Positions 1-64,000 of a stretch of 64,000 bases of DNA are shown one piece after another. The stretch covers positions 117,292 to 181,291 of the forward strand of contig CAXIPT010000019.1 of the NCBI GenBank assembly GCA_964030475.1. Reading direction: 5' to 3'. The position numbers and the translations under genes were made by a program. Source of the DNA: Tethya wilhelma (taxonomy: Eukaryota; Porifera; Demospongiae; Tethyida; Tethyidae). The notes under the pieces are model-generated. The model searched no databases, was not told the DNA's origin, and was given only the letters and a program-made list of their open reading frames with translations. The first letter of the stretch is position 1; each line of letters begins with the position of its first letter.

Positions 1-214
1 ACTTCTAAACTTTGTGAGTAGCTTGAGTTTAACTATATTAAGCTGTATATTGTGCAATAATACACAGAATGGGAGGGAGAAAACTCATGCTTGGACGTCG
101 AGCTAAGAATTATGAGCGAAAATGACAAGCCCTGAAAAGGAGAAAACTAGGACGACCATCTAAGCGTAACAAAAGTACACTATCTCCAAAATTCCCTACA
201 GAACAACAAGAATC

Positions 215-570
215 ATTTGTTCTGTCCGGTAGTCAGACTTCTCCTCCTTCACAACCACAAGAACCGTCACTGTTTTCCAGTAGTCAGACTTCGCCTCCTT
301 CGCAACCGTCACTGTTGTCCAGTAGTCAGACTTCTCCTCATCCTCCTTCACAACTACAAGAACCGTCACTGTTGTCTAGTAGTCAGACTTCTCCTCCTTC
401 ACAACCACAAGAACCGTCACTCTTGTCCAGTAGTCAGACTTTTCCTCCGTCACTGTTGTCCAGTAGTCAGACTTCTCCTCCTCCTCCTCCTCCTTTACAA
501 CCACAAGAACCGTCACTGTTGTCCAGTAGTCAGACTTTTCCTCCTTCACAACCACAAGAACCGTCACTGA
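215..570 (+). repeat. Coding minisatellite, ~51-bp unit (SSSQTSPPSQPQEPSLL)
   Basis: About six imperfect copies of a unit encode SSSQTSPPSQPQEPSLL within the N-terminal part of the transposase pseudogene. Unit lengths vary in multiples of three, so the frame is kept across the array. This low-complexity linker is not a conserved part of P-element proteins. Confidence 0.85.
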
Positions 571-728
571 GTCAACCAGCTACTGTTGAATTTGTAAAAG
601 AATCACTGAAATCTCAACCTTACTCAAAGTGGATTCTGACGACCGACACACCAGAAGGAAGTGGTCCAGTATGTATTTGTAAACTTTCTACCTCAACTTC
701 TAGAGCTCATCCAGTGGTGACACATAGC

Positions 729-1358
729 TTAACCCTTTAGGGCCCGGATAATTTATGCATACTTAATTAGACTTCATGAATATTAAATTAGCTTTGTCTT
801 TTGCAAATTTTTGTTTTTGCTATAGTCATAGCTACTCTCTTTCTTCACTAGTTTTACTTAGCTATGGTTGGACTAAGCCATAACTGTATCAATACTGTTC
901 TAAGTTAGTATTTGTTTACTTCAAACGCTTGTAAAAATGGAAGCAGTCAAAGTTCACCAAATTAGTAGCAAATTTTTGGCTTTTTTTCTAGCTAGCAGAA
1001 CAGGACTGCAGAAGCGATTATATGCAGGTATAGCCTAAGCCTCCCTGCACCTCAGTAGCTAGCGTGAAGCTTCTCCTGCAAAGCACTAGGAAAAAAACGT
1101 GAGTTTAAAACTGATGGCCTCGATCTTGACGCAAACGTGACAATTGACTTCTAACGTGTATATCGCCACACCCACTAATTAGATATGAGTCAAACTTGGT
1201 ATTTTACTAGTGCACTACCTTACCTAATTGCATAGTGAGTCTAAAGTCCACAGCTCAAACGCCATGGCTAGAATGAAAAATATGCGTTAGGTTGCAAAAA
1301 ATCGCTACCGTTGAATACGCGCATGCGGATTTATCCGCTATCGGCCCTAAAGGGTTAA
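729..1358 (+). mobile_element. piggyBac-like MITE, copy A (TTAA target site)
   Basis: Starts TTAACCCTTTAGGGCC and ends GGCCCTAAAGGGTTAA, with TTAA at both outer edges (729-732 and 1355-1358) and 622 bp between. It has no coding capacity. The codon frame of the P-element exon on the left (agc tta a) and on the right (tta aag ata) agrees once one TTAA and the interior are discounted, so the insertion split an intact exon. Related copies: 39485-40114 (inverted, same interior length) and 46167-46718 (degenerate). Confidence 0.9.
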
Positions 1359-2980
1359 AGATAAATTCTGACTTATCTTGGACAGCTTTTGTGCACGGGA
1401 AGCCAGTCACTAACTCATGTGCTGTATTGTCGGACATTCCATATGTTATTAATCTAGATCAAATGAAGAAGCTTCTGTCCAAATTAGAGAGCTGTAATGT
1501 ATGCCCTGGACATCCTGATGAGCATTTTCTGGTAATGGTAGATGCTAAGAAGGGTAAACATACATCTCGAAATGGTCAAGATATGGTGGCATCGGTTGAT
1601 TCATATGCCCCAGTGAAACTTAATGGAAGTGTGCACGACCGTACTGTGAGACATACATAATGTCAAATCATCACAAATGGTGCCAAATGCCAGCAATGTG
1701 TGAAGTACAGAGACACACTCCGAAAGGCTTTTCATTGGTGGACAAAGAGATTACATGCTTCACCACGTACATCCACTACTAGCCATACAAATCTGAGGTA
1801 CTTGAACACACCAGATCGCCAGAAAAGATACAAGAATCTCAAAATTCGCTCTGACACAGCTGAACGAATGGTTCGAAAATTGTTGGAAGATGCAAGAGAG
1901 AGAAATGGAATTGAGCTGACTAGTGACTTGCACGATGATCTGCACACTATTATGAAAACATCAACAGTTGAAGTAAGAAAAGAATATCCTGAGGGCTCAT
2001 TTAGAAGAATTTTCTGGGAGCAGCAACTGGAGGCAATGCAAACTAAGAACACAAGACAAATTCGTTGGCATCCAGCTCTCGTAAAATGGTGTTTACATTT
2101 GAAATTCAAGTCAACAAGTGCTTATCACGCATTGAGGTCAACAGCAGTTCTTACATTACCATCAGAACGGACCTTGTTTGACTATTCACATTGGGTGAAT
2201 GGCCCAGTTGGATTTCATCAGACAATGAACGATCAACTAATCCAAGAAGCTAATTTGATAGAAGAGAAAAACAAGTATGTTGTGTTAGTTTTTGATGAGA
2301 TGAAAGTCAGAGAAGATTTGGTGTTTGACAAGCATTCGTGTTCCTTGCTGGTTTTGTGAATTTAGGTGACATTCTAAATGATTTTGAAGAACATTGCTGT
2401 GGACGTACAGATGAAAAAAATCACATTCCTGACCGTATTGCAACTCACATGCTTGCATTTATGGTAAGGGGGATATTTTCTAATCTTGAGTTTCCGTATG
2501 TCAGCTTCCGGTGCATCAGCAGATGAACTGTTTCCAATTGTGTGGGACGTGGTTAGAAACCTAGAAGAGAGCGGCTTTCATGTGATGGCTGTAACATGTG
2601 ATGGTGCATCGGCAAATAGAAAGTTCTTTAAAATGCACAAAAGTGATGGTGAAACCCTTACATACAAGACAAAAATGTCTACAGCAAGGATGGCAGGGAC
2701 ATTTTTTTCATGTTTGATGTGCCACATTTGATTAAGACCACACGCAACTGCTGGTCTAACACTTTTGCCCACAGCCAGTCTAGAGCACTCTGGGTAAGTA
2801 AAGAGGGTGCCATGTGTGTGTGTGTGTGGTGTGCATAACTGTATTGTGTTGATACATACACAATACATAGTCCTCCTATACTACGTACAAATATGATACT
2901 AATAATTTTTTGTCAAAATTAACAGAAAGACGGGAAGCATATCAGCTGGACACACCTCACAGATCTTTACAACAAGAGTA

Positions 2981-3168
2981 ATTTTTCTTCGGGTCTAAGT
3001 CTCATTCCCAAGTTAAGGAAAGAGCATCTGCATCTAAACTCAAACTCACAGATGCGTGTGAGTTTAGCAGCACAATTTTTCTTCAGGTCTAAGTCTCATT
3101 CCCAAGTTAAGGAAAGAGCATCTGCATCTAAACTCATACTCACGGATGCGTGTGAGTTTAGCAGCACA
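2981..3168 (+). repeat. 94-bp tandem duplication inside transposase exon
   Basis: The stretch beginning atttttcttcgggtctaag at 2981 is repeated from 3075 with only a few changes. The period of 94 is not a multiple of three, so it shifts the reading frame ([15 protein letters not shown] appears twice). The second copy ends at the splice donor near 3169. Confidence 0.9.
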
Positions 3169-3637
3169 GGTATGTTCGAGTAAAAAAAATTCCCATCATG
3201 CTGCTTACTCACATTATGTGTATGTGTGTTAATGAATATGCAGGTACTCAGCACATCTGTAGCTGATGGTCTAAAGTATTATGACGTTGAGGACACAAAA
3301 GAAACAGAGAAATTCATAAGGACTTTTGACAAATTCTTCGACTCTGAATATCCGATGCATCTGAGCTTGTGTCCAAAAACGGAAGCCTGATTTACGGCCA
3401 TACACGAAACCAGATGATCCAAGACTAGAAGTAATTAAAACAATTAGGTACAATGTGGTTTAACTAAAATTATTAATTCTCTGATCTGAAAATTTTACTA
3501 TAGTGGTTGAAAACAGACTTTCTAGATTACTTAGACAGCTGGAGCAAAGAAAAGGATATACACCCGCACAAAAGCAGATGATGCTTCTATCAAGAGAAAC
3601 ATTAGAGGGATTGAAAATTACAGGTATGCATGTACTC

Positions 3638-3663
3638 TCTCTCTCTCTCTCACACACACACTC

Positions 3664-3694
<31 letters not shown>

Positions 3695-3740
3695 TACCAC
3701 ATACATACATGTATACATGTACACGCACACACACATGCAT
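3638..3740. repeat. (TC)n(CA)n microsatellite in transposase intron
   Basis: A run of TC dinucleotides passes into CA/TG-rich simple sequence between two transposase exons. Confidence 0.95.
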
Positions 3741-4199
3741 AATTGTAGTTCACTCATTTGTTGAAGTGACGACTACTTCTTGCACTGCCTGGGGCTCGGT
3801 ATGTTATGAGTGAAAAATTTTGTGAGGACCCCCTTGAATCTTTTTTTGGAAAACAACGTTACAAAGGAGGCAGAAATGACAATCCATCAGTCAAAGAATT
3901 TATTGACAACACTGTCAGTTTGAGAGTTCAAGGTTCAGCTGTGCTGGAACCACTAAGAGGAAACTGTACCCGGAAACGGGTCAACTCAAACTTTGTTGAC
4001 GAAACCCAACTACCAAAGCGTCCAAGGTCAAAGTAAACTATTAAAAGTACAACTGTTACAATATTATTTATATAAACATAATATAATTATATCACATATC
4101 AATTAATGTATCGAGAATATCAATTATTATGTACCGTCATGTGGATGCATGCAGATGCTGAGATGGGTATGAAAACTTCTAGTCACTTTTGCTACAATG

Positions 4200-5163
4200 T
4201 CATGTAGAAGTTTGATCTGAATTGTTCATTTTCAATGTCTTGCGAAGAGACTTTGATTTTTTTGTATTCTTGGATTTATTCATCTTGTAAACTTCCATCC
4301 ATTGTCCAGCAATTGAATATCCACGAATAGTTATCCAGAGATCTACGATCTGCTTCAATAGTTCATCTGAATCATGTTCGTTCATTGATAACAACGACCA
4401 ATAATATTTAACTTGTCCATCTTCACAAGCTGATGATATTAGATCAGTTTTTTTAGTGGATAATTCCAACGGTCTGGATTCAAGTAATGCTGCAAGCTTA
4501 TGTCGTACACACAGTTCAATTTCTTTAAACAAGTGGAATGCTGTGTCATTAACCTCAAACAGGCCTCCACGATTAACTATTCTAATCCATTCAGCTGTGT
4601 AAGATAAGAAGGAGCTTTCCTCATCGTTTTTCGCCATACATTCAAGACATTCCACAAACATTGCTGACTTTTCAGATACACTTCTTTCGTGCTTTTTCAA
4701 GAGAGCATATGGAACATACCCAGCAGCATATCTGATGTTTTCTTCTTCCGCAATGAGTTTCTCTGTCGCCTTCTTTGGAGTATCTCTGTTGGCTGTACAA
4801 TGTGTTTTGATTACATTTGAGAAGAGTTCCTGGTTGATAGTTTGTTGTACTAAGGAGTCAAGATCAAGTGAAAGTTTCTCCAAGAAAGATTTCCATATTT
4901 CTGGGAGTTTGCTGAGTCTTGTTCTGTGAAAAGATTTCCACAATTCACTCTTCAAATGAGTCCCTTTTGCACAAGATAAGTATGTTTGCTCAATCTTACT
5001 CACCAGTTGTTCAGCAACATGGGACCAGCACTCTGTTCATCTTCTATCTTCAGCAGTAACTCTTGAACTTGTTTCAAGGCAAGTGTGACTTTCCACTAAA
5101 TGACACAGCTGAGTCCTCACTCATTACTGTTTTAAGTGCTGTTTTAACAGTATCAGTTGCCAT
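4200..5163 (-). pseudogene. Companion ORF convergent with the P-element gene, unknown function
   Basis: The long uninterrupted part runs from 5003 down to 4200 (267 codons). It contains AAGYVPYALLKKHERS near residue 93, SFLSYTAEWIRIVNRGGLFEV near 140-160 and a Lys-rich C-terminus. I recall similar hypothetical proteins beside P-element-like genes in invertebrate genomes, but I cannot name a domain. A plausible ATG lies at 5163; that frame stops after about 29 codons, and the likely continuation (ALKQVQELLLKIEDEQ) is in another frame, so two frameshifts separate the N-terminus from the long ORF. It converges on the transposase gene, with stop codons about 160 bp apart, which would suit two genes of one element. 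It could instead be an unrelated single-exon gene. Confidence 0.55.
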
Positions 5164-5393
5164 CAGTCTCACCACAATTTAAGTGCTACTTTGTTCTTGT
5201 AATAGTAAACAAACCACGAACCACTCAAGACTAGCTAGCTGAGATGTTAGACCATAGCTAAGCAGCTGCTGCATGCGCGCCAGCCTGCGGGCTTTTAATG
5301 ACGTCACGAAGGAGTCACGTGACTGTGGCACGGTTTCATTAACACTCGAGCGAAGCGTTTCTAATCCCTACTCCCACTCTATTATCTATGGTT

Positions 5394-5529
5394 GCATCAT
5401 ATAAAAAACTTTGCCCAATCTCTTTTAGTATTAGAAAAACAAAAGGAAGGCGTAGGTACTAAAAATTAAAATTTTAATTTAGCGGATGACGTCATTTACT
5501 TCAAAAGAATTCACCGTATAATCGGTTAA
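5394..5529 (-). mobile_element. Fragment of TTAA MITE, inverted relative to 6577-6718
   Basis: Reverse complement of sequence found at 6577-6718 and 11231-11358 (CTACGCCTTCCTTTTG, then AGATTGGGCAAAG). It ends at TTAA (5526-5529) as ...GTATAATCGGTTAA. The other end is not recognisable. Confidence 0.65.
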
Positions 5530-6404
5530 AAGGGCACAATGGCTGAATCCACCTTTTTGAGATACTAGAGACAGCTTGTACTAGACAGATCTGTGCTGGC
5601 AATGCCAACAAAACAGCACAGCTATATTGCCAGCCGCCAACAAACCTGAAGAAGCCAATTTAAAACAGAGGTGATATAACTAGCGTGATGAATTACTGAA
5701 TTTGAATATATTTTTTGTACCAATTGATTGATGTTTATTATGCAACATACTTACTTCAACAAAGACAAACTAATGTGTTAAAGTACTTATCTATTACCTG
5801 TATGACGTAATAATCCTAGCGTGGAGATGGCTGATCCTGGAAAAATTGGTTGATGGCAGAAGTAAACTAGTATCCTAATTAGCATATTCATAACTAGTAT
5901 ATGAATATATGGATTAATATATGTAATATAGGGATTGTGCGAAGCACAAGCAAGAGACTGGGGCCCTATGTGCTCCAGTCTCTTGCTGGTGCTTAGGCTA
6001 GTCTACTAAGCTAGGGCTGAGGCCGTGGCTAGGGCTAGGGGTAGCGCTAGGGCTGGGGCAAGGGATAGGGGTCTAGTGCAATAATTATTAAAGATTGCAT
6101 TGAAGTAAGGCTAAAAAGGGAAAGCTGGCAGTAACAGCCTGGTGGGATAGATAGGTAGTACACAGTGCTGTGGACTATATGGTCCATGGTTTGATGCATG
6201 ATCTCTACTGATTTTTTAAGAATTTTTTTTGAAATATTTTCTAAGTTTGGATACATGTTTACTTCTGCCATCTACCGAAAAATTTGATGAAAAATGAAGG
6301 GGTCAAAGATCAATAGATTCCCGAGAGTTTTTGGCTTTCTTTTACCCCGGCTTTGAGCAGCATGCAAAATAAGCTCATATAATATTATATAGAGTAACTA
6401 TCTC
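5530..6404. other. No gene seen; short hairpin and GGGCTA-rich patch
   Basis: 5600-5700 resembles the intron 5' of the gene copy at 61.6 kb (cagaggtgatataacta). 5943-5996 is an imperfect hairpin with arms near agcaagagactgg / ccagtctcttgct. 6005-6070 is a degenerate GGGCTA-rich patch. 5776-5850 matches 37083-37150. No coding sequence is supported. Confidence 0.5.
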
Positions 6405-7030
6405 TTTACTACCAAAAGTAGCGCTAAGCTTCTAATCCTAGAGACTATGAGCTAGGAAAACTTATTGTCACGATCATGGCCTTTTGCACTTCTAGACCTC
6501 GTAGAGCCCCATTGTATATCAGTACAAACTCAAACTTGGTATTTTACTAGTGTGATACATTACCTAAATGCACAGCAAGTTTAACCGATTATACACTGAA
6601 TTCATTTGAAGTGAATGACATCATCATATAAATTAAATTTTTAATTTTTAGTAGCTACGCCTTCCTTTTGTTTTTCTAATACTAAAAGAGATTGGGCAAA
6701 GTATTTTTATGATGCAACTAAGCAACAATCAAGCTAACTATACTCCAAGTATTTTTGCTTAGTGAAGCTTTTGCTGGTAAAAAAGCCTATAATGTACAGG
6801 AAGGTCTAATACGAGAGGACATAGCCGCACGTCTAAAGCTATTTTCCAAGCTAGCCAACCAGCCTTACAAAAGTGATGCTATGGCATATAGCCTAACTAT
6901 CCCTGCACCTACGTAGCAAGTTTCAAGCTTATCTTCTGAAGGGTTGTGGAAAAAACATCGCTCTAAACCCTATAATCTTGATGGCGAACATCGTGACTCA
7001 ATGACGAGTAGTACAAGAAGTTCTAACTCC
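6405..7030 (+). mobile_element. TTAA MITE copy, truncated by the piggyBac element
   Basis: Closely matches 11030-11665, including taccaaaagtagcgctaagc, caaacttggtattttactag and gaaggtctaatacgagagga. The match ends where the piggyBac TTAA at 7031 begins. Confidence 0.75.
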
Positions 7031-7356
7031 TTAACTAATTACCCACGAAGTACGCACATTTGCGTCATCAATTTTTAGCGTCTAAACGCGAAGTACGCAC
7101 TTGTGGAGCAACTGCACTAATCGAACAATTTTGCGCTGTTGCACTCTTGGGCGTAGCTGCTGACCTTTGTTCTTCTGCAGAATCTCTTCGTTACGGACTC
7201 GGTAAGCGTAATTGTTAGTAAAAATGTTATGTATAGTATGAATATATTTTCAAAAAGTGCTATTGAAATAAAATTCTATGACAATTTAGTAAAATAAAAA
7301 AATGAAAAGTACAGCTGCTTTTACAATAAATCTAATAATAAATAAACAACTAGAAT

Positions 7357-7697
7357 ATGGCTAAGAGACCAAGGCTGACATGTCAAGAGGTTGCTGAGCA
7401 GGTCATGGATGACAGTGCAGAGGAGATGGACATTGATGATGTGGTAGATATGTTTTCGCCAATAGAGGATGACTGGTATGGACCAGTGGCAGAAGGTAGT
7501 GATGACGAGTATGGTATGGAGTTGGACCTACCAGATTTTTCTGATGTGGATGTGGATGAGGATGAGCAAAGTGATGTCCAAGATGACACCAGCTCTGATT
7601 CACACATGGATGATTCCAGCTTTGGAACAAGCCAGTTAGTAATCACCTACATAATACTCAAAATAATATATGAAAAAGTAATCTCCATGTGCAGACA

Positions 7698-7736
<39 letters not shown>

Positions 7737-8800
7737 GATTGGCCTAGCAAACTGAATACACAGAATAACAAACACACGTGTACACCCTACACACTAACAT
7801 CACTCATACATTCATCACATACACACACACACACCTAGTGATTGGCCTAGCAAACTGAATACACAGAATAACAAACACACGCGTGCACCCCTACACACTA
7901 ACATCACTCATACATTCATTACACACAAACTTATCTATCTAGTGAATGGTCTAGCACATTGACCAGTGTACGACACCAGCAGTTCTCTTCTGATGTTGGG
8001 TCCACCGTTCCTCTCCATCACGCTCCCTCCGAGGTGTTTGGTTTATTTTTCACTCCTGAAGTTATGCAACAGATAGTAGAGGAGACCAACAGGTATGCTT
8101 TGCAAATGATGGGAGAAGATAAGTATGAGCAGTGGACACCAGTCACAGTACCAGAGCTAAAGGCTTTTTTTTCGGCTTCAACCTTCTTATGGGAATGGTC
8201 CATCTGCCTTCAATTGAGCATTACTGGAAGACAGATCCTATCTTCAACTTTGAACCTATCACATCACGAATTTCAAGAGATAGGTTTAGAGATATTCGAC
8301 GATACCTACACTTCGTTGATAATACAACAATCTCTGCACCTTCAGGCTCAGAAAGAAGAGACAGGTTAGCCAAAATCCGGCCGCTTGTTGATCACATCAC
8401 CAACAAGTGCCAGAAGCTCTACAACCCGCATAAGGAGATGGCTGTTGATGAAGCGATGATCAAGTTTCAAGGACGCTCCACCTTGAAACAATATGTCCCG
8501 AAGAAGCCAATCAAGAGGGGTATCAAAGTGTGGGTCTTGGCTGACAGTGAGAATGGTTACTTTCACAACCTCCAGATATACACCGGGAAAGAGGACGGCA
8601 GTGAGAAAGGGCTGGGTCCTCTTGTTGTAAGAGAGCCTATACGTCACAAACACCACATTGTCTTCTTCGACAATTTTTTTACCAATGCTCAGTTGATGGA
8701 GGATCTGGTAAAGGACGGAATCTATGCCTGTGGGACCGCTCGGGTGGACAGGAAGGGCTTTTCTGAAACATTGAAGACACTCAAGCTAAAGGAGAGGTGA
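7357..8800 (+). pseudogene. piggyBac transposase (DDE_Tnp_1_7 type), incomplete
   Basis: Exon 1 (from ATG 7357) encodes MAKRPRLTCQEVAEQV, then a very acidic stretch typical of piggyBac N-termini, and probably ends near 7640. A CA-rich intron with a ~100-bp tandem repeat follows. The second exon starts near 7960 (SSDVGSTVPLHH). The catalytic core reads ITSRISRDRFRDIRRYLHF, then KEMAVDEAMIKFQGRS (first conserved Asp, about 8445), and HHIVFFDNFFTN (second Asp, about 8665). A T-homopolymer at 8165-8173 causes a frameshift between FFTPEVMQQ... and GFNLLMGMVHLP. The third catalytic Asp and the Cys-rich C-terminus are missing, lost beyond the gap. The enzyme would excise and insert at TTAA, which fits the many TTAA-flanked MITEs here, though their termini differ from this element's, so mobilisation by it is inference. 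Confidence 0.9.
7690..7945. repeat. CA microsatellite plus two ~100-bp direct repeats
   Basis: A run of CA is followed by cctagtgattggcctagcaa... which recurs about 100 bp later (near 7831). Part of the same unit appears inverted at 8965-9062 next to the gap. Confidence 0.85.
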
Positions 8801-8911
8801 AAAATTCAAGCATTTATCTTACCAATTGTCTCTTGTCTTATCTTGTGTGCAGGAAAGGGTGTGCATGTGTAAATAGAAGCGTTATAATCTTGCCTGCTGT
8901 CTTAATCGCTC

Positions 8912-8964
8912 NNNNNNNNNNNNNNNNNNNNNNNNNNNNNNNNNNNNNNNNNNNNNNNNNNNNN
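8912..8964. other. Assembly gap (53 N)
   Basis: A run of N lies between the 3' part of the piggyBac transposase and an inverted copy of its 5' end. Confidence 1.
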
Positions 8965-9758
8965 GTGTGTGTGTGTGATGAATGTATGAGTGATGTTAGT
9001 GTGTAGGGTGTACACATGTGTTTGTTATTCTGTGTATTCAGTTTGCTAGGCCAATCACTAGGTGTGTGTGTGTGTGTGTGTGTGATGTCTGCACACGGAG
9101 ATTACTTTTTCATATATTATTTTGAGTATTATGTAGGTGATTACTAACTGGCTTGTTCCAAAGCTGGAATCATCCATGTGTGAATCAGAGCTGGCGTCAT
9201 CTTGGACATCACTTTGCTCATCCTCATCCTCATCCTCATCCACATCAGAAAAATCTGGTAGGTCCAACTCCATACCATACTCGTCATCACTACCTTCTGC
9301 CATTGGTCCATGCCAGTCATCATCCATTGACGGAAACATATCTACCACATCATCAATGTCCATCTCCTCTGCACTGTCATCCATGACCTGCTCAGCAACC
9401 TCTTCACATGTCAGCCTTGGTCTCTTAGCCATATTCTAGTTGTTTATTTATTATTAGATTTATTGTAAAGCAGCTGTACTTTTCATTTTTTTTATTTTAC
9501 TAAATTGTCATAGAATATTATTTCAATAGCATTTTTGGAAAAAATATTCATACTGTACATAACATTTTTACTAACAATTACGCTTACCGAGTCAGTAACG
9601 AAGAGATTCTGCAGAAGAACAAAGGTCAGCAGCTACGCCCAAGAGTGCAACAGCGCAAAATTGTTCGGTTAGTGCAGCTGCTGCACAAGTGCGTACTTCG
9701 CGTTTGGACGCTAAAAATTGATGACGCAAATATGCGTACTTCGCGGGTAATCGGTTAA
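8965..9758 (-). mobile_element. Inverted second copy of the piggyBac 5' end
   Basis: Reverse-complement counterpart of 7031-7830: terminal repeat ending ...CGCGGGTAATCGGTTAA (TTAA 9755-9758), exon 1 coding on - from 9432 (MAKRPRLTCEEVAEQV plus acidic tract), and the CA repeat. A few percent differ, for example EDEDEDEQ in place of VDEDEQ, so it is not an exact copy. It includes only the 5' end and no catalytic core. Confidence 0.9.
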
Positions 9759-10050
9759 GAAACTTTGTTTTTCACAAAAAATACTTTTTACACGAAGAGA
9801 AATCTCCATGTTTTGAAAAAAGTAAAATTTAACAAAAGTGTTTCTTTTGTGCTGAAAAGTGTTTTCAAGACAAAATAAACGTTTTTTGTGAAAAGAGTAG
9901 TCCTTAGTCACACAAAAAAACTAAGTTCTTTATTTCAGCGTGAGAAAACTTTGTTTTTTACCAACAATGTTTTTTACACAAAAAGAAAGCTCCTTGAGTT
10001 GAAAAAAGTAAAATTTTACAAAAGTGTTTCTTTCGTGCTGAAAAGTGTTT
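9759..10050. repeat. Two ~110-bp direct repeats, period ~183
   Basis: gaaactttgtttttcac...gctgaaaagtgttttca (9759-9868) recurs as 9942-10050 with changes. It is AT-rich and non-coding. Confidence 0.8.
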
Positions 10051-11786
10051 TTAACCCTTTAATTACGAATGACGGCTATAAACATCATTTAATTATTGCA
10101 TTTGAAATACGAAGTGGCTATTCGTCCGGTAACCGTAAAGCTACGGCATACCTATCCGTCCGGCAGTGAGCACTGCGCATGCGCAACGTAAGACCTTCGA
10201 CCTTTGCCNAATAAGCGTCTAACGCTCCCATAGTCGATCTGGAACGTTGCCTCTTGAAATAAACTGATGCCAAAAATTTTTGGCTACTCTTTCTGTTGGT
10301 ATCTCTGAGTGTAGTAAGCCTGCTAAGGTTGTCTTTTCGCTGTTTAGGCCTGAAAGTTAAAAAGAATAACTGTCTAAGCTGTGGTTTAAAATTTGGCAGG
10401 AAATTGCTGCAGTAATTTGCCAAAAAGAAACTTTTTATTCTTGCTCATTAAATATTCATAACAGAATGTACCCCGTAACCTTAAGGCCACAAACAAATCA
10501 CCATCAATCACATCATTATCATATATCTGGAGAGATAGTTGTAACACGTTCTCTGCTAGTTCCAGAAGGTCCTTTCGACAATATCAGGGTACACTGTTTT
10601 AATATGCTGTATAGCTGTCTCTGCAAACTCCAGAAAGGCATGCTCAGCGTCCTCCATTACTCTCACGTGATGATATGATAATGTCACATGACCATTTTGT
10701 AATTATGTGTGCGCGCAGAGGAGGTACGACATGCACATCTAGGCGCTATAGCTCATGTGTGCACAACTGTCGCTTTTCGCTTTCCATTTGAGCAACCATC
10801 GATTTCAAAAGATCAATTCTAAGAAATCTATCTTACAATATCGATTTTTTAATATGGGAACTATATAATATATCGTTTTCAAAGATCAATTAAGTTAATT
10901 CTGAGAAATCTATTTTGTAATATCGATTTTACAATATCGATTTCAAAAATCGATTCCGAAAAATCAATTTTACAATATCGATTATTATGCTCATTGTTTG
11001 AGGACAAGAATTTTGTCTCCTAGGGCGTTCCATACTCTACTACCAAAAGTAGCGCTAAGCTTCTAATCCTAGAGACTATATAGAAAATGAGCTAGGAAAA
11101 CTTATTGTCACGATGGCCGTGGTCGTGACCTTTTGCACTTCTAGACCTCGTAGAGCCTCAGTTGTATATCAGTACCAACTCAAACTTGGTATTTTACTAG
11201 TGTGATACCTTACCTAAATGCACACCAAGTTTAACCGATTATACGCTGAATTCATTTGAAGTGAATGACATCATTCTCTAAATTTAATTTTTAACTACGC
11301 CTTCCTTTTGTATTTCTAATACTAAAAGATTGGGCAAAGCATTTCTTATGATGCAACTAAGCAACAATTAAGCTAACTATACTCCAAGTATTTTTGCTTA
11401 GTGAAGCTTTTGCTGGTAAAAAAAGCCTATAATGTACAGGAAGGTCTAATACGAGAGGACATAGCTGCGCGTCTAAAGCTATTTTTCCAGCTAGCCAACC
11501 AGCGCGATGCTATGGCATATAGCCTAACTATCCCAGCACCTACGTAGCAAATTTTAAGCTTATCTTGTGAAGGCTTGTGGAAAAAACGTCGCTCTAAACC
11601 CTATAATCTTGATGGCGAACATCGTGACTGTTAGTCGCTCAATGACAAGTAGTACAAGAAGTTCTAACTCATTAACGCGTCAACCACGTAAAATCGGTTA
11701 AAGTTTAATGCTAATTTGCTACGCTGCAGAGCACGTGCTAACTTTCTGAAGATGTCTATAGCCGTCATTCGTACTTAAAGGGCTAA
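10051..11786 (+). mobile_element. TTAA-type MITE with a nested MITE
   Basis: Terminal inverted repeats: CCCTTTAATTACGAATGACG after TTAA at 10051, and the complement CGTCATTCGTACTTAAAGGG ending next to CTAA at 11783-11786. No transposase. A related end lies at 37557-37586. A single N at 10208 marks a small gap. Nested inside is a second TTAA MITE at 11231-11701. Confidence 0.7.
11231..11701 (+). mobile_element. Nested TTAA MITE
   Basis: Starts TTAACCGATTATACGCTGAA and ends CACGTAAAATCGGTTAA, giving inverted termini TTAACCGATTWTACG. The interior matches 6577-7030 and, inverted, 5394-5529. Confidence 0.7.
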
Positions 11787-11924
11787 TGAAGCATGTGCTG
11801 TTAAACATGGATTACTGAATATAAAAATGGGTTGTTCTTCATGTAACTTGTACTGGCATTACATCATTGTAATTACATCATTGATAGTTTTTACTATTAT
11901 AGTATTGTAGTAATGGAAATAATC

Positions 11925-12520
11925 CTGGTTAACAAAGTAATGCTGGTAATGCAAGTAATGAAAGTAAGCAAGGTAATGCAGGTAAGCAAGGTAATGCTGG
12001 TAATGCAAGAATATTGCAGGTAAGCAAGGTAATGCAGGTAAGCAAGGTAATGCTAGTAATGCAAGTAATGTAGGTGAGTTAGTAATGCTGGTAATGGAAG
12101 TTATGCAGGTAAGCAAGGTAATGCTGGTAATGGAAGTATAATGCAGGTAAGCAAGGTAATGCAGGTATATAAGCAAGGTAATGCTGGTAATGCAAGTAAT
12201 TCAGGTAAGCAAGGTAATGCTGGTAATGGAAGTAATGAAGGTAAGCTAAGTAATGCTGGTAATGGAAGTTATGCAGGTAAGCAAGGTAATGCAAGTAATG
12301 CAGGTAAGCTAGGTAATGCTGGTAATGGAAGTAATGCAGGTAAGGTAGGTAATGCTGGTAATGGAAGTAATGCAGGTAAGCAAGTAATGCTGGTAATGGA
12401 AGTAATGCAGGTAAGCAAGTAATGCTGGTAATGGAAGTAATGCAGGTAAGCAAGGTAATGCTGGTAATGCAAGTAATGCAGGTAAGCAAAGTAATGCTGG
12501 TAATGGAAGTTATGCAGGTA
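11925..12520. repeat. Minisatellite, ~36-bp unit, left part
   Basis: About 16 variable units of the form GTAATGCTGGTAATGGAAG + TAATGCAGGTAAGCAAG, with half-unit variants. ORFs on either strand are by-products of the repeat. The same array continues at 21820-22305; the CACTA element lies between the two parts. Confidence 0.95.
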
Positions 12521-12599
12521 CACTGTTAGAAATAAGGTGTCCATCAACACCCCATTATTGACCGAAAAAATTTTCGGGGTGTTACCTAACACTCCCACA

Positions 12600-12760
12600 T
12601 GGTAAAAACTGGACTATCCTACATGGACAGTTGTATTGGATAGGTGTGGTACACACTATTGTCAACTATCCTTCGTTTGAGTTTACATGATTGATGGAAG
12701 ATAGTCAGTTTTGACTATCCTTTATCATGCGGCTAGTGATGTGTGTGTCATTTAACTATC
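12600..12760. repeat. CACTA left subterminal repeats (CTATCC/GGATAG)
   Basis: Several copies of actatcc or ggatag occur within 160 bp of the left end (12613, 12645, 12676, 12713, 12755). CACTA elements typically carry such clustered motifs as transposase binding sites; that role here is inference. Confidence 0.55.
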
Positions 12761-12858
12761 CCAGCTGTAATAAGCATCATGTAATGACATGATGCTTATT
12801 ACAAGATATATTCTATATAATTATTATATAGGATAGTTAAATGACAGACACATCACTA
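12734..12858. mobile_element. 125-bp MITE with 28-bp inverted repeats, TA target
   Basis: Arms: tagtgatgtgtgtgtcattt... (12734-12761) and its near-exact complement at 12831-12858. In the middle, gcatcatgtaatgacatgatgc is a further palindrome. TA at both edges suggests a Tc1/mariner-type MITE. Confidence 0.75.
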
Positions 12859-15639
12859 AATTTACAATTTTCATGAAGTAATAATAATCATGAATTGAGC
12901 AAATTAATCATCAAAAAACACAATCACAATCACAACACGCAGGTGAGTTATTCATACGGTGAAACATACAGAACGGTTCCATATACATCATCATAGCGAT
13001 CAAGTAAAGAAACAGTACGACCTCTGATTTTATCAACAGTAATAAATTTACATGAATCAAAAAGATCATGCTCCCAAATTGTAACTGGCTCTCCACATAC
13101 ATGTTTCAAAGAATGCTCCTTAAAAAAGCTTAAATATACCAGAATATGGAATTGTGAATGAATATTATTATCCACACACGTAGTCACATTAACCTTTGCA
13201 ATGTAATTAATTCTTCCTGGCCTGATATCTCCATCGAGTTGAGCGAATACTATACTTGAATTCTTAGAACGACTTTTGTAGCTTCCATATTGTTTATTGT
13301 TTATCTTAACAAATTTATATCTACGATACAATGTTGTAGTGCTGGCATTAGCACCAGACACATAGAGAGTCTGTATGGTTTGAAGGAGTTCATCCATTTC
13401 TGTTGAATCAAAGCTACAGCGGGTAAAACTATGTGGTAGTGCCACTTCACATGTTTGAGTTACTGCTTCATTTCCAAGTGTTCCTACTGGACCTCGTTCA
13501 AAGTTCAACAAGCACTTAAAATCATCTTGGAATTCTTCTGGCAATTCAATTTGCATCGTACTAGTGTCTATAAAAAAACGTTTCATCATTTGTGTTTCTA
13601 TTGAACGATTATTAGTAGGCAGTTTTCCGAGAATGCCATTGAAACGCTCGAATGCAAACAGCCAGAAATGATTGATTGGCCCATAGTCTAGAATACACTC
13701 ACGCAAATGGCAACTCATTTTCATGTTTGGGGTTATGACGTCCTTTCCAAATATTTCTTCCACTATTTTACAAAATTGAACTAACAAATCATCGGCAATT
13801 GTAACATTGTCCATTGTTAATGTTGCAATCTGCAAGCCTTGACGAACAGTCGCCAACATTCAAGGTGCTCAGGAGCCAACTGACCATGCAAACATATTAG
13901 TGAGTAATGTATAGTCCAGTTTTTGTATTGATCAGCAGTGAAATGGTAGAACGACGACTCTATTTTAGATGGTATTCTTCCAATATCTGGTGGTACGGAC
14001 ATCTTGTTAATACGATTCTGAATTGCAACTAAGTTAGTGTCACGAAGGATTCCCTTATCAAGCAATATCTTTTTGAAAAATGTTTTGGCCAATACTAAGA
14101 ATAAATTGTGCATTGGATCGATAACCAACATAGTTGGTGGGTCAAAATAAGGAAGTTTCAATAGTACAGATTAACGACAACCAAGCTCAGATTCCAGTCG
14201 AGCAAGCTCAGGTTTAGTCTTACATTTGTCAAGTTTTGAAACATCCTGTCTATGATCTTCATTGCATCTAGGTATCCAACTGCTACGTTCAAAACCAGAA
14301 TAATCAAGCTTATCTTCAAAATCCAAGGACGGAAAATATTTTTTACACTTCGAGCAACCAAGGTGAGCACTGTGGCTAAGAAAACCACAAAGTTTTCGTC
14401 CTGCTGGAATATCACATGAGCAGCAAATAATTGCACCATTAACAATTTTATTTTCAAAGTTTGATCCATTGTTAACCTGCAATTCCTTTCCATTCCAGAA
14501 TTGTAGCAAATCATCTACTAAAGGTGCTATATACGAATTGACTGTGAGTTCTGGCTCACGAGGTCCAGGCATTATTCCAATTAAACAGATGTTGTCCAAC
14601 TTGTACCTAAGATTTCTTGGTAAATTAAATGTAGTCAAATAAATAGCACCAACTGAGTAAGTCAAATGCTTATAGGGCTGAAACCAATCTATATTGATCA
14701 TAAATGCATAAGAATGCTCAGCAGAAAGAAAAGGTTTCCCATTACAGTTTAAAAACTTCTTCCATATGCGACCATCATATACGTCTTTGAGAATTCCTTC
14801 TGAAACCACACGGTTTCTCCAACGACTAACATTTTTCGTGAAATTCGAATTTGACAGCAAGTGTTCTAAACTAGTATGTAGGTCGATATAGCAATAAGTC
14901 ATTAATGGATAAAACACTTTTCTGTTTCCAGCTAGCTCCACTGTTTTAAACAAAACTGAATTACATTTATGTCTTACTCGACCTCGACCTAATTTTGGGA
15001 TATGTTCGCAAACTTTGGGTACATTCCTAATGCAATATTCATTATATATTCCTACTATTCCACAACGTTTACACACAGGGTACTTATGAAAGGTACGATA
15101 GTTTTTACAATACAGACTCCTGGCTTTATAAAATGTTTTTGGAAATGCAGCCCCAATTTCTGTACATACCGTTACATTGGTTAGCCGTCCTACTACAATG
15201 AAGGACTTTAGAAATCGAAATATAATGTCCATCACCCGATCAGTCATATGCATTCTTGCATGAAGAATCAGAAAGAATGCAACTAGCCATCTTACTAGTG
15301 ACAAAGAAGATGAATTTACGTGTGCACCATCTTGTGGAGAGTTTGGTGGTGAATCGCTATCCAGCTGCTCATCACTTGATTCCTCACAATCACTCCATAC
15401 CTCTTCAGATGTATCTGTCATGATGTACCATTGCATGCATAAAAAAGTTATATAGCTACGTATACGTAAGTTATTTAGCTAGTAGTAATAAAAAGTATCC
15501 ATTATGATGCAGGCTGATGATCTAGTCTCACACGCCAGATTTTCCGTGAGGAGAACATCTGGCCTGTAAAACTGGTAGATAGCATATGTTAAAAACTATC
15601 CAACTAAGAATACTTTATGTAAGAGATGCCTTTACCTAT

Positions 15640-15935
15640 TGATTTACAGTATGCGTCTGTATCTTGTGTATATACTGTGTACATCAGTCATCTTTATGTC
15701 TATATTGAATTCCTTGTTTCTATTGTGCTCTCTGTATCTTGTACATCTACTGCACATCTATATCTGTATCGTATTTCCTGCATCTATATAACGTTCTCTG
15801 TGTCTTGTTTATCGAAGACACAGAGAACACAATAGACACAGGGAATACAATGGAGACCCTATCAAGTGGATGTACACAGTAGATACACAATTAAGATACA
15901 GAGAACACAATATAGCCGGGCACAGGGAATACAAT
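15640..15935. repeat. Imperfect inverted repeat (GTATCTTGT / ACAAGATAC-like)
   Basis: cgttctctgtgtcttg followed by agacacagagaacac (15787-15830) makes a hairpin. Flanking copies of ctctgtatcttgtacat and ttaagatacagagaacac extend it. Non-coding, in the transposase intron. Confidence 0.6.
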
Positions 15936-16041
15936 AGCAACACTGTACGTGACATGAGTTTATCGTACTATTCAATGATATTCATAGCTGGATATTTTTA
16001 CATTTACCATCCACCTGTGAAACTACTGATGATCACATTAA

Positions 16042-17463
16042 ATAATATTATTTATTATATACTTATATAGTTACTATACTAAGTTAAGTACAGAGGTAGC
16101 GGGCAATAACTTCCCGTATTGCCCTGCTTTTATTGCCCGCTTGCAGAAATTTGTTCGCGCTATGCTCAGCCAATCACGCTGCACACAAATCAATTTTACG
16201 CGCAAATTTTAACCAATCACAGATAATCGTTGCCACGGTATAAAAGAAGGCTGCATAGAAACCACTGCCAGTTTTTTTGTAAATGCTTGGAGAGGTAAAA
16301 GCTACGCTAGTCAAGCTAGTTCGTTGACACAGAGAAAGCCTTCAGTACGGGTGAGTCAGCTACTAAACGAACAGCAAAACCCCACCCATGCTACATCCGG
16401 TAAACAAATCACTGCCCATTGCTGCAGACAGACGGGAGTCGAACTCGTCGAAGGCATTGAAGCTTCTTGATAGTGCCAGAAACCAGGAGAAAGCTATAAA
16501 TTTTGTGCTCTTGCTATGGCCAATACTCCTGCAGGCCTGCTTCAAGCTCATTTTTTCTGTGGCTAACTGTACTGTAGTCACAACATGCTAGCTAGTTAGC
16601 AAAGATGCATGCCCCTGTTGATAAGTATATATTAAATCCATTATTACATTCCTTTGGTCGGGCAATATGGCTAAAATATTGGTTCTTGACTTTTGCATTG
16701 GCCCTCCCTTCGGTCGGGACCAATACTCCAGTCTCGAACCAATATTTAGCCATATTGCCCTCCCAGTCATGTAATAATATATATTTATTGTATACCTATA
16801 TTGCTACTATACTAAGTTTAGTACAGAGGAAGCGGGCAATAACTTCCCGTATTGCCCTGGTGTTATTGCCCCCGCCATATTCAGCCAATCACGCTGCTAC
16901 GAAAATTAATTCGAGCGCGAATTTTGACCAATCACGGATAACTGTTGCTACAGTATAAAAGACGGTTGCATAGAAACCACTGCACAGTTTTTTTGTGAAT
17001 GCTTGAGAGGTAGGAGCTACGCTAGTCGAGTTTGTTCGTTGATAGAGAAAGCCTTCAGCATGAGCGAGTCAGCCATCAAATGAACGAGAAAACTCCACCC
17101 ATGCAATATCCGGCAAACGAAACACCACCCATTGGTGTAGACAGACGGTTCAAAGCGCTCGAGCGTTCGAGGTGCTAGAAAAAAGTAGAACGCTACCAAT
17201 TTTGTCTTCTTAGCTGTGCTAAGGTCAAAAAGTGACTATTCCTGCTTTTAGTTCATTCTTTTTCAGGCATTGTAGTATCAATCATTTCTAAGTGATGCCC
17301 TTGTTTATAAATATACAATAAATCTATTGTTGCATTTCTTTGGTCGGGCAATATGGCTAAACATTGGTTCTCGACTTTGCATTGGCCCTCCCTTCGGTCG
17401 GGACCAATACTCCAGTCTTGAACCAATATTTAGCCATATTGCCCTCCCAGTCATGCAATAATA
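16042..17463. repeat. Two tandem ~730-bp units with promoter-like core and inverted repeat
   Basis: Units start near 16042 and 16775 (tactaagtt...acagaggaagcgggcaataac; period 733). Each has two CCAAT boxes (agccaatcacgctg and accaatcac), a TATAAAAG about 25-30 bp downstream (16241 and 16956), then a T-run and gcttgagaggta resembling a splice donor. Each 3' half folds: gggcaatatggctaaa pairs with tttagccatattgccc. Possibly a promoter-bearing non-autonomous element; no ORF. Confidence 0.7.
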
Positions 17464-17844
17464 TATATTTATCTGATGCATGCAGTTTAATACCTGGCTC
17501 AGAGTCATTTTCGTCTTCAGTACTTGTTGACTCTGTCAGTTGGGGATCTGAGTATGGTGAACTATCCCGTTAAAGGATACTGAAAGTGGAGGTAGACATG
17601 GAGAGCTACTGTTCTCTGACTCTGAGTGTGCGGCCACTGTGGAGTGGTCACTGTGACACTGCTCAGTTCCTAACCGACGCGCGTCAGCATCATTGGTAGA
17701 TTGACTGCGTAGCCACTGATCATTGCCTTCATTGTAGAATAGCCTCTTGTGAGCTTTAGAAGTTTTATAGGCTACTATTTCTTCACAGTGTGGACAAAAG
17801 CGCTGGTCAAGGTGAAGTCGCTTGGATGCTCTTGGGGTAGCCAT

Positions 17845-17956
17845 CGTCAGATCTGGATCGGGTCAAAGTTCGCATTAACTCGTGATGCGCACGTGATGTT
17901 CAGGTGACTATTTTTTTGGCGCAATTTTCCCAGTCGTTTTCTTCGCCTGTTCTTCA
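17845..17956. promoter_or_regulatory. Short divergent intergenic region of the CACTA gene pair
   Basis: Only about 110 bp separate the - strand transposase ATG (17844) from the + strand accessory ATG (17957). It contains actcgtgatgcgcacgtgat (E-box-like cacgtg). A shared bidirectional promoter is likely by position; no TATA is evident. Confidence 0.4.
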
Positions 17957-18860
17957 ATGGCAGCAGGAAGAATTCGTGTTAGATCCTCGATGGCTGAAAA
18001 ATACCCAGACTCTAGTGATGCATTCGCCGAATCAAGCGAAAGTGAGTCCGAACATAGCCCGAATGATATTGAATTTGACTCGCTAAGTGAGATTGATGAA
18101 ATAGTATTTGGCAAGAAACAGTCTAGGCCTGGTGGAAGTCGCAGCAAGCGAAGTTTAAGCACGGAAAATCCAGGTCTACTTACACCATCAAGCAAGAAAA
18201 AGAAACAAAAGTCAACTAGTGAAGCATACAAGAAAACATTCCCAACTAGCAGCTAAAAAACTGTCTAAATCCGCTGTCACAAAAAGGATAAGCTCAAACC
18301 CAAAGGATCAAACTCCCATTGCTCATACAGTTCACCTACAAAAGAAAAGGCTATACTCTGCTGGAGAGACAAGTGGTGATGTACCGTTTGAGCGTGAGAA
18401 TGTTTTGTCTGAGCATCAACAAATGTTGATAGTGATCCGCCTGCTCGCAATCGTGATCCACCTTCTGATGGCGATGATAATGATTTGGAACCTGTGTTTA
18501 ACAACAACTCAGAACAGCGTACTAAAGATGCTTTGGGTGAAATTTCAAACATGTAAGGAACTGTTTTGAAGAAACTTGAAGAGCAAGATAGAAAGATAAT
18601 GAGAATGGAGAAGCAATTCAAATCGTGTAAAGCTTCTTCGTCAGGATCTTCTTCAGATATGGGGAAAAAAAGAATCATACCACAAGAAGTACAAGTAAGT
18701 AGTTAGTATCAATAAACCTTTCTCTTTCCCTTGTGTGTGTCTCCATTTATATTATGTTCTCATGTATACTCTTGAGTCTCTGTGTTTGTCTCTCCCGCTT
18801 TGTGTGAATACTATGTCACTGTACGTATACGTACAGATGGACAAACTCTAACCTACAGTG

Positions 18861-18861
<1 letters not shown>

Positions 18862-18914
<53 letters not shown>

Positions 18915-18928
18915 ACAGTCACATACAC

Positions 18929-18975
<47 letters not shown>

Positions 18976-19045
18976 ATGTGACTGTGTGTGTGTGTGTGCA
19001 CGTGTGTGTATGTGTGTGTGTGGGTGTGTGTGTGTATGTATTACT
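18862..19045. repeat. (CA)n followed by (TG)n microsatellite
   Basis: CA repeats at 18865-18930 turn into TG repeats at 18931-19040, so the locus can fold back on itself. It lies in the first intron of the accessory gene. Confidence 0.95.
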
Positions 19046-19647
19046 CTCCCACTTTATTTGTGTGTGCTCTCTAATTTATATGATACTACAACATGATCTG
19101 ATCTGTTTTTGTGTCAATCTCTTACTATATAATATGTGCACACTTAACACATTTGTTATTGATTTTATAGAGAGAGACGAAGATGACTTACAAAGCTCTG
19201 TTGGATAATGATGATGATTTTACAGGGTTTGATACATCTTCTGAGTAAGTATTTCTATTTTATAAAATTATGAGATTTGTAGATGACATGTTTTACCTTT
19301 TGTTTCACAGAGCTACATTCGAGCATCCTATTAACCAATCTGTTCGTAACAAACTGGTTAAAGAAGTACAAGGAAATAACCCTAGCTTCACTTCAGCTGA
19401 CATTAGAGGTAACTGATTATATACATGACTTTTGACCAATCGAACTTAATCACTTTTGTTTTGTACCACTAAAGCTGCGGCCTACACATATTATAAAAGT
19501 GTTTCTCAAGAGGAGTCATTGAAAAGAAGAGGGGTTTACGGACAGAGGAAAATTCAAAGGCGCAGACGGGAAAGAGTTAATAGAGTATGCACATACTTTG
19601 AGTAATGCTAAACACCTTTATAAAGTATTTTCCAAATCATGCAGTGC

Positions 19648-19771
19648 TGTGTGTGTGTGTGTGTGTTTGCATGTGTGTGTGTGTGTGCTTGTGTACATGT
19701 GCGTGTGTTTGCGTGTGTGTGTGTGCGCATGTGTGTGTGTGCGTGTGTGTGTGTATGTGTGTGTGTGTGAA
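19648..19771. repeat. (TG)n microsatellite with C/A interruptions
   Basis: Long TG run in the fourth intron of the accessory gene. The ORFs of Val/Cys and Thr/His across it are artefacts. Confidence 0.95.
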
Positions 19772-20149
19772 TTTGGTAAATTAATTGCACTGTCTGTACT
19801 CTTTCTTATGATGTTGTAGAGGCTATTGCAGAGACAATCTGAGTTTCAAAGGCTTTCATACAGCGATTCAGACAGGGTGAAGTGGAAGAAAGTACTTGTG
19901 GTGAATATGGTGTCCAGCGATGAAAGTGGTGTGGATGAAAATGATGAGCCAATATTTTTGGTAAAGGAGCTTACATGGAGAAGTAGGAAAGTAACAAATT
20001 TTATGACAAAGTTGGATAGTGCCCATGAATCCCGAATGTCAGAGCAGGCTAAAAGGCAAACGAAGCTCCGTGTGCGTTCTAAAGCAACTTCTGAACGTCT
20101 GGTGCCCTCTGGCATTCCTTCATGGGCTGTAAGCCATTGATAGACTTGG

Positions 20150-21810
20150 ATTGATTATATTCAGTTAACATTATTCAATACTTGGTAACTGTGATTACAC
20201 ATCAGTACCTCATTATTTCAAGTATGTTGATCCGCTACTTTATTGACTGTATGCATGTTATTCAAGTTGATTGCGTTGTGTTCTTTGTATCTATTGTTTA
20301 TCAAAGGGTGTGTATGTATCTCTTCATTATTTAATTATTCAGTCTCAAGTTATAATAATAATTATTATTATTATTATTATAGGGAAATTCTAATAATAAA
20401 GAGCTAGAGCTATAATTATATGCATGAAAAAACAAAAACAACACTGAGCTATCCTTCCTGTGTCATGTAGATACTGCTGGTGAATACCATGCAGGCCATG
20501 TGCTATATCCTTCAACTAACCTGTACAGGACATATGTTCTATCAATCACCTATCCCCTATCTGACACTTAGCTCTATCTTGTACAAGATATACACCAGGA
20601 TAGTACACATATCCTATAGTATAGGACACACCAGAAAGCATGTGCTATCTTGTACCAATACTGGACACAGTATGGGAGATGGTAATTGTACATGTGTCCA
20701 GTGTCGTAGAACACCTATTCTGTGTTGAACAACACCCATGGGTGTTTATCAAAACCTTTTGCAAAATAATACTTTATACTCATATATAATACATCTTAGC
20801 ATTATAAGAACACTTAGAAATGGCTATATGCAACTTAGAATCATCTAATAGTGCCAAATCATCTACTTTTAAACAGGCTAATTTATATTCAATAATAATG
20901 ACATCATTACTGAGCATGCTCAGTAGCGCAATTTTGAACTTAGAGTGAGCAGCTGTAAACTTTGTCTTGTGTGAAGATGCTGAGTTCTTCAACAAAACCC
21001 TGAAAGGATGACTTCTAGGCAGGAAAAACAGAAAAAGAGAGAGTTAAACTTGTCAAGAATTCAATTTGGAGTGCTTGAGGTAAGAAAAGTTGATGTTTTA
21101 CAGTCTAACTGAGCTGTACTAACTGGGCTGATATTTATTTTTTCAGCGCCGTTGATAAGTCATTGGAAAAGCTACAATACCCCCAAATATGACTTCCAGA
21201 GAGCATAAAAAGATGGCTGCAACCTAGATAAACTCAAAATTTCAGGTAAGACCTGCTATATAAGGCGTACTATTATAACTGTATGGTTGATAACAAATCG
21301 TGAACTTTGAACCTTTGTAGATCAGCGTGCTAAGCCTGATCCTGTGAGAGAAAGGCTTACTTGGTCTTAGGAACAGTGATGGCAGTTGTGGTGAAATGAA
21401 GAGTATACACAAAAGCCTAAAATGCACTCTTTCATTTTGTTTAAGAGACTGCATGAAGGTAAGTGTAAGCATCATTAAAGGTGTGTATGTGTGGATAGCT
21501 ACATATTATTAGTGTGCAAATTAAATAGGAATGGGAAAAGCTAGCTATATGTCAATTAGACAATAACGTCCTCAATATTTTACTGTACAGGTAGCCACAA
21601 GCAGCAACTCCAGCTGGCTAAACATTTGTCAACAAAGACTCTGGACAGATCATAGAAACAATTTATGCTGTGTTTGAATTGAATTTTGTTCATGAAATTG
21701 ACACATTAAAGGTGCTGTGTAGCTACAGATTGTTGTATAGCTGGGTGCTCAATAACAACACAGGAGTGTTATATAGCACATAAAAGAGTGCTACGTAACA
21801 CTCGAGTGAA
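20150..21810. other. CACTA right arm, non-coding, subterminal repeats
   Basis: 20440-20710 is dense in gctatcc, cctatcc, gatag and ggacac motifs, matching in style the left arm at 12600-12760. 20340-20385 is an ATT-rich run. 20960-21470 has GT/AG-like boundaries (gcttgag|gtaaga, gcatgaag|gtaagt) around short open stretches, but I find no convincing protein. 21725-21815 holds repeated aacac/gtgtt motifs. Confidence 0.5.
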
Positions 21811-21819
21811 TTAACAGTG

Positions 21820-22305
21820 TAAGCAAGGTAATGCTTGTAATGGAAGTAATGCAGGTAAGCAAGGTAATGCAAGTAATGCAGGTAAGCTAGGTAATGCTGT
21901 AATGTAGGTAAGCAATGTAATGCTGGTAATGGAAGTTATGCAGGTAAGCAAGGTAATGCTGGTAATGGAAGTAATGCAGGTAAGCAAGTAATGCAGGTAT
22001 AAGCAAGATAATGCTGGTAATGCAAGTAATGCAGGTAAGCTATAGGTAATGCTGGTAATGGAAGTAATGCATGCAGGTAAGCTAAGTAATGCTGGTAATG
22101 GAAGTATTGCAGGTAAGCAAGGTAATACAGGTAAGCAAGGTAATGCTGGTAATGCAGGTAATGCAAGTAATGCAGGTATAAGTATAAGCAATTTGCAAGT
22201 AATGCTGGTAATGGAAGTAATGCAGGTAGGCAAGGTAATACTTGTAATGGAAGTAATGTAGGTAAGCAAAGTAATCAGTGCTGGTAATGCAAGTATAATG
22301 CTTCC
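21820..22305. repeat. Minisatellite, right part
   Basis: About 13 units of the array seen at 11925-12520, in the same orientation, beginning TAAGCAAGG directly at the CACTA end and stopping before an AT-repeat at 22308. Confidence 0.95.
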
Positions 22306-23088
22306 GTATATATATATATATCTCTTACTGGTATATATGTAATTCTTTCTCACTTCTTAAATCTTCCAATAATTTCTTCCAATAATTTCTTCTGTATTCT
22401 CCATTCCAAACAAATTATGGCTGCCTAAAATTCTCAAATCACATTCATGGTGTGCAAAGCACACTCACTCACTCACTGCCTATAAGCATCAATCTATGTA
22501 ACTAATAATACCTTAATTAATTTTATGCACTTAATTATCTCAGTCTAGTGTTTTGTGCAATAATGATCATCAAGAAGCTGAAAAAGAGCATATTAACCCA
22601 CCTGGAAGTCACCTAAACATAATTGATTGCAGTGAAGCAATAATTAATTTTGGGTATGGCTTATTCAGGCAAGACAAGCCCTGGCACAAATTGCTTGGCA
22701 ATGCTTAGGGAGAATACAAATACCAAGTTTGAAGATCTATAATTATGTTTATCTTGGCTTGGTGAGTAATTAGATTATAATATTAGAACCAGGCTGTTTC
22801 CATGCATGGTGAGAAATATAAGTGTCACCCTGTAAACCATATAATAAAGAGACAAAACACAGAGATGCAGAAAGGAAAACATTCACACACTAAAACTCTT
22901 ATATTAAACTATGGGCAAGTCCAAAACACCAAGTGTAATCATTATGTATAGGCGACATCACATTAATAGAGAGAAAAACTATATACAACAAAAAAAGTGT
23001 GTATAACAGAATAATAATGATTAATTGATTGTCAATACTCATTTATAGCAGCTGTTGTGTATTACTATAGCCGATTATGATTATGCCT
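22306..23088. other. No gene seen
   Basis: AT-rich with a short (TA)n at 22308-22322 and a (CACT)n patch at 22463-22480. It may hold the 3' flank of the gene that ends at 23089; no terminus was recognised. Confidence 0.5.
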
Positions 23089-25700
23089 CTAGGACATGTT
23101 CATTGTTTTGATACAGGCAACACAACATGCTTCAAACTTTAATTTCAAAATGTGGTATTCATCAAGGAATGTTTTAATATCCTTGAGCTGTTCGTTGTTT
23201 ACTGCTAAGTCATCATGTGCTGCCTTTGCTATGTCAACAAGTGTATTGTATAGCACAAGAATATTCTCAGGTGTGCAGTCAATGTCTTGATGTCTACAGT
23301 ATTGTTGACATTGATCTAGAAGAAAAAACTCTGCAAGTGATCTGGACCCTACATTGATTGATTCTCCTTCTTTCGATGCAAATACAGCACTCTTTGGTAC
23401 TGTTATTTGCCATAGATGTTTTGACCTTATGGGTGACTTTTGTGTAGTACTTTCATCTGGTCTCTTTCCCATGGAATTATTACAGTTCTTACAGCGACAA
23501 GAGATAGAGCATGCTTTGTTTGCTTTGAGACATGCACACCTCAATATATTAGTGTATTTTGACCGTATTGGCTGACAACTCTGTTTTCCTGTTTTATCAT
23601 TCCTGCCACAATTACATCCACGAATATTATTTCCTGCCGATTGAATTGCCAGCAAACTTTGTGAATCTTTCATTTTGTGTTCAACTACATCATAGGGACC
23701 ATCATTAGAATGGTTGTAGGTGATACACACATGTAGGTATTGTTATCTCAGTTTTGCGGGGGCTCACATGAATAACTGGTAGATTTGGAATTGATGAAAA
23801 AATAATGATTGGAATATCCATTGAATTTGCTAGTGCAAGCACTATTGTATCACCCAGAGAACTATTAAATGACCACTCTCAAGAAACTTTTCTGCTTCAT
23901 GTAAAACTTCTGTTCCAACAAACCCTTCATAATCATGAGCATATTCTTTCCATTCATTAACCACTAATATCCTTAATTCTTGAGACAATTCAGCTAATTC
24001 CTTGGGGAGAGATTGAACCAGATTAAATTGACAAAATGTGTCCATGTGTTTAAGTAAGTAGAAGGCAATTGCCGAGAAAAAGCAATTGCCATCACCTAGA
24101 ATTTTGTGTCTTGTCAATCCCCATCCTTCCAGAATGCAATCTATTCTATGCTCACACTCATCGAAATCTAATGAGCTTTGTGTCTTGGTGTTATCATTAA
24201 CAAATTTCTCGTAAGTTAATAAAGGTCAGTGGCATTAGGTACTGAAATAATATCTGAAAAAATCTCAGAGACAACACACTCCGAAATTGATAAGTCTGAT
24301 GATGGTAAAATGCAAGAAGTTGATGTACCTAGTATCCATGAAAGGTCTGGTGGAGAATCATGTTTTGGAATGACACCAAGTGGAGGGGGAATCTGTAGAA
24401 AGCAAATGCTTTACTGTTTCGTGCATATTACCTTTTCCTTTCTTGTCATTAATTCTGCAGTTATGTTCATAAAACAAAATCGACAACAATGCTAGTGCTA
24501 ATGATAATCCAATCCGAGTCTTGTTGGAGAAGTGAGGGTTAATTTGACGATGAAGAGCTTCAAGACGTTACGCATAAGCTGCTCACTGTCTCAAAGTCTT
24601 GTTTGTTCCGCCACCTTCGACTATATCAGACAAACATCCTTTAGATATATGTACATTAAGTGCATCAGCTTGAAGAATGAAATTGTGACCAAGTATTTTC
24701 CATCCATTATGCTCACAATTTTCTGCTGATAAAGTCATCTAAGTTACGCATAAGCTGCTCACTGTTTGGAGTTGGGCTACATCTTTTTTGGCCTAAATCA
24801 GACGGGTTTCTGAACACAAGTTTCAAGTTATTTACACAAACACTGTAAAGTGGATGCTTCTTTGATATTACTTTAGTAAGTCTTTGTAGAGCATGAAATA
24901 CATCCAACTTGACAATAATATCTTGTCCAAGAGCTTCTTTTATTTTAGATCTTTGCTGGCAACAATTATCTACAAACACAGTAATAGGTCCACCTATACG
25001 GATTTTCAGATCTTGCAAGAGGATTGATATTTCATCAAATGATGTAAAGGATGTGAATTGCCATGACACAATTTGACCAATGTCATTAAGCACAATAAAT
25101 ACCGAGTTGTACAGTGTAATCCACTTTCCATTTGACCTTTTGTATCCTATATTTGAAGCAATTTTAAAAGTATGATCAAGTGATATGTAGGTACCATTTG
25201 CCAATCTGCTCATTTCTGTGTTATACACATTTCTTCTCTGCATGAAGTGAATCAGGATACACTTGTATATTATGTCATTGGATGGAGCTGGGATACGGAG
25301 CATTTCTAGTGTCTCACTTTTAACTAGCTGTTCCAGCACACCAGATTGTAACTGTTCTTTGGATATTACTGTAGCCAATTGAGTAATTAATGATGCACAT
25401 AGCTCATCCCTCACCTTTTTGATGAATGTTTCAATACTGCAAATATTTATCCCTTGACGAATAAGATGTACCGCATTACTAATAAATCTAAGTGTGAACC
25501 CAGTACGATGTAAGAGGACAAAGGGTATGTTGTTTGGTGATAGGTTTGCAGTCAAACCTGGGTCAGTGGAGGAAACAGTGTGTCCATGTTTGCATTGGTA
25601 CAGAGGAGACACTAAAACAGCAGTACGTTCAACACAATGAAGACGAGGTTGTAAATTTTGAGATTTGCCAGTCCTCCAACACTTGATTGATAAAAATTAT
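23089..25700 (-). pseudogene. DDE-like + OTU protease-like + CXC cysteine-rich protein, decayed
   Basis: Read from 25700 downward. First a Cys/His-bearing N-terminus (LHCVERTAVLVSPLYQCKHG). Next an RNase-H-like core: GTYISLDHTFKIASNIG (about 25180), GGPITVFVDNCCQQRSKIKE (about 24975), VKLDVFHALQRLTKV, and HISKGCLSDIVEGGGTNK with EALHRQINPHFS (about 24560), giving a D...D...E pattern. Then an OTU-like domain, RHKILGDGNCFFSAIAFYLL (about 24110, catalytic Cys), closing with ITYNHSNDGPYDVV (about 23710), where a His is usual before Y-D. Last a CXC/tesmin-like block (RGCNCGRND...SC; LRCACLKANKACSISCRCKN). Exon edges are likely near 24432/24392. Frameshifts occur near 24225, 23870 and 23735; a 23-bp duplicated insertion with stops sits at 24567-24589. 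I recall such fusions in sponge/cnidarian transposon-like genes but cannot name the superfamily. Confidence 0.65.
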
Positions 25701-25787
25701 GACACAAATTATAATGTCTTGCAGTGTAGCTGTATTATAGCTTTAACTGCAATTCTTGCATTCATATTTATTTCTTGCAATGTGTAG

Positions 25788-28700
25788 GATATCATGATGA
25801 CATTGATAACCACACATTTGGCCTGTATAAGAAGGGGGAGTATGTTCCCCATTCAAACTTCAGCTTTGAGCTGGTTGCTGAGGTAATTTGCGAGTCTTAT
25901 CCACAAAGCTCAGGATTTCAATTGGACGTTACCAGAGAAGGATCCGATTGTTCACGGTAATGAGTGCTGGGTTATGAGCTGTACTGATTGTTATGCAAGT
26001 TATGGAAATAATTATATTAATTCATACTTATTACGCACAACTTGTTAATTTAATTTTGTTATCCTATATAGCATTTGTTTTTCCACCAATGATTCTGTTA
26101 ATAACAAAAGGAGTGATTTTATGCGAGTCCTTAACTGGTCATATCGTGCTGGTTGCCTTCAATGTTCATTCAATGATAAAGAAATGAATGTATACATGCA
26201 AAAAAGGAAGCGATCAATTAATCTGCCCAAAAAGAGTGCTGTACAGGTAGTTGGGAAGCAGCCAGATGGTAAACGGGTACTAAATCGAGAAGTGTGTATC
26301 TCAGAAAATGGCACAATGCTCGCACCATCTACAAAAGCTTATGTATGGATAAATGATGTCTTTACGGGTCCTCCACCATCCCTTGCATCTCGTGTAGATT
26401 GTTCATATCTACATCCACTCTCTGCCCACTACTGCAAGATCTCAAACGCCACTTTGGTCACAATTATTATTCAGCAGTGCTATTCATTGCATCGGCAATG
26501 CTTACATTGCATTATCAAGAATTTATCGAGCGATTACGATATTGTCCAGTTCCATTAGCCAGTGGTGATAGTGGAACGGGCAAGACAACAGTTCTTGAAT
26601 GCGCACTATCGTTGATGGGGGCTCAGGAAACAAGAGTTTTTAGCAAAGCCACACGCGAAAAAATCTTCGACATGTGCTGTAAATGCTTTGACGATCCTCA
26701 TTCTAAGACAGACATTAATAAATTATTAGTTGATTTGTACAACGGCAAAAAAGGTGCCACTGTAGGAAAAGGCTCTAGCCAACCATCGTCAACGATCCTT
26801 ATTGCAGCTAATTTCTTGCCAGCAGACCAGAAAAGGTTTGCTTACATGTATATTTAATTATTAGTAGTTTGTGGATGTGTGATTTCTTTGTTTGCATTAA
26901 TAATTTTAGTCATGCATGCATGTGTGTATCTTCACAGGTATGCAAGTAGATGCTTGATGATACCATTTACTTCACCTAAGTTGTCAATGTCACTGTCCAA
27001 CTACATGGATGTTGTCAATCATCAGAAGAAGGCAGGCAGCTGCATTGGTTATTGCATTGGATTGGGAAAGGAGTTTTTTACTACTGGATCATGGAGTGGC
27101 TGAGGTTGATGAGCAAATCCTACCAACATTGAGTGATAAGGCTCCAGCAGATGTGAGTCCCCTACTGCTGCCATCCTATGCTATACTACTGTGGTTTAGT
27201 TTGAAGATGAAGTGATATTAATTGCATATACCATATAGTACGTAGCTCAGTATAGTAATGTAACACTGGTATTACTGCATAATGACTCCCCATAACCACA
27301 GATCTTAACAGAGGCTGGCCTTGTATGTGGAGGTGCACAATTAATCTACAAGTGCAACAGCACAGAATGTGAAGCACAAGGTGTTGTTACTCATCTTGTG
27401 GACAAGGTTCTGGCCACATTATCCACTGTGCGTCCAAAGCGTGTCCACGAGGATAAAGAGGAGTCCTTTTCAGGCCGAGAGATCCTAGATTCCTTTGCAC
27501 ATGAACTACAACAAATTGTGGCCAAAATGCCTAAAGAGATAGTAAGAGTTTGTTTGTGTATACAACATGTTGTCTCTACAATAGTTTTATTGGTACATTA
27601 ATTATAGGTCCTGACATTTGTGCAACCTGCAACCACCTACAAAGAGAAGAAAGCAATTGGAGTTCGATTGAGCGGAGTGCCAAATCTCTCAGCTGTGACT
27701 AAGCACACTGTTGAACAGTGTATCAAGAGAAACAAGTCTCTAGGCTCTCTCAACCAACCACGCAGCTTCCAGCAGAGCAACCCTGACAAGACGAGCAAGG
27801 TTAGGCCAACATTTGTTGAATACTAGTTTCTCATCAACTGCCTGCATGATTTTTCTTGATGATCACGACGGTGGCTGTCAGAAAGATCAAAGGCACGGTA
27901 CTTTTTGCAGGCTTTTGTGAGCTAGAGTCTGGAGCCTATATAACTTGCTCCTTAAAGAATTCAAGATGCTTATAACTTACAGCATATTTGTAAAATGCTT
28001 GTGCCATGGAGAATTGAAGCCTTGGATGCCGATAATGAGCCTCCCGCCCTCATGCTACTCCGCAGTGCTAGTGTCAAGAATCACTGATGAGCCATCGGAA
28101 ACTAATGATCAACAAATGTTGGCCTTATAGCTACTGCACACACAAATTTTTTTGCAGAAAATTTGACAAGTATAATATTATATGAATGATTAACTTTGAA
28201 AGTGGAAGTATTTTGGTGATTTACCACAAAAAAACATTACATACAAATTAACTCCACTGTTACAACATACAGATATCCTGCAATATCCATGGCATAATTA
28301 TGTTTTTTTTTGTACTATGTCAGTGTTGTATTAACTGTCTAGCTCATGTTTTCTTTTTTTTTCATGTTCAATTCAGACTACTCTCAAACAAGAGAAATGT
28401 GCTGTAATTTTTACTGATGCCTTTTCAAATGACACAAGGGTGCTTCTGCTTACAAGTAAGCTATAGCTAAAGTCTATTCACGTTTTCACTTGAGCCCAGG
28501 AAGTAGTGTGGTTTTGCTTAAGTACTGCTTTACCACATTTGTGGTTAATGGAATGTCTGTACTTTATGTATGACTTTATGTATGCATGGGGCATATGCGT
28601 AAGTTTTGAATGGTAAGGGGTAGCGCTTTTAAAAAGCACCAAACGAATCTACGTGTAATTTGCAATCGAATGGTATCTAAAATAGTGCAATTCATAGATA

Positions 28701-29754
28701 TACGGCCAAGTTATGAAGATATTTTGAAGGCTCAAGTGAACGCGAATAGACTTTAAATGCTAATATTGCTGAACTTCACATAAGTTGTAATTGCATATTA
28801 TTATAACTCCTCAGGTCTGAATTATGGGAAGAAAGAGTCAACCATTAGTATTCACTCTGAGATGCAAGAACTGCCTGTTGAACCTCCCACCCGAGCATTG
28901 GATCCCTCTCATGACGATAGTATGGAGGACTCCCCAAGTGTGGAGATTGAGAATAAAAAGGACTCCTCCTGTAGAGAATTGTGCAACTTCCCTAATACTA
29001 AACAACTGTCTGCAGTTCACGAGGAGTTCAATAACACCAAGGACCCCACTAGCAGTAAGGTATCAGAACTGGAGTTTTTAGGAGCTCAGAGTGATGGTAC
29101 CACACCCCCTAGCACTAAGAAACCCGAACCAGAGTTTACTGGAGCTCAGAGTCATGGTACCACCAAGGACCCCCCTAGCACTAAGAAACCCGAACCGGAG
29201 TTTATTGGAGCTCAGAGTGATGGTACCACCAAGGACCCCCCTAGCACTAAGAAACCCGAACCGGAGTTTACTGGAGCTCACAGTGATGGTACCACCAAAG
29301 ACACCCCTAGCACAAAGGAACCCGAACTGGAGTTTACTGGAGCTCAGAGTGATGGTACCGCCAAGGAGCCCGAGTTGTCTACCACTGATAATGACACCAA
29401 GGACTCCCCTAGTGAGTTTCTGTACTCACTTACATGTAATTTTAGGCAGTAGCAGTTAATAATATATGCATGCAGTTGTTTAGTGTTTGTACGTTTTTTA
29501 TTGTTGTTTTTTTTTTGTTTATTTATTTTCACGTGGTGGCTCATAATTAATATTAATTTTTGATTTCTTCTTGTACAGTTGATTCCCCAAGTGAATCGGA
29601 GTCAATTATGGATGTGGCTGCTACTAGTGACAGGACCACTGGTGGTATCAAGAACCAATGTGCAGCACTGGCATGTGAGACTGCTGTTGGCCTGCCTGGT
29701 GAGCATCCTCCTACTACTTCCAACAGACGAAAGAGGAAGCATATCATGAGATAA
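25788..29754 (+). CDS. P-loop NTPase (DUF927/SF3-helicase-like) with repeat-rich C-terminus
   Basis: Exons inferred from GT...AG: 25788-25956, 26072-26835, 26938-27152, 27302-27541, 27608-27799, 28377-28455, 28815-29411 and 29579-29754 (TAA). Exon 1 gives GLYKKGEYVPHSNFSFELVA. Exon 2 has WSYRAGCLQCSF and the Walker A motif ASGDSGTGKTTVLECALSL (about 26560), KCFDDPHSKTD as a Walker-B-like acidic pair, and STILIAANF as a sensor-like Asn. The C-terminal half, from ILTEAGLVCGGAQLIYKC on, reads without a stop through five exons and includes 22-residue repeats, ending NRRKRKHIMR, a possible nuclear signal. Frameshifts occur near 26425 and 27085. The 5' end is missing: exon 1 begins at an acceptor and the upstream 2.6 kb is the opposing gene. 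An ATP-driven DNA role is inference from the P-loop family. Confidence 0.6.
28468..28756. mobile_element. ~290-bp MITE in the NTPase gene intron
   Basis: Inverted termini: AAAGTCTATTCACGTTTTCA then cttgagcc (28470-28497), and ggctcaagtgaacgcgaata then gacttt (28730-28755). It lies between exons 6 and 7. Confidence 0.75.
29061..29385 (+). repeat. 66-bp coding tandem repeats (22 aa, PSTKKPEPEFTGAQSDGTT)
   Basis: Five imperfect copies of PSTKKPEPEFTGAQSDGTT(KDP) lie within exon 7 of the NTPase gene. Length and frame are kept while residues vary, which suggests the frame has been selected or the expansion is recent. Confidence 0.9.
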
Positions 29755-30038
29755 ACTACATGACAATATGTCCAACTATTTCGAACCAAAAAGTGGGAAG
29801 CGCTCATGCAAGAGAGCAGCCCACTATTAGAATAATAATTATCTGATTGTTATTGAGGCTTTAGAATCATTATTGTTCTGCATTTAGTGATTAATTAGTG
29901 ATTTATTGCTTATACCTCTCACTATTAATAGAATCATAATTATTATTAAATGTCATTGGAATTTGTAAAAATCATTGTTGGCTTACAAGCATCACAGAAT
30001 ACTTAAATAGTGAGTGCATATGTAGTTTTGAAAGAGAA
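29755..30038. other. No gene seen
   Basis: AT-rich 3' flank of the NTPase gene; several ATTATT runs. Confidence 0.5.
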
Positions 30039-30333
30039 TGATTCTAAAGATCGAGGTCTATTAATTGTCACCTGAATAATGTATGATGAATACCAATATA
30101 TGGTCATAGATATTATATCGACTAAAAAGTAGCCACACCTGGTGTGCTAGGTACACAGACTGCTTATATGTTTATGCACATTGTTNTGATTCTAAAGATC
30201 GAGGTCTATTAATTGTCACCTGAATAATGTATGATGAATACCAATATATGGGCATATATATTATATCGACTAAAAAGTAGCCACACCTGGTGTGCTAGGT
30301 ACACAGACTGCTTATATGTTTATGCACATTGTT
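30039..30333. repeat. 147-bp near-identical direct repeat around a single N
   Basis: 30039-30185 and 30187-30333 are almost identical (tggtcatagatatt versus gggcatatatatt) with N at 30186 between them. This most likely reflects two contig ends that overlap but were not merged. Confidence 0.9.
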
Positions 30334-30384
30334 ATCAGTGTACATATAATTAGTGCTTGACATACTAGCCAAGATTAAACCAGA

Positions 30385-32654
30385 GCCGCACTGGCAAGCG
30401 CGGAGCATTTTAGTTTTCTCAAGTCATAGCATGACTGATGATGCACAACACACACTGTTTAGATGTAGAATGCTTTATGCTGTGTTTGAGGTAACTAAAT
30501 GACTCAATACTATATGATCATCAATTTTCTTACCTCATACAGGAGCTACTAGCTTGTTTTGGCCATTATTTTAGAGATTTCATCTTTTTCAAAAGACAAT
30601 TTCCTCATGTAGCTGCTCAAACCACCCGCTTCTCATGTATATTTCAGGTGGTATACTGACGAAGATGTGATTTATATAATAATATTATTTTACGTACAAT
30701 AGTACGTATAGTAGGAATGGGCCACCACCCTCATTGACACAATACAAAATGTTTAGGCTTACAAATGTTTAGTAAAGGATAGCTAAGGCTTTAAACCTTG
30801 CTAAGAAGCTTTCTCAGAGACTTTTCCTAATGTATGCACTTAGAAAACCAAATGAAACTCCCCAGAATACTCTAAGAAAGCGCTTAGCGCGAAGCCACAC
30901 AAATGCATTTTTGTTCGTTCCCTAACTGACTTACTTGAACACGATTTCCAGAGAAACAAAAAGCATTGAGCCAACTTTGACTGTACATAGTAACTTGAAT
31001 TCATCCGAACTACGAACCTTTACACTTATTTTCTGTCTGAATATCAAGAAACAAGAGCTAGTAGGCAGCTTTTAAAACTTTGATATAAATTACTGTACTA
31101 AAATGTAGCCATCTTGATGTTAGTAAAGGTCGTCACATTTATATAGCAAAGTTGACCACGTGGTTTGCATATGTCTAATGTGCATGCGCATCCAATGTAC
31201 GCAAAATTCACCTTAGTGTTGAAAAAAGTGCATGAACAAGTAGTAAAAATTTTATAAAAATAACAGTGTAAGAATGGGCAGTGCTGTAAAAAGCAAGGAA
31301 ACAAGCCAAGACTCTGAATTTCGGCACATGACTACTTCATTTTTTGTGCCAAAGCCTTACAATCTCAAATCTCAGTTGCCTGCATGACTGCTGATGCAAT
31401 TTACAATAGGTAGACAAAAGGACCCTGTATACTATGATTTGATAAAGACTGAAAATGAAGTAGTCATGTGCCGAAATTCAGAGTCTTGGCTTGTTTTTCC
31501 TTGCTTTTTACAGCACTGCCCATTCCTACACTGTTATTTTAATAAAATTTTTACTACTTGTGAATCATATGATTGGCGTTATCCTAGCACCGTCATAGTC
31601 GGTGATAGTAGATACCGTAAAATAGACTCTTTCTTATTGGCAGTACTTTGCTAATAATATTCAAGATATATATATACGTACGTACAGCCCCTCCTACCAT
31701 CTTGTGTCGTATAGATGATGGGCTCCTAAACTGAAAGAAGTTGCTGTGTTCCTCTCAACGCAGTTTGACAAAGAGAAAAAGTTTGAAGAACTTCAGTAGG
31801 GCCGGAGTATCGGGTGGTTGACCATGATGATGAAGATTTTCTACTGATAAATGTCCAGGTGATTGTCCACAGTATAAAAGTTATATAAATTTTATGATGA
31901 TATCTTCCTTCACTACTGTGAAAGAATTATCGATGCAGAACTTAATATAGAAAGTATGATTTACCATGGCTGATCCATAGCTAGGCCTCTGATAAAAGTA
32001 TTTAATTGTCGAAGGTGATGTATGCAGTGTATGTATAGTCTCGGCTGCTCTGTGTAGGCGGAGCTCTTAGCAGAAATATATTATCTATGGTCAAACTATG
32101 TAGTGTATACATACAGTGTTTGTAATCCTATGATGGTTAATGTATAATATTAGGTATTCAATCTGATCAACTTGAAACGAGTACTAGATTTGGTTTCAGT
32201 AGGTGACTGGTCAGCTACTCATTTAAAGCCAACAATTTCATTCTCATTTTCTTTGCCTGAGTGCCTGGTTGCTGTCCAAAACACGACACAAGTGATAACT
32301 CATCTCATGGAAGCCAGAATTGACAAGGTAAACATTGCAGTAATCAATATGCAAGAGTCAGTTTATGAACATCATTTACATCCCTAAGATGATATGCCTG
32401 CTGGATCTGTCCAGTATTCATAGCTTCTTTTGTAAAATATATAATCATTGGTGCTTGCTATGTTAGAGACCATACTGAAAGTTGTATTCGTCCAGAGGTA
32501 TATTCAAGTGTTGGTAGGAGAATGGTGCTATCTTAATTGTGCCATATAAAATAGCATTTGTAAATGAGTGTGGTCCACAGACAATGTGTTTGAAGATCAA
32601 GCTAACTTATTTGTGAGTGGTTACCAAATGAAGGAAATAATGTCATCATCAGAT
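30385..32654 (+). CDS. Unrecognised multi-exon gene, probably incomplete or decayed
   Basis: Open exons with splice-like edges: one ending at 30490 (RSILVFSSHSMTDDAQHTLF, then RCRMLYAVFE), 30543-30647 (ELLACFGHYFRDFIFFKRQF), 31715-31858 (WAPKLKEVAVFLSTQFDKEK; needs one frameshift to reach VVDHDDEDFLLINVQ), 32154-32327 (VFNLINLKRVLDLVSVGDWS) and 32581-32654 (ANLFVSGYQMKEIMSSSD). Phases agree for the first two exons and between 31858 and 32154; the last exon is out of phase. I recognise no domain. A foldback element sits in the long intron. It could be a host gene remnant or part of another transposon. Confidence 0.4.
31237..31560. mobile_element. Foldback element, ~109-bp arms (family CAAGTAGTAAAAATTT)
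   Basis: 31237-31345 and 31452-31560 are inverted copies starting caagtagtaaaaatttta and including gcacatgactacttcatttt at the inner end. TGAA sits at both outer edges and may be a 4-bp duplication. A relative lies at 38203-38540. Confidence 0.85.
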
Positions 32655-32699
32655 GTAAGTGCATGAATTGATATTCATTCCTAACCATTGTGTGAGTGA

Positions 32700-32771
32700 T
32701 GATATGTGACATTGTGTTGTATTGTGTTGTGTTGTGTTGTGTTGTGTGTGTGTGTGTGTGTGTGTGTGTGA
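32700..32771. repeat. (TGTTG)n / (TG)n microsatellite
   Basis: Repeats of tgttg pass into a TG run. Confidence 0.9.
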
Positions 32772-32859
32772 CAGTGTAACACCTGCTGTAACATTGACTG
32801 TTATTGTCAAAAACTGTCCAAATGTGACCCAATTTTGGAAAACCGACCAGATGTAGTAA

Positions 32860-32923
32860 AACTTTGTTTTGAGTAAAATGCGGCTTTAGTTGAATTTCCG
32901 CAAATACGGCGAAATTGATTTTT
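32860..32923. other. Fragment of the 44984/63597 MITE end, joined at an N
   Basis: ttttgagtaaaatgcggctttag resembles 45030 and 63645. The match stops at the single N at 32923, after which hAT sequence begins. Confidence 0.6.
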
Positions 32924-35900
32924 NAAGCGAGCGGAAAAATTTTTGAAAGCCACGCCCACTTTTGGTCACGTGATCGTAATTATTAGTAGTTATTAAGTTG
33001 ATAGAATAGCAAACACGAAAGGTCAAATAATCTGAGTGAGTTAGTTGTCTTCAAGATCTTCTAGAATCTCTACCATCTGCATCCTTCGGTGATGGCGCCT
33101 AGCAAACTCATCAATAGCTGCTGGAATGTCAATAGCAATATCTCGGTGGACATAGAGAAGGGACAATCCAGTCAAGCGAGTGGTAGTCATTGCCGATCGA
33201 AAGGGTGTCTTGATGCGTTTCAGTTCACTGAAGGATCTCTCGGCAGAACAAGAGGTTACTGGCAGTGTGCACAAAAATGTCAAAAGAGTTTTGATGTTGG
33301 GAAACATTGTACTGACTTGGCTCATGGTGAGTGAAGGGCTCGAGGGTAGGCTAGTCACTCCATGTTGTTCAAGCTGTTTTTTCCATTTCAGCTGCCAGCC
33401 ACATAACTCACTGTCAAGGCACTCAGGTGATGGCAAGTCACATTCATACAACTCTGCAAGTTGCTGGACTTTGGAACTCAGCTCCTCAGCTTGAAGAGAG
33501 ACAAGAACAGATGGCACTATAGAGAGGCCCAAGAGAGCTGTTTGCTGGTGTTTGCCAAATCTTGAGTTCATCTCAGAAAGGAGATGGTCAAGCAGAGGGA
33601 TTGTTATTGTGCGGCAATAGAACTCACTTGGAGTATCAGCTGGTGTGTTACTGCGGTGAGTTTGCCTACCACATCTCCTTGGCAAAGATGGCACAGTACC
33701 AACAGCAGAGCACATACTTTCAATTGTGAGAAACCACTTAGCATGGTAAGTGTTTACATTCTCCCTGGCATCTTGAATTGTTGATGTTACTGTCTCAATC
33801 TCCTTCACAGCACTCACAATATCTCTGGACTCTGCCTGTAGATTGGTCGTCAGGGCTTGGTCATACTTCAGACAAGAGTTCGTGATAACAAGTGCACACA
33901 AAAAATCTGTTGTCGTTATTGCGAGCTGTAAGGCCCTTGCATCTGTGATGGAATCAGCACTCCAACTCCCAGGACCATCATTGCAAATACTCTCCATACA
34001 CTCAACAACAGACTGATGGAGATTCTTGAAGATCTCAATAGCATCTATCCATTGAACCCATCTCGTTCGGCACATGTCCTTCAACTTGTGGATTCTTGAA
34101 GAGGGTTGGCAGCTGGATATTGCTCTCTCAAGGGCACTCTGGCATTTGGGGTGAGCAGCAAAGAATTGGTACACTCTCCCAATAACTCCCATCATGTTGC
34201 GAACACTCGTCACCTCAAGAGACTTAACAACAGCAAGGTTGAGAGCACATTGCAGATACATTGCAAGTGGGTACTGTGCTGTGATTAATGCTGCAGTACC
34301 ATTTACAACACCAGCCATGTTTCCAGCTCCATCATAAGCTTGGCCACGAAGATTAGAGAGATCTAATCCATACCCTTCAAGTGTAGTGGTGATCTTCTCA
34401 GCAAGGGCTCGGCCAGATGTACCAGCATCACACTCAGTAAAGCCCACCAAATCCTCTCTCACAACCAAAGTGTCACTGTCAACGTACCGATGTACAATGC
34501 TCAACTGTTCCTTGTTTGAAACATCACTCACTTCGTCGGCAATGACAGTGTACCACATCGCAACTTTCACCTTATCGATAATGTGCTGTCTCACTTGTAG
34601 AGAAAGGACCTCAACAATTTGGTTCTGGATGGTGTTTGAAGTGTAAGTGGCATTTCGGGCAGCTGTACTGAGGTGGTCTGCAAGACTGTATCACCTGCAT
34701 CTATCCTGAAGTTCAGCAGAGCTAAGAAATTGCCGTGGTTGGTAGAGCTCAAGATATCTCTCTCGACATCAGCTGAACTGTCACGGTGACCACGCAGGGC
34801 TATGTTTTGTCTGCCACACAGCACGATTGTCTTCATGATCGAAGCAAGCTTTTGACGGTTGACCTCTACTCTCTCTGCCAACGCACGATTAAGTCTGCTC
34901 TGGATTGATGGCTGCTGATTTGTCATGGTTTTCTTGAACTCCTCAAGTCGAACCATTGCTGTCAAGTGATAATCCTTGGAGGCATGCTTTCGGAACTCCT
35001 CCAGAGCTTTAGCGAATGTAGTGAGCGGGCGGCTGACGAGGACACCAGGAGTAGATCCATGATATCCAGTTGAAGCAAAAAGAACACAAGGAAGACAATA
35101 ACCGCCATTCTCCCTCTTGCTATACACAAGCCAAGGAAAAGTTCGGAGCCATTGCTGCTGAAAAGAACGACCTTTTGTACCTAAGGCTTTTGGAAACGAA
35201 TAATTTGGAGGTGGTCGAAAGTGGTTAGTGAGTAGGTTGTACCTCTCAGCACTGGTTGGGTTGCTCTGATGATCGATGAACTCTGCAACATCATCACAAA
35301 ACTGACTACTGTCTAATGCTGGCCGCTTAGAAGCTGGAGGGTCACTATCAGAGGTACCAGAAGCTGTTTGCTCCTGAGAGGAATCTGAATCTGTAATTCA
35401 CATGACATGACTGTTAGTGCATTACTTTGTATGCATGCTTTTTTCACTCATATTAACCTGAATTGTCAATGGGGTTTACTACCTCTTCCTGATCACTTTC
35501 ATGATCACTAGGACTGGTTGGTGGTGGTTGACTTCTTTGGAAATACTTCAGGATAGACATGTATCTTGCTGTGGTTCAAGCAGTCAGCTGAGCATGTGGT
35601 TTCTGGTTTCCTGCCTACCGTATACGTACGTATTTTTCTGTACTTTGAACCTACTATATACTATCAATGCAATTGGTGGGCGTAGCTCAATATTGCTCGC
35701 TCGCTCTCATGAAGAAATTAATGGCGTTTTTATACAAATAGACATGCACGCAGGAGTTTACAAGTTATAGTACTAGTCAGTAGCTATAGACTAGTATGTA
35801 TAGATATAGTTTTTAACCAGCCAGACTCAATTATCTGCTTCTTCTGCATGCGGAGAGGAGGAGCTGCCTGCAGATAATCGCTGGTCAACGAGTGGTAGCG

Positions 35901-35967
35901 CCAGTGCTCTTTTGGTGGGCCAGGGGGGTGCTCGAGCACCCAGAGCACCCCCTTAAACACGCCACTG
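32924..35967 (-). mobile_element. hAT transposon, one end present
   Basis: The terminus on the right reads ...TTAAACACGCCACTG (ends 35967), whose complement CAGTGGCGTG is a standard hAT end. The other end is lost at the N (32923); 32950-32975 (gccacgcccacttttggtc) resembles the interior of the small hAT MITE at 62788-63127. Confidence 0.75.
33041..35560 (-). CDS. hAT transposase, TTF/ZMYM1-like, two exons
   Basis: Exon 1 (35560-35458) starts MSILKYFQRSQPPPTSPSDH, a typical hAT start, and ends AATTCAG|gttaat. Exon 2 (from 35390) continues in frame (D|SDSSQEQ). Domains: a TTF-type zinc-finger region, SFQQQWLRTFPWLVYSKREN then GGYCLPCVLFAS; the RNase-H core with WYTVIADEVSDVSNKEQLS and GQAYDGAGNMAG; CRTRWVQWIDA; and the C-terminal hAT dimerisation motif LCTLPVTSCSAERSFSELKR, ending with stop at 33041. 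One frameshift lies near 34686 (the continuing frame reads DHLSTAARNATYTSNTIQNQ); otherwise the gene is open. About 780 residues, normal for TTF-type hAT. It would move elements with CAGTGGCGT ends. It sits in the 3' part of a Tc1-type gene. Confidence 0.88.
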
Positions 35968-36800
35968 ATTATAGTCTGGGCTGTATGGTGGTAGGTAGAT
36001 TAACAAAATCCCTGCTGCTCTCAACACTTCTTTTACCTCATCCACATGGTGAATAGAACAATTATCCATTATGAGGATTGACCTTGGAGCTGGAAAAGAC
36101 TGCATATTGGGGATTAATGTTCCACGCAGGAAGTCAAAAAACTTTTCACCATTTGTAGTACCAGAGAATACCTCATGAGCTAGTAGTCCTTGAGAAGAAA
36201 CAGCTGCTACAGATGACATACGAGTACCTTTGCCTAAGTGACGATGATTGATTGGAGGAAAACCTCGGATTTGATAGCCAAACTTTCGAATTTGATCACG
36301 CCTATCTGATCCAGTTTCATCCATCCAAACAAAGAAATCAGTCGGATAGTACATCACCTGTGCCATAAATGCACCTCTGTAACTGATGCATCGCTGCTTG
36401 GCTACTTGAACTATTTTTTTCCTTGTGTAACCATATTCCTGAAGTAGTCTACAGACTGTTGATCCAGACACAGATACTTCAGTAGCATATTGAATTTTTG
36501 GCATATCTCATTCAAATAAAGCCCTGGATTCTCCATAAGTAAGCCAATAATGTAGAGCACATGATATTCATCAAGCTTTCTTTTTTCAGGCCTTTTCCCT
36601 GAGCGTTTACGGGGAGATAGATCATCCTCTAGAATGTATCTCTTGTACAAACGATATGCACTTCCAACACCAATTTGTAAGCGTCTGGCGATATCTCTAA
36701 AGTGGAGACCCATGCCCAATCTCTGCCAGACAACTCTGATTGCAATATCTCTGCTGTAAGCAGTCTTTTGTGAAGGCTCAGCTGAAGTGACATCGAGTCA
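35968..36800 (-). pseudogene. Tc1/IS630-type transposase, 3' end cut off by hAT insertion
   Basis: Reading down from 36800: SAEPSQKTAYSRDIAIRVVW, QRLGMGLHFRDIARRLQIGV (helix-turn-helix), a basic linker, then (after a frameshift near 36490) STVCRLLQEYGYTRKKI, FFVWMDETGSDRRDQIRKFG (first catalytic Asp, about 36325) and SILIMDNCSIHHVDEVKEVL (second, about 36065). The reading ends LPPYSPDYN at 35968, exactly where the hAT terminus CAGTGGCGTG starts, so the third acidic residue and tail are lost. No in-frame ATG was seen at the 5' end. In this family the enzyme inserts at TA; this copy is inactive. Confidence 0.85.
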
Positions 36801-36879
36801 ACAAGTTTTAAATTTAAACTTTCCACGTAAATATACACACCCGCCCCGCGCGTGCGCCTGCCCCGCACCCCATCCCGGG

Positions 36880-37082
36880 GAACGGCGTCTGGTGTTCCAT
36901 TTGAAATGAAATGTTCCCAGTACCGGTATACTGTGGCACTGGGGTTCTAAATAACCGGTACCGGTACTTTAACCATGGAATTTTGAGTGCCGATACCGGT
37001 ACGTTTATAGCCACAGCGTTAAAATTTCACGTCCGCCATTTTTCTGGCCGGGCCCCGCCCCTTTTATACCCCCGCCTCTCAT
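36880..37082. other. ACCGGTA-rich, GC-rich patch
   Basis: Several copies of accggta (36922, 36954, 36960, 36995) lie near an otherwise GC-rich stretch (36835-36890, 37050-37075). Possibly a transposon end; no pair was found. Confidence 0.35.
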
Positions 37083-37586
37083 TTAAAGTACTTATCTATT
37101 ACCTGTAAGACGGTTAATCCTAGCGTGGACATGGCTGATCCTGGAAAAATTTGCTCTAAAATTGGAGGGGTCAAAAATCAATAGATTTCAGAGCGTCTTT
37201 GGCTTTCTTTCTCCCTGGCTTTGAGCAGCATGCAAACTAAGCTCATAAATATATAGACTAACTATCGCTCTACTACCAAAACTAGCGCTAAGCTTCTTAT
37301 CTTAGAGACTATAGAGAAAATGAGCTATTGTCACGATCGCTGCGGTCGTGACCTTTTGCACTTCTAGACATTGTTGAGCCCCACCTATATATCAATTCCA
37401 ACTCAGACTTGGTATTTTACTAGCGTGATACCTTACCTAAACACACAGCAAGTTTGAAGTTCAATGCTAATTCGCTACGCTGCAGAGCTCGCACGAACTT
37501 TGCGATGACTTCTTTAGATGTTAATCGTATTTCAAATGCGATAATTAAATGACGTCTATAGCCGTCATTTGTAATTAAAGGGCTAA
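37083..37586. mobile_element. MITE related to 10051-11786
   Basis: The right end tatagccgtcatttgtaatt then aaagggctaa matches 11757-11786. The interior shares taccaaaactagcgctaagc and cttggtattttactag with 6405 and 11030. The left start (aaagtacttatctattacct) matches 5780. Flanking DNA on the right (catgcatgtgctgttaacat) is shared with 11790 and 61630. Confidence 0.6.
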
Positions 37587-37603
37587 TCATGCATGTGCTG
37601 TTA

Positions 37604-38183
37604 ACATGCATTACTGAATATTAAATTTATGCACATAATATTATATGTAAGCTTATCTATTGATAGCTACCAAGGAACGCTCCTTCTACAAGAAACTATG
37701 TGATGACTCAAAGAAGGCCTTGAAAGAGGAGTACACTATCAATGATGTGTTTTCTCCTCCTGAGCTACACTCCCCGCTAGAGCCATATTCTTGAAAATAT
37801 GGCAGTCCACTTCTCATTTGACTTGGCACAACAGGTACAGTATATAGATCTAACTCAAATGCAGGCTTCTCTGTTTCACTACATACACACAGCTTCACAG
37901 CCCGGACCCATCTACTTTTTGACACCAGAAAGTGTGCAATTTTGGAATCTGTTGTGATGCCATTCCAAGAATGGTAAGAACATAGGATGAACTTGAATAC
38001 TAATGCTTTTTAATATGAACTTTACATTTTAACTCAGTTACATGATTGATGAGGCAGCAAACACTGGCAAGGGAGCAAATACCATCATTAGCCTACTGCA
38101 TCATTATTTCAGTAATCACAATTTCGGGGAAACAGAACTGACTCTTCATGTTGACAACTGCAGTGGTCAAAATAAGAACAGGT
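37604..38183 (+). pseudogene. Copy 1 of the VDNCSGQNKN gene family (transposon-related)
   Basis: Exon 1 near 37667-37830 encodes ATKERSFYKKLCDDSKKALK and TINDVFSPPELHSPLEP, then a break and MAVHFSFDLAQQ|gtacag. The second exon (about 37856-37975) reads QMQASLFHYIHTASQPGPIY then a Cys-rich RKC..FG.CC segment with a frameshift. The third (38039-38183) reads YMIDEAANTGKGANTIISLL, then HHYFSNHNF and LHVDNCSGQNKNR|gtatgt. I know this D-N-C-S-G-Q-N-K-N motif from repeated uncharacterised genes in cnidarians and fish. An RNase-H-like fold is plausible, with D as the acidic residue. Later exons are absent. A second copy lies at 61624-63590. Confidence 0.7.
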
Positions 38184-38202
38184 ATGTTACTCTTATTACA
38201 TA

Positions 38203-38540
38203 CAAGTTAATAAAAATTTCATAAAAATAAAGAGTGTAGGAATGGACAGTGCTGTCAAAAGAGTAGCTATAATGATTGTCTCCATAGCGGCACATGACTA
38301 CTTCATTTTCATTATTGATGGTTCATGCTATATTATGCACTGTGCATATATAGTACATGTGTCGACAATGATGTAATCAGGAAAGCAAAGTCAACATTCG
38401 TATAATTATACGTGTGAATATCTAAAAAAATGAAGTAGTCATGTGCCGCTATGGAGACAATTATTATAGCTACTTGTTTCATTACTTTTGACAGCACTGT
38501 CCATTCCTACACTTTATTTTTATGAAATTTTTACTACTTG
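38203..38540. mobile_element. Foldback element, second member of the CAAGT family
   Basis: Arms at 38203-38309 and 38427-38540 start caagttaataaaaatttc and end inward at gcacatgactacttcatttt, the same inner 20-mer as the element at 31237. It is inserted in the intron right after the third exon of the gene copy. Confidence 0.85.
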
Positions 38541-38667
38541 TTCATTCACGTTTTTCACCACTTGAGTGTGTGAGTATAGTCTCTATATACAAAAAATGTT
38601 GTCAATGAGTTGCAGGTTACAACAAGTTAGATGGTGCTTGGGGTAATGCACATGCCCATTGTAAATA

Positions 38668-40825
38668 ATTATATACTATTAAAACTTAATTAAATGTTTC
38701 ATGTGGTATTCTCAGTATTAGAATATTCGGTACAAGCGGAAGTGTACAAGCTTGTGCATCAGGCCATTATTTGTATTGAACCTATGGCCAAACATTCAAC
38801 TTGGTGGGTGTGCCATATATGTACTCTTGACATTGACTCCACATTAATATAATGACGTATACGTAATACATTGTTTGCTTATAACCAAAAAGGACTATTG
38901 ACACATTGAATTTCTTTGTTCATTGACTTTTGAGAGTAGTATGTATTCCTATAGTGTGTCGATATCTTTGTGAAATTTTTTGAATTTCTTTGTTCATTGA
39001 CTTTTGAGAGTAGTATGTATTCCTATAGTGTGTCGATATCTTTGTGAAATTTTTTTGTAAGTTATAATTATAATTGTTGATCCTGTTTTGTATGTATGTT
39101 TGAGTTTGTGATCATCTTGTTAAGCGGCAAGTTGTTATACAGTTAGAGTGTTTTGTTCACCATATAATTTAAGTTGTACACTGTTAAAAATGGGGTGTAT
39201 GATAAATATCTTTTAGGGTGGTATACCTGTCATTATTGTGGGGCTCCCCTTGGGGTGTTACAACAGTCAATGTGGGTGTAATGGAACACCGTAACCTAAT
39301 GCCATTTACACCTATTAGGGTGTTGTTTGCACACTATTAAATGGTTAAGTTCATAGTTCTCTATTTTTGCATACATAACTATTCTTTTCGATTACAACAT
39401 GACTAAAATGAACAAAAAATTATTTAAAAAACACTATAGTGAAAGTTAAATACCTACAACAAAATGTCATAGCAAAATATACTATTAACCCTTTAGGGCC
39501 GATAGCGGATAAATCCGCATGCGCGTATTCAACGGTCGCAATTTTTTGCAACTAAGTGCATATTTTTTATTCTAGCCATGGCGTTTGAGCTGTGAGGTCT
39601 AGACTCGCTATGCAATTAGGTAAGGTAGTGCACTAGTAAAATACCAAGTTTGACCCAGATCTAATTAGTGGGTGTGGCGATATACACGTTAGAAGTCAAA
39701 GGTCGCATTTGCGTCACGATCGAGACCGTCGGTTTTAAACTCACGTTTTTTTCCTAGTGCTTTGCAGGAGAAGCTTGACGCTAGTTATGGAGGTGCAAGG
39801 AGGCTTAGGCTATACCTGCAGCTAACCGCTTCTGTAGTCCTGCTTTGCTAGCTAGAAAAAAAGCCAAAAGTTTGCTAGTAATTTGGCGAACTTTGACTGC
39901 TTCCGTTTTTGCAAGCGTTTGAAGTAAACAAATGCTAACTTAGAAGAGAATTGATACAGCTATGGCTTAGTCAAACCATAGCTAAGTAAAACTAGTGAAG
40001 AAAGAGAGTAGCTATGGCTATAGCAAGAACAAAAATATACAAAAGACAAAGCTAATTTAATATTCATAAAGTCTAATTAAGTATGCATAAATAATCCGGG
40101 CCCTAAAGGGTTAAAATTAAACGTTTTATGTGATATTCGCAGTATTAGAATATTCGGTACAAGCAGAAGTGTACAAGCTTGTGCATCAGGCCATTACTTG
40201 TATTGAACCTATGGCCAAACATTCAACTTGGTGGGTGTGCCATAAATGTACTCTTGACATTGACTCCACATTAATAATTATAATGATGTATACGTAATAC
40301 ATTGTTTTCTTATAATGAAAAATGACTATTGACATGTACATTGAATTTCCTTGTTCATTGACTTTTGAGAGTAGTATGTATTCCTATAAGTGTGTCGATA
40401 TCTTTATGAAATTTTTGTAAGTTGTATATTATCCTGTTTTGTATGTATGTTTGAGTTTGTGATCATCTTGTTAAGCGGCAAGTTATTATACAGTTAGAGT
40501 GTTTTGTTTACCATATAATTTAAATTGTACACTGTCAAAAATGGGGTGTATGATAAACATCTTTTAGGGTGGTATATACCTGTCATTATTGTGGGGCTCC
40601 CCTTGGGGTGTTACAACAGTCAATGTGGGTGTAATGGAACACTGTAAATCAATGCCATTTACACCTATAGGGTGTTGTTTTCACACTATTCAATGGGTAA
40701 GTTCATAGTTCTCTAGTTATGGATACATAACTATTCTTTTCGATTACAACATGATTAAAATGAACAAAAAATTATTTAAAAAAGACTATATAGTGAAAAT
40801 TGAATACCTACAACACCAAGCAAAC
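38668..40825. repeat. Tandem ~800-bp duplication, second copy holding a MITE
   Basis: Unit 1 (38668-39477) and unit 2 (39478-39484 plus 40111-40825) share cagtattagaatattcggta, gtgtacaagcttgtgcatca and tgttaagcggcaagtt. Unit 1 has an extra 74-bp internal duplication at 38908-39055 (tgttcattgacttttgagag twice). Each unit holds a CACTGTTAAAAATGGGGTG end (39181, 40528) like the CACTA termini. Non-coding. Confidence 0.85.
39485..40114 (-). mobile_element. piggyBac-like MITE, copy B (inverted versus copy A)
   Basis: TTAA at 39485-39488 and 40111-40114; ends CCCTTTAGGGCCGATAGCGG and CCGGGCCCTAAAGGG; 622 bp between, the same as copy A at 729-1358. Confidence 0.9.
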
Positions 40826-42340
40826 TTTAATGCTTAATTAGATCTGTAGTACCACAACAGTTATTTGTTCCCTGGCCATTAGGTTATAAATTGCTGATTA
40901 ATGTCTCTGGGCTTTTGCTTTAAGACTTGGCATCAATTTGGAAGGTCGGATGCTTGCTTAGACGTGAATTATACATTAAATTAGAGGGGTTCTTGCGTTT
41001 TGTTTTGAAGGACTGATGATATTGATTTGGAGAGGCAACCTTGAACTCCCAGTATAAACCTAAAGAAAAGTATCGAAGTGATGTCAGCTGGCATGGTACT
41101 AGCTACTGAGAGTTGTCTGACTGAGATTTACATGATCAGTATAGGTTTTCAAAGACAAATCATTGATTTACTTAAAGCTTACTGTTTTAGTATACTTTTT
41201 TTGTAAATTGTTTTACATACTCCGTAATAATCATCAGTAGCCGTGGTCCTCACTCAGTTCAAGTCACTTTCTAGAAGTTCAGTCCCTCAAATCAGGCAGC
41301 GAGCCTCGGAATTTAGAATCCTTGTCATCAAAGATAAATTCGATCCCTCTGAATTTCTATCTTCAACACGGATTACTGATAGCAGACTAAGCTTGTGCAT
41401 AGATAATAGAGACTCACATACATGAGTCTCTATTATCTATGGCTTGTGAGTGTAGAAAAACTGTCTGAAGCTGTTTTGAACTACCATGTGTCAAATATTT
41501 CTAGTGGGTGTGGTTAAAACTTTGGCATGCGTTATTTAGAATAGTCTGCATGGCAGAGCACTGCAGTGACAGTATATCTGGACACAACTTGCAAGAGAAA
41601 CTATATAAAATGAAAGCCTAGGTTTGCTTAACTTGCACTTTACTATTACTACTGAACTTGAGATAACCTTGATTGTATTGTTGATGTACATGGATGACTT
41701 TGTACTTCGACTAAGACTCAACAAGAGTATTTTGAAGTGATATATACTGGATAGCTACCTCATCACTGTCCACAATTGGTTCGAACTGACTGCAGTACTA
41801 GAGTAGACTAGAGTCTAGTACTAACGCACGTGGGAAGTGTTTGTTGAACGCTAAGGGTTAATTACTTAGTTTCCACTGAGCTGGATCTAATTCATGGGAA
41901 TGAAATTTTGTGTGACTTATATTGTATGTTACATAGTTAGAGCAATGTAGCGAAGGCGCAGCTGCTTTGAGTTTTGATAATTTTTTGAGACAATAGAGAA
42001 TATGTAATGATAGTGTGACAGAATGACTCATCATTGATGAAAAGAACAAAAGTCTAATCGTAAACAAAAGATCATGTCTGAGAATCAAATGGTAAACAAA
42101 AGATCATGTCTGAGAATCAAATGGTATTATGAATTCAAGTCACCATGAATTTAAGAAATGAGTAACTGTTGTGAACAGGTAAACCAGCTGGATATATAGG
42201 TACATGAATAATGCTGGGAAGTTCAGTTCTTTAACTTGCATGGAAGTGGAGCTGTGCCCCATTCTGAGCATAGACAACCTGTGTACAAGAATTTTGAATA
42301 ATAGTGAACAGTGAATAGGTAATTAATTACAGTAAGGTGA
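40826..42340. other. No gene seen; one hairpin
   Basis: Mixed-composition non-coding DNA. 42060-42125 has a direct repeat (ggtaaacaaaagatcatgtc twice). The hairpin at 41391-41448 is listed separately. Confidence 0.5.
41391..41448. repeat. Perfect hairpin flanked by 7-bp direct repeats
   Basis: Arms catagataatagagactca (41398-41416) and tgagtctctattatctatg (41423-41441), with gcttgtg immediately outside each (41391-41397 and 41442-41448). Confidence 0.85.
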
Positions 42341-42359
42341 ACATACAATGTTTTTTCCT

Positions 42360-42890
42360 CATCCACGACCACGTCCACGACCTCGACACCTGTATCTCTT
42401 GTACTTTTTGGGATTACGTGTGTGTCCCTCACCATCATCGTGATCATCACCATCTCCTCCTCCTGCAGTAGTCCTGTCTGTGGTACTTCGTCTACTTGGT
42501 GGAGTTGAGCTGGTTGGTCGTGATTTCAGTCGTGGGTCAGCATTATGTGTGGATGGAGTTGGGTTGCTGGTTGAGAGACCAGGGTGGGTCCCTGAAGGTC
42601 CAGGGCCACCTGTGCCAGAAGGTCCTGATGGTCCAGGGCCACCTATGCCGGAAGGTCCTGATGGTCCAGGGCCACCTGTGCCGGAAGGTCCTGATGGTCC
42701 AGGACCACCTATGAAAGCTCCAGCGGAAGCAAGGCCACCTACCAAAGATATAGAGGGTCCAGCACCACCCGTAAAGGTCCAGCACCACCTGTAAAGGATC
42801 CTGAGGGTCCAGCACCACCCATATAGGATCCTGAGGGTCCAACACCACTTGTAAAGGATCCTGAGGATCCAGGTAGGGTGAATTTGACGT
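42360..42890 (-). CDS. Gly/Pro/Ser-repeat protein exon with RG-rich C-terminus, unknown
   Basis: Read from an acceptor-like ttttcag at 42891 downward: FTLPGSSGSFTSGVGPSGSY then GGAGPSGSFTGGAGP; after a one-base frameshift near 42770, VGGLASAGAFIGGPGPSGPS and three copies of GPGPSGPSGTG; then a Ser/Thr/Pro linker, a Gly-Asp run (AGGGDGDDHDDGEG) and RYRCRGRGRGRG before the stop. The repeats resemble short collagen-like or low-complexity extracellular sequence but lack strict Gly-X-Y periodicity. The RG tail suggests RNA binding. Neither is firm. The DNA repeat unit is 36 bp in the distal part (42592-42710). Upstream exons were not identified. Confidence 0.45.
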
Positions 42891-42921
42891 CTGAAAACGA
42901 GAGAAAAGAAATTTCACCCAA

Positions 42922-44983
42922 ATGGAACTGAGATAATTCATGCTGAATATTGTTTGGATAGTTTGTATTTTAGGGAAATGCATATTATGCACCTTGTATA
43001 AGAAATAATTTGGGTGAGCCTGAGCGAGCCCCCTGTCGGCAGCTTGCTGTGTCCATTTGTCTGTTGGTACCATATGTCTTTTTGCGCATTTCTAGATAGT
43101 CTTCATGCAACCAGAAGGTAGCTTGTGCTCGTATGTCGTCAGTTTGCGCATTTCTGTATGTTTTAATTTAACGATTTCCCATGCGAAAAGTTGGATATGG
43201 AGACTTGTTGGAGTTGAGAGAAATAAAAACAAAATTAAACAGACCAGCCAGCGACCAGCTGCCAGCGCAGAAGACCATCTGAGACCTATAATCAGAGAGA
43301 GTAGCAATGGAGCGAACAAATAAACAACACAAACGAAAACATAGGTTAAGTCTGAGCATATGCATGGAAAAATGGTCTGAGTCAGAGCCATCTTCTGATT
43401 ACTGTACCAGATCAAGCATAGTGGAAAGCTGTGAGACACTGATGAATGATAGTAGCGATTGGAACAGAAAAGGAGGAGAGAATAGCTATAGGGCAGGAAA
43501 GCATCTCAGAATTACAATTAAGAGAGACCAGTTAAAATGAGGACCAGCCTCTGTGTTCATGGTTAAACAGCTAACGGATGTAACTATTGTTGATAGAGAG
43601 TATACAGTAGTTCATATTGTAACTTAGACGGTACCTGATAAAACCAATCAATTGCAATTGGCAGTGCAGAAGATATGTAAGACTCCTTCCTGATCTCTGG
43701 GCCATTCAATATGAGTGTAAGAGAGCTGCTTGACATCTCAAGCCATAGTTCAAACTCATTGATCAACACATAGAATTAAGATACTATTCCGGGTGTAGCA
43801 GAATATAGCTTGTTCATACAATGGTGATGTCGTATCTGAGTCTACTTTGTTCAGGCTTGCCCCACCGATGCTTTGCATGTGCCTAGTATTAGTATTGTGA
43901 TTTATAGCTTATTACTTTCTCTGTAAGTGTTTAGTGAAGTCCTCTCATGCCTGTTTTGTTCCAGTGTCACGTGACATTAGTTGGATTGTTACAGCTGTAT
44001 AGCCAAAATGGTTGGTACTCATAACTCTCAATGATGTTGTAAAAAAAATTTTGTTTGCTGTACAAAATGCTGTGCCTGCTGAGATGTGAGGCTTTTGTGA
44101 TTCCTAGCTTTGAGACCATGCCTACTCATCTGGTGTGCCTTATCAAGAATTCATGTGCTGAAAGCTGCTTTTGCTCTCGCTGTTGGAATTATGTTGTTTG
44201 TGATTGTGTTGTAAACCCAGGTGAAATACAGTCCGCAGAAATCCACGGTTTTGCACACAAACCGCCAAATCCCCACGTGCATGGGACGTGCCAGAATGGT
44301 TTGTGTAGTGAAACCACGGTTTACGGTGATTATTACAGCTTTCTTTGGGATAAAAGACAAGTTATAGAGCTCTTCTAGACTAGATTCAAGCCATGTAAGC
44401 TAGGTTTGACTATTTACAGACATACAGTAACTAAATATGCTGCTACACTTGAACGGGGTTTATTGTTTACATTACACGTTGGAAAAAGCTTATTTGCTTA
44501 CTATAGTCCAAAGATAGAGTCTTTGACAAAGAAAAACAGTTAGCTGTACTTTACAATCACTACCACGAGGCTAAAATTGACATCACCCATTTGCTGTGTC
44601 AGTCATTGCTGTGCTAGTCTTTGTAGCTCAGGCGCCTTATGTACACTGTAAGTAGCCATGTCTATATGCCTTACAAAGGTGTTAGCAAATGCTAACTAGT
44701 TTTTCTCCGTGGTTAAATAGTGGTAAAAGGTGGTAATGCATGTTAAGCGGTAAGATACAGCTTTCATATCGGATATGAAATACTGTGGTGTATGACATAA
44801 TTCCGCGTTCAAAGTTTACCACGGATTTCCACTCTCATTTCCCCCTGGTAAATAGACTGGAGTTGGGCTTGTTTTATAGGGTATGTACTAGTGTCAGTGA
44901 CAAGCTTGCTAATTCCTAGTATGCTTGATTCAGTCATGGCTCCAGTGGCATTATAGATACTTGAGGCCACATTCAAGCGCATA
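42922..44983. other. No gene confidently seen
   Basis: Short open frames at 43307-43540 (+) and 44055-44378 (+) have no recognisable features and no clear splice partners. Cytosine- and purine-rich motifs occur around 44240-44330 (ccacggttt / accacggttt) without a clear element. Confidence 0.4.
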
Positions 44984-45791
44984 TGTGACCTGTCAAGGGA
45001 AAAACTGGCGGTTAGGAAATTATTGTTTTTGGAGTAAAAAGCGGTTTTAGTTTAATTCGCATTATGAGCGAATTTTTTTTTCTTGCACAGATGTGCTGCG
45101 CTACATCTCAGCATGTTCCACGCAAAATTTGAGGGGTGGAGCTGCTTTTGTTACAGAGATAGACAGCAATGTGAGCCTCATTCATTTTTATTTATAGTTA
45201 CTAACACGGAGGACAGTTGGTATGCTATGCAACAAACCGTAGCAAATATTTATGAGCAAGGCAGCTGCCACTAAAAATGATTTTTTATTTGGTGTGCTTA
45301 TTGACTTATAAGCTGACTAATCTCAAAATTTTGCTACAGCACATAGACAGAAAGGCAAGCCAAAGCTTTGTACATGCTTGTCTAATTCAAGCGCTTTTAT
45401 ACCGTATACTATAGCTTTATACTATAGCTTTCTACTCGTGGATATTAGCTGTCTTCTGGTTCTTCCTTCCTAGCTACTCGCTTTACACTAAATAATTTTA
45501 GTCCCCACATGGCTGGTTGTGGTAATATTCAGCATGTACTGTACATGATCTAATTATGATACGGAGAATATACAGACCTATGGTTTACGTAGCAACAACT
45601 TTACAAACGTTTTTCTAGGAAGCCATGAGTGGAGGCAGGGCTGCTTGCAGGAGCTGTATCTGGAAAACTACTTGAGCTATGCTCATCAAATTTTGATATG
45701 CGCTTCCTGGGAAGGCCTAGATATACATGGAATAGCTAACTCAAAATTCGCAGATTTTTCTAATGGGCATGTTTTCCCTTGACAGGTCACA
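44984..45791. mobile_element. ~808-bp MITE with TA target (Tc1/mariner-like)
   Basis: Inverted ends TGTGACCTGTCAAGGGAAAA (44984) and its complement TTTTCCCTTGACAGGTCACA (to 45791), with TA outside both. The first ~400 bp matches 63597-64000 (gcggttttagtttaattcgc; gaggggtggagctgctt). Non-coding. Confidence 0.85.
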
Positions 45792-46166
45792 TATATTATT
45801 GTTGGTCTAAGAAAAATGTGAATAACCCAGTTTTGAACGCAATGCATATTTACATGCCATGAGTCCAATCTGCCACTTTTCCTGAGTGTGGAAGGTTGCA
45901 CATATAGCAGTGTTGTATGTAGGTTATATACGTGATGGAAATTTTAAATGTCGAAAAAGGTGAGTAGGTGTGGTCTTCAAGCTATAAGTGCTCAAACGGA
46001 TGCATAAAAGCATAAGATCTCAGCAACCGTACAGCAATTTGTATGGCTAAAAAAATATTTTAAAAAAATCATACGTAAGTACCAGCAATTCTGTGGCTAG
46101 AGCTGTCTTTCTTAAGACTTTGATTGAACAGACAACCACTACTGTAACCCTTGCTGTGTGTGTGCA
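45792..46166. other. No gene seen
   Basis: AT-rich spacer between two MITEs. Confidence 0.5.
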
Positions 46167-46718
46167 TTAACTCTTTAGGGCCAACAGCGCCAAAAGTAGC
46201 AGGCGCGGATTCAATGGTTGCGTATTTAACACTTTTTCACATTTTTGTTTTCTAGCTGGGCGTTTGAGCTGTGAGCTCTTTACAGGTGTCAAAGTTCAAA
46301 GGTCACAATTGCGGTAAGATCAAGACCTTTAATTGGCTATAAACTCACGTTTCTGTCTCAGGAGAAGCTTGACGCTAGCTATGGAGGTGTAGGGAGGCTT
46401 AGGCTATATCCGCATGCAAGCGCTTTTCCAGTCCTGCTTTGCTAGCTGAAAAAAAAGCCTATAAAGTTCACCAATTATTTAGCAAACTTTGACTACTACT
46501 GTTTGCAAGCTTTTGATGTTGGCAAATTGAAAAGCCAACTTAAAGAACAATTGATGCAGCTATGCCTTAGACTAACGACAGTTAAGCTTTTGTAGCAAAA
46601 AAGAAGACTGCATGCTTTAGGCTCAGGCAAGATCAAAATATAAACAAAACCAAGGCTAATTACGTATTCATAAATTCTAAGTAATTATGCATAAATTATT
46701 TAGGCCCTAAAGAGTTTA
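46167..46718 (-). mobile_element. piggyBac-like MITE, copy C (degenerate)
   Basis: Ends TTAACTCTTTAGGGCC and GGCCCTAAAGAGTTTA; the interior is related to copies A and B (cgtttgagctgtgag, gaggcttaggctata). The right TTAA has become TTTA and the element is about 80 bp shorter. Confidence 0.8.
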
Positions 46719-47870
46719 GAAAAAACAGGAGAAAACGAAAAAAGAGTAGACAAATACATGGTTGTAGAGAATTAAACAGGCAAACGTTGATGAATTAGTT
46801 TCAAAATTTGTTGGAAAGGGTTGAGATTACGAGTCTAAAGACAAAGGGTAAAATTAGTCAGACCCCTCATACTAATTCAATGCAGGGTCTGGGTATGAAA
46901 CTAGAGTAAAATTATGTTTTGACCAATTTGTAATATCAGTGGATTTTGGGCGCTGATAATTTTGGCCTCCTGGACCAAACTTTGCGTGAGAAACTTGGTA
47001 CAGGACCATTATTTTCAGGTCTTGCAAATGTTGGTCCCTCCCTGATCAATTTTGTCTGTGGTTATAGGAACAAATATGTGATCAAGGAATGTGTTTTTAA
47101 AAAAAAAGTATGGTCCAGGATCAAAAAGTTTACATGACATGTCTCCAAGTATTTTAGCCCTCGTATATAATTACAAAATTGATAATCAGCTTAGATGCAA
47201 TAAATAACGACAAAAATAAATTTAGGTCACTGAGGATGTACATATCCAGTGATGCTGAGATGGGTATATTCTCCTCTTACTAAGTTGGTTTGTATGGTTT
47301 GTAACTACTGTAACTCTCCTCTTCTATAGCCAGCCTCTTAGCCCATGTAGAATCAGTGGCTCTCCAAGTTTCAGAGGCTAGCTCATTATATGTATAGCTG
47401 GTTGGTGGCGATTTGTTAATTGATTAGCAAAACCTAAAGCTAGCTCAAAGTTCACTGGTGAACGCAAAATGAAGTACCTTCACACATAATTTCATGGTCA
47501 ACCGGCCGGTATGGGACTGTAGTCCCCCTGTTAGCTCAGCCAGGCTCTGTGAACATCCATTCTAGAATCACTCTTATAAAATAGGCTTGCCCAGGGTCCA
47601 GCCTGAAACAGTATTTAATACTGCAAACATATACTGTTGAAAAACTACCAGTGAACCTGCAAGCTCTTTACATTCACATTCATCCTGGACCACAATTTTA
47701 AATGAGGGACCACAATTTATTCCACCTAACAAAATGAAATTGTTGTCTACAATTGCGTGCTTACCTGGCAGCTCACTACTGACGGTTGATAACGCAATTG
47801 ACAGAATAGACTCTGGTGGGTATACTTCCTGCAGAAAAATAAAAATTTATGAATATATGTACGAAACCAA
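46719..47870. other. No gene seen
   Basis: Non-coding; short frames at 46946-47137 lack features. Confidence 0.5.
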
Positions 47871-47879
47871 AACAGAAAA

Positions 47880-48496
47880 TCAGCTGGGAACCGCTGGGAG
47901 CGCCAAACTTACAACTGCAAGTCAGGCGTGTACAAACTGAGGAGGTCACTGACTTGAAGTCCAGAGGGTTCCTGCATGAAAATAATGGCAAGTTAGTTTG
48001 TGTGCAAGTGCGAACATTGAGGAGACGTAGAATTTAAATTACCAACGCCAAATTATTGTATACTCAGTGGCAGCGTAGAGCGCGCTCTAATATCAATGGC
48101 GGCAGTGGAGTTCTGTCTCCTGGTTCGTAACTTACAGGTCACGGAGTGTTCACGAAGAACTAGCAAGTCACATAGTAGAAACCGTCTCTTCAAAGGTCTT
48201 GCTTGCTTGCTGGAAACCGCTGGGAGCGCCAAACTTAGACAACAGTTGCAAGTCAGGCGTGTACAAACTGAGGAGGACACTGACTTGAAGTTTAGAGGGT
48301 TCATGCATGAAAATAATGGCAACTTAGCTTGCTTGCGAGTGCAAAACATTGAGGAGTCCGAGATCTAGCACTCGGATCTTATCTATGGTGGCAGTAGAGT
48401 TCCGTCTCAACTTACAGGTGAGTGTTCACGAAGAACTAATTTCTGGTAGCAAACTCACAAAGTAGAAACCGTCTCTTCAAAGGTCTTGCTTGCACC
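47880..48496. repeat. Interleaved ~160-bp and ~108-bp direct repeats
   Basis: Block 1 (ccgctgggagcgccaaactt... gaaaataatggcaa) at 47889-48030 and 48217-48355. Block 2 (gtggagttctgtct... ctcttcaaaggtcttgcttg) at 48102-48209 and 48388-48495. The order 1-2-1-2 indicates duplication of a ~300-bp unit. The ORFs through it on both strands are unlikely to be genes. Confidence 0.8.
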
Positions 48497-48980
48497 ATGC
48501 ATGTGTTTTTCCTCTTTTATGGCAGCAATAAGCTGGCAAATTTTTATTTATAGCAATGATTTCCGGGGTGTGGTCTTCTCTCGACTATGTCCTTCTTTGG
48601 GCATTTTAAACCTTCATGTACATGTGACTTGTTTCCCCCTAGTCTAGCCAGCAGTCCCTAGTCCCTGGATAGTCTGGTGGTAAAAGAGAGTCATAGTGGG
48701 TCATGTGTGGTCAGGAATGTTGTTGACATTGTCTTTTGTATGTAGGTACCTCCTGTGTGGTGCATGGCCGCAATACTTTTCAGGCTGGACCAGTGGACTG
48801 GTGGCATTCATTTTGCTGTACTATGTATAGTAGTAAGCATTATATAGTTAAGTTTGAAGCTTGACAATGAGTGTGGGCTGCGACTCAAGTGGTTCAGCAA
48901 GTGTCATGAACGTCTGACAAAAACTGTGATTGCGATTTTCCTACAACAGAGTTGCAATGCAGCATCAAATTCAACCAGGG

Positions 48981-49068
48981 TAGGGAGCCTATAGCCTCGT
49001 CCCCAGGCTCCCCTTTGACCTTTCACTCACTCAAAGGGGAGCCTGGGGACGAGGCTAGGGAGCCTATA
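48981..49068. repeat. 26-bp-arm hairpin flanked by 13-bp direct repeats
   Basis: agcctcgtccccaggctccc... (48993-49018) pairs perfectly with 49031-49056. TAGGGAGCCTATA stands on each side (48981-48993 and 49056-49068). It looks like a tiny snap-back insertion with target duplication. Confidence 0.85.
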
Positions 49069-51743
49069 TTCTGTGTTGAACTTTTTGTTTATTGAATTTG
49101 TAGGGCAATCCTGAAAACAAAGGGATTTAGCTAGTTGAGTCTACAAAATAGGTGGAGCTTTTAATTGTACTTTGTCTGCATACATGTTAGCAGAGGAGGT
49201 GCAAGAAGCATACCTCATTGCTGGCAGTTTTCTGCATGTGATAATGGAGCACAGGTTTTGAAAGACTAGTGAACTTCAGTAGTCAGCGTAAGCATATCAT
49301 CGCTAAACTAGGCATGCAGGCAAGTGCAATGGTGGAGGGACCCATAGTTGATTTTGTACTCAGACCTGCACTAATAATTATACACATTAATCTATATTAT
49401 AAAAATTAATGTCATGTTAATCTATATGTTCAATGTGTTTGTGTGCAATTAAGTACTTTGATAAAAAGTTAAAGGAAACCTTTTATGATATCTCCTTTTT
49501 CAACTGATTAGAAGCTTATCTGTGCTAAAAGTAAGGTTACAAGCTAGTCAAACACCTGTAGCAATGTATCACCAACAGTGAAAGTAAATGCAACCTACTA
49601 GTGTTACTATCATAATTTGTTCAACTCACTTTAATTTCCAAAGGTGCTTTTTGCAAAGGACCATGCAGTGTACAGGATCTGCATCTCTTGAGCCTGCTGT
49701 AATAACCCTTCATATAGTTTACACTTTATGGGAACTGCATGCACTTAATATGCTAACAAACTTCTAGGTCTCCCTACTTGTTTGGTCACCGTGAGCGTAG
49801 TGCAGAATTAATGATTTGTTGTTTTGTTTCAAGGTCTTCACTGGGTGTGTGCTTGTGAGCCATTAACTGATGCACACACACCATCTGACCCTTGTTGCTT
49901 ACTTTTTGGTTTAGTTTAATACTTCAAATTTATGCCCACTATCAATGTATCCATGTGGTCCCCAGTCTATACCTGTGTAGTTGATCTCCCTGGGAACTAC
50001 ACAGGTGCTTGTTGAGTCTTTTAGTTTAATTGTCTAGGTACAGAGACACACTTGACCTTTGTGTAATGAGGTAACTAATTAGTTTACTTACAAACTAGCA
50101 TTGGTGAGAATTTGGAAAGTATTTGCATGCACAATTGTTTTATCAGGAGATCCATTTTAGTTTTATTTTGCAGAGTGTTTGCTTTCTTCCTATTGGACTA
50201 GGTAATGTAAGTGTAATGTTAATTCCCTTTGTTAGGAGCTTGGCTTGTGCTTTTGTTGGGTGCTCAAATGGCACAAAAAAAGAGAGTGACCTCTAACATA
50301 AGGGTGCTGACTTTGAATGGCACACTTAGACTCTTCAAAAAAGACTTGCTAAACATAGTGATCCTGCAATTTGTAAAGGTCAAGTGTGTTGTACTGTATA
50401 AGTCTTAGAGTAATCATGACACATGTATACTATTGCATGGAGTGAGGTACTTTGGGATAGAGTTAGGTGACCTTTCAAGAGGTGTATGATTACTATAGGC
50501 TATAGTGTGTCCAGTAACATCAATGTTTATTCTGTACATAACAACACTTGTGAATTAAGACTATAATTAGTTGTAAGTGATGGTTAGTAGGTGCTGGCTA
50601 GTAATAAATGTACCCTTGTTTCCAGGGAGTGATGTTATATCAAAGGTGGCTAAACTTCTTTGTTCAAGTTCCAAGTCTTAATTGGATTCTTCATATATTA
50701 GTACAATAGTTTTCTTAGACTAGTGGCCATGGTAGGAATCAGACATAGTATTTGCGTAGGTTGCTTTATACCCTACTCAAGTTTACTTGATTGAAAATTA
50801 TAAGTTTGTCAATTGTACATGCATGCACTGATCATTATAGTGTTTCCAATTTTTAATTGGATTTGTTTGAGCATCTTAGGTAGATCCAGTTGCGGACAAA
50901 TTAACAGCTGCTTGTTTGAACATCGCTCACTGTTGATATTGGTGAAACTTATTAGCATGCCAAATCAGTAAACCACTGTGACAGCAGAGTATTAAAATTT
51001 TGTCTGGTTGAGTCTCATCTTAAGGTGTCCAGAAAACTCAACTATAATTATACGGCCATGCATGGTGACCCACTTAATAACTATGCTTTATTCATGCTCT
51101 TGTGTGGGTTAATTCCTTGACTCTCAACAAGGTAGCAAACCCTGATCACAGTTGCTCACTGACAGGTTATCTCATAATGTTCTTAACTTGAGTGTATACC
51201 GTGTAGTTGTAAATTTTGATGAGAATTTGAATTTGACGGTTTGGCGGTCAAAGTCCCAAACGTCAAATTTAAGTCAGCCAATATTTTGGATGCCGCATAT
51301 GAATGTATTGTGCGCATGCGTAAGTCATCAAATTAAAATTCATGCATAGTTTAATTTTGCATTCTGTGGAACAAAGTGTCAAATTTTTGTCGGTCAATAT
51401 TAGTTATACGTTAGTAGAATGAGTTGATCAAGTGTGTAATTACCATTGCTTTGCACTATCAAACTAATGGTTGTGGAACACTCTTAGACTACTGTGATTG
51501 TACTTTTCCAAATATTTTCGCATGATAATTACAGTCATTGATTAGTGTCACCATGGCGTAGCCAGCTGGTGCATATATATAAATGATTGGTAGCTAGGGT
51601 TGTATGAATTGGGAGAAACATAGTGATCGAAATTTGTAGCTACTAATTAGCAACATGTGCAATGTGCATTAACAATACGGTATTATCAACAATATTCCTG
51701 AAGCTTTAAATTTAATGCATGGGTAAAACATGTTGAACATTAG

Positions 51744-51750
<7 letters not shown>
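49069..51750. other. No gene or clear element seen
   Basis: 2.7 kb of non-coding AT-rich DNA. The small hairpin at 49976-50011 (cctgtgtagtt / aactacacagg) is the only structure noted. ORFs here are short and featureless. Confidence 0.5.
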
Positions 51751-51751
<1 letters not shown>

Positions 51752-51834
<83 letters not shown>

Positions 51835-51850
51835 NTGTGTGTGTGTGTTT
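51752..51850. repeat. (TG)n microsatellite containing one N
   Basis: About 50 TG dinucleotides with an N at 51835; true length unknown. Confidence 0.97.
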
Positions 51851-52373
51851 TGTTGTTGTTGCATTGTGATAATTATTATAATGAATGAAGTTGTATAGTG
51901 ACGTTTTTATTACATGGATAAGCTGAATGGTTTATTTTTGCTTAATTCTGTAGTTTATGAGATTTACCACTTTCATCGCTGGCTGTATATAATTTTTATT
52001 TGCAGCTGATAGTACTGGTCTGATTAACATTGGGTATTCTTTTTGTAGAAAATAAATATGCTCTTGTTGCTTGTTCTCTGAAAAATTAATTTTTCAGGAA
52101 AGGATTTTAGTAGTGGTTTTGTTGAGATTATATAATTGCTGGTAGCTTTTGTGTGTGGGTTGTTTTATGTATTTGTATCTGTTGTTACAATTAATTTAAT
52201 AAAATAATAATTTAATTTAATTTTAATTTAATTTTAAATTAAATCAATTAATTTTACATTTTGAAGTTTGTAATATAATAATTATTTGTCCTCGTGTTTA
52301 ATGACAAGTGTAGATTGTCCATGTGTTAACATTCATTTTACCACTTTATCCATTCAACATTTTTCTATTAAGG

Positions 52374-52612
52374 CCATCATACACTGTGCAAGATTGTTGC
52401 ATGCAACACATTGCATGCAATATGTTGCACAGTGTATGTTGCCAAAAACTATTGCATGCAACATGTTGCAAGGTGTTGCATGAAGTAGAAAGGCCTTCAA
52501 CGTAATTCATGAAACATGTTGCATGAAACATTTGAAGATAATATTACATAATCAAAACCAACATACAAAGTGCAACATTCTTGTACGCAAGTTGCATGAA
52601 AATGTATGATGG
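52374..52612. mobile_element. 239-bp MITE packed with TGTTGCATG motifs
   Basis: Inverted ends CCATCATACA (52374) and TGTATGATGG (to 52612). The interior has many ttgcatgcaaca and atgttgca copies. hAT-like by style; no clear target duplication. Confidence 0.7.
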
Positions 52613-52983
52613 GCTTTAGATTGTTGGTGTTGTTTGTTTGTGTAAAGGATATTGAGGGTGACTTTGTGGATAAATGTGTCAAGTTTATGGTTTACTGTAT
52701 TGGTTTTCTGTAAAAGGTTTGCATTCAGCAGCATATAGATTTGCTTATTATAGGGCTCTTTACTGAGTTCTATTCAAAAAGTTTTATATGGATTAAATTA
52801 TTATGAACATTGTGCTTGCATGTGGTTGGTGACAATTGAGACAATTAAAACTTTGTGGTTACTCTGTATAGTTTGCTCCTAATTGATACTTAGTTTACGA
52901 GTTTGTTTGCTTACTCAACAAAGTATCAGCTTCCAGTATAACAAGTCTGTTTGACACTCTCTCACTTGCACACACACAAATGC

Positions 52984-52985
<2 letters not shown>

Positions 52986-53024
<39 letters not shown>
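52986..53024. repeat. (TC)n microsatellite
   Basis: Run of tctctc. Confidence 0.97.
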
Positions 53025-53028
<4 letters not shown>

Positions 53029-53478
53029 CACACAGAAACTAATAAAATTTGGACATATAATGTCATAGTCACTTTTGTATATATGGTCCCTATGTATCAG
53101 ATGCAGTGTATGTGGTGGTGCTAAAGCTATATTTGTCAATCTGCATGCAATAAACATCATGTGGTGCATACATGTGTTTAATTGAATATACATAAATTCC
53201 CTGCTTCATTCCCGTGCAGGCTCCTCTGGGACCCTTGTGATTTGTTTCCAAAATAAGGCCCTGAGGGAGAGAGCCTGCATGGTATCAAATAATGCGTGTG
53301 CGTGATGTAGAGGTGGACACGAGCCATGACTGCAACAAGAATTTCACGTGATCTGGTCCAGGCCTGGTTTCAGCATCATTTTTGCCGGCGCCACTGTACA
53401 AACACTGAGACTGAGAGAGCTACAGTTCATTATAATAAGTGGACCGTAAGCTTGCACATGTATTAACTTGTTCGTGTG

Positions 53479-54433
53479 CACTGTTAGAACAAGGATGTGT
53501 ACATACACCCACACATATACAGTAAAAATTACTCCAGAGTGTATTAAAGCAGCTTGGGGTGTATTTTGAAACAGATTGGGTGTAATTTAAAGTAGTTTTA
53601 GATATTCTGAATATCGCCAAATACACAATATTATTTTGTACAGTAAAGAGGCACACAAAAAGAATGAATTCAAACACTGTATAGTCCACTATAACGGTTA
53701 GTATGCTCTGCATGCTTTAACCTTTTCTCAGGGTGTAGTACATAACTTTTTCAAGATGCTGAATTACTTTCACTATAACTTTTGAAGCTGAAATAGGTTG
53801 GTCACTCAGGCTGTTCACACTGCCTCACTACATATGCGTGATAGAAAATTGTAGTCCAAGTAAAAATAGATTATGAGAGTAAGAGATGTGTCTTTATAAA
53901 CTTAGCTAGTTTTGAATCAGAATATCTCATCCATGGCCTGGGAAATTTGGAGTATATTATCTATGATTCAGTCCAGACTCATCAATGTAGCTATGGCCAG
54001 CTATTAGTGACAGTTTAGCTAGTAACCAAACCTAGGCCAAAAGCATCGGTCGTAGCCGGATCATAAAACAAATAAGTTAGCCATGCACTTAGATGGATAT
54101 CTTACCTCAGTTGCTTCAGCTCCACAGCACTTGGCCTGGAGTGTTGTTCTGAAGACTCTACTTTGTATATAGAGATACCATACTATATCTCTTCTTAAGA
54201 TGTAGACTGTCTGCACCACAGTAAAGTGAGAAAAAGTTTGAACTGCAAGCTTTCTAAATAACGCACACCCGGCACTTTGGGGTGAAAGTTCGATTTTTTT
54301 TATTACACTCTGCTAGTGCACTGTTAGCTACACCCCCATAGGTAAATGCTTACACCCTACTATGTTTTATACTCCAATATATATGGTTGTTTACGCCCTA
54401 GGGTATGTTATTTACACTCTTGTGCTAACAGTG
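53479..54433. mobile_element. Non-autonomous CACTA element (955 bp)
   Basis: Ends CACTGTTAGAACAAGGATGT and ACTCTTGTGCTAACAGTG are inverted repeats of each other, start like the 12521 element, and have TG outside both (2-bp duplication). Subterminal gggtgta/tacaccc motifs occur on both sides. Non-coding. Confidence 0.8.
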
Positions 54434-54933
54434 TGGTGTTACAGTATATGGAGAAGTCCCAAATCATCAACTAGTACCTGGACGTGCATACATGATAGCC
54501 ACTAGGCTCCTATGTCTAATAGTAAATATTATAGTAATTATAACTCCCGTATATAATAAATATATAACCTCAGCAGTTCATAAATGTATAATAATGACAA
54601 ATTTCAATATTCAAATCATAGTATGTCATCATACTATTACAATATACTATAAGACCAAGCTGTATTTTTGTTTGTCAATGAGTTATCATGATTATGATAT
54701 AATTGCACCAAGGTAGGTTGTGATAGAAAATGTTATAGTCAATAATTTGTCTTCTAACATTAATGAGCATACATATTAAATTATGATAGGGTGAACTCAC
54801 TGAACTATATAATTATGAACATTCAAGTTGGTCGTGACTTCAAATCATTGCCTTCACTAGTGTGAGGTATCAGTCGTTTTTGATTTGATTTTACATTGAA
54901 GTTTGTCTATATAAGGAACAAAAGACATCAGAA

Positions 54934-55191
54934 CAGGCCCATAGCCAGGAGGGGGGTGCATATTGACTGACGAAAGTGTCCCATAATAAAAGTGGAAAAT
55001 CTGGGGGGGTCTGGGGGCATGCTTCCCCAGAAAATTTTGGAAATTTAGGCTAATTTTTGGAGAATTCTGGTGCATTTTGGAGCATCTTTAATAATTTGAA
55101 ACTATATAACCTAATGTTTTATGATTGTACCTAAATCTTAGTTCTTTTTGCTTCAAAAGGGGGGTGCTGCACCCCCCTCCCTACAGGTCTG
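54934..55191. mobile_element. 258-bp hAT MITE, 5-bp target duplication
   Basis: Left end CAGGCCCATAGCCAGGAGGG, right end complement CAGACCTGTAGGGAGGGGGG. CAGAA directly precedes and follows the element. Confidence 0.8.
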
Positions 55192-55409
55192 CAGAAACTT
55201 AATTGAGCCTCAAGTTGTAGTTTTATTTTACCAAGCAGTTTTACCAACTGCTTCCCAGTATTTTGTGTTCCAGTATTTCTGGTCTAAGGATTCGAAAAAT
55301 TCTTCCTCCTAGGTAGCTCATTGAACTGGTCCTGTGTCATTATACGTATACAATCAGGCATAAAATGTATATGCTAAAAATTGCATGGGCATTCATGCAT
55401 GAATCATGG

Positions 55410-55800
55410 CCTGTGGCTATTATGCTTAAAATTTTACTGATTATTCTATTCCGCACTGCCTATAAAAACATTCGATTATTCCCGTAAATCTCCCTATCAT
55501 TCTCATGAGTTTTGTCAAAATACAACGAATTCATTGACTTGAACGGGTCCAACAATAATACAACAGTCCAACTTTCTTTTTACTTGATTCAAGTTTAATA
55601 TCTTTCTGATTTGAACGGAAAATGAACACGGCTACCTCGTCTAGGTGCCGTGAGTTCAGATTTTCTACACGTGGCAATTTACAAGCTCCTGTTTACTTCT
55701 GTTTATTCTCAAATTTAACCCCATTATTCCTGAAATTATGCTCGTGCTCCACTTCTCCAATTATTCTCAAAATTTTGCCGGCATAATCGCCGCATCCCTA
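55410..55800. mobile_element. Probable MITE related to 57805-58273, degenerate
   Basis: ggctattatgcttaaaattt near 55422 and, inverted, aaaattttgccggcataatc near 55770. Ends are blurred. Confidence 0.5.
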
Positions 55801-56779
55801 GACTGCAGTATGTGATACCATTAATGTGTTAAATTCAAATGACTCATGATGCACTGTTACATGGCTGCATGCATGAGTTATGATTTAGCATACCTTATGT
55901 ACATGTTGAGGTATGGTGAAATGCTGTGTTTGGTATGCACAATCATTCTTTTGTGGTTGTTGATCTTGCCATTGATCATTAGTTATTGATTCCTCCTCAG
56001 CAATCTGTATATAGTAACAGTAGACTCTGAGATGATGTTTACTTGGTATAGCAAAGTGTAATAATTCACTGTGTACAGTTTAATGTATACTGTGTAACTG
56101 ATTAACAGTTATGGGATTTTTTGTAATGATTGTTGTTGTTAAATAAGTACAAAATTTATATAATTATGTTTTGAATTACCAGTGTCTCGAATTCCTTAGC
56201 ATCTTCTTCAGGGGTAGACAATGCAGAAGCCAAAAGAGCATAAGGTTGTGAATTCGAATTATGCTGCATATTGACATAAATTTGTATAATGTGCCAATGA
56301 ATTATTAATAATGATGATGAATGAACTGCTGCAGACTGGATGTAACAGTGTGTGAATGAGTGCCCATGCTGGCATTCAGGATTGGAGGGTATAAAGGTGG
56401 CATTATAGGCATATACCGATACGACTCTTTTTATAGGCATGCAATTGGGCAAGCATGCATGGTCCTATATAATATATACAGTCCCAATTATAGCTTGTTT
56501 GTCCTTTGTTTCAGTGGAGGACTGTCCTCTTCTCAGAGCTAGGTTCTATATCATGATTGCTATTCCCAGTACGGTAGTACTGGGTACATAGGAATGGCAC
56601 GGATGGCTCATTAGCGCAATACAAATATTCACGCGAATAACTCTGCAAAAACTGAGCACTTGGCACTAAAAGGCTTTTTAAGTTACTATTTAGCTTATTC
56701 TCTTTCTAATGAGCCCAAAAACATGGCCTAAAACCATCGTTAAAGTACCAAACTAAAGTATGCCAAACCTCCAATTTTC

Positions 56780-56812
56780 TCCATCTTCTTCTTCTTCTTC
56801 TTCTTCTTCTAT
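56780..56812. repeat. (CTT)n microsatellite
   Basis: About nine cttctt repeats. Confidence 0.95.
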
Positions 56813-57380
56813 CTTGGCACGACTTTTCTCAAAGAGCGCTCACTTTCAGAAGCTGATTCTTGAACGAATATTCGTGGTTTCTTTGTCTTCAGGTCCTTTT
56901 GGGATCGTTTTTTCATGTCTCTCATTGAGTCGCTAGATACAAGGGCAAAAGCGCCTTCTCTGTATAGCCGCCATTCATTTCTACACTCATGCCTAATTCA
57001 TAAGCTACTTGAAACTTCAAAATGACGACCCTTTTCCAGATAGACAAGTGTGCGTTATTTGGAATCGGAATATTCGTGGCCTCCCTACTTTACCTGAAGA
57101 TTTCTGGCTGTGCTAAACTCTCTGTAACATTTCAGTCTTCAATGTTTATGAGGTGAATACTTAGTTGCACTTATATATAGTTGTCACTATGAGAAGAAGA
57201 GAAAAGCCAGTAGAATCTAAGAAACAGCTGCCCAGCCTCCTGAGATGCTGAACTTTGATACTGCCATGCTGATAGCATATATTACATAAGCTATAATTTC
57301 CATGCTGATAGTGTACAAGTAACTACCATATACACGCAAACTCAAATGTGATTCGTAGAATTATGAAAAAATGAGAACAA

Positions 57381-57653
57381 ACAAGTAAAAAAAAACATTG
57401 GAAATGTATTGAGACATAGGAATGGCCAAATCGTAAAAAGAAAGCAAACAAGATGGAATGGCTGTTTGAGTGTGTAAAGAATTATTCCTATGGGCAACAT
57501 GAGGGACTCAACATGGAAAGGAGTACACTACATGTAGCCCACACAGGAACAATTCTGCACACACTCAAACAGCCATTCCATCTTGTTTGCTTTCTTTTTA
57601 CGATTTGGCCATTCCTATGTCTCAATACATTTCCAATGTTTTTTTTTACTTGT
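57381..57653. mobile_element. Foldback MITE, 95-bp arms
   Basis: 57381-57475 (acaagtaaaaaaaaacattg...gtttgagtgtgt) and 57559-57653 are inverted copies, with 83 bp between. An inner-inverted, truncated relative is at 61175-61359. Non-coding; the ORF through it is a by-product. Confidence 0.9.
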
Positions 57654-57804
57654 ATAAAATAGCCTAAGGGAGTTCAATTTTGGAAACCAAGAATAATGTC
57701 ATTAAATTTGTTGAGAGGTTGATAATCGCAATACATGCAGTCATGCAGCACATGTCCTCTATCTCAGAGGGTCCACTATTGGAGGTTCCATACTTCATTA
57801 CAAG

Positions 57805-58273
57805 TAGGGCTTGGTAGATTATGCTCACAAACTTACCTATTATTCTATTCTTTTATGCCCCAAAATCTTGCCCATTATGCTTTTGAAGTTGCCTATTATG
57901 CTCACATTATGCCCATGTCATGTACGTATTGTTTTACATAAATTTCATTACAAAACAATTCCAATACAAAAAAAGATACAATAAAGAGTTACTTTTTACA
58001 ATAGTTGTATTGATACAGTAGCATCACGGAAACATGACTATCAGATTGTGTGCTGAGTCATGCTATTACATCGATCATGCACGTAGTTGACCACAAATTG
58101 ATTGACATGGGTATAAACTACACACTGGTCAATAGACTGATGTTACAGAAAAGAACATTGACAAAATCAGCTCAATAAGGCCTGAAATTTTGCCTATTAT
58201 GCCAGCATAATGCTTAACAAAATTAGCAGCCTATAATGCTCAAAACTATGGCGGCATAATCTACCAAGGCTTA
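57805..58273. mobile_element. 469-bp hAT MITE, 8-bp target duplication
   Basis: Ends TAGGGCTTGGTAGATTATGC and GCATAATCTACCAAGGCTTA; ATTACAAG lies directly outside both (57797-57804 and 58274-58281). The interior repeats cctattatgc. Confidence 0.88.
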
Positions 58274-58281
58274 ATTACAAG

Positions 58282-60029
58282 TTGCATGCATGCATGCATG
58301 CAATCTTATGATTATAATACTTTCTCACCACAATACTGATTTTCTTGCAATCTGTTTGATTTGAGCTTTTCATCTTTTTGGATTTTGAAGGACCAAGTTG
58401 TTTTTTTTCGGCTTGAAATCCCTTTGATTAATCTTTCTTTGAACGAGTACGTTTACTGATGCTTGACATTATTATTATTACCTATATACACGTTTGTAAC
58501 TTGAGATATCGGCTAGCTGTATTAGGTTGCACTTACAGTTTAGCAGGACTTGATTGCAATCGAACTATTGCATGCATGCAGGGAATTTTAAATTAGCTGA
58601 ATGTATTGTTAATGTGACAATATTGGTGCTCTTATAATGCATGGTTCTTGGTCTGAGTTAGCTCCACCCATCCTGCAGTAGTGATTTGTATAATTAAATC
58701 ATTCATGCAAGTTAATTGGCCATGTGAAATTATTATCAAATTATTGTTTATAGGAAAGGAAGATAAATTCAAGTACATGACGTTATACATGATGACTGTT
58801 ATGCATGCAGCCATGGAGCTGTACAGATCGACTATTGTATAATATATGATTGTCTTCAGTGTTATGGTTAGTTTGTACGTATATACTTTCAATGATTATT
58901 TCTATATATAGTGTGTGGTTGACAATCCGTCCCAGCTTATTAGACTGGTGATATTATAATAGTCTATAGCAGCATACCTTGTTGCAACCATAATGTCAAA
59001 ATTTAAAGGAATGCTTTCATGTGTTTATGTGATAACCATTGTTTTTGCACACTTGAATTTACATTTATATTTTTGGAAACCTCCAATATCCTGCATGATT
59101 AGGCCCAGTTAGTAATTCTGGCATTTTTTAAGCATTATCATAGCATAATAGGTATAATGGAGGAATGAGTAATATTAGAAGTTTATTGGTAACTTTTGAG
59201 TGTACTTGAAGCATTTCATCTGTTTAGTAACCACTTTAAGGATTGACCTGTTGTGTTAAATTACTGTACTGTAAATATTCATTCAAGCCAAGCCAACAAA
59301 ATGTAATTTAGGCCTATAGTAATCAATCAAATGCTTTCTATACAACAATCACTGGAATGAATCCCTTTTTATATGATAGTGTTTTTGGGACTGTTTTGTC
59401 GAATTTGGTAAAGCAACAATAAGCAGTAGAGGTACAATTGGAAAGCATTGTATGCTACATACTTTTGCTTGTATTAAGAAACGAATTATAGGTAAAAGCA
59501 TTATTTATCTGGGCCTACTCCTGATTGTTTTGATTCATGTGCCCCACAAAATTTTGGGATGAACATTATAATTTTGTCCTTGGAAGTCAATAGGGAAAGA
59601 CTGGGAATGAGGCTAACAATATTTAAATACAAAATACAAACTATAATGGTAAGACATGCATGCATGCATGGGTTTTAAAAATATTCGGTTTGTTTATATA
59701 GACACAAGAATTCTTCAAGCCAGTCCCTTCCGATCAAATTTAGGCGGTCACCTTGAAAAACATAATATTATTATAGAGTTGAAGTTAATTTTTTGGCCTG
59801 ATATCTGTGTGAGACTGAGATGGAAATCTGTCCAATCACAAAACAAGATGAGGATCTCCCAGTAGTATTGACAGTGGGCCGTTTCCTTCTCTCACAGTAA
59901 GTATACAGTACGTTGATTCACTCATGAGTGAGAAGGTATATAGGTGCAGTATCCACCTCCTTGGTGAGGGATGTATTGTTTTAGTGTACGTTGATTAGAA
60001 GTGCCTTCTGGGCATGATGAGTACATTGA
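58282..60029. other. No gene seen
   Basis: Non-coding AT-rich DNA with scattered gcatgcatgc runs. Confidence 0.5.
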
Positions 60030-61007
60030 TTAGCTATAGAGGTGGAGTGATAAAATTCCACGTAGTACTACTATGTATAATGTCTGTGTTCTGTTGGGTA
60101 TTGCATGTGTATACGAGAACTTGATCATGATGAGTACCTTTGTGATTCGTACTAATAGACGCTGGAGCCAGTCTGCCTTGAGTACTATTAGCAGACCTTT
60201 AATGGTGCACGCTTCAGGCTTGCAGAAGTTGCAAACGAAATGACTTTTTGACTGTATGCTACAACTGTAGCAAGGCTTGCATGGGTGGTGGATTTGTTGG
60301 TGCTGAATTAGGGTTGACATGGTCTCGATTCTTCTGTTTCATCAATTTGATTGTTGGCCCCCTTGCAATAATTGTTTGAAGCCTTGTTCTGCTGACTTGA
60401 TTGCTTGAGCAATGTTTTAGGCTTTGTCGAAGTGAGCTTAATTGTCTTCAGCCTGTCTGAAGCCGGTGGTCGTTACACCCACATACCAAGAAATCATGCA
60501 TCTCGTCAGTAGTGAAGCCACTGTGACAGTAATCTGAGAGCTATAGTTTCACAGAGCAGCCATGCATGCATTCATGTAATCAACGACAGATTCGTTTGGT
60601 TTTGTGATACTGCTGTTGAATTTTTTCTTCACCACAATTGAAGAGAGTTTGGGAGACAGATGGTTTTTCACCAACTCCCTACTAGCTCAGCGAATGTCTT
60701 AATTGATTGGCTCAGCCTGGCCGCAGGAACTTCTGAATGAGTTGGTAAGTGGTTGAGCCAACACCACTGAGTAGGATTAATTGCTTGGTGCATGGTCTGC
60801 TGTAGCATCTGTGTTAGCAATATTGTTTGCGGTGAAATAGTTCTCTAAGCGTTCAGTATAGCAGATCCAGTGCTCCACTTGAGGTTCAAAAGCACCCATA
60901 CTGCCATGGGTTGCAACTGCTATTATGACCGTTTTGCACCTCATTGCCACTGTACTAATTTGAGTGGCTAAGATACAGTGTACGTTGATTAAAGATTGTG
61001 AGTACAA
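60030..61007 (-). pseudogene. Ty3/gypsy-type retrotransposon gag relic
   Basis: From 61007 downward: THGSMGAFEPQVEHWICYTE then RLENYFTANNI, the usual start of invertebrate gypsy gag. Further down, in changing frames, are IKTFAELVG-like sequence and, near 60270-60200, a zinc-knuckle-like CYSC...HFVCNFCKPEAC. Many stops and frameshifts. No protease, reverse transcriptase or LTR was found in the window. Described as an old, broken copy only. Confidence 0.7.
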
Positions 61008-61174
61008 AGAATGATTGTATACACAAATATTAACTATAGTAGTACTTCAATACAAAAAGAAGAATTAACACCTAATTCCAACACATAAGGTATACACACA
61101 AAAATAAAAAGGCAAATATAGATATTCACATGCGAAGAGTTCAATTGTTCAATGGATTATCACAGTTGATTATA

Positions 61175-61359
61175 ACAAGTTAAAAAAAACATTGGAAATG
61201 TATTGAGACATAGGAATGGTTAAATCGTAAAAAGAAAGCAAACAAGATGGAATGGCTGTTTGAGTGTGTGCAGAATTGTTCCTGTGTGGGCTGCATGTAT
61301 TACTGTGACTCTCTTTCCATGTTGAGTCCCTCATGTTGCCCATAGGAATAATTCTTTAC
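61175..61359. mobile_element. Foldback MITE, copy 2, right arm replaced by N
   Basis: The left arm matches 57381-57475. The loop is the reverse complement of the loop at 57476-57558. Where the right arm should start there is a single N (61360), then unrelated sequence. Confidence 0.85.
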
Positions 61360-61909
61360 NAACTTGTACTACAAAGAAGGTATACAAATACAAATTATGT
61401 TATAACAGCATAATCAATTATTAATCACATTTGTACGTCTAGAGTGTCCACAAACAATACGTCCAGGCGTGCGAGCAGGCTAATATGGACCATGTGGCTG
61501 AACCACCGTTTTGAGTTACTGGAGAAAGGTTGTACCACAGATAACCAGGATGAAGCCCATGACAGATCTATGCCAGCACATCAAAGCTGAAGAAGCCAAA
61601 ACAGAGGTGATATAACTAAAGTATAATTAATCATGCATGTGCTGATAACATGCATTACTGAATATAAAAATTATGCACATGTATGTAGGTTGTCAAGACA
61701 CAGGAATCTCATCGATTGATGGCTACCAAGGAATGCTCCTTGTACAAGAAACAATGTGATGACTCAAAGAAGGCTTTGAAAGAGGAGTACACTATCAATG
61801 ATGTGTTTTCTCCTCCTGAGCTACACTCCCGGCTAGACACATGTTCCACAAATATGGCAGTCCACTTCTTGTTTGACATGGCACAAGAGGTACAGTATAT
61901 AGACGTAAC

Positions 61910-62576
61910 TTAACACTTAGAGGACGATTGTCACGAATCCGTGACATAATTATTAATACGTACCACTTCCGGTAGATGATTGTCACGTTTCCGTGACGCG
62001 TATGATTATAATACAAAGCTTAGCGTCTTAGGCTTTTTTGTCAGCTAGTTGAACACAGAGTTACAAAAGCGATGCATGATCATATAGTCTAGCTATTGCT
62101 GCACTAACATAGCAAGTACTAAGCCTCTACCAGCTAAGACCATGGAGAAAACGAGAAACTAAACCGAAAATCGCGATCGCGACTAACATACTTATGAGCG
62201 AAAAACTAGCTAGCCTAACTAAATCCCAAAAACGATGGTATAGCCAGCCTCATAGCCTAGCTATCCCTGCAGTAATATATGACGTACTAACCTTGTGCTC
62301 TGTAGGACTCTTGAGAAAACAAGCTACTAAAAGCGATGGTCGTGATCGTAACCATTGTCACTTTATGAATCTATAGCGCCACGCCCAATTCATGGTCAAT
62401 GTTATTAGATCATATTTAAGTAGGGCAAATACCTTACCTGTCTGCACAGCTAGTTCAAAGTTCACAGATACAAGCTTACTGCCAAAAAAAAGTGCTGAAA
62501 TTGCAGTTATGCTTATAAATTTTGTACCTGTATTTTTTGTTCAAGGTCACTAATTTAACCCTCCGCTAAGTGTTAA
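61910..62576. mobile_element. TTAA MITE in intron of gene copy 2
   Basis: Ends TTAACACTTAGAGGACG and CCCTCCGCTAAGTGTTAA, TTAA at both edges. Internally gattgtcacg..ccgtgac occurs twice (61925, 61979). The same intron in copy 1 (37835-37870) lacks it. Confidence 0.8.
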
Positions 62577-62787
62577 ACACAGGCTATTATTCGTTCTCTG
62601 TCTCACTACATATACACAGCTTCACTACCCTTATAGCTCTCAACAGCCAGGACCCATCTACATGTTGACAACAAGAAAGTGTGAAATATTTGGAATCAGT
62701 TATGATGCCATTCCAAGAATGGTAAGAACACAGGATTAACTTGAATACTAACACTTCATACCATGGGCTCAGTTGCCTGATCGATAA

Positions 62788-63127
62788 CAGTGGCGTATTC
62801 AGGATTTCAGTCATTCTAGTGCTGATATAATGCAAGCGCAAAGTGCCCGGAAATTTTTGGGTAGCCACGCCCACTTTTTGCATCACCTGAGCAAAATTAT
62901 TAATATTGATTGTACCGGAGACGGCATCGTGTTCTGCAGTTTTTTCGGCTTTTTCTCCAATCTTATGTAAAATTTCACTCTTGAATGTGAATTTAAAGTC
63001 TTATTAGCTCTTTTAATTATTTTATTAATTTCAAGCATAATTTATTGAACTGCTCATCTTGAGCGCTGCTTTACGTGCGATGACGTCATTATTTTCTGAG
63101 CCAGAGAGGTGCTCGGATACGCCACTG
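62788..63127. mobile_element. 340-bp hAT MITE in exon of gene copy 2, 5-bp duplication
   Basis: Ends CAGTGGCGTATTCAG and CGGATACGCCACTG. GATAA is found on both outer edges (62783-62787, 63128-63132). CAGTGGCGT is also the end of the hAT element at 35967. Confidence 0.88.
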
Positions 63128-63282
63128 GATAACTGGATGGCAGTAAACACAGGCAAGAGAGCAAATACCATCATTAGCCTACTGCATCATTACTTCAGCA
63201 ATCACAATTTCAGGGAAACTCCTCATGTCGACAACTGCAGTGGTCAAAATAAGAACAGGTAAGTTAGTCTTGTTACATGTAT

Positions 63283-63352
63283 ATACACACACGCACACAC
63301 ACACACACACACACGCACACACACACACACACACGCACACACACACTTACAT
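63283..63352. repeat. (CA)n microsatellite
   Basis: CA repeats with CG interruptions in an intron of gene copy 2. Confidence 0.95.
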
Positions 63353-63596
63353 TCACATTTACAGATATATCACGGAGAGTCATGGTCGGCCTTAACACAA
63401 AGATTATCTTGTTGATTCTCATTGTTGAACACGCCAAGTTCTTTTCAGGTTGTTGCTATGGCCTCCTAAAGAGGGCAATTAGAAGGAGAAAAGTGGACTG
63501 CATGGATGATATCGCTCACATTATCGAAGATTCTGCAGTTGTAAACCATGCACAATTGGTTGGTGATCAAAAAGGTTAGTAAACAGTAAAAATTAA

Positions 63597-64000
63597 ATGT
63601 GAGGCTCCAAGGGAAAACCGGACATTTGGGAAATTATTGTTTTTAGAGTTAAATGCGGTTTTAGTTTATTTCGCGTTTTTGTGCGAAATTTTTTTACTGC
63701 ACGGGTGCATTGCGCTACATCTCAGCATGCTCCAAGCAAATTTGAGGGGTGGAGCTGCTTCTGTTGCAGAGATATAGACCGTATTGTTCGCCCTGTTTAT
63801 TTTTATTTAGTTGCTAAAGCGGAGAACTGTTGCTATGCTGTGCAACAGACCGTAGTGAATATTAATGAGCTAGCCAGCTGCCACAAAATGAATTGTTTAT
63901 TCGATGTTCTCAGTGCTCTATAAGCTCAGAATTTTGCTACAGCACATGGGCAGAAAGGTAAGCTAAAGCTTTATACGTGCTTGGCTAATCCAAGCACTTA
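63597..64000. mobile_element. Second copy of the 44984 MITE, running off the window
   Basis: TGTGAGGCTCCAAGGGAAAA start; then matches 45000-45420 (gcggttttagttt, gaggggtggagctgctt, ttgctacagcacat). Confidence 0.8.

Follow-up and report, generated by a model that had tools for sequence, protein, structure and literature searches.

What divides the minisatellite array in this DNA, and to which ends does the transposase inside the dividing sequence belong? The initial annotation read the insert as one 9.3 kb CACTA element. We studied the window, that is, the whole 64,000-nucleotide stretch of DNA analysed (G000:C19:117292-181291), and searched a genome assembly of 124.6 Mb in 204 contigs. We found that the insert very probably consists of two nested transposons inside one minisatellite, not of one element, and that the nest preserves clear fossil traces of transposition of the ordinary kind.

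The array and its outer junctions lie as follows.

About 11910/11937 to 12520, + strand: left half of the minisatellite, 36/18/9-bp unit (Tandem Repeats Finder)
12519..12520, no strand: left copy of the TA target duplication of the outer element (junction sequence)
21820..21821, no strand: right copy of the same TA duplication (junction sequence)
About 21819/21820 to 22295, + strand: right half of the minisatellite, 36/18/9-bp unit (Tandem Repeats Finder)

The two halves have common periods of 36, 18 and 9 bp in Tandem Repeats Finder and a single orientation; a shared unit and orientation had been proposed in the initial annotation. The left array ends with GCAGGTA at 12520 and is followed by CACTGTTAG from 12521; at the other side, GAATTAACAGTG of the insert (last 7 nt, AACAGTG) ends at 21819, and the array continues with TAAGCAAGG (TAagcaagg). 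Thus, the junction sequences agree with the array stop at 12520, the insert at 12521-21819 and the resumption with TA given at the outset. When the halves are joined over a single TA, the product is GCAGGTAAGCAAGG, which is indeed a normal unit, as had been claimed; the 14-mer occurs seven times in the left array and three times in the right array.

A fusion of two unrelated arrays during assembly could in principle produce such a picture, and the assembly is imperfect here, as a fragment on another contig (C2) that carries the left array-outer-inner junction (L041, G000:C2:1390801-1400800, about 8826-9883) lies beside a gap of 12 N. However, a normal unit is restored when the two halves are brought together over one TA, and the insert has the ends of a family whose copies show 2-bp duplications. 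The assembly also contains the left junction a second time: the C2 fragment agrees with the window at 69 of 69 array bases, with 98.8% identity over 1,067 bp. We therefore regard an artefact as extremely improbable. The C2 fragment, which diverges into different sequence past window position 13518, is an allele fragment or a duplicate; as it holds the same junction, both insertions predate the split of the two copies.

The outer element is composed of two parts in the window, and its right end carries a small deletion.

12521..12595, + strand: 5' 75 bp of the outer element, with the terminal inverted repeat CACTGTTAGAAATAAGGTGT; recurs elsewhere in the genome
20697..21819, + strand: remaining 1,123 bp of the outer element (matches to the 3' region in the genome)
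21812..21813, no strand: point of the 89-bp deletion in this copy, between GAATT and AACAGTG

A genome search for like ends, which had been suggested as a check, was productive. A query of 420 bp from the start of the insert gave 37 matches, 31 of which cover solely the first 49-75 bp and lie at places other than the window and the C2 duplicate; the rows set apart were the window, the C2 fragment, a copy on contig C130 and three internal matches in inverted orientation. A query of 520 bp from its end gave 34 matches (33 besides the window). In addition, ends of the CACTGTTAG type within three mismatches numbered 156 genome-wide, vs 18 for a reversed-pattern control. From 40 fetched stretches, we located both ends in 19; the other 21 were dropped (three long stretches, eight with the 3' end unmatched, eight with the 5' end misplaced and two with short 5' matches). 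All 19 paired copies have an exact 2-bp flank duplication (TA in 12, TG in four, and TT, AA and CA in one each), and none has a 3-bp duplication. As the ends recur at 31 places and the 2-bp flanks are present in 19 of 19 copies, the outer ends are not due to chance.

The outer element thus belongs to a family of non-coding DNA transposons of about 1.3 kb, with no transposase gene of its own in the copies examined. Among the 19 paired copies, 18 measure 1,275-1,321 bp and the remaining one measures 2,151 bp. Seventeen were aligned; these are short and gene-less, with a mean pairwise identity of 96.1% (93.4-99.2%), and the outer halves in the window are 92.7-95.7% identical to them. In one displayed copy (L056), the inverted repeat CACTGTTAGAAATAAGGTGT is perfect over 20 bp. 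The same copy has the motif AACAC/GTGTT seven times in the first 200 bp and six times in the final 330 bp, counts that no single one of 500 shuffles reached, and not once in 650 bp of the middle. With CACTG...CAGTG termini and a 2-bp duplication in 19 of 19 copies, the family combines CAC...GTG ends with a duplication of 2-3 bp, as CACTA/EnSpm elements do.

The initial annotation was right about where the window copy ends on either side, about the duplicated TA and about the unit that was hit, except that the right end of this copy is atypical: 89 bp are gone beside the terminal 7 nt, which are all that the copy keeps of the right-hand inverted repeat. All 27 of the other right ends examined continue for 80-89 bp past that point and then end with AACAGTG. 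In the search with the 3' query, the match stops at query base 512-513 in 28 of the 33 non-window rows, and none reaches the last 7. The junction of GAATT with AACAGTG occurs once in the genome, in the window.

Tc1/mariner elements duplicate TA and often start with CACTG or CAGTG, so the outer family could be assigned to that type, and TA was indeed the duplication in 12 of 19 copies. To our knowledge, however, Tc1/mariner elements are held to be strict for TA, whereas seven of the 19 duplications are perfect but not TA. The subterminal AACAC/GTGTT clusters look like CACTA-type ends, and the paired outer copies examined have no transposase inside. A Tc1/mariner origin is thus unlikely.

Inside the outer element lies a second one, with its own ends and its own duplication.

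12593..12595, no strand: left copy of the TCC duplication around the inner element (single TCC in uninterrupted copies)
12596..20696, - strand (that of its transposase): inner element, 8,101 bp (ends, C130 copy, uninterrupted sites)
20697..20699, no strand: right copy of the TCC duplication (window sequence)

The inner element, 8,101 bp long, is of the CACTA/EnSpm type; it is bounded by CACATG...CATGTG and flanked by a duplicated TCC (3 bp). In the short outer copies, base 75 is directly joined to the base that has number 8177 in the insert of the window, and the genome contains the uninterrupted landing site, GTTACCTAACACTCCAGTGTCGTA, 27 times (control, 0). At the same site in the window, AACACTCC is followed by CACATGGTAAAA and, at the other end, TACATGTG is followed by TCCAGTG. 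Removal of the inner element together with one TCC leaves 1,195 bp; addition of the 89 bp of the relatives gives 1,284 bp, which is inside the 1,275-1,321 bp range. The copy on C130 corresponds to the inner 5' part (window 12595-14632) with 96.4% identity, and its start adjoins unrelated sequence. The motif GATAG/CTATC occurs 7 and 7 times in the end 400 bp of the inner element vs 10 times in the 6,000 bp middle (unshuffled counts). The ends begin with CACAT and lack the CACTA core, and their perfect inverted repeat is 6 bp only. The inner 3' end has a single genome match, the window itself, so that the 3-bp duplication is that of one insertion. In a related two-gene locus (C16, L091), a scan of 8 kb gave no CAC...GTG pair with a duplication.

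The initial annotation can be restated as a single autonomous 9.3 kb CACTA element, of which the copies of about 1.3 kb are internal deletions joined at the shared TCC. Non-autonomous elements often arise via internal deletion at short repeats; this common origin and the lone TCC in the short copies fit that account, as does a place on contig C1 where Transposase_21 was matched at the DNA level about 0.35 kb away from a 5' end of the outer type, the two being separated by one N. However, the segment to be deleted has CACATG and CATGTG directly inside the TCC repeats, and it has its own subterminal motif (GATAG/CTATC), whereas the AACAC/GTGTT series continues across the joint in the short copies. 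A second long copy did not turn up, the only match of the inner 3' end being itself. Furthermore, the one-element reading had been staked on there being no transposase copies with ends elsewhere; the independent C130 copy begins exactly at the first base of the inner segment, with CACATGGTAAAA (CACATGG) and not with CACTGTTAG. The deletion-derivative reading of the copies of about 1.3 kb was dropped once the terminal families, the C130 start, the TCC and the 27 sites had been compared, and we consider a single element very unlikely. Thus, of the claim that a CACTA element entered the array, the insertion of a DNA transposon stood, while the C130 start and the 27 uninterrupted sites argue that it is not one 9.3 kb element; the transposase is to be credited to the inner element and not to the CACTGTTAG ends.

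The inner element of the nest carries the following genes and a further insert.

12948..15478, - strand: remnant of the Transposase_21 (tnp2) gene, in three open pieces (14171-15478, 13817-14170, 12948-13859)
16049..17472, no strand: additional insert within what is probably the transposase's first intron, two tandem copies of about 700 bp, 77% identical overall
17536..17862, - strand: probable first transposase exon, zinc-ribbon-like, below the Pfam cut-off, a putative assignment
17957..20140, + strand: companion gene, several pieces, divergent from the transposase; its last open piece (19820-20140) is conserved

The three pieces of the tnp2 remnant are separated by one in-frame stop and a frame change. 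The 435-aa piece (14171-15478) matches PF02992 (Transposase_21) over residues 228-410 with 61.4 bits (cut-off, 28.6). The companion gene starts at a distance of 95 bp from the exon that is probably the transposase's first, and a stop and frame changes lie between its pieces; some of these breaks may be introns that went unrecognised. A genome search with its last piece, of 106 aa, gave 28 matches. In a pairing test of 26 companion matches against the first 35 of 84 transposase rows, 12 of the 26 were less than 6 kb from a transposase match and 14 had none that near. All 12 close pairs are divergent; therefore, the companion gene is a standing partner of this transposase lineage. The companion protein has 44 homologues in the protein database at E <= 0.001, with PF26792 precomputed for 26 of the 44; it gave no Pfam match at E <= 10 with a library that lacks the PF26792 model. 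Its AlphaFold model is poor (mean pLDDT 65.8, pTM 0.29). Fragments related to the 16049-17472 tandem repeat are present on C2.

Directly observed were the two pairs of ends, the duplication that goes with each, the landing sites without interruption, the loss of 89 bp and the broken frames. In the history that we propose for the nest, the minisatellite array would be the first layer. The outer element of about 1.3 kb, with CACTGTTAGAAATAAGGTGT inverted ends, would then have entered the array at the TA of a unit, doubling this TA, and was presumably moved by a transposase supplied in trans. The inner element, with 8.1 kb and two genes, would have entered the outer element at 75 bp, doubling TCC. 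A cut-and-paste mechanism is probable in this history. At some time, the outer copy in the window would have lost 89 bp beside its right end, keeping 7 nt of the inverted repeat; the loss is placed most simply after the outer insertion, because it is absent from every other copy. The transposase and companion genes of the inner element probably decayed thereafter, and the tandem insert of about 1.4 kb may have been gained by the inner element later or already carried by it.

EnSpm elements have CAC...GTG ends and 3-bp duplications, according to a passage in PMC12730594. The inner element resembles CACTA/EnSpm (maize En/Spm) in its Transposase_21, CAC...GTG ends, 3-bp duplication, subterminal repeats and two genes, although its ends start with CACATG, not CACTA. 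Maize Spm makes its proteins from a single unit by alternative splicing (passage in PMC1636069); unlike this single transcription unit, the two genes of the inner element are divergent. A 2-bp target duplication is given for TRC elements in passages of PMC4298943 and PMC1636069 (in the latter, for 7 of 14 SmTRC1 copies). The outer element is like the animal TRC elements (SmTRC1; Spongebob of Hydra) in its 2-bp duplication as far as those passages describe it, but its ends are CACTG and not CCC, and the outer copies known have no transposase to compare. Mirage makes a 2-bp duplication. ESTA makes TA dinucleotide duplications (passage in PMC12730594). The 2-bp, often TA, duplication of the outer family is also like that of ESTA and Mirage (CMC group, TA or 2-bp duplications). 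Neither element is described in the literature passages, which include those from PMC4298943, PMC12730594, PMC4158355, PMC1636069 and PMC2884549; this does not prove their absence from print.

Nested insertion, non-autonomous copies and insertion into a tandem array are well known in general biology. The nest gives the exact ends and target sites of two transposon families at one locus, and it corrects a natural error, in which the outermost inverted repeats are given the transposase that lies between them. For the inner element, the 27 outer copies without interruption are ready empty sites. The most interesting by-product is the divergent companion gene; it lies head-to-head with Transposase_21 in all 12 close pairs, which makes it a usable lineage marker. 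Tentatively, two CACTA-like systems that differ in target choice may coexist in this genome, a 2-bp, TA-preferring one with CACTG ends and a 3-bp one with CACAT ends; the latter might be a head-to-head two-gene lineage, defined by a divergent companion conserved across many Transposase_21 elements, possibly a TNPA-like end-binding partner.

A second CACTGTTAG end pair is present in the window at 53479-54433 (CACTGTTAGAACAAG... and inverted CACTGTTAGCACAAG...), with TG on both sides; judging from its ends, it is consistent with another element of 955 bp with a 2-bp duplication. A third CACTGTTAG start lies at 54319.

In a unit-by-unit best-match comparison of the array halves, the identities were 0.926 (left to left), 0.902 (left to right), 0.846 (right to right) and 0.873 (right to left), with no clear sign of separate homogenisation. 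An unoccupied array was not found in searches with the left flank (43 rows, from the best 40 of 295 candidates) or the right flank (11 rows), the unique part of each flank matching only the window, nor in a search with the array (30 rows), which gave related arrays on C21, C13, C6 and C1; the one inspected, on C21, has flanks other than those of the window array. At the right edge, the array is adjoined by a repeat fragment at 22298-22404 (GCTTCCGTATATAT...); the repeat was matched at 10 other places, and the five of these that were inspected have no array beside it. The left flank at 11400-11670 contains a dispersed repeat with 39 other copies among the best 40 of 295 candidates, one of which lies at about 6761-7035 of the window.
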